Virus record (IMG/VR): IMGVR_UViG_3300037076_000002
Coordinates: 1-25,686 of that record
Strand: one strand, 5' to 3'
From: a virus
Length of the DNA stretch: 25,686 nucleotides
Shown: one piece after another, positions 1-25,686 of the stretch
Numbering within the stretch: the first letter of the stretch is position 1
How the letters are laid out: the number at the start of each line of letters is the position of its first letter
Made by a program: the position numbers and the translations under genes
Notes under the pieces: generated by a model
Told to the model about the DNA's origin: nothing
The model's input: only the letters and a program-made list of their open reading frames with translations
Databases searched by the model: none

Positions 1-173
1 CTCCGGTACCCGGACGTTGCTGCGGTGCTCCGGTCCCCGGACGTTGCTGCGGTGCTCTGGTCCCCGGACGTTGCTGCGGTGCTCTGGTACCCGGACGTTG
101 CTGCGGTGCTCCGGTCCCCGGACGTTGCTGCGGTGCTCTGGTCCCCGGACGTTGCTGCGGTGCTCTGGTACCC
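1..173. repeat. 27-bp tandem repeat array inside the partial repeat protein
   Basis: There are six complete 27-bp units plus an 11-bp partial unit, all in coding frame (27 bp = 9 codons). Units differ only at the two codons giving Asp or Tyr and Gln or Arg. The variants recur in a fixed order every three units, giving an 81-bp higher-order period. The array continues past the left window edge, so the copy number is unknown. Confidence 0.95.
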
Positions 174-521
174 GTCTGAGAACTGGTCCGGGTTCGTCGC
201 GCGGACCTTGTCAACCTTGTCCCACACGAACGTCAGGCCGGCCTTGATCAGACCAGGCAGCCCCAGCTCCACACCGATCGAGATGTGGCGTGACGCGACC
301 TTCGAGTCTTCGTCGTGGGTCGGCGCGTCGTCGTCGACTTCAACCTCGCAGTACCGCGACCCGTCAGTCGGGACGTAGTAGGCGAGGGCGTCGAGCGGGT
401 TCGTGACGGCATGGAAGCCGGTCACGCACACCTCGGCTTTCGGCTCCTCGTACGACTCGCCCAGCGCGAACTGGTAGCCGCGGCACTTCAGGTCCTTGTC
501 GAACCCCTTGTAGGCCTTCAC
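1..521 (-). CDS. Phage repeat protein, DUF7666-like N-terminus, C-terminus cut by window edge
   Basis: The first residues read MKAYKGFDKDLKCRGYQF, followed by a GFHAVTNPLDALAYY segment and SRYCEVEV. This pattern is typical of a phage and bacterial family that I recall as DUF7666; the family name is from memory. After about 115 residues the protein passes into 9-residue repeats of the form [DY][QR]STAATSG, at least six of them, running off the window. The start is a GTG at 519-521 that overlaps the stop of the upstream gene as GTGA, which suggests coupled translation. Family members often end in long polar repeats that may form a solenoid. The function is unknown. The gene is the most distal one seen in the leftward early operon. 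Confidence 0.8.
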   Translation of the reverse strand, partial: MKAYKGFDKDLKCRGYQFALGESYEEPKAEVCVTGFHAVTNPLDALAYYVPTDGSRYCEVEVDDDAPTHDEDSKVASRHISIGVELGLPGLIKAGLTFVWDKVDKVRATNPDQFSDGYQSTAATSGDQSTAATSGDRSTAATSGYQSTAATSGDQSTAATSGDRSTAATSGYR

Positions 522-874
522 AGCACACCGCTCTCTGCGAACACGGCCGGGCTGGGGATGGGGCTGCCGTCGTATGGACGGTCAGGCTCGGTCATCTTGA
601 GGCTTGCCAACCAACCCGCCGGCGGACGCGGCACCCAGGCGGGCAGGTCCGGGGATGCGAGGGACTTGGTGCATAGGAGCACGGTGAGGTTGTTGCCGCC
701 CTCGCCGTCGTCCGGGTGGTGCGCGTAGCACCGAAACTCGACCGGGCCCATGTTGCGAGTGGCCGACCAGGCGATGGTCGTCACGGGGCGAGCTGCAACA
801 CTCGGGGCGTCGGGGGTATCGAACTGGACGCTCACGTTCATGTAGCGAGGTCTTGGGGCTGTCAGTGTGTTCAT
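518..874 (-). CDS. Hypothetical phage early protein (118 aa)
   Basis: I do not recognise this protein. It begins MNTLTAPRPRYMNV and has no transmembrane segment or clear motif. The chosen ATG at 872-874 is preceded by AGGAG six to seven bases upstream. Longer in-frame starts exist but lack a comparable ribosome site. It sits between the HNH endonuclease gene upstream (140-bp gap containing a hairpin) and the repeat protein downstream (GTGA overlap). It probably belongs to the leftward early operon. The middle section (VTTIAWSATRNMGPVEFRCYA) looks beta-rich, but no fold can be named. Confidence 0.7.
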   Translation of the reverse strand: MNTLTAPRPRYMNVSVQFDTPDAPSVAARPVTTIAWSATRNMGPVEFRCYAHHPDDGEGGNNLTVLLCTKSLASPDLPAWVPRPPAGWLASLKMTEPDRPYDGSPIPSPAVFAESGVL

Positions 875-943
875 GTACTCTCTCCTTGTCAGGGCGCCCG
901 GTCTCTCGTAGATCGGGCGTTCGTGCTGTGAGGGGCTTGGTGG

Positions 944-982
944 CTGTCCCGAACCCGGCTTCCCCACACGGGTCCGGGACAG
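944..982 (-). terminator. Hairpin after the HNH gene
   Basis: The arms 944-957 and 969-982 are 14 bases long and pair with one mismatch around an 11-base loop. The hairpin lies downstream of the HNH stop on the transcribed strand and before the next start. No T-run follows. It could be a U-less terminator, an attenuator or an RNA-processing element. Confidence 0.4.
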
Positions 983-1014
983 CAGGCCCCCGGCTCTGGC
1001 GCTCCGGGGACGAT

Positions 1015-1623
1015 CTAGGCGGCTACTTGCCGGCGTTCTCGGATGACCTGCTCAGCCGTACGTCGCGACCAGCCGTAGTCGCGCGCATAGACGGTCACCG
1101 CGAGCCCTAGGAGTGCGGCTGCATCGCGGACGGCTTCATTGCGGCGGCGGTTGTTCTCATGACTGCACGTGAGGCAAGATCGACGACCTCTTGCCGCCAT
1201 GCTCGGCATGACGTTGTCGCCAGTGAGCGGGTGGCCCTCAGGACAGACCTGCTTGCGGGAGTTGATCGCGGTGAATCCATGACCCGTCACGACGGAGTTA
1301 TGCCGCTGCGTCACCGCCTGAAGATGGTCGGGGTTCGCGCACGCCTTGTTGCTGCAGCCCTCAGGGCCGTCGTGGTCGAGGACGTGGCGCGCGGGGATCT
1401 CGCCACGCAGTCGCATCCAAACCACACGGGAGACGCGTACGCACGCCTGCTTGCCATCCCTGCCGGGAAGCGCAACCTGCGCATATCCGTGGCTCAGCGA
1501 GGCGGACCAGACCCAGCATCCGTTGGCGTCCACGACGAGCCGCGGCTGGACCCTCTTCTCGTACCAGCCAGGAGTGGCGAGGGCGACGGCGATCTGGTCG
1601 TCGGACTTCGAGTAGGGAGTCAT
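1015..1623 (-). CDS. HNH endonuclease (202 aa)
   Basis: This is a probable metal-dependent DNA endonuclease of the HNH_3 type. Residues 34-70 contain GCWVW and a Gly/Tyr-Arg-Trp region typical of the family. The catalytic segment has His84 (VLDHD), Cys90 and Cys95, Asn97-Pro98 and His100 (NPDHL). A second cysteine/histidine cluster (C127, H131, C150, C153, H155) could bind zinc. A C-terminal helix-turn-helix-like tail (about 175-198, GWSRRTAEQVI) may help DNA binding. The ATG overlaps the stop of the excisionase-like gene as ATGA. Its place in the early operon, away from the terminase genes, suggests a free-standing, homing-type enzyme rather than a packaging nuclease, but this is inference. 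Confidence 0.88.
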   Translation of the reverse strand: MTPYSKSDDQIAVALATPGWYEKRVQPRLVVDANGCWVWSASLSHGYAQVALPGRDGKQACVRVSRVVWMRLRGEIPARHVLDHDGPEGCSNKACANPDHLQAVTQRHNSVVTGHGFTAINSRKQVCPEGHPLTGDNVMPSMAARGRRSCLTCSHENNRRRNEAVRDAAALLGLAVTVYARDYGWSRRTAEQVIRERRQVAA

Positions 1624-1817
1624 GCCGCGTCCTCTGCCCAGCGCTTGAGTTCGTCGGCGAGGATGACGCCACGAGCCAGCGGCTTGCCGCCGATGCGCGG
1701 GTGCGTCTCGTGGAGGTCGCCCGCCTTGCACGCACGGTTGATCGTGGAGATGTCCAGGCCCAGGGCTGCAGCAGCCTCGTTGCGGGTGTACGCGACCTTG
1801 TCCTTCTGGCTGATCAT
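1620..1817 (-). CDS. Excisionase-like helix-turn-helix protein (65 aa)
   Basis: This small protein has the pattern of the excisionase/MerR-like winged helix family: YTRNEAAAALGLDISTINRACKAG at residues 10-33 forms the helix-turn-helix, and RGVILADELKRWAE at 49-62 resembles the wing and last helix. The length is typical of phage recombination directionality factors. The ATG (1815-1817) overlaps the stop of the upstream Cro-like gene as ATGA, and its own stop overlaps the HNH start in the same way. It may be the factor that turns the integrase towards excision, although it is separated from the integrase by the control region. A simple early regulator is the alternative. Confidence 0.72.
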   Translation of the reverse strand: MISQKDKVAYTRNEAAAALGLDISTINRACKAGDLHETHPRIGGKPLARGVILADELKRWAEDAA

Positions 1818-2089
1818 GCGGCACGTCCACGTCGGTTGTCTTCCCCGACTCGCGACATTCTGGGCTCGAAAAGGAACCCGGGGGGGCACTGGAGCGCCGC
1901 TTCGATGGCGCGTGCTGTCTTGATCGAGCAACTGTTCCGGTCCCCGCTAAGCAGGAAGTTCGCGACCCCCGCAGAGATGCCGGCGCGCTTACCGAGGGCG
2001 TAGCCGCTCGTCAAGTTCTGGAACTCCATGAACTGGCGGAGGGCTCGCAGGCTCTTGAGCTTCACAGTCAGCCTCCATTCGTCGGCCAT
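1814..2089 (-). CDS. Cro-like helix-turn-helix regulator (91 aa)
   Basis: This is the first gene of the leftward early operon, divergent from the repressor. Residues about 14-66 resemble an XRE/Cro-type domain: SLRALRQFMEFQNLTSGYALGKRAGISAGVANFLLSGD, then KTARAIEAAL and a GFLFEP ending typical of actinophage regulators. The ATG at 2087-2089 has GAGAGG seven bases upstream, so it was preferred over the earlier in-frame ATG at 2125. The position suggests that it represses the lysogeny promoter or the integrase side during lytic growth. This is inferred from layout, not shown. Confidence 0.75.
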   Translation of the reverse strand: MADEWRLTVKLKSLRALRQFMEFQNLTSGYALGKRAGISAGVANFLLSGDRNSCSIKTARAIEAALQCPPGFLFEPRMSRVGEDNRRGRAA

Positions 2090-2131
2090 CAGATGGCCTC
2101 TCGTGTCTCTTGTCGTCTGCGACATGAGACA

Positions 2132-2160
2132 AGTGTGCAGCCGAATCTGCACGCTGTCAA
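2132..2160 (-). promoter_or_regulatory. Leftward early promoter overlapped by operator
   Basis: On the minus strand TTGACA (2155-2160) is a perfect -35 box. Seventeen bases later CACACT (2132-2137) is a weak -10. The 18-bp palindrome described separately lies almost entirely in the spacer. Transcription would start near 2125, just upstream of the Cro-like gene. Binding of the repressor there would block polymerase. Confidence 0.5.
2135..2152. promoter_or_regulatory. Candidate operator 1 (GTGCAG-N6-CTGCAC)
   Basis: A perfect inverted repeat with 6-bp arms (GTGCAG at 2135-2140, CTGCAC at 2147-2152). Its half-site recurs in the repressor-proximal part of the same divergent region. It is a likely binding site for the immunity repressor and/or the Cro-like protein. 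Confidence 0.55.
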
Positions 2161-2183
2161 GCGTTCTTGTGTAGGTTTCTCGC

Positions 2184-2212
2184 GTGACTTGGGTCTCACA
2201 ACGTCGTAATTT
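2184..2212 (+). promoter_or_regulatory. Possible rightward repressor promoter
   Basis: GTGACT (2184-2189) and TAATTT (2207-2212) are 17 bases apart and match sigma-70-type boxes only partly. The start point would fall near 2219, inside candidate operator 2, which would allow autoregulation. This is a weak call. Confidence 0.3.
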
Positions 2213-2251
2213 GTGCAGGTCGTATGCACGGGGGTAGTTGCGACCTGCACA
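2212..2251. promoter_or_regulatory. Candidate operator 2/3 cluster with perfect 11-bp inverted repeat
   Basis: TGTGCAGGTCG (2212-2222) and CGACCTGCACA (2241-2251) are perfect inverted 11-mers separated by 18 bases. Inside lies a second spacing, GTGCA (2213-2217) with TGCAC (2225-2229), close to the arrangement of operator 1. The cluster lies just upstream of the repressor start and could serve as operators or as a stem in the repressor leader RNA. Confidence 0.5.
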
Positions 2252-2272
2252 CAACGAAGGGAACATGAAGCC

Positions 2273-2725
2273 ATGAGCGCACTGTCGGAGCGGCTGAAGG
2301 ATGCCAAGGGCACCCGGGGTCTCGATGACATCGTACGTCTCGCGGAACGGGAAGGTCACACGATCCATCGGTCAGTCGTAGCCCGGTACCTCAAGGGCCA
2401 GCACGGACCGCGGCCGAGTGACCACACGATCGCGGCTCTTGCGGCCGGCCTCAGGGTCGACGTGCGAGAACTGCGCGCCCTTGCAGGGATGCCACCGGGA
2501 GAGCTCGGCACATACGAGCCGACACCTGAGGCTGCCAGGCTCAACCGGGAGCAGCGGGACGCGCTCGACCAGCTGATACGAACCATCGTGAGGAAGGGTG
2601 AGACCAATGCACGCAGCGCGGCGGCATCAAAGAAGAGTCCTGGCGGGGACCCGGTGGACGTGACTCACGGCAAGGTCACGGCTCGGGTGGCGTCTCGCTC
2701 GCGACGACAAGTACCTCGTCAATGA
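2273..2725 (+). CDS. Immunity repressor-like HTH protein (150 aa)
   Basis: This is the only plus-strand gene in the window. Residues about 15-72 look like a helix-turn-helix: LDDIVRLAEREG, then HRSVVARYLKG, then HTIAALAAGLRVDVRELRALAG, as in XRE-type phage repressors of actinobacteria. The C-terminal half is polar and basic with no protease-like LexA domain, so RecA-stimulated self-cleavage is not expected. The ATG at 2273 follows AAGGGA; a nearer ATG at 2264 opens only a three-codon frame ending in ATGA at this start. Divergence from the Cro-like gene with shared operator candidates supports a role in keeping lysogeny. The last 50 bases overlap the convergent small gene. Confidence 0.75.
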   Translation: MSALSERLKDAKGTRGLDDIVRLAEREGHTIHRSVVARYLKGQHGPRPSDHTIAALAAGLRVDVRELRALAGMPPGELGTYEPTPEAARLNREQRDALDQLIRTIVRKGETNARSAAASKKSPGGDPVDVTHGKVTARVASRSRRQVPRQ

Positions 2726-2888
2726 CCTCGTCGAGCCTGGCCGGGGTGAGGCCGGACCTGATGAGGATGAGGCCGTCGTCGTCCAACACGATTGCGTCAT
2801 GCTCCAGGTCGTCGACGAAGACGGGTGTGAGCCCGAGGAGTGTGAGCGTGGGGTCGACGGTATCGCCGTCCGTAGGGGTGTCGGTCAT
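2676..2888 (-). CDS. Small acidic protein downstream of integrase (70 aa)
   Basis: I do not recognise this protein. It begins MTDTPTDGDTVDPTLTLLGL and continues with a very acidic segment (VFVDDLEHDAIVLDDDGLILIRSG) and an amphipathic helix (ARLDEVIDEVLVVA). There is no membrane segment. It lies 61 bases after the integrase stop and is probably cotranscribed with it. A ribosome site is poor (AGAGG about 12 bases upstream of the ATG). Its 3' end overlaps the repressor 3' end on the other strand by 50 bp. It may be a small regulator of lysogeny, but this is a guess from position. Confidence 0.6.
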   Translation of the reverse strand: MTDTPTDGDTVDPTLTLLGLTPVFVDDLEHDAIVLDDDGLILIRSGLTPARLDEVIDEVLVVASETPPEP

Positions 2889-2949
2889 AGTTGAAAGGTG
2901 CCTCTCTAGTCTGTGAATCCGGTACGGAAGCAGCCTTCCTAAGAGAGTC

Positions 2950-4170
2950 CTAACCTGACTTGCCAAGACCGATCCCGAGCCGTTCGGCGACAGCCCTCAG
3001 CGCAGCCCTCTCGGCTTCGGCGCGGGCGTGCTTGTACGGTCTTGTGCTGGCGATCGACGAGTGGCCGACGATGGCCGTGATGACCTCGTCCGACGCGCCG
3101 AGCTCGCTGAGCAGGGTCGCGGTCGTGTGGCGGGCTGCGTACAGGTCGTACACCTTCACCAGGTTCGTCGTCTGGCCAGCCTGCTGCTGCCACTCACGGG
3201 CCGCGTGGCACACGTCCCGCCATGCCTTGCGATCATCCTTCGGGTCGATCGGGTGCCCGTGCTCTGACCACACGAGGTTGTGCGGCGACGGCTCGGCGAT
3301 CCGGTACCAGTCGCGCAGCCACTCGACGAGGAGGCCGTCCATGGCGATGTAGCGCTGTCCGCTCTTCGTCTTGGGCCGTACGAGGTGCCATCGGCCTTCG
3401 AGCTGATGCGCGACGTAGCTGACGGGAACTTTGAAGCCGGAGCGACGGTCACGGGCGACGAGGTAGGGGAGCGCTTGCAACTGCCACTCGATGAGGACCA
3501 TGCCCTTGTCGAGGTCTACGTGGTCCCAGGTGAGCCCGAGGACTTCGGCCGGCCGCATGCCCTGCAGCAGCGCCGCGGCCCAGCGTGATCGGTCGGGGCG
3601 TTCGGCTGCAGCGGCGAGGATGAGGATGGCGTGATCGGTGGGGATGGCGCCGCGAGTGGATTCGCCCTGTGGCACGCCCTCGACGTCATCGACGACAGCC
3701 GGCACCTGGTGGCCGTCGAGGCGGGCATCCTTGAGCATCTTCGCGAGGACGCCGCGGTACCTCGAGGCTGTCGACGGTGCAAGGCTGCCGTCCAGGATCG
3801 CCTTGCTCACGGCGCGGATGTCGCCGGGGGTGAGCCTGTCGAGGCGTCGATGCCCGATGGCTGGCACGATCCATCGCAGCGCGGCCACGGTGACCATGAG
3901 CGAGGACGGCCGTAGGTGCTGCTGGACGCGAGGGAGCCATACGTCCGCGTACGTCTTGACGGTGGTCGGGCTCGCCGCGGTCTCGGGGTTGGTCTCGCGG
4001 AGCAACCGGAGCAACATCCGGTCAGCCTCAGGTCTGGTGGTGCCCTTGGGGGTGACGCGGCGGATCTGGCGCCGGACTCCGTGTCGGTTCCATCCGCCCT
4101 CGATGCACAGGACGAGGCGGCCGTCTTTGCGAGTGATGACCGATCCGGTACCGGATGCGCGTCTGCTCAT
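2950..4170 (-). CDS. int: Tyrosine-family site-specific integrase (406 aa)
   Basis: This protein catalyses recombination between attP and a host tRNA gene. An N-terminal arm-binding region (about 1-55), a core-binding domain (about 70-165) and a catalytic domain (about 175-390) can be made out. Catalytic residues are Arg206 (GMRPAEVLGL), Lys267 or Lys269 (RPKTKSGQR), Arg347-His348 (ARHTTATLL), His370 (VGHSS) and nucleophile Tyr379 (TRPYKHA). Tyr344 stands where the first His of the HxxR box is common. The ATG at 4168-4170 has AGATGAGG just upstream; the frame is open further but without phage-like sequence. The length fits actinophage integrases. The gene sits directly beside the attP core, with candidate arm sites just upstream of its start. 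Confidence 0.95.
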   Translation of the reverse strand: MSRRASGTGSVITRKDGRLVLCIEGGWNRHGVRRQIRRVTPKGTTRPEADRMLLRLLRETNPETAASPTTVKTYADVWLPRVQQHLRPSSLMVTVAALRWIVPAIGHRRLDRLTPGDIRAVSKAILDGSLAPSTASRYRGVLAKMLKDARLDGHQVPAVVDDVEGVPQGESTRGAIPTDHAILILAAAAERPDRSRWAAALLQGMRPAEVLGLTWDHVDLDKGMVLIEWQLQALPYLVARDRRSGFKVPVSYVAHQLEGRWHLVRPKTKSGQRYIAMDGLLVEWLRDWYRIAEPSPHNLVWSEHGHPIDPKDDRKAWRDVCHAAREWQQQAGQTTNLVKVYDLYAARHTTATLLSELGASDEVITAIVGHSSIASTRPYKHARAEAERAALRAVAERLGIGLGKSG

Positions 4171-4182
4171 GGCCTCATCTTC

Positions 4183-4204
4183 CCGTGATACACACCGTGA
4201 TACA
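4183..4204. repeat. Left integrase arm-type direct repeat pair
   Basis: CCGTGATACA occurs at 4183-4192 and again at 4195-4204, a 12-bp period. The pair matches in spacing and nearly in sequence the pair on the other side of the att core (GTGATAC against GTGCTAC). It lies 13 bases upstream of the integrase start, so integrase binding could also dampen its own expression. Confidence 0.65.
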
Positions 4205-4217
4205 TAGTTAACCTTGG

Positions 4218-4246
4218 CATGCCTAGACATGCCTGGCGAATGCCCT
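4218..4246. repeat. Phased ATGCC repeats, possible excisionase sites
   Basis: CATGCCT occurs at 4218-4224 and 4228-4234, and a degenerate AATGCCCT follows at 4239-4246. The ATGCC steps are 10 and 11 bp, one helical turn. Cooperative binding on one DNA face, as excisionases do, is possible. Confidence 0.35.
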
Positions 4247-4286
4247 AGCCAGGGGCACTTTCGACCCCTGCTAAGCGTAGCGTGCC

Positions 4287-4335
4287 CTTCTCTTACAAGG
4301 AAGGGGTCCCCAGTTCGAATCTGGGTGCGCCCACC
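4287..4335 (+). other. attP core: 3' part of a tRNA-Val(TAC)-like gene
   Basis: The stretch folds as the 3' two-thirds of a tRNA. The anticodon arm is 4287-4303 (stem CTTCT/GGAAG, loop CTTACAA, anticodon TAC at 4294-4296). The variable loop is GGGTC, the T arm is 4309-4325 with loop TTCGAAT, the acceptor strand is TGCGCCC (4326-4332), then A and CC. The matching 5' acceptor strand, D arm and promoter are missing, so it is not a functional tRNA. Phages that integrate into tRNA genes carry such a copy to restore the host gene. It lies between integrase and late genes, as an attP should. Confidence 0.85.
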
Positions 4336-4385
4336 GTGTTGACTAGGCCATATAGACCGGAGTCGATGAGATTGGAAGGGGTCGG

Positions 4386-4404
4386 GTGCTACAAACCGTG
4401 CTAC
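4386..4404. repeat. Right integrase arm-type direct repeat pair
   Basis: GTGCTAC occurs at 4386-4392 and 4398-4404, a 12-bp period, with AAACC between. The pair on the other arm has the same spacing and orientation and differs mainly at one base of the heptamer. Matched pairs either side of a tRNA-derived core are what arm-type sites for a two-domain tyrosine integrase look like. Confidence 0.65.
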
Positions 4405-4425
4405 TGAGTCCGGGCATAGCAAAGC

Positions 4426-4449
4426 GCCCCCCATCCGAAGATGGGGGGC
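4426..4449 (-). terminator. Terminator of the late operon
   Basis: A perfect 10-bp stem (GCCCCCCATC and GATGGGGGGC) closes a four-base loop that reads TTCG on the minus strand, an unusually stable tetraloop. It is followed by GCGCTTTGCT, so the T-tract is short. It lies after the last late gene and before the attP core, shielding the att/int region from late transcription. Confidence 0.8.
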
Positions 4450-4484
4450 ATTGGGCCTCGACGGCGATGCGACGAGGTAGGGGG

Positions 4485-4784
4485 TTAGTGGTTGGTCACG
4501 AACAGGCGCCACGTGTCGTCGAGGATCTCGCTCGTGGACGTCGTCACCCGGCACAGGAGGTAGACCTCGGTACCAGTCACCCCGGACAGTCGCACGGTGA
4601 CGGTGGTGTCCGTATGTGTCGTGGCGACCACCGTGGCGTTCGTCGCGGTCACGCCGGCCTTGTCGACGATGAGGACCTCGGCTGAGGCGATGGTCTCGCC
4701 GGGAGCAAGCACAGCCAGCTGTGGTCCCCAGTCGAACGCCTTGTCGCGGGTCTCGTTCGGGTCGAGCGTGTTGTCGGTGATCAC
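4485..4784 (-). CDS. Small beta-rich phage protein, last gene of the late operon (99 aa)
   Basis: The protein begins MITDNTLDPNETRDKAFDWG and has a PGETIASAEVLI segment, then THTDTTVTVRLSG, GTEVYLLCRVTT and a final DDTWRLFVTN. This pattern is shared by a widespread small phage protein family (GDTIASSTW..., GTAGTTYTVTNRITTS...) found in many structural clusters, probably an Ig-like or other beta-sandwich fold; this rests on remembered family resemblance. The start is GTG with CAGGAG seven bases upstream. It follows the PLD-like gene after a 110-base gap with a strong hairpin and is followed by the terminator. It may be a minor virion or decoration protein. Confidence 0.75.
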   Translation of the reverse strand: MITDNTLDPNETRDKAFDWGPQLAVLAPGETIASAEVLIVDKAGVTATNATVVATTHTDTTVTVRLSGVTGTEVYLLCRVTTSTSEILDDTWRLFVTNH

Positions 4785-4821
4785 GTGGCGCTCCTGACGT
4801 ATGGGCGGGTGGGTCTAGGGC

Positions 4822-4884
4822 GGCCGCCACGGTCGCCGGCGCCAGCCCATTCGTCATGGCTGGCGTCGAGTCACACTGGCGGCC
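4822..4884 (-). other. Nested double stem between PLD-like and last late gene
   Basis: The outer arms 4822-4829 and 4877-4884 (GGCCGCCA/TGGCGGCC) and the inner arms 4840-4847 and 4858-4865 (CGCCAGCC/GGCTGGCG) are both perfect 8-bp pairs. They can form together, giving a long structured RNA. No T-run follows on the minus strand. It could reduce read-through or protect an mRNA end. Confidence 0.5.
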
Positions 4885-4894
4885 ACAGTCGGGG

Positions 4895-5440
4895 TCAGGC
4901 GGTGGTGGCCTTGGCTCGCATGACGGCGAGCATGTGGTTGTGCGTGATGTCGAGGACCGTCCGAGCCTCTGCGCACGCAACGGCATCCCGCAGGATCGTC
5001 GCCTCGTTCGCCTGTAGGGTCTCACCGCTGACCGACCAGTTCGTGGACCCGCCAATGAGCCACTCGCCGTCCACGATGACCATCTTCCGATGGTTGATCG
5101 CACCACGCTCTGAGGTTCCGATGGCGACGCTGTTGCCCGTCATCTCATGGCTGTACTTCTCCAAGATCGTCCGCTCATGCACGCCGCCAGCCTGTGACTT
5201 GTCGAGGCTGATCTGTACGTACATCGTCGGGTCCTTGAGCGCGGTGTCGAGGAGTTCGGCGAGTTGGTCGTCGTCGTAGCCGTACATGCTGACCACGATC
5301 GAGTGCTGAGCGCTGGCGACAACGGCCACGAGCGCCCCGTGCACGTCATCGACGGGCGAGTAGAACGTGCGCAGATTCGTGGCGTACGAGGGGGCGACAG
5401 GCTTGGCCTTGAACTTGTCGAGGTCGGTGATGGCGAGCAT
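4895..5440 (-). CDS. Phospholipase D-like (HKD) protein (181 aa)
   Basis: The protein has one HKD motif: His117, Lys119 and Asp124 in NHRKMVIVDGEWLIGGSTNWS, with Asn145-Glu146 further on. This is the pattern of the short bacterial PLD/Nuc family, whose members dimerise to build one active site and cut phosphodiester bonds in nucleic acid or phospholipid. The N-terminal part (RTFYSPVDDVHGALVAVVASAQHSIVVSMYGY) fits the first strand and helix of the fold. No signal peptide is visible, so it should be cytoplasmic unless holin releases it. The ATG lies one base after the preceding stop. Its place in the lysis cassette suggests a role in lysis, membrane breakdown or host DNA degradation, all inference. 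Confidence 0.88.
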   Translation of the reverse strand: MLAITDLDKFKAKPVAPSYATNLRTFYSPVDDVHGALVAVVASAQHSIVVSMYGYDDDQLAELLDTALKDPTMYVQISLDKSQAGGVHERTILEKYSHEMTGNSVAIGTSERGAINHRKMVIVDGEWLIGGSTNWSVSGETLQANEATILRDAVACAEARTVLDITHNHMLAVMRAKATTA

Positions 5441-5441
5441 G

Positions 5442-5828
5442 TCAGTGCGTCATCATGTAGATGGAGAAGGCGATGGTGGCCAGCGCTGCGAGCCCGATGA
5501 ACACGGCGAAGAGCCGCTGAAAGGGCGTCCACTGCTGTGTCGAGTTGTCGACTGCAGCCTTAGCCATGGCAACCCGCGCCTCATCTGCGGCCTTCACCGC
5601 AGCAGCAGCCAGCGTGCGAGCCTCCTCAGCGCCCTTCATGTCCGACTCGAGCTGCTGAGTCACGGACTGAAGGGCTCGGATCTCCCCCCGGTGCAGGGTC
5701 ACCTCGGCCCGCAGATCGGAGACCTTCTCCACCACCGAATCGAGCTTGCCCTCCATGCGCGTGAGCGTGATGGCCATCGCCTCCGCTTCACGCGGCTCGA
5801 TCGCCTGAGCCATCCCCCCGTCGCCCAT
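5442..5828 (-). CDS. Coiled-coil protein with C-terminal membrane helix, possible second holin or lysis regulator (128 aa)
   Basis: Residues about 18-95 are a long charged helix likely to form a coiled coil (RMEGKLDSVVEKVSDLRAEVTL onwards, with Ala-rich repeats). Residues about 105-126 (LFAVFIGLAALATIAFSIYMM) form one hydrophobic segment, leaving a two-residue tail. Such a cytoplasmic coiled coil anchored by a C-terminal helix is common beside holins in actinophages. The start overlaps the preceding stop as TGATG; a second ATG five codons later is possible. It may be a pinholin, an antiholin or a membrane-tethered regulator. The sequence does not decide this. Confidence 0.7.
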   Translation of the reverse strand: MGDGGMAQAIEPREAEAMAITLTRMEGKLDSVVEKVSDLRAEVTLHRGEIRALQSVTQQLESDMKGAEEARTLAAAAVKAADEARVAMAKAAVDNSTQQWTPFQRLFAVFIGLAALATIAFSIYMMTH

Positions 5829-6235
5829 CAGCTCAGGGTCGTGGTGCCGTCAGCAGCCACGCTCGTGATCGCCCCGTCAGCGTTCGCTGTGACAGACGGG
5901 GCGACCACCACGGGATCGATCGCGTGAGCCGGAACAGGTGCAGGGCTCGTGGCGACCTCGATCTTGTTGGCGACCCCGGACGGCTTCCACACGCCTTCAT
6001 AGACGCTGACCGCTGCGATGACGACGCCCGTGACGAAGACGAGGATCTTGGTCGGGTCGCTGACCTCGAGGCCGTTTGTCGACACGTAGCCGACGAGGCC
6101 CGCCAGGACCGACATGCCGACGCCGATGATGGTCCGGGTGCGGCTCGACCAGCGCTTCTGCTGCACGATGGCGGTGACCAGCGGCAGGACTGTGCCGATG
6201 GCGAGAATGAGTGCGACGGTCTGCTCGGTGGTCAT
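5828..6235 (-). CDS. Putative holin (135 aa)
   Basis: Three hydrophobic segments are visible: about residues 6-25 (TVALILAIGTVLPLVTAIV), 36-52 (IIGVGMSVLAGLVGYVS) and 63-80 (KILVFVTGVVIAAVSVYEG). A basic loop (QQKRWSSRTR) separates the first two. The 50-residue tail is Ala/Val/Pro-rich and polar. Size, topology and location two genes after the endolysin match phage holins, which form lesions in the cell membrane to release the endolysin. There is no strong sequence signature, so the call rests on membrane segments and context. The ATG lies one base after the previous stop. Confidence 0.75.
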   Translation of the reverse strand: MTTEQTVALILAIGTVLPLVTAIVQQKRWSSRTRTIIGVGMSVLAGLVGYVSTNGLEVSDPTKILVFVTGVVIAAVSVYEGVWKPSGVANKIEVATSPAPVPAHAIDPVVVAPSVTANADGAITSVAADGTTTLS

Positions 6236-6236
6236 G

Positions 6237-6518
6237 TCAGTTCTCCTTGGTGATGGTGGGCCAGGCGTAGGTGCGGGGACCCTCGCCTACGACCACAGCA
6301 GTCACCCAGAGGGTGTCGTTGCCGTCGAGGAAGACCTGCCCTTGAACGGCGCTCTCGGGCGTGGAGCCCCAGACGCGCGTGATGAGCATCGGGAAGACGT
6401 CGCCCTCGCGGACAGCGTTGCCCTCGGTGTCGAGGTCCTTGGTGCGAGCCTGCGTGATCTTGGCGACGTCCATGCCGGACAGGGTGTAGTGGACGATGCG
6501 GCCGATGGTGGGCTTCAT
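6237..6518 (-). CDS. Conserved small phage protein between endolysin and holin (93 aa)
   Basis: The protein begins MKPTIGRIVHYTLSG and contains PMLITRVWG and QVFLDGNDTLWVTAV, ending GPRTYAWP. Similar short beta-rich proteins occur beside lysis genes in many actinophages, usually without assigned function; this is from memory. It has no membrane segment or signal peptide. The ATG at 6516-6518 lies one base after the endolysin stop. A longer frame is open upstream, but it overlaps the endolysin and has no supporting sequence. A role in lysis timing or virion structure is possible. Confidence 0.75.
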   Translation of the reverse strand: MKPTIGRIVHYTLSGMDVAKITQARTKDLDTEGNAVREGDVFPMLITRVWGSTPESAVQGQVFLDGNDTLWVTAVVVGEGPRTYAWPTITKEN

Positions 6519-6519
6519 G

Positions 6520-6729
6520 TCAGACCGCCTTGATGGACTTGGCGACCTTGGCGCACATGGTGCGGATGAGGTCGACCTGCCTGTCGTTGAAGTCGCCCTT
6601 GGTGCCCTCGTCGGTGACGCCTGGGAGGCTGCGCAGTTGGTCGTCCTCCTCCGATGTCGGCGTCCAGAAGGCACCGGTGCCGATGTTTGCGGCGTACACA
6701 CTGCCTCGGTTCGTGAATCGAACGGTCAT
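6520..6729 (-). CDS. Possible internally started C-terminal endolysin domain (69 aa)
   Basis: The endolysin frame contains an ATG at 6727-6729 preceded by AGGAGG five bases upstream, as good as the best gene starts in the window. Translation from there gives the C-terminal domain only (MTVRFTNRG to SIKAV). Endolysins such as Lys170 of an Enterococcus phage are known to make a free cell-wall-binding subunit from an in-frame internal start and to assemble it with the full-length enzyme. Whether this happens here is inference. Confidence 0.5.
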   Translation of the reverse strand: MTVRFTNRGSVYAANIGTGAFWTPTSEEDDQLRSLPGVTDEGTKGDFNDRQVDLIRTMCAKVAKSIKAV

Positions 6730-7299
6730 GTCGTCCTCCTGTGTGAGTGGTGCTGGTGTCGGGGAGTTGGTCGGGAATGAGGGTGCGCTGGGGATGTGAA
6801 CGGTGCCCGACGCGATGCCACCGGGGCTTCCCGAGTGAGTGCCGTAGGCAGGCGCCCCGTAGCCGTAGATGTACGAGTCGGCGCGGTTGTGGGCCTTCTG
6901 GTAGACGCCATCGCCTTCTGGTGACCCGTTGGTGTTGGTGTTCCCCTCGACCGTGGTGATCGTGGTCGCGGTGATGCCGACGACGATTCCGGTGTGCTCG
7001 CCACCTCCTGGGCCGTACAGAACCTGAGCGCCGAGCGTGGGGGTCGTTGACCAGCGCTTGCGGGACTTCCATCCGGCGACGCTCACGGCACACGAGGCGG
7101 ACACTGGGAAGTCGGCCAGGCCTGCCTGGTGGAAGCACCAAGCCACGAACACGTCGCACCAGGCGTACCCGTTGGCCCATTCCAGGCCGGGGACCTGGGC
7201 AGCGTACTTCTCGATGTTGTTCCAGTGGCCCCCGGAGAAGCCCTCGCGGTAGCCGACCTGGGTCTTGGCGATGTCGATCACTTGCTGCGCTGTGGGCAT
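6520..7299 (-). CDS. CHAP-domain endolysin (259 aa)
   Basis: This is a peptidoglycan hydrolase of the CHAP (cysteine amidase/peptidase) type that degrades the host wall at the end of infection. Residues 1-150 carry the domain: Cys48 in YAWCDVFVAW, His102 in GGGEHTGIVV and Asn120 in VEGNTNTNG form the expected triad, and the AKTQVGYREG start and GDGVYQK segment are typical. A Gly/Pro/Ser-rich linker (about 152-188) leads to a 69-residue C-terminal domain starting MTVRFTNRG, probably for wall binding. There is no signal peptide, so export relies on holin. Inside the frame a perfect ribosome site precedes the C-terminal domain, described separately. Confidence 0.93.
   Translation of the reverse strand: MPTAQQVIDIAKTQVGYREGFSGGHWNNIEKYAAQVPGLEWANGYAWCDVFVAWCFHQAGLADFPVSASCAVSVAGWKSRKRWSTTPTLGAQVLYGPGGGEHTGIVVGITATTITTVEGNTNTNGSPEGDGVYQKAHNRADSYIYGYGAPAYGTHSGSPGGIASGTVHIPSAPSFPTNSPTPAPLTQEDDMTVRFTNRGSVYAANIGTGAFWTPTSEEDDQLRSLPGVTDEGTKGDFNDRQVDLIRTMCAKVAKSIKAV
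6735..6740 (-). promoter_or_regulatory. Strong internal Shine-Dalgarno site in endolysin gene
   Basis: AGGAGG reads on the minus strand, followed by ACGAC and ATG. It falls at the end of the proline-rich linker, exactly at the boundary of the C-terminal domain. Confidence 0.7.
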
Positions 7300-7308
7300 G
7301 GGGCGCTC

Positions 7309-9411
7309 CTAAGCCTGGACGAATCGGGAGATGGACGGCGCGACGCTGTAGGTGATGGCGAACGTCTCACCGGGACCGATGCGCAGTGACCCGGACGTCA
7401 TGCCCGTGATCGTGGTCCCGTTCTTGGCGATGACCGTGACCGTGCCGCCGTAGATGCTGAGGTCCCAGACGAGCGCTGACAGGTTCGTCGTGACGACAGT
7501 CGAGCCCGCAGGCGACAGGGCCACATAGCCTGCGTATCCGGTGCCGATGTTGCCGTTGATGCGGCGGTTCGTCGAAGTCACTGTGTTCGCCGCGAGGTTG
7601 TAGCCGCCGCCCGCGCCACCCGTGAACCGGCAGTCGGTGATCCGGTAGCCGTCACAGTCGGCGCCCACATAGACGCCCCAGTCGTTGCGCCACGGAGTAC
7701 CAGCGGCGGTCAGGTCATCGTTGCCGTCGCAGCTGTCGAGGTGGAAGCCTTTCGCACCGGGCGCGAAGTAGACGGATCCCGCGAGAGCCGAGGCGCGAGA
7801 GTTGGCACCGACCGCGAGCTTGTAGCGGTTCTGCTTCGCGTTCGTCGCCGCATAGGAGAGGGCTCCCTTGCCGGAGATCGGGATGATGAGGTCCATGTCA
7901 TGGAAGTCGTTCATCGACGAACCGAGTATCTGAACGCTGTTGTCTTCCCACGACATCACCCAGCAGCGGTTGCCTGCACTGAATCCACTGATGATGCCGT
8001 TAGTCGAATCGAGGTAGATGCCCTGCCGCTTGCAGTAGTCGAAGACCGTGTTCGAGAGCATGAAGTTCTGGTAGATCTGCGACGCGGCAGGGATCACGAT
8101 CATCCCGAAGTCGAACCGCTCGAAGATGCTGTTGGAGATCTGGATCGTGTCCCAGCTTCCAGCCAAGCACGAGAACGCGTACGTCCCGGTCACCGTCGTC
8201 ATCGCGGCAGGGTGGACGGGGGGCAGGACGCCGCGCACGAACACGCCCGAGTCGGACATCATGAACCCGGCGCCGAACCGCAGGTCGAACAGGGGCACGC
8301 CAGCGTTCGCGATGGACCCGTGGACGTTGCGGACAGTGACGCCGCCCGCGATCCGAGATGACGTGATGCCCATCTTGAGCAGCGTCGGGATGCGGACCAG
8401 CTGTAGGTCGCTGAACTCAGTATCGAAGGCGTAGTCAATGGTGACGACCGACCCGACAGTGTCAGCCGCGTACTCGATCTTCATGTTGTGCAGCCCGCCG
8501 CCGACCGGAAGCCGGGTCAGCGACGAGTCGCCCCATGTGAACGTGGTCGACGCGGATGCCAGGAGCAGCACGCTCCCGTCGCGCGACCGACCGGTGAAGT
8601 GGACGCCAGAGACGGTGATCGGGTTGAGTGCCGAACTGATCTTGTACCGGCCGTCAGGGATGTGGAACGTGACGCCAGTGACGTTTTCCCGGTCGCTGCC
8701 CAGGAGCGAGTTGGCGTACGCGATGGCGGCGTTGAACGCGGTCGTGTTGTCCGTGGTCCCGTCGCCGACAGCGCCGTAGTCCACGATGTTGCGGACAAGG
8801 GCACCCTTCGCCACGTACGCGGGCAGCCGCGCGTCGGCAACCGTGCCCGTGGTCAGGTTCGAGGCGTTGATGACAGACGCACCCTGTGAGGCGACGGGCA
8901 GGCGGGCATCGTTGAGCGTGCCCGAGGTCAGCAGCGACGCGTCTGTCACGGCCGCGATCGTGGCGCGTGCCTGCGAGATGGAGCCCCACACGTCGGGAAT
9001 GGTGCCGGTGACGGTCGTGATCGGGAACAGGCTGTCGAGGCTGACCACGGACCCGTCGCCGATGGGCAGCGAGAACGGGCCGATGGTGACAGCCGGGACG
9101 GTCTGCCCACCGAGCGGCGACACGAACTCGATCGTCGCCGTGTACGAGTGCGTCGGGGACGAGACTGCGGCACCCGTGGCCGTGTTCTTCCAGCCGGTCG
9201 CGTCGGTCGTCGGCAGCGTGATCTGCCACAGTGCCGGGGGTGACGCGGTGTAGGTGCTGACCATCTGCGCAAACGTGAACCCGGTCGCGATCCAGGTCAG
9301 ATCCAGCGACGAACGAACCGTCACCGACAGGGTCACGGCCGCATTGATGCCAGGATCGAGGTAGCCAGCGGACAGCGAGACGGTACGCGTCGGGACGTAG
9401 GTCGGGAACAT
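7309..9411 (-). CDS. Tail spike / tail fibre with pectate-lyase-fold domain (700 aa)
   Basis: Residues 1-145 form a beta-rich virion-attachment domain. Two TSGTLNDARLP-type motifs (about 162-172 and 188-197), common in trimeric phage fibres, lead into a right-handed beta-helix that starts near residue 205 with NIVDYGAVGDGTTDNTTAFNAAI, the hallmark of the pectate lyase superfamily 3 fold. The following repeats of short beta-strands fill most of the protein, and about 80 residues at the end form a different cap. Such proteins bind and often cut surface polysaccharide. The substrate cannot be told from the sequence. The ATG overlaps the previous stop as TGATG. It is the last virion gene before the endolysin. 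Confidence 0.88.
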   Translation of the reverse strand: MFPTYVPTRTVSLSAGYLDPGINAAVTLSVTVRSSLDLTWIATGFTFAQMVSTYTASPPALWQITLPTTDATGWKNTATGAAVSSPTHSYTATIEFVSPLGGQTVPAVTIGPFSLPIGDGSVVSLDSLFPITTVTGTIPDVWGSISQARATIAAVTDASLLTSGTLNDARLPVASQGASVINASNLTTGTVADARLPAYVAKGALVRNIVDYGAVGDGTTDNTTAFNAAIAYANSLLGSDRENVTGVTFHIPDGRYKISSALNPITVSGVHFTGRSRDGSVLLLASASTTFTWGDSSLTRLPVGGGLHNMKIEYAADTVGSVVTIDYAFDTEFSDLQLVRIPTLLKMGITSSRIAGGVTVRNVHGSIANAGVPLFDLRFGAGFMMSDSGVFVRGVLPPVHPAAMTTVTGTYAFSCLAGSWDTIQISNSIFERFDFGMIVIPAASQIYQNFMLSNTVFDYCKRQGIYLDSTNGIISGFSAGNRCWVMSWEDNSVQILGSSMNDFHDMDLIIPISGKGALSYAATNAKQNRYKLAVGANSRASALAGSVYFAPGAKGFHLDSCDGNDDLTAAGTPWRNDWGVYVGADCDGYRITDCRFTGGAGGGYNLAANTVTSTNRRINGNIGTGYAGYVALSPAGSTVVTTNLSALVWDLSIYGGTVTVIAKNGTTITGMTSGSLRIGPGETFAITYSVAPSISRFVQA

Positions 9412-10049
9412 CAGGCGATCTTCGTGATCGCGATGCGGGACGTGCTCGTGACAGGGCCGCCCGTTGTCTGCATGTACTGGAACGAGAGCACCTGGGACGC
9501 GGTCAGGGTCAGCAGGTTCGGGTACGCCAACAGGAGACCGCCCTCACCGACGAACGCGTTCTGCTGCACGACGACCGGGCCGCCTGTGACTGTCACGAAC
9601 GTGCGGCCAGTCACGGTGCCGCCCACGACTACCGCGATCGTCAGGGCATACACGCCCGGCTGGGCAATGACGATCGTCCCCGCCGATGCGGTCGCGAACG
9701 TCAGGTCCGTCGTCGCACCGGCCACGTTCGTGACTGTGCCGATGGACGAGTTCAGGACCCCGTTGCCAGCACCGACAATGGACGTGGTGAACTCCGCGTG
9801 CGACGAGCTGCGCCACGTCGTCCCGTCGTAGGTCCACCGCACCAGAGTGTCCGTCTGGAGGACGACGAGCGGATCAGTTGGGCTGGGCGTCCATCCGCAC
9901 GTGGTCGCCAACGTCGTACGCGCAGTCGCGTTCGCGGCGAGGATCGCGATCCTGCCGTGCAGCGATGCCACGATCTGCTGCATCCAGTAGACGGGGTCGA
10001 ATCCGTCGCTACCTGCAGGCTGGGCGACACCGTTCGGGTTGGTTGCCAT
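9411..10049 (-). CDS. Minor tail / baseplate protein (212 aa)
   Basis: The protein begins MATNPNGVAQPAGSDGFDPVYWMQQIVASLHGRIA, a helical stretch, followed by a segment around residues 50-80 (PLVVLQTDTLVRWTYDGTTWRSS) that resembles the strand-rich linker domains of phage baseplate proteins. The C-terminal 120 residues are beta-rich with Gly/Thr/Val repeats (ASAGTIVIAQPGVYALTIAV), like a C1q/TNF-type fibre head. AGGAG lies four bases before the ATG. Position between the hub-region genes and the tail spike suggests a peripheral baseplate or receptor-binding component. Confidence 0.72.
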   Translation of the reverse strand: MATNPNGVAQPAGSDGFDPVYWMQQIVASLHGRIAILAANATARTTLATTCGWTPSPTDPLVVLQTDTLVRWTYDGTTWRSSSHAEFTTSIVGAGNGVLNSSIGTVTNVAGATTDLTFATASAGTIVIAQPGVYALTIAVVVGGTVTGRTFVTVTGGPVVVQQNAFVGEGGLLLAYPNLLTLTASQVLSFQYMQTTGGPVTSTSRIAITKIA

Positions 10050-10057
10050 GAGACTCC

Positions 10058-10801
10058 TTACCTATGCCAATCGGCGTCGAGCTGGCCGCTCGCCGGGTCA
10101 ACGTCCAGCCCGGCGATCCCCAGATACGGGGAGCCGGTGATCGAAATGCCGCCACCCGCGGCGATGGTGGCGTAGCACGCGGACGGGAGAGTCCCGACCC
10201 AGCCGCCGCCGTAGTGCGCGGCGAGAGTGAAGTCGTACGGGCCAGCGACACGTGTCACGTCCCCGCCAGGCCGGGTGCTCGACGTGTGCGCGTAGGCGTG
10301 CATCGTGAGCGCCGAGTTGTTGCTGCCGATCTCCAGTCGGGGACCGACCCTGAGTCGAACCGCGTCCCATGTCGCACCGGCGATCTGGTTCGCCTGCGAC
10401 CCGTAGAACCATGCGCCGTTGTAGGCGTACGAGGAGCCAGGTGCCGAGCCTTGACCGACCGCGCGTAGTGACATGCCACGACCCGAGCCGGGATGTCCCC
10501 AGCCGTCAGCCGACCGGTATGAGCCGGAGTCGATCGCGGGCATAGAGAGCGTGCCCGAGCCTGTGACCGGCGGTGCGGTCGGTGCGGGTGCAACCCCTGG
10601 ACCTGATCCGGGAATCGACGTGGCGCCCAGGATCGTCGCCTCACCAGCACACAGCAGCACCCGCACCCGGTCGTTCAGCGCGGGCGTGTACGAGACAGGG
10701 CACCAGGGCGAGGCGTACACCGCACCATCCACGTTCACCGCGAGACTCGGCCCGGTCCCGACGATCACACCGGGCCGAACGTTCATGCCAAGATCAGCCA
10801 C
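10058..10801 (-). CDS. Minor tail protein (247 aa)
   Basis: The N-terminal 65 residues (VNVDGAVYASPWCPVSYTPALNDRVRVLLCAGEATILGA) resemble the OB-fold-like module found in baseplate spike and hub proteins. A Pro/Gly/Ser-rich linker (about 66-85) leads to a C-terminal half that begins GSYRSADGW and contains aromatic- and Gly-rich strands, perhaps a carbohydrate-contact domain. The start is GTG at 10799-10801, overlapping the end of the previous gene by 8 bp; an ATG five codons later is the alternative. No enzymatic motif is seen. Confidence 0.72.
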   Translation of the reverse strand: MADLGMNVRPGVIVGTGPSLAVNVDGAVYASPWCPVSYTPALNDRVRVLLCAGEATILGATSIPGSGPGVAPAPTAPPVTGSGTLSMPAIDSGSYRSADGWGHPGSGRGMSLRAVGQGSAPGSSYAYNGAWFYGSQANQIAGATWDAVRLRVGPRLEIGSNNSALTMHAYAHTSSTRPGGDVTRVAGPYDFTLAAHYGGGWVGTLPSACYATIAAGGGISITGSPYLGIAGLDVDPASGQLDADWHR

Positions 10802-11972
10802 GGCGCACCTGCACGGACACGGCCTCGAGGGTTTCCGTGGAGACCCGGACCGTCAGTGACATGGACTTGCTGGGCACGATCCCCTTGTCGGACTGCACCG
10901 TCTGCCACGACATGGCAACCACCCGTCCGATGAGCGGAATGTCCCCTGCGATCGTCGGGGCGACGACGGTCACCAGGTCATGCGGCTGGATGCCAGGATG
11001 CGCGAGACACGACACGGGCAGGTCGATCGTGCCGCTCGTGATCTGCTGGTCGCGCAAGGTCCGCGCGTCGGCATCCACGCCCGCCTGGGTCGTCGCGATC
11101 GCCTGATGAAAATACGGGACCTTGCCGTAGGGACCCCCGAAGGCGAGCGGGCCAGTACCCAGGTATGCGCGGCCGATCAGCGGCGTCCCATCCGCCGCTG
11201 TCCCCTTCGACGTGACCGCGTTGTACGTGGCCGCATCGCTCAGCGACCGGGTCAGGTCGACAAGCGCCCCGCCAACCCCGCCCTGGATCGTCCACACGGG
11301 GCCGACACCAGACAGTGGCACCACCTGCAGCGACCCGTCCGGGCCGATCCTGGCCGTCGCCGAGATCATGTCGAGCAGGTCACCCACAGCAGCGGTACGC
11401 GACTCGGGATAGACGTAGGTGGCGGGGATGACCGCGTTCGCCGGCGCGAGCGTCGTGTCGACGCTGCCGTAGTCACGCAGAATCCGCTGGAGCTCGCCGT
11501 ACACGGTCGCACCGACCGGGATCGCCTCGCCGTCCAGGCGGCAGATCGACGCGGCCGCTGTGATCGCCTCATCGGCCTGGATCGTGACTTCCGCACCGGA
11601 CGAGACCCGGATCGGGCCACGAGAGGACCCGTAGACCAGCCACCGTTCCGTAGGGGCTGATTTCCGGATCCGCCACTGACCGTACGTCACGCGAGCGCCA
11701 GAGATCCCCGACTGCCACGCGAGAGACAGCAGTGACCCGCCAGGCCCCAACGGGTCACCCATCCCCCACGGCGACAGGGACCCGTCAGGGTCGGAGGCGA
11801 CCAGCGTCATCTGCCCCTGTACGTCGCGGGACACGTCCCACCCGAGCGCACACGACTTGATCCCCAGCGACGGGACCAGCAGTGACCCATCACGCCACAC
11901 CGACGCGGTGAACACGTCACCCTGCGCCGACCCAGCGACCTCGTCATCCAGGTCAGCAGAGACGAGCCTCAC
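10794..11972 (-). CDS. Tail hub-like minor tail protein, DUF5047-like (392 aa)
   Basis: This resembles the Tal/gp27-type hub proteins that close the tail tip: an N-terminal region with GWDVSRDVQGQMTLVASDPDGSLSPWG, a YGQWRIRKS turn, and a middle with ELQRILRDYG and LLDMISATARIGPDGSLQVVPL. Actinophage proteins of this kind are often labelled DUF5047; the name is from memory. The GTG at 11970-11972 overlaps the preceding stop as GTGA, favoured over a start 24 bases upstream. No peptidase or lytic domain follows the hub, so any wall-degrading activity at the tail tip would have to come from another protein. Confidence 0.75.
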   Translation of the reverse strand: MRLVSADLDDEVAGSAQGDVFTASVWRDGSLLVPSLGIKSCALGWDVSRDVQGQMTLVASDPDGSLSPWGMGDPLGPGGSLLSLAWQSGISGARVTYGQWRIRKSAPTERWLVYGSSRGPIRVSSGAEVTIQADEAITAAASICRLDGEAIPVGATVYGELQRILRDYGSVDTTLAPANAVIPATYVYPESRTAAVGDLLDMISATARIGPDGSLQVVPLSGVGPVWTIQGGVGGALVDLTRSLSDAATYNAVTSKGTAADGTPLIGRAYLGTGPLAFGGPYGKVPYFHQAIATTQAGVDADARTLRDQQITSGTIDLPVSCLAHPGIQPHDLVTVVAPTIAGDIPLIGRVVAMSWQTVQSDKGIVPSKSMSLTVRVSTETLEAVSVQVRRG

Positions 11973-12811
11973 AGGACACCCGGGTTCGCCAACCACTGTG
12001 TGAAAGTTTTGCCGGTGGGCTGTGCGGCCTTAACCTGGTCGAAGGTGACGCTGGTGCCCATCTGGGCCAGAACGAGCGTCTTGACCATGTCGAACGTCCA
12101 CCAGGGGACGACGATTCGCATCGTGACAGGCGTGACCTGGCGGGCCGTCAGCGTCCACTCAGACACGGTTCCCGCAGCCTCACGAGTCTCTGTCGCGTCA
12201 CCCAGGGAGCAGTACGCCACCGGATCGAGCAGACCCACAGCCGGTAGCCCCCGAATCACAACCTGGCCGGCATTCATCAGCATGTTGTGAAGCGCGCCAC
12301 CCTCAGCCGCCACGTCATAGGTCAGCACGAACGGCAGCACGGACACCTTCTGGCGGATGCCGATCGACGCGGCCGGGGTATCCGTGCCCATCACCGACGC
12401 CGTGTCGACAAGCTGGCTCCATGTCGCATTCGCCAGCGACCCGAGGGTGAGCAGCACGTGCCCCGACGACATGTCGGCGTATAGCGCCACGGATGACTTC
12501 GGGGCGAGCGGGTCCTGAATCCAGGCCGTTGGGGACGTGATGAGGACTGTCGTCGACCAGGTGACCGACGTTCCGCCCGTGATGATGGCCTGATAGGTCG
12601 CGGTCACGTTGAGCGGCGGGAAGTAGTCCCGGATGAACGTCGAGCCGAGGATGCCCGTGACGCTGCCGCCACGGACCGGGTACCAGGTCGCGCCACCATC
12701 CCACGAGACAGTGACCACGATCGCGCACGCCGTACCCGTCGACAGGCCATCGATCGTGACGCCAGCCTGAGGCGCACCAGCATCCCCAGTCAGCGCAACA
12801 GTCAACGCCAT
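11969..12811 (-). CDS. Distal tail protein-like (280 aa)
   Basis: It follows the tape measure and precedes the hub, the usual place of the distal tail (Dit) protein. The N-terminal half is beta-rich (VTIDGLSTGTACAIVVTVSWDGGATWYPVRGG, then TATYQAIITGG); the C-terminal half has QKVSVLPFVLTYD, EWTLTARQVTPV and TFDMVKTLVLAQMGTSVTFDQV. Dit rings anchor the baseplate to the tail tube. AGGAG lies eight bases before the ATG, which starts one base after the tape-measure stop. Direct sequence similarity to characterised Dit proteins cannot be judged by eye, so a generic minor tail role is the fallback. Confidence 0.72.
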   Translation of the reverse strand: MALTVALTGDAGAPQAGVTIDGLSTGTACAIVVTVSWDGGATWYPVRGGSVTGILGSTFIRDYFPPLNVTATYQAIITGGTSVTWSTTVLITSPTAWIQDPLAPKSSVALYADMSSGHVLLTLGSLANATWSQLVDTASVMGTDTPAASIGIRQKVSVLPFVLTYDVAAEGGALHNMLMNAGQVVIRGLPAVGLLDPVAYCSLGDATETREAAGTVSEWTLTARQVTPVTMRIVVPWWTFDMVKTLVLAQMGTSVTFDQVKAAQPTGKTFTQWLANPGVL

Positions 12812-12812
12812 G

Positions 12813-14891
12813 TCACCATCTCCTGCCCTGGATCGTGCGCGTGTTGTCGTTGGTCCGCGTCTGGCCCACAGACAGGTTCAGGGACATCTCGTGGGCGGCC
12901 TGCACGATCTTGATCGCGCTCTTGTCGGAGAGGTCCACCACACTCGCCGCGCCGTTCGTCCCACCAGCGAGCACCCTGTCGAGGAGGGCGTTCATCTTGC
13001 CTGTGTCGACCACGGTCTCAGCGCGGCCAGCCTCAGCGACCCGGACGACAGTGCCGCCCGGCGTGGGCAGCACGGTGGCGCCTGCGGCCAGTGTCGGCAG
13101 ATGGGGGATGACGCCGATGTGGACGCCGATCGCGCCCGCCACCGAGGTCGCCTGGTTAATGCCGTCGATGACCCCGTTGACCAGGCCCGTGATCGTGTTG
13201 AAGATGCCCTTCACGAACGACACGACCCCGTTGAAGCCGCCCTTGATCATGTCGCCGATCGCGCCGAAGACAGCGCCCACCTTGGGGATGATGACCATGA
13301 CGTCGTTGAAGGCTGCGATCAGCGCCGAGATGACGACCTGCACGATCCAGGTGATGACCTCGATGACCACCTTCAGCACCGGTACCAGGATCGCGACGAT
13401 CACAGAGACCACGGCCAGCACGGGCGGCAGGATCGCCATGAACAGCTGGATCAGTGGCGGGAGCAGTGTCGCGACAAGCTGAACCACGCAGTCAATGACC
13501 GGCATCAGCGCCACGACGAGTGTCAGGATGACCCCGGCGACCTGACTGATGATCGGCATGAGCGCCGTGAAGATCGTGGACAGGACCGGACCCATCACGC
13601 CCACCAGGTTCATCACGATGGGCAGCAGGGTCTGGATCACGTTCACGAGCTCGGGGAACACCGCCGCCACGATCTGCGTGAGGATCGGCAGAACGATCCC
13701 GATGGCCTGACCGAGTGCGCCTGCGATGGTTCCCGCAAGTCCGGCAATCATGGGGATCAGCTGCGGCAGGATCGGCAGGATCGCCTTGAACAGCAGCGAC
13801 AGTGGGGAGAACGAACCAGCCAGTCCCATGACCTGCGGAATGAGCGGCATGATCTGCGGGCCAAGCGATGCGAACACGCCACCAAGGGCGACGAAGACAG
13901 GCTTGAAGGTCGTCCACATCCCAGCGACCTTGAGCTTGATCGTGTCAACGACGGTCCGGATCATGGCACCGGCGTTGATCAGCGGATTCGTCCACTTGCC
14001 CATGTCGACATCGGCACCCTTGCCAGTGAACGAGCCCTTGATGAGCTTGAACGCGTCGCCGACCTTGGTCTCGAAGCCCTCGATCATCGGAGTGACCTTG
14101 ACCATGCCCGCCGCGACACCGTTGATCGCAGGCAGCATGACCGGAACCAGACCAGTGACGATCGTCTTCGACATCTCGTCGAAGGCCACCTTCGACTTGT
14201 TGATCGCGCCCGGCAGGGTGCTACCAGCCGCCGCCGCCGCCCCGCCGAACTCAGTCTGGAGTTCGGCCAGGATGACCTTCTGCGCGCCGACCGTGTCGCC
14301 GGCCTTGGTCATGGCTGCGATCTGGTCTTTCTGGCCCTGCGTGAATGTCACGCCGACACGCGTCAGCGCGGTGAGACCCTTGACCGGGTCGTTCAGCGCC
14401 TTGCCGAGCAGGATCGCATTCGAGGATGCGTCGCCGCCCATCTTTGCGGCCATGTCCGCGGTCGCCGCAGTGGCCTGGTCGAAGATCTTGTCAGGGCCGA
14501 CGTTGCGGATGTTCGTGAACGTCTGGAGCAGCTGCTCACTGGCCCCGATGCTCTCGTCGGTCATGCCCGAGTAGCCCGAGATGGACGCAGCGAGGTCGTT
14601 CATGCCCTTCACGGACAGGTTCGCCACGTTCTTCGTCGACGTCATGCCCGCCGCGAACTGGGCGTTCAGCTTGTCCGCGGCGCCGTACTCCTCGAAGCCC
14701 GCCCTGAACACGGCACCGATGGACGTCGCGACCCCGACCGCACCCAGCCCGCCAACGATGAGCCCGCCGATGTGCTTTCCGATCCCGCCGAACTCGCCCC
14801 CCATGCCCTTGAGGTCGGAGAACAGGTTCGCGCCGAAACCCTTCGCGTCGCCGCGTACCGGCAGGGATACAGCGCCAGCGGAGAGAGCCAT
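12813..14891 (-). CDS. Tape measure protein (692 aa)
   Basis: This long protein sets tail length and is expelled at DNA entry. The N-terminal third (about 1-260) is typical: ALSAGAVSLPVRGD start, Gly-rich segment, then EEYGAADKLNAQF, LLQTFTNIRNVG, ALNDPVKGLTALTRVGVTFTQGQK and AGSTLPGAINKSKVAFDEMSK. The middle (about 330-560) consists of hydrophobic repeats rich in Leu, Ile, Pro and Met (ILPILPQLIPMIAGLAG and similar). No lytic domain is seen. At roughly 1.5 angstrom per residue, as in other siphophages, a tail near 100 nm is expected. It is the largest late gene along with the portal and tail spike, and it directly follows the chaperone genes. Confidence 0.95.
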   Translation of the reverse strand: MALSAGAVSLPVRGDAKGFGANLFSDLKGMGGEFGGIGKHIGGLIVGGLGAVGVATSIGAVFRAGFEEYGAADKLNAQFAAGMTSTKNVANLSVKGMNDLAASISGYSGMTDESIGASEQLLQTFTNIRNVGPDKIFDQATAATADMAAKMGGDASSNAILLGKALNDPVKGLTALTRVGVTFTQGQKDQIAAMTKAGDTVGAQKVILAELQTEFGGAAAAAGSTLPGAINKSKVAFDEMSKTIVTGLVPVMLPAINGVAAGMVKVTPMIEGFETKVGDAFKLIKGSFTGKGADVDMGKWTNPLINAGAMIRTVVDTIKLKVAGMWTTFKPVFVALGGVFASLGPQIMPLIPQVMGLAGSFSPLSLLFKAILPILPQLIPMIAGLAGTIAGALGQAIGIVLPILTQIVAAVFPELVNVIQTLLPIVMNLVGVMGPVLSTIFTALMPIISQVAGVILTLVVALMPVIDCVVQLVATLLPPLIQLFMAILPPVLAVVSVIVAILVPVLKVVIEVITWIVQVVISALIAAFNDVMVIIPKVGAVFGAIGDMIKGGFNGVVSFVKGIFNTITGLVNGVIDGINQATSVAGAIGVHIGVIPHLPTLAAGATVLPTPGGTVVRVAEAGRAETVVDTGKMNALLDRVLAGGTNGAASVVDLSDKSAIKIVQAAHEMSLNLSVGQTRTNDNTRTIQGRRW

Positions 14892-14892
14892 G

Positions 14893-15590
14893 TCACGCCC
14901 CGTTCTTGATCCATGCGGCGAAGTCGGACAGGGAACTCACTGGGGTTTTGTTCTCAACACCAGGACGCGTGACCGGCTCGGGCTGGCGTGCGCTGTCTTG
15001 GCCGTTCACCTTGAGCAGGTAGTACGACTGGACGTTCACCGCGTCGATCAACTGCGCGGTGAGCTCGACCTGCTCATCCCAGAACGCCCGGGCGCCACGC
15101 AGCGCCCGGCTGTACGCCGAGTCCCGTGGCAGGTTGTTGACGTGTGACAGGAGTCTGCGAACACCCCACGGGGACGGACCCCAGCAGGCCATCCGCAGAT
15201 CCGTCCCGTGGCAGTAGCGCGTGAAGTCGGCCTCGAGCTCTGACCAGTGGTCGGTCAGGGTTTGCGCGAGGCCCGCTATTCCCCCAGGGTCGCCCCAGTG
15301 ATGAAGTAAGCGATCGCCGTCAGGTCGTTGGACGTCAGGCCCGATCCGAGCAGGGTCGGGACGTCGGCTGGGTCGACCAGGATCTTGCCGAGCGCGACCT
15401 CGAAGCGGTTGGCGTTGAGGTCGTCGACGGCAGACAACTCGATCTCGGGATGGACCTCGATGAAGCCGCCCGAGACTTTGAGCAGCGGGTTACCGCCCCC
15501 AGCGGCCGATCGAGCCTCAGCCCGCGCCGCGCGCGCAGCCTCAAGGTCAAAGACCTTGGCGCCCTCGGGTGCAGCCTTGAGGATCGCCAT
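14893..15590 (-). CDS. Tail assembly chaperone fusion made by -1 frameshift (GT, 232 aa)
   Basis: The second chaperone reading frame has no good start of its own, but it continues seamlessly in the -1 frame from the end of the first: after the shift it reads LAQTLTDHWSELEADFTRYC, then MACWGPSPWGVRRLLSHVNNLP and a C-terminal ALIDAVNVQSYYLLKV-like segment typical of the T part of siphophage tail chaperones. Joining 15590-15282 to 15282-14893 gives 232 residues. In lambda and many other siphophages the rare fusion binds the tape measure and helps tail tube assembly. The -1 direction matches the family rule. The exact slip base is inferred. Confidence 0.85.
15276..15590 (-). CDS. Tail assembly chaperone, short form (G-like, 104 aa)
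   Basis: This is the abundant chaperone made without frameshifting. It begins MAILKAAPEGAKVFDLEAARAARAEAR and has the VHPEIELSAVDDLNANRFEVALGKILVDPADVPTLL core seen in actinophage tail chaperones, ending ITGATLGE. The ATG overlaps the major tail protein stop as TGATG. It lies between major tail protein and tape measure, the invariant place of this gene pair. Confidence 0.9.
   Translation of the reverse strand: MAILKAAPEGAKVFDLEAARAARAEARSAAGGGNPLLKVSGGFIEVHPEIELSAVDDLNANRFEVALGKILVDPADVPTLLGSGLTSNDLTAIAYFITGATLGE
15279..15285 (-). promoter_or_regulatory. Slippery site for -1 frameshift (G GGG GAA)
   Basis: Reading the zero frame as CTG GGG GAA TAG, the five-G run just before the stop lets the tRNA on GGG re-pair perfectly one base back. 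The A-site codon GAA re-pairs less well with GGA, so it is not a canonical X XXY YYZ heptamer. No alternative slippery run was seen nearby. The fusion begins here. Confidence 0.65.
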
Positions 15591-16390
15591 CAGAGGACCG
15601 CGTTGACGTCGACGCCGTAGATCAGGATCGAGTCGGTACCGTCGGCCGGCTTGATCGCCTGGATCTCCATGTTGTAGGAGGTCGAGTCGTCCTTGACGAA
15701 CTTGATCGTCGGCATGGTCAGCACGGCGCCGACCTGGACGATAATGCGCTGGCTGATAATGCCGTCGGCGACATCGAAGACGTAGATGCCGTCGGCCCAG
15801 GTCCAGATGTCATTGAGGTCCAACTGGTACGCCTGTGCGAGCGCCAGACCGGTGCCGGTGCCCGCGGTGGTCGTCAGTGCGACGCCACCCTGGGTGGCCG
15901 ACAGCGTCAGCGTGGTCGAGGAGCCGACCGCGATGATGTAGTAGACCGTCGACGCGGCGATGCCGGTAGACGTGACCACCGTGGCCAGCGCGACCGGGTT
16001 GCCGACAGACAGGCCGTGTGCGGTCGCCGTGGTCAGCACGCCAGCGGTGCCGATAGTGATCGCGCCGCCAGTCGGGGTGCCAGGCAGAGAGACGACAGTG
16101 CCGCCCCATGCGAGCTGCAAGGTCGTCTTGTTGTTCTGCTGCAGCTCGAACTTGATCTTGCGCGTCAGGCCGGTCTTGATGATGCGACCCGCCTCCTGCG
16201 ACTGCCAGACGGTGATCTCCTTGGTCTTGAGCTCCTGGGAGACCTCGAAGCCGTTCGTCAGGTATCCGACATTGACATATGCGGCGGCGAGGGCGGTGGT
16301 GGAGTCGGTCGGCAGGGTGGTGCCGAGCGGGGCACGAGATACGGCCCCCGTACCGGCGACCCGGATCTGACCGGAGTTGAGTGCACCCAT
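15590..16390 (-). CDS. Major tail tube protein with inserted beta domain (266 aa)
   Basis: This forms the stacked rings of the tail tube. The N-terminal (GQIRVAGTGAVSRAPLGTTLPTD, then GYLTNGFEVSQELKTKEITVWQSQEAGRIIKTGLTRKIKFELQQ) and C-terminal parts (LNDIWTWADGIYVFDVADGIISQRIIVQVGAVL) are those of actinophage tail tube proteins. Between about residues 108 and 185 sits an extra domain with TATAHGLSVGNPVALATVV, YYIIAVGSSTTLTLSATQGG, like the small beta modules found in many phage fibres. It probably decorates the outside of the tube. AAAGGA lies eight bases before the ATG, and a hairpin precedes it in the leader. Confidence 0.9.
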   Translation of the reverse strand: MGALNSGQIRVAGTGAVSRAPLGTTLPTDSTTALAAAYVNVGYLTNGFEVSQELKTKEITVWQSQEAGRIIKTGLTRKIKFELQQNNKTTLQLAWGGTVVSLPGTPTGGAITIGTAGVLTTATAHGLSVGNPVALATVVTSTGIAASTVYYIIAVGSSTTLTLSATQGGVALTTTAGTGTGLALAQAYQLDLNDIWTWADGIYVFDVADGIISQRIIVQVGAVLTMPTIKFVKDDSTSYNMEIQAIKPADGTDSILIYGVDVNAVL

Positions 16391-16424
16391 GATGGGCTTC
16401 CTTTCGTGATGGGCATGACAACGG

Positions 16425-16441
16425 CCCGCCGGGTCGGCGGG
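16425..16441 (-). terminator. Compact hairpin upstream of major tail protein
   Basis: The arms CCCGCCG and CGGCGGG (16425-16431, 16435-16441) close a three-base loop and sit 35 bases before the major tail start, in the only sizeable gap among the head-tail genes. The following bases (GTTGT) give no real T-tract. It may be a partial terminator, an mRNA-processing site or a 5' stabiliser. Confidence 0.4.
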
Positions 16442-16457
16442 TGATCAGTGGGTGGTG

Positions 16458-16874
16458 TCAGGCGTGCAGCAAGACCCGGTAACGGGCCGTGTAACGCGGT
16501 AGTGGGGGGACTGGGATCGTGTCCGGGATGTACTGGGGGCCGATCTCCTCGAAGCCGGACGCGAGGACAGCCTCGGCAACCTGGTCGTTGGCGATCGCGA
16601 GGACGGCAGCCCGTACGGTCTGGGCGAGGATCTTGCACTCGCGGCGCTTCCCGGCATCGTTGATCACGTCGACCTGTAGCGCTGAGTCGTCGATCGCGCG
16701 GGCAATGACCGTCCCGCCAGCGCGCTGCACGAGGACGACGGGGTATGTGGGCGACGGGGGCAGTTCGGTCGTGATCCGGACGCCGGGCACGAGAGCGGTC
16801 ACGGCGGAGATGCTGCGCAGGTACTGGATCAGCGCTAGTTCATCGTCCGGGAGGCTTGCGAGTGGATACGGCAT
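16458..16874 (-). CDS. Tail terminator protein-like (138 aa)
   Basis: It sits between the HK97 gp10-like gene and the major tail gene, the usual place of the tail terminator (DUF3168-like). The sequence starts MPYPLASLPDDELALIQYLRSI and contains ITTELPPSPTYPVVLVQRAGG, an ALQVDVINDAGKRRECKILAQTVRAAVLA helix and RYTARYRVLLHA at the end, the layout of small alpha/beta tail completion proteins. It caps the end of the tail tube so that heads can join. The start is two bases after the previous stop. Confidence 0.8.
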   Translation of the reverse strand: MPYPLASLPDDELALIQYLRSISAVTALVPGVRITTELPPSPTYPVVLVQRAGGTVIARAIDDSALQVDVINDAGKRRECKILAQTVRAAVLAIANDQVAEAVLASGFEEIGPQYIPDTIPVPPLPRYTARYRVLLHA

Positions 16875-16876
16875 CG

Positions 16877-17212
16877 TCAGCCCTTCGACTTCTTGAACTT
16901 GTAGCCGAGAGCCGCGGCGGCGGTGCGCAACGTCCAGCGAGCAGGCTGGTTATGGCTCGGGATGCCGAACTCGATCCACGCCGACTTCTGGTCGGAGGCG
17001 ATGACGCGATACCCCGACTTGGTCTCTTGGACGTCGATGCCTTCGGCGTAGTGTCCGGACTCGCGGGGGGCGATGGAGCGCGCATACTCGGCGATGTCCT
17101 TCGCGGCCTTCTTCGAGTTCGTCTTGATCTGGGGGAGATGGATGACCTTCTCGTCGATGCCCTCGTCGACCTCGATGTGCAGCCCCGTCGCGGGATCGTC
17201 GAAGACCAGCAT
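16877..17212 (-). CDS. HK97 gp10-like tail completion protein (111 aa)
   Basis: The MLVFDDPATGL start (ATG 17210-17212, overlapping the previous stop as TGATG) leads to KKAAKDIAEYARSIAPRESGHYAEGI and a SAWIEFGIPSHNQPARWTLRTAA region. The pattern of a basic helix, an IAPRxSGxYAxGI turn and a late G-hydrophobic-H motif matches the HK97 gp10 family. Such proteins take part in head-tail joining. A lysine-rich tail (YKFKKSKG) ends the protein. Confidence 0.82.
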   Translation of the reverse strand: MLVFDDPATGLHIEVDEGIDEKVIHLPQIKTNSKKAAKDIAEYARSIAPRESGHYAEGIDVQETKSGYRVIASDQKSAWIEFGIPSHNQPARWTLRTAAAALGYKFKKSKG

Positions 17213-17550
17213 CACGTCACCTCCGTGAGCTTGACCTGGATGTGTGACACGGCCGACGTGCGCGGGTTGAAGACGTGCCACGGTTCGCCATCGACCTGGA
17301 ACCGCTGCCCCTGGTAGGTGATGAAGTCCATCGGGTGGATAACGGCCTCGTCGGGGAGGTACGCCTGCCAGGTGGTGATCGTCGTCTGGCGCCCCGTCAG
17401 GTACTCGGTGGTCGTGGACTGCTCCAGGTATCCGACCGTCGCCACAGGGGTACCCAGCAGCACAGGGATGACATTCCCGTACGCGTCGAGTGTTGACCCG
17501 CCTACGGTCTGAACCGTGAGGTTCTGGTTCATGAGCCGGTAGAGCGTCAT
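17212..17550 (-). CDS. Head-tail stopper / head closure protein (112 aa)
   Basis: The protein has VQTVGGSTLDAYGNVIPVL, YLEQSTTTEYLTGRQTTITTWQAYLPDEA and FITYQGQRFQVDGEPWHVFNPRT: a beta-barrel-like small protein typical of head closure (gp16/gpFII-type) proteins, where the DGEPW strand near the end is a common feature. The ATG at 17548-17550 overlaps the connector gene stop as ATGA. It would form the plug ring between connector and tail terminator. Confidence 0.82.
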   Translation of the reverse strand: MTLYRLMNQNLTVQTVGGSTLDAYGNVIPVLLGTPVATVGYLEQSTTTEYLTGRQTTITTWQAYLPDEAVIHPMDFITYQGQRFQVDGEPWHVFNPRTSAVSHIQVKLTEVT

Positions 17551-18116
17551 CCGATACGACCCAGCCGGTAGCGGTCCAGGACCGCCTTCTCCAGCGGGCT
17601 GAAGCCGTCCGCCTGCATGGCGTACTTCACCTGATAGCCGCCGATCCGCTCCGACTCGGCACCCGCGGGCGTCGAGTAGGTACGGGCCGCGACGCCCAGG
17701 CAGACGCCGACCAGGCTATCGGGGATCGGGTTGAAGCCGTGGGAGTACGTGACCCGCCATGAGCCTGGCGTCTTCGGCCACTGCGTCCCGAGGTTCGGCA
17801 GTCCAGCGATGATGCCAAGCCGTAGCGACACCGTGTAGAGCGACGGGTCAGCCGTGAGCCACGTCACCCCGTCCGCGTCGAGGTACTCGACGAGCGTCAC
17901 AGCCATCACGGGCATCTGGGGCAGGAAGATCCACGCCCCGTTGATCGGGTCGAGCATCTGAACGTCGTTCGCCACGTAGTCGAGATCCTGTTGCAGCTCC
18001 TCACGGACCATCGCCGAGGCGATGTTCAGCATCAGCGTCGCGGACGGGTCCCCCGGAGACAGTGGTTGCTGGAGGTAGGCCGCGAGCTGGTCGACCGTGG
18101 CGAATGACGTAGCCAT
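17547..18116 (-). CDS. Head-tail connector protein, gp6/gp15-like (189 aa)
   Basis: The sequence MATSFATVDQLAAYLQQPLSPGDPSATLMLNIASAMVREELQQDL is the usual helical start of the head-tail adaptor family. It continues with VTYSHGFNPIPDSLVGVCLGVAARTYSTPAG and a final LEKAVLDRYRLGRIG. The adaptor ring binds the portal and passes to the stopper. The ATG lies three bases after the stop of the small upstream gene. At 189 residues it is a little long for the family, mainly in a central strand-rich insert (VMAVTLVEYLDADG). Confidence 0.85.
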   Translation of the reverse strand: MATSFATVDQLAAYLQQPLSPGDPSATLMLNIASAMVREELQQDLDYVANDVQMLDPINGAWIFLPQMPVMAVTLVEYLDADGVTWLTADPSLYTVSLRLGIIAGLPNLGTQWPKTPGSWRVTYSHGFNPIPDSLVGVCLGVAARTYSTPAGAESERIGGYQVKYAMQADGFSPLEKAVLDRYRLGRIG

Positions 18117-18119
18117 GGG

Positions 18120-18269
18120 TCAGGCGGTCTCTGCGACAGTCGCCGGGGCAACCTTGGGGGACTTGGGCGCGGCGACAACCTTCGTCTCGATGACCGGCCC
18201 ATCAGGGATGGGGATCGTCTTACCGGTGATCGCCTCGTAGTCGTCGCAGTAGGTGGTTTCTCCAGCCAT
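18120..18269 (-). CDS. Small protein after the major capsid gene (49 aa)
   Basis: I do not recognise this protein. It begins MAGETTYCDDYEAITGKTIPIPDG and ends in a Lys/Ala/Pro/Val tail (PKSPKVAPATVAETA). The ATG at 18267-18269 is preceded by AAAGG about eight bases upstream. It follows the capsid gene after a strong hairpin. Small proteins at this place in actinophages are often minor head or decoration proteins or unknown. It was picked by ribosome site, position and protein-like composition. Confidence 0.6.
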   Translation of the reverse strand: MAGETTYCDDYEAITGKTIPIPDGPVIETKVVAAPKSPKVAPATVAETA

Positions 18270-18299
18270 GATGCTGCCTTTCGTGTGAAGCGATGAGGG

Positions 18300-18332
18300 C
18301 AGACGGGCCGCCCGTGCTGGACGGCCCGTCTG
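18300..18332 (-). terminator. Strong hairpin after major capsid gene
   Basis: Perfect 11-bp arms (18300-18310, 18322-18332) enclose an 11-base loop just downstream of the capsid stop on the transcribed strand. There is no T-tract. A U-less partial terminator or an mRNA 3' stabiliser would raise capsid expression above downstream genes. Confidence 0.6.
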
Positions 18333-18340
18333 GGTTGGAC

Positions 18341-19597
18341 TCACGCCCAGGTGACGGTGACCTTGCCGAATGCCCCGGCGCGGTAGATGGCGAGCGCGGA
18401 ACGCGACTCGGCCCGGACCGTGATCAGGTTGTTGACGAAGTCGTCTTCGTTCTGGTTCGCCATCTCGACGGTGATGCCCTGGCGACGGAAGAACTGCCCG
18501 CCCTCCTGGAAGCCGCCCACGAGAGCCGTGCCAGCTGCGATGCGCGGGGACTGCACCACGCGAAGGCCCCACAAGGCCGCCACGTTCGTGAAGCCGCCGT
18601 TGCCGTAGGCGCCCGAGAAGGGGCCGCCGGCATAGAACTGCTTGTTGACGTCCCGCGCGAGCTGCAGGTACTGCCAGTCGAGCGGGTTCATGACGACCGC
18701 GTCGGGCTCCACGAAGGCCGTGGTGCGGATCGCGGTGACCTGGTTGAAGACCTTCATCGCGAAGAGCATCGGGTCGGCGATCGTGCCGGCGGCGATGTTC
18801 AGCGTGGTCTGCATCCCGGAGCGTGCGAGGATGCCAGCAAGCGCCGGGTAGCCGGTGCCGTTCAGGGCCTCGTTCTCCTCCTCGCGGCCAACCTGCGCCA
18901 CGAGCCGGTTGGACAGGAAGGACTCGGCCTGTGCCGTGTCCTGCAGCATCTCATCGGTGATCTTGAAGAACGCCGCGACCTTGCCGACCTGCTCGTTGAC
19001 ACGAGTGAACGTCGCGTCAGCCTGCCCCTTCTTCGTCTTCTCAGACGTGGCCGCGGCACCGGCGGTCTCAGTCGCCTCTTTCACGTACGAGACGATCGCG
19101 GAGGTCGTAGCGCCCTGCGCGAACAGCTGGGCGACGGACAGCGGCGCGAACCGAATGTCCACGATGCCAGGCAGGTAGTCGGGGAGGGAGAGAACGCCGG
19201 CGGCGCCGTTGAGCTGGCCGTTGGCGATCGTGGTGCCTTCGTCGACCGTCGCGGCGACCTTCGTGCCGAGTTCGGCGGAGTAAGCCCAGCGGCTTCCGCT
19301 CTTGGCGGCGGCAGCCTGACGGAACGCCTCCGACTCGACGATCTGACGACCGATGGTCTTGTTGCGGGGGTCCGTGGTCGACTTGGCCTCGGGAGCCGCC
19401 TCGCCACCGACCATGAGACGGGCCGCTGCCTCGTGGACGGCGACGACGTCCTGGAACGCCTTGAGGTCCTTGGCATAGTTGTCGAGCCGGAGCATCTTCT
19501 CCGGCGGGGTGAGAGTGTCGTCATTGACGACGGTCTGGGCCTTAGTGCCCAGGTCTCGCATCCCGGCCTTGGCCTCGATGAGCGTGGGGGTAGCCAT
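18341..19597 (-). CDS. Major capsid protein, HK97 fold (418 aa)
   Basis: This is the shell subunit. Residues 1-110 (MATPTLIEAKAGMRDLGTKAQ, then PEKMLRLDNYAKDLKAFQDVVAVHEAA) are a charged helical region that resembles the HK97 delta domain, which acts as an internal scaffold and is cut away. The fold proper begins near DEGTTIANGQLNGAAGVLSLPDYLPGIVDIRFAPLSVAQLF and shows KVAAFFKITDEMLQDTAQAESFLSNRL, ENEALNGTG, DAVVMNPLDWQYLQLARDVNK, and AESRSALAIYRAGAFGKVTVTWA at the C-terminus, all standard. AAAGGA lies before the ATG. The prohead protease gene lies directly upstream. Confidence 0.95.
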   Translation of the reverse strand: MATPTLIEAKAGMRDLGTKAQTVVNDDTLTPPEKMLRLDNYAKDLKAFQDVVAVHEAAARLMVGGEAAPEAKSTTDPRNKTIGRQIVESEAFRQAAAAKSGSRWAYSAELGTKVAATVDEGTTIANGQLNGAAGVLSLPDYLPGIVDIRFAPLSVAQLFAQGATTSAIVSYVKEATETAGAAATSEKTKKGQADATFTRVNEQVGKVAAFFKITDEMLQDTAQAESFLSNRLVAQVGREEENEALNGTGYPALAGILARSGMQTTLNIAAGTIADPMLFAMKVFNQVTAIRTTAFVEPDAVVMNPLDWQYLQLARDVNKQFYAGGPFSGAYGNGGFTNVAALWGLRVVQSPRIAAGTALVGGFQEGGQFFRRQGITVEMANQNEDDFVNNLITVRAESRSALAIYRAGAFGKVTVTWA

Positions 19598-19624
19598 GAT
19601 CTGGTTCCTTTCGGGTGGTTTGGG

Positions 19625-20551
19625 TCAGACGAAACGGGCGGCGAGGAGCGGAAGCGCCCTCGCCATCACTGCATCCGAGTCGACTTCCTCCACGGGGGCG
19701 GCCTTGGCGGCGGCATCGGCGGCGGCACCCTGGGGTGCGGCGTCCGGTGCGGCGTCCTCAGCGGCGCCAGATTCGGCGTCTTCGTCGGGGTCGGGAATGC
19801 CGACCGCATCCATGAGCGCGTCGAGTGTTGCGTCGGCGGCCTGGATGAGTGCGATGGCCTGCTGGACTTCGGCAGGCAGTGTGGTGGCGTCGACTGTGGC
19901 GAACAGGTCGATGGCCTGGTCGATGGCGGCGTCGACGCCCTGGACGAGAGCGACCGGGTTGGACTGGTCCTCGGTGTCGGCATCCTTGCGGGTGTACGAC
20001 TTCGCCCCGCAGGCTGCGCCGAGCGCGGCCGTGTGGTCGTGTGCGGCCTGGATGTGCTCCATGTCGGCGGCTGCGTTACGTGCACCGACCTTCTGCTCGA
20101 CGGACTTGGATGCCATGACCAGTGCCTCTCGGTTGCTGGGAATCGCCACGAACGCCCCGTTCAGGAGCTCGCGGGTGATGGTCTGCTTGCCGTCCTTCTG
20201 GGGAGAACGGCTCGACATGAACGCCACGGAGGTCGTCTGGATGTGGCCCTCGTTGACGAGCGTCCGAACCTCCTGCGCACGGGGCAGGCTCGAGTACGTG
20301 CCGGCGACGATCAGGTTGCCGGTGCTGGGGTCGATCCGGGGCACGCCCGATCCGACAGTGGTGGCGACGCTCATGCCGTGGTCGGAGTCGAACGTGATCC
20401 GCGGCGGCAAGGGCTGCTTCCACTCTTCGGGCAACAGGGTCTCTCCATCGCGGTCCTCGGTCGGTGCGCTGAGGATGACCTCGAACGAACCGGGGAACTC
20501 GTCGTCAGCGCCGGTCGGGCTGATCGTGGCGTCCTTGCGGATGATCTTCAT
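19625..20551 (-). CDS. Prohead protease with long acidic/Ala-rich tail (308 aa)
   Basis: This is a serine protease of the HK97 prohead protease (S78) family. His58 in FDSDHGMSVA and Ser108 in IQTTSVAFM are the expected catalytic residues; a third is unclear. The protease part covers about 1-170 (GSFEVILSAPTEDRDGETLLPEEWK, then TRELLNGAFVAIPSNREAL). The remaining 140 residues are helical then Ala/Asp/Pro-rich (PDPDEDAESGAAEDAAPDAA), low complexity and acidic. Such a tail could act as an added scaffold. The ATG is one base after the portal-MuF stop. Confidence 0.9.
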   Translation of the reverse strand: MKIIRKDATISPTGADDEFPGSFEVILSAPTEDRDGETLLPEEWKQPLPPRITFDSDHGMSVATTVGSGVPRIDPSTGNLIVAGTYSSLPRAQEVRTLVNEGHIQTTSVAFMSSRSPQKDGKQTITRELLNGAFVAIPSNREALVMASKSVEQKVGARNAAADMEHIQAAHDHTAALGAACGAKSYTRKDADTEDQSNPVALVQGVDAAIDQAIDLFATVDATTLPAEVQQAIALIQAADATLDALMDAVGIPDPDEDAESGAAEDAAPDAAPQGAAADAAAKAAPVEEVDSDAVMARALPLLAARFV

Positions 20552-20552
20552 G

Positions 20553-22631
20553 TCAACCTTCCGTCGAGAAGTCCATGTCGCAGTTGCAATTGGCGACCTC
20601 GTCAGCGCCGCCGGAGTAGTCGCCGGGGCCGTCCATGCCGTTGGAGAACTTCTCCCCCAGAGGCACGGTCTGACCGCTCATCTGCGCATGGGCCCCGCGG
20701 GGATTCCCGCCCGTCACCCACGTCTTCGTCTTGGCCGACGACATACGCGCCGCAACCAGGGAAGCGAGGCCAGCAATGGTAGCCACTCGGCTATTCGAGA
20801 TCTGGTCTGCGCGGGCAGTAACCTCGCCGGCGAACACGCCATCGACCACGTCGCCCAAGTCGTCAGTCTCGGAAGCAGATTCGAGCGCCTTCGCGATCTC
20901 GTCCGCCGTCGCCTGATTGACCTTCTGTGCAGTCGCCTTCGAGTTCGATGTCAGCCATGATGCGATGTCATCAGACGAATACTCGCCGCCGAGATCCTTC
21001 GCGACCTTCTGGCCGATCGCCTGAGCGGTTGCGGCCGACAAGCCATGCAAAACCGACGCCAGATCCCCATCCCATGCGGATGGGTCGAACGCCCCTGACG
21101 CCTTCGACGTGACCGCCGCCCGGACGGCCTCATGCTGCTGCCCGAAGAACTTCGACAAGGCCCGGTGGTGCTCGTCGACCATCGCCTTCCGGATCGCCAC
21201 CTTCGACGCGTCCTTCGTGCGCCCCACGACACCCATCGCCGAGCGGTACACAAGCGAACGCGACAAAGCCTTACCTGGCTGCGCCTGGGCGTCAGCGGCA
21301 GCCGCAGCCGCGCCCTCTGCCGCCGCCTGAGCCTCCGCAGCCTGCACGGGGTCCGGCGTGGCAGCCTCGGTGATCGATACCTTCTCGGCAGGCGTTCCGA
21401 GTGGCACGAGGGCCGCATTCGCATACAGCTTGTCCATCTCGGGATCATCCGAGATCGGCAGCCCGACCAAGTCTCGCGACTCGTTGCCCGTGGCGATGCC
21501 CGCATTACGCATCACAACAGCCTTATCGACGCGCGTCTCGAAGTCGCCGCGCAGAACCTCGCCCATATCGAACTCAACCTCGCGCTGGCCAGCCGGGAAG
21601 AACTCGCCCGTCAATGCCCAGTCGATGACCGACTCGACGTCCTCAAGCCGCGGGGCCATCGTGTCGCGGTACATCGACCGCATCTGCTCGGTGATGTTCG
21701 AGTACGTCGCGTGGTCGAGGATGTGGATCACGGGCGGCGGCACGTCGTACACCATGCAGGCCTCTTGGAGGTTGAGCTTGCGCGCCTCGATGTACTGCAT
21801 CTCTTCCATCGTCAGCTGGACGATGACCGCGTCCAGGCCCTCTTCGAGGATCATCGTGCCGCCGGCGTTGTCGGCGCCGGCGTGGATCGCGTCGGTCTGC
21901 GCGCGGAGCCGGTCCTGGGCATTCTGTGACAGCGTGCTCGGGTGCTTCAGGAGCAGACCAGGGCGATTCCCCTTGGTCCAGAACGACTGTGTCGCACGGC
22001 GGGATGCGTCCTCGTTCAGCAGGGTCGAACGCAACGGCTCGAGCCGCGACAGGCCACGCATCAGCATGTCCGGGTTGTAGCGACGGAACGCGACCACGTC
22101 AGTCTCAGGAGCCCGCAGGATGCCCGCAGAAGCGACACCGAGCGTGAACACGTACTCGACGTTGCCATCAGTGTCGCGGTGGATCGCCGTACGCGACGGG
22201 TGCATCGGGAGCAGGTTCACAACCGGCCCCGACTGCGTACCATTCGAGTTCTGATCCCGGCGCTGCTTGTACCAGAACGCCTCGCCATAGATCTCGTACG
22301 TCGAGAACGTCCAGCGATAGAACGCGAACGGGTCCAGCTTTGAGCAGGGTCGGGCGATCAGCTGCGCGTACGCCGATGAAGTGTCCTCTACCCGGCCGCT
22401 CGCGGGCGTCACGTCCCACACCTTCACCGTCAGCCGAGCGGCAGCAGCAGCCACCTTGTCGACAACGGTCGAGATTGACGGCTGCGCACGATACAGGGCC
22501 GCATAGGTGGCGTACAGGTTCGCCAGTCCGAGGCCAGTGCGGGCGTAGAAGTAGCCGTTCGCGAGGTTTGGGACTGTCTCGCCCAGGGCCTGCGGTGCGA
22601 AGTCGAGAGCCTGCCCGTTAGAGACGATCAT
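20553..22631 (-). CDS. Portal protein fused to MuF-like domain (692 aa)
   Basis: Residues about 20-420 are an HK97-type portal: FTLGVASAGILRAPETDVVAFRRYNPDMLMRGLSRLEPLRSTLLNEDAS, KGNRPGLLLKHPSTLSQNAQDRLRAQTDAIH, then VYDVPPPVIHILDHATYSNITEQMRSMYRDT. An Ala/Glu-rich linker (about 424-453) leads to a C-terminal half (455-692) ending KTWVTGGNPRGAHAQMSGQTVP, PGDYSGGADEVANCNCDMDF, the MuF (SPP1 gp7-like) signature. MuF proteins are minor head proteins inserted with DNA. Fusing it to the portal is common in actinophages. GGAGG lies before the ATG, which overlaps the previous stop as ATGA. Confidence 0.93.
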   Translation of the reverse strand: MIVSNGQALDFAPQALGETVPNLANGYFYARTGLGLANLYATYAALYRAQPSISTVVDKVAAAAARLTVKVWDVTPASGRVEDTSSAYAQLIARPCSKLDPFAFYRWTFSTYEIYGEAFWYKQRRDQNSNGTQSGPVVNLLPMHPSRTAIHRDTDGNVEYVFTLGVASAGILRAPETDVVAFRRYNPDMLMRGLSRLEPLRSTLLNEDASRRATQSFWTKGNRPGLLLKHPSTLSQNAQDRLRAQTDAIHAGADNAGGTMILEEGLDAVIVQLTMEEMQYIEARKLNLQEACMVYDVPPPVIHILDHATYSNITEQMRSMYRDTMAPRLEDVESVIDWALTGEFFPAGQREVEFDMGEVLRGDFETRVDKAVVMRNAGIATGNESRDLVGLPISDDPEMDKLYANAALVPLGTPAEKVSITEAATPDPVQAAEAQAAAEGAAAAAADAQAQPGKALSRSLVYRSAMGVVGRTKDASKVAIRKAMVDEHHRALSKFFGQQHEAVRAAVTSKASGAFDPSAWDGDLASVLHGLSAATAQAIGQKVAKDLGGEYSSDDIASWLTSNSKATAQKVNQATADEIAKALESASETDDLGDVVDGVFAGEVTARADQISNSRVATIAGLASLVAARMSSAKTKTWVTGGNPRGAHAQMSGQTVPLGEKFSNGMDGPGDYSGGADEVANCNCDMDFSTEG

Positions 22632-22855
22632 GCAGTGCCTCCGGGCCTCTGGAAGTAGGTCACCTGGTCACGCGGAATGAACAGTTCACCGTCAACGCTC
22701 ACGCGATTCCCCTTCGGGTCGACCGCGAACGCGTTCGCCATCCGGAACGTCTTCACGTCCGCGTCAACGAGCAGCCCGTCGAAGGTCTCGCCGGAACGGA
22801 GCGTCACCACGAACCGCTCTCGCAACAGGGAACGAACTAGCCGGTCAGCACGCAC
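22628..22855 (-). CDS. Small LSM/SH3-barrel-like protein between terminase and portal (75 aa)
   Basis: The sequence RSLLRERFVVTLRSGETFDGLLVDADVKTFRMANAFAVD, with VSVDGELFIPRDQVTYFQRPGG following, has the five-strand outline of an Sm/LSM fold: a conserved strand-G-x-F-x-G-x-L turn, D-x-(x)-x-(F/L) and the final I-P-x-(D/E)-V-x-Y/I strand. Such small proteins appear at this place in many actinophages, usually without a name. Function may be portal assembly, DNA or RNA binding. The start is GTG (22853-22855) with AAGGGGG just upstream. Confidence 0.75.
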   Translation of the reverse strand: MRADRLVRSLLRERFVVTLRSGETFDGLLVDADVKTFRMANAFAVDPKGNRVSVDGELFIPRDQVTYFQRPGGTA

Positions 22856-22865
22856 GACGCCCCCT

Positions 22866-24602
22866 TCACACCACGATCAGATCTGACGTCTCGTACTTCG
22901 ACACTCGCTTGGGTTCCATCGCCAGGACCAGCGACATGGCGTTGATCACCGCGGCGATCGCGTCGATCTTGTCGGCCGCGCGCGCCTTATCCGGCTTGAC
23001 GTTGCCCGCAGCGTCGAGCATCACGGCAAAGTTGTCGACCTGCCAGCGCACCGCAGGATTGCCACCATGGCGGAACATCGGAACCTCAGCCGTACCCTCG
23101 AGGAGGATGCGCTGCAGTTCCTTCGTTGGCGCGGACAGGGTGAGCAGACCTTGTCGGGTCTTCACCATCGGCGCCCCGTCGCTCACGAGGTCGTTGACGA
23201 GCTGGCTCGAGTTCCACGGGTCGTATGCGAGGCCCTGCACGTCGAACGCTTCACGGTCTCGGTTGATCTGCGCCCTGATGAAGTCGTAGTCCGCGACGTT
23301 GCCCGGCGTGAGCGTCAGGAAGCCCCCACGCACCCACACGGTCGCCATGCCCGCGGTCCGCTTGTCCAGCGACTCCAGGTTCGCTTCCGGCGTCCACATC
23401 CGCCACACCGCATCAAAGCCACGATCGCCAGGAAGCAGCCACGCCAGCGCACACAAGTCCGACGTGGACGCGAGGTCGAGGCCGCCGTACGCCTGCCGAC
23501 CCTTCAGGTTCGTCTCGTCGATGATGCCGCGATTACGGTCCCATGCCGTGAGGTCTAGGTACTTCGTCTCCTGCTTCGTCCGCAGCCCCAGGTGCAGCCG
23601 CAGATACTTCGCGAGATCGGCCGGAGACTGCTGAGCTTCGGCCGCCGCTGACTTGAGGTAGGAGCGCGTCGGCGAGATCCCATAGCCAGGGTTCGCCGAC
23701 CTCTGCGTCTCCTCCGAGAACGGGTCCGCCTTCGGATCAGCGGCCCACACGACGCCGTATGTCGACGGGTCCTTGATCGCACCACGGGCCAACTGCTCGA
23801 CATACTCGCGCTTGCGGGCGTAGATTGTGCCCTGCTTACCCGAGTCGGCCGTCGTGATAGTTGCGCTGAGCGGCTGGCGACGCGACCCCGTGCCCGTCTC
23901 GATCGTCTCGACCAGGTCTGGCGTCTTGTGTACGTGGAGCTCGTCAACACATGAGCAGTGGATGTTGGCCCCGTGCTGGGCGTCCGCTACCGACGACACG
24001 ACCTCGATGTACGAACCCGACTTCGGGTGCAGCACCTTCTTGCCGACTGCGCGCACATGCTTCTTGAGCGCCGGTGACTTGCTCGCGAGCGTCTTGATGG
24101 GGTTGAAGACGAACCCGGCCTGACGCTCCGACGTTGCTGCGCACACAACCTGCGCGCCCGGCTCACCGTCAGCGGCCAGCATGTAGATCGCGATCCCGCC
24201 GAGCAGCGTCGACTTGCCATTCTTGCGAGGAACGTCGACATACAGCTTGCGGATGATCCGCACGTACTGGCCGGCGTCCTTGTCGAACACGACCCAGCCG
24301 AACACGGGCGCCAGGATGTAGGCGACCTGCCACGGGTCCGGCTTCAGCGGCGATCCGGCCCACTGGCCCGACACGTGTCTGAGAGCACCGAATGCGGCGA
24401 GCACCTTGTCGACGCGCTCGGGGTCGAACACGGCACCCTTGACGCGGCGCGGCTCAGGTGTCTTGATCCGGGGCGGGCAGTCGGGGAACGGAATGCCGCG
24501 AGACGTCAGGTAGTAGGCGACCTCGGGCGAGATCTTGAGGTCGTCGGCCGTCTTCGGCGCGGCGCCCCTGGTCAGGCTAGGCGAACGGGTCGGCCTCGTC
24601 AT
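22866..24602 (-). CDS. terL: Terminase large subunit (578 aa)
   Basis: This is the DNA packaging motor: an N-terminal ATPase and a C-terminal RNase H-like nuclease. The Walker A motif is PRKNGKST (residues about 125-132), Walker B is CSCVDE with Asp220-Glu221, then the coupling region TITTADSGKQG. In the nuclease Asp376 (YGGLDLAST), Asp461 (YDPWNS) and Asp547 (ADKIDAIAAVINAM) are the probable metal ligands. ATG at 24600-24602 has GGAGG six bases upstream and overlaps the small subunit end by 26 bp; longer in-frame starts are not supported. The architecture is that of HK97-like, cos- or pac-type actinophage terminases. Confidence 0.96.
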   Translation of the reverse strand: MTRPTRSPSLTRGAAPKTADDLKISPEVAYYLTSRGIPFPDCPPRIKTPEPRRVKGAVFDPERVDKVLAAFGALRHVSGQWAGSPLKPDPWQVAYILAPVFGWVVFDKDAGQYVRIIRKLYVDVPRKNGKSTLLGGIAIYMLAADGEPGAQVVCAATSERQAGFVFNPIKTLASKSPALKKHVRAVGKKVLHPKSGSYIEVVSSVADAQHGANIHCSCVDELHVHKTPDLVETIETGTGSRRQPLSATITTADSGKQGTIYARKREYVEQLARGAIKDPSTYGVVWAADPKADPFSEETQRSANPGYGISPTRSYLKSAAAEAQQSPADLAKYLRLHLGLRTKQETKYLDLTAWDRNRGIIDETNLKGRQAYGGLDLASTSDLCALAWLLPGDRGFDAVWRMWTPEANLESLDKRTAGMATVWVRGGFLTLTPGNVADYDFIRAQINRDREAFDVQGLAYDPWNSSQLVNDLVSDGAPMVKTRQGLLTLSAPTKELQRILLEGTAEVPMFRHGGNPAVRWQVDNFAVMLDAAGNVKPDKARAADKIDAIAAVINAMSLVLAMEPKRVSKYETSDLIVV

Positions 24603-25101
24603 CGTCGGCCTCCCGCACAGCAAGCTTGTTCTCAGCGGAGGGCGTGAACCCGAACTCCCCCGCCCACGCGCGCAGTTCCTTCGACGCGGCCTCAGCGATC
24701 GCAACCCACGGAGCACGGACGATGCCCTGCGAGTTCTTGCCAAGCAGGCCATAGCCGGCGATCGTCACCGCATCGATAACCTCGCCAGCGTCATCCTTGA
24801 TCGGATGGACGCTGAGGATGCGGTTCTCGGCGATCAGCTTCTGGGCATCCACCAGCCGCTGCCATGTCAGGCAGTACGCCGTCAGGGATGCGCGGTCAAC
24901 GGGCTTCAGCAGTTCGAGGCGGGCCAGTTCGGGAACGATGCGCGCCCACTCGGCAGCGGCCTCATCGGGCAGCCAGTCGGGAGCCTCGGGTGGCAGCCGC
25001 TTGAACGCGGGCGGCTTCGCGACCTTGCGGCCACCAGAGTCCGTGCCGTTGCCGCGGCCAGCGATCAGGCGAAGCGATGCGGGAGCGGTTGCGCGAGGCA
25101 T
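24577..25101 (-). CDS. terS: Terminase small subunit, P27 family (174 aa)
   Basis: This recognises phage DNA and recruits the large subunit. The layout is typical of the P27 family: ASLRLIAGRGNGTDSGGRK, PPEAPDWLPDEAAAEWARIVPELARLELL, VDRASLTAYCLTWQRLVDAQKLIAEN and a C-terminal KELRAWAGEFGFTPSAENKLAVRE. The tail is acidic. The ATG overlaps the previous stop as TGATG. The recognised DNA sequence is not visible here. Confidence 0.93.
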   Translation of the reverse strand: MPRATAPASLRLIAGRGNGTDSGGRKVAKPPAFKRLPPEAPDWLPDEAAAEWARIVPELARLELLKPVDRASLTAYCLTWQRLVDAQKLIAENRILSVHPIKDDAGEVIDAVTIAGYGLLGKNSQGIVRAPWVAIAEAASKELRAWAGEFGFTPSAENKLAVREADDDEADPFA

Positions 25102-25613
25102 CAGCGCAGCACCTCATCCGTCGCGTTGGTCTCGTAGTCAGACCACCATGCGTCGATCAGGTCGGCCCATATGCTCGGACGACCAGCTTCGGCGGCGCGG
25201 CGCTTGCACTCATCGGCCGGAGTCTCGAGCACAACCACCGTCGCCTGCCACCACTCGCGACGCTCACGGTTCGACGGAGCGCCACGGATGATCCACACGC
25301 GACCGATGTCGTTCGGGCGGCCCATGCGTTCGAGTGCGCCGTCCCTCGCTGCGAACACGAACGGGAGGATGCGCTCATCGTGGCCATGGGAGACGTCCGA
25401 CCCGAGCGCCACGGCCAGAGCGTCCATGTCGATGACCAGATCACCCGGCTGCTTGTGCTCACGTACGTACGTCGTCTTGCCCGACGCCGGCGGACCAGCC
25501 ACCACGGTCAGCTTCGTGTCCATCACCTGCGCCGCCTGACACTTCGGGCAGTAGCCGTGATCCACCAGCGACGAGCAACGGGGGCTAGCGCACTTCTGAC
25601 GCGGCGAGTAGGG
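25101..25613 (-). CDS. Zn-ribbon plus P-loop kinase-like protein (170 aa)
   Basis: The N-terminus has four cysteines in a Zn-ribbon pattern (C9, C14, C23, C26: PRQKCASPRCSS, DHGYCPKCQAAQ), closely like the N-terminus of HNH endonucleases found before phage terminases. Instead of an HNH core, residues from 35 carry LTVVAGPPASGKTTYVREH (Walker A), an IDMDALAVALG segment and later RVWIIRGAPSNRERR and VVVLETPADECKRRA, as in polynucleotide or small-molecule kinases of the AAA_33 type. GGGAGG lies eight bases before the chosen GTG (25611-25613); another GTG four codons upstream overlaps the ribosome site. Function unknown: possible RNA/DNA end kinase. Confidence 0.8.
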   Translation of the reverse strand, partial: PYSPRQKCASPRCSSLVDHGYCPKCQAAQVMDTKLTVVAGPPASGKTTYVREHKQPGDLVIDMDALAVALGSDVSHGHDERILPFVFAARDGALERMGRPNDIGRVWIIRGAPSNRERREWWQATVVVLETPADECKRRAAEAGRPSIWADLIDAWWSDYETNATDEVLR

Positions 25614-25686
25614 CACGAGGGGCACCTCCCTGCACGAGGGGCAGATTACGAAGGGGGTCTAGGTAGTGAGACGCAACACGCCTTGC

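Follow-up and report, generated by a model that had tools for sequence, protein, structure and literature searches.

The window, that is the whole 25.7 kb stretch of DNA analysed, is a viral contig with head, tail and lysis genes on its minus strand. Its nearest named relatives by nucleotide comparison are Gordonia phages, via the terminase only, and its endolysin is closest to those of Streptomyces phages. The features of the endolysin gene and of the two genes that follow it are:

6520..7299, minus strand: endolysin gene, 259 aa, 27.4 kDa, with CHAP domain, linker and C-terminal binding domain (PHROG 9589 endolysin, E 9.9e-63, aa 4-181)
6940..7176, minus strand: CHAP catalytic domain, aa 42-120 (PF05257, E 1.8e-9)
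6730..6846, minus strand: Pro/Ser/Thr/Gly-rich linker, aa ~152-190, ending in LTQEDD (from the sequence; most relatives stop aligning about here)
6735..6740, minus strand: internal Shine-Dalgarno (SD) AGGAGG, followed by the spacer ACGAC (6730-6734) (from the sequence)
6727..6729, minus strand: internal in-frame start ATG, Met191 (from the sequence)
6523..6729, minus strand: C-terminal binding domain, 69 aa, predicted free product of 7.5 kDa (AlphaFold2 model; VIA-align Z 5.0-5.7; profile match to Microbacterium phage domains)
6237..6518, minus strand: next gene, PHROG 19300, function unknown, starting directly past the endolysin stop (context only)
5828..6235, minus strand: putative holin (weak PHROG 8269 holin match, E 0.004; context only)

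The endolysin carries one CHAP catalytic domain and then one C-terminal fold of 69 residues. In the aligned relatives, the CHAP residues C48, H102 and N120 are invariant and E118 is nearly so. These relatives match the protein as far as about residue 150-200, beyond which their C-terminal modules differ; named by reading their sequences, the modules are mostly of the peptidoglycan-binding or LysM type. The CHAP endolysins of phiC31 (gp50) and PHROG 9589 have a CHAP domain about 50% identical to that of the window but peptidoglycan-binding or LysM-type C-termini, mostly without a strong internal start. The capsid relatives of the contig either carry other endolysins or have a sequence that ends before any endolysin, and so provided no orthologous pair of endolysins for comparison. 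Two adjoining CHAP-lysin reading frames are found at each of two other loci (L145:4612-6776 and L172:3659-5831); the C-terminal region of the first frame looks structural (NNLVADTLSVDG...) and the second frame resembles a usual endolysin.

Among the other genes of the contig, the PHROG 19300 gene, whose product begins with MKPTIGRI, has 120 relatives in viral contigs, in very varied neighbourhoods, and is apparently present in tandem once (L071); no stand-alone copy of the 69-aa domain was found around it in 80 loci. The terminase large subunit reading frame (22866-24752, minus strand) probably starts at codon 51 (GGAGG-N6-ATG) rather than at its first ATG; a relative (L024) aligns to it from about residue 46.

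The original prediction placed a perfect ribosome site at the junction of the linker and the C-terminal 69 residues, and this is confirmed. Indeed, AGGAGG-ACGAC-ATG lies at 6740-6727 on the minus strand, in frame at codon 191, where it ends the Pro/Thr-rich linker and leaves 69 aa (7.5 kDa) to be translated. As to the claim that this signal is stronger than many real gene starts, the duplex with 16S rRNA over the 20 nt upstream has an energy of -10.3 kcal/mol at the internal start versus -6.5 kcal/mol at the endolysin's own start, and AGGAGG precedes none of the 25 longest-ORF starts in the window. The internal start's 11-mer AGGAGGACGAC recurs 90 bases downstream (6640-6650 and 6730-6740, minus strand); this second copy lies inside the binding domain (EEDDQ) and has no start codon after it, and by chance close to zero such pairs would be expected.

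Direct searches with the 69-aa sequence gave no match in Pfam, PHROGs, phages, viral contigs, genome contigs, plasmids, PDB sequences or the records of the CHAP relatives. Modelled from the single sequence by AlphaFold2, residues 191-259 confidently give four strands and two helices with a mean pLDDT of 87.9 and a pTM of 0.70, and the first strand occupies residues 2-7 of the model, so that the site sits exactly at the domain boundary. According to this model, the 69 residues form a self-contained fold of which the internal start is the first residue.

A Foldseek search of the PDB with this model returned many PlyCB chains, with poor E-values around 1. The 373 PDB chains proposed by Foldseek were then realigned with VIA-align. 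The top chain was 3l9a, an uncharacterised domain from S. mutans (Z 6.5). Six PlyCB entries came next with Z 5.5-5.7 (2.0-2.1 A over 52 residues), then LysIME-EF1 with Z 5.4 and the binding domain (CBD) of Lys170 with Z 5.0, ahead of the next unrelated chain at Z 3.5. Each of these values is modest, and in small domains a Z of 5-6 may arise from a common arrangement of elements; the top group, barring 3l9a, nevertheless consists of the binding domains of multimeric endolysins. The alignment with LysIME-EF1 starts at residue 2 of the 69-aa domain and at residue 168 of LysIME-EF1, which is its verified internal start. The domain is therefore predicted to have the fold of the PlyCB, LysIME-EF1 and Lys170 binding domains, and the comparison with Lys170 made in the original prediction appears structural as well as formal, since the predicted fold matches all three above unrelated folds. 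In sequence, the domain resembles that of LysIME-EF1 only weakly, 67 of 5,000 shuffles scoring as well.

Relatives of the domain were reached through this predicted fold, then through the endolysins of ISF9 and Ixel. The second viral match of Foldseek was an endolysin of the M23 type, from Microbacterium phage vB_MoxS-ISF9; its C-terminal half holds two copies of a domain that has a (N)DRQxDLxR-like stretch in common with the 69 residues. A search with the ISF9 domain led to Ixel gp23, which carries the same kind of domain behind an M23 peptidase, and alignment led to two viral contigs, L255 and L256. With a five-sequence profile of the relatives, the 259-aa endolysin ranks first among the ORFs of the window (E 8.7e-4) and scores above all 20,000 composition shuffles; pairwise z values are 5.5-6.6. 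The L255 domain, modelled separately (pLDDT 88), shows the same structural elements, and its top eight PDB entries are PlyCB, LysIME-EF1 and Lys170, the next chain having a Z of 3.3. The domain profile found nothing in 396 actinobacterial genomes, a set that included no positive control.

The first viral match of Foldseek, a 132-aa protein of phage MementoMori, was considered as a stand-alone gene of the 69-aa domain and rejected, its sequence similarity not exceeding chance. By length and sequence, this match is most likely gp79 (L339:43563-43961, 132 aa), which has what looks like a membrane helix at its N-terminus and, after it, a paralogue of the domain that ends MementoMori's own endolysin (alignment z 17.7). 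The gene for gp79 lies about 18 kb away from the lysis genes, and its product is apparently an endolysin binding domain copied and anchored in the membrane.

The junction itself recurs among the relatives of the domain. It reads CACAGGAGGACGAC-ATG (TQEDD-M) in the window and CACAGGAGGACAGC-ATG (TQEDS-M, Met167) in Ixel gp23, CGAGGGAGAAACC-ATG with an SD of GAGGGAG in L255, and TGGAGCTGAA-ATG with an SD of only GGAG in ISF9; in L256, the Met is kept and the SD is weak. Globally, a Met stands at the domain start in five of five fused relatives, the window's included, and the SD is perfect in Ixel and the window. Since Ixel and ISF9 have M23-type endolysins and the window a CHAP endolysin, it is the binding domain, rather than the catalytic one, that the junction accompanies.

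Other M23 endolysins of Microbacterium phages likewise have a strong site where the linker ends, namely, with AGGAGG, those of MementoMori (M169), Margaery (M147), Efeko (M155) and Merry (M163), and, with a weaker one, that of OscarSo (M154); the C-terminal sequences of these five proteins differ from the 69-aa domain. Among 103 CHAP relatives, AGGAGG-N5-start occurs at the linker end in L166 (GTG), L109 (ATG) and likewise L165 (TTG), whereas the CHAP homologues with peptidoglycan-binding tails mostly show nothing comparable. When perfect AGGAGG-N4-9-start sites were counted outside the ends of genes, with control genes taken from the same records, 6 of 10 endolysins had an in-frame internal site, always at the linker end, versus 2 sites in 98 other genes. 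Fisher's test gives p 3e-6, and leaving out the three endolysins that were not picked blind (the window's, Ixel's and that of ISF9) raises this to 1e-4; both values overstate independence because the endolysins are mutually related.

Internal second starts in lysis enzymes are known from a handful of phages. LysIME-EF1 comprises a CHAP domain (1-143), a linker (144-167) and a binding domain (168-237), with a verified internal start, 502ATG504, at Met168; one full-length chain assembles with three free binding domains, and activity is nearly lost once the contacts between binding domains are broken (PMC7098653). The endolysin of the window has the layout of LysIME-EF1 and Lys170: a catalytic domain (CHAP in LysIME-EF1 also), a linker, a C-terminal binding domain of ~70 aa, an internal SD with an in-frame ATG where that domain begins and, as predicted here, the same binding-domain fold. 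It differs from them in that they come from phages of enterococci (IME-EF1 and F170/08), that the domain sequence is only faintly similar and that their 1:3 assembly is shown by experiment, whereas assembly of the window's endolysin is a prediction. It also resembles PlyC of streptococcal phage C1 in the predicted PlyCB fold of its binding subunit; however, PlyCB comes from a separate gene, with eight copies per PlyCA, whereas in the window the binding domain lies in the endolysin frame with its own start. Finally, it belongs by layout with the class of Pinto 2022, in which a single gene carries a second, in-frame start that separates the catalytic part from the binding part and which was predicted to include about half of Gram-positive phage endolysins (PMC9430671). 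In that work, the mycobacteriophage examples have two catalytic domains, whereas the multimerising examples with one catalytic domain come from Firmicutes phages (PMC9430671).

Taken with the model of the domain and by analogy with these enzymes, it is likely, with considerable confidence, that one frame yields both the full endolysin and free 69-aa binding domains that assemble together, most likely as a ring. Ribosomes starting at 7299 would produce the CHAP domain, the flexible linker and the binding domain, while those starting at the internal AGGAGG-N5-ATG would produce only the 69-residue binding domain. The free domains would then join the binding domain of the full-length chain, in a ring that could be 1:3 as in Lys170 and LysIME-EF1, 1:5 or of another order. 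Because free domains would assemble with the full chain, several binding domains would anchor a single catalytic domain to the wall, with a gain in avidity. What the analysis itself shows is that the site exists and lies at the edge of the domain, that the domain has this predicted fold and belongs to a family of relatives, and that the junction recurs. Use of the site, assembly and stoichiometry are inferred on the model of LysIME-EF1 and the Pinto 2022 class, and the binding to a cell-wall ligand is likewise inferred. The earlier proposal of two products with free binding subunits thus emerges as a well-supported prediction, owing to the fold match, the position of Met168 in LysIME-EF1 and the recurring junction.

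The internal start could also be used to make a free binding domain that acts apart from the enzyme, for example by occupying wall sites or tuning the timing of lysis. Such a case has a precedent in LysJavan488, whose two polypeptides do not interact; however, LysJavan488 has two catalytic domains, and the only heteromultimers described come from endolysins that pair a single catalytic domain with a single binding domain (Pinto 2022, PMC9430671), which is the type found in the window. As the fold predicted here is moreover that of ring-forming binding domains, a separately acting domain seems improbable.

The site could instead be incidental, only the full-length protein being made, since the acidic linker end QEDD written in preferred codons spells AGGAGG before the Met. 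Counted over both strands of the window, AGGAGG-N4-9-ATG occurs twice in all versus 0.95 expected, so that the motif by itself is not significant, and synonymous codon shuffling kept the site in 64% of shuffled endolysins, with 1.5 expected per window; as the QED peptide in preferred codons writes AGGAGG, codon choice gives no evidence of selection. However, permuting whole codons produced such a site somewhere along the endolysin in 0.4% of trials and never, in 4,001 trials, within 3 codons of M191, a figure that is after the fact because the position drew attention to the site. The comparative evidence is stronger than this figure: strong sites recur at the junction across differing catalytic and C-terminal domains, and the phages concerned seldom have them in their other genes. 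An incidental site is slightly less probable still than a domain acting apart. As for a relic of the fusion of a lysin with a formerly separate downstream gene, its start no longer used, the domain does have its own start signal and a complete fold, and the C-terminal modules of the CHAP relatives vary and are interchangeable, but this alternative, also raised in the original prediction, found no support and is very unlikely, as searches of phages, viral contigs and the 396 actinobacterial genomes turned up no separate gene for the domain, all relatives found are fused to catalytic domains and an unused relic is not expected to recur in several lineages.

If two products are made as proposed, the design itself is not new: two-polypeptide endolysins are already known from Lys170, LysIME-EF1 and the work of Pinto 2022, and are predicted to be common. 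What is new is a predicted domain of the PlyCB/Lys170 type in an endolysin of the actinobacterial-phage type, a small family of domains of this type among Microbacterium phages, and a junction shared by endolysins whose two kinds of catalytic domain are unrelated. We favour, by a narrow measure, the idea that an internal ribosome site and a PlyCB-type domain form a cassette that is swapped among endolysins of this type with unrelated catalytic domains (CHAP, and M23 in Ixel), which would give hetero-oligomeric ring endolysins outside Firmicutes phages. If so, ring-assembled endolysins with PlyCB-type subunits would not be limited to enterococcal and streptococcal phages, and the two-gene design of PlyC and the one-gene, two-product designs of Lys170, LysIME-EF1 and the window would have in common one binding-domain fold moving between catalytic domains. 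A motif [QE]E[DEG]xM at the linker end, corresponding to an in-frame AGGAGG-N5-start, may serve as a signature of hidden second endolysin products. Furthermore, when such endolysins are expressed with the internal start removed or recoded, the enzyme could be inactive.
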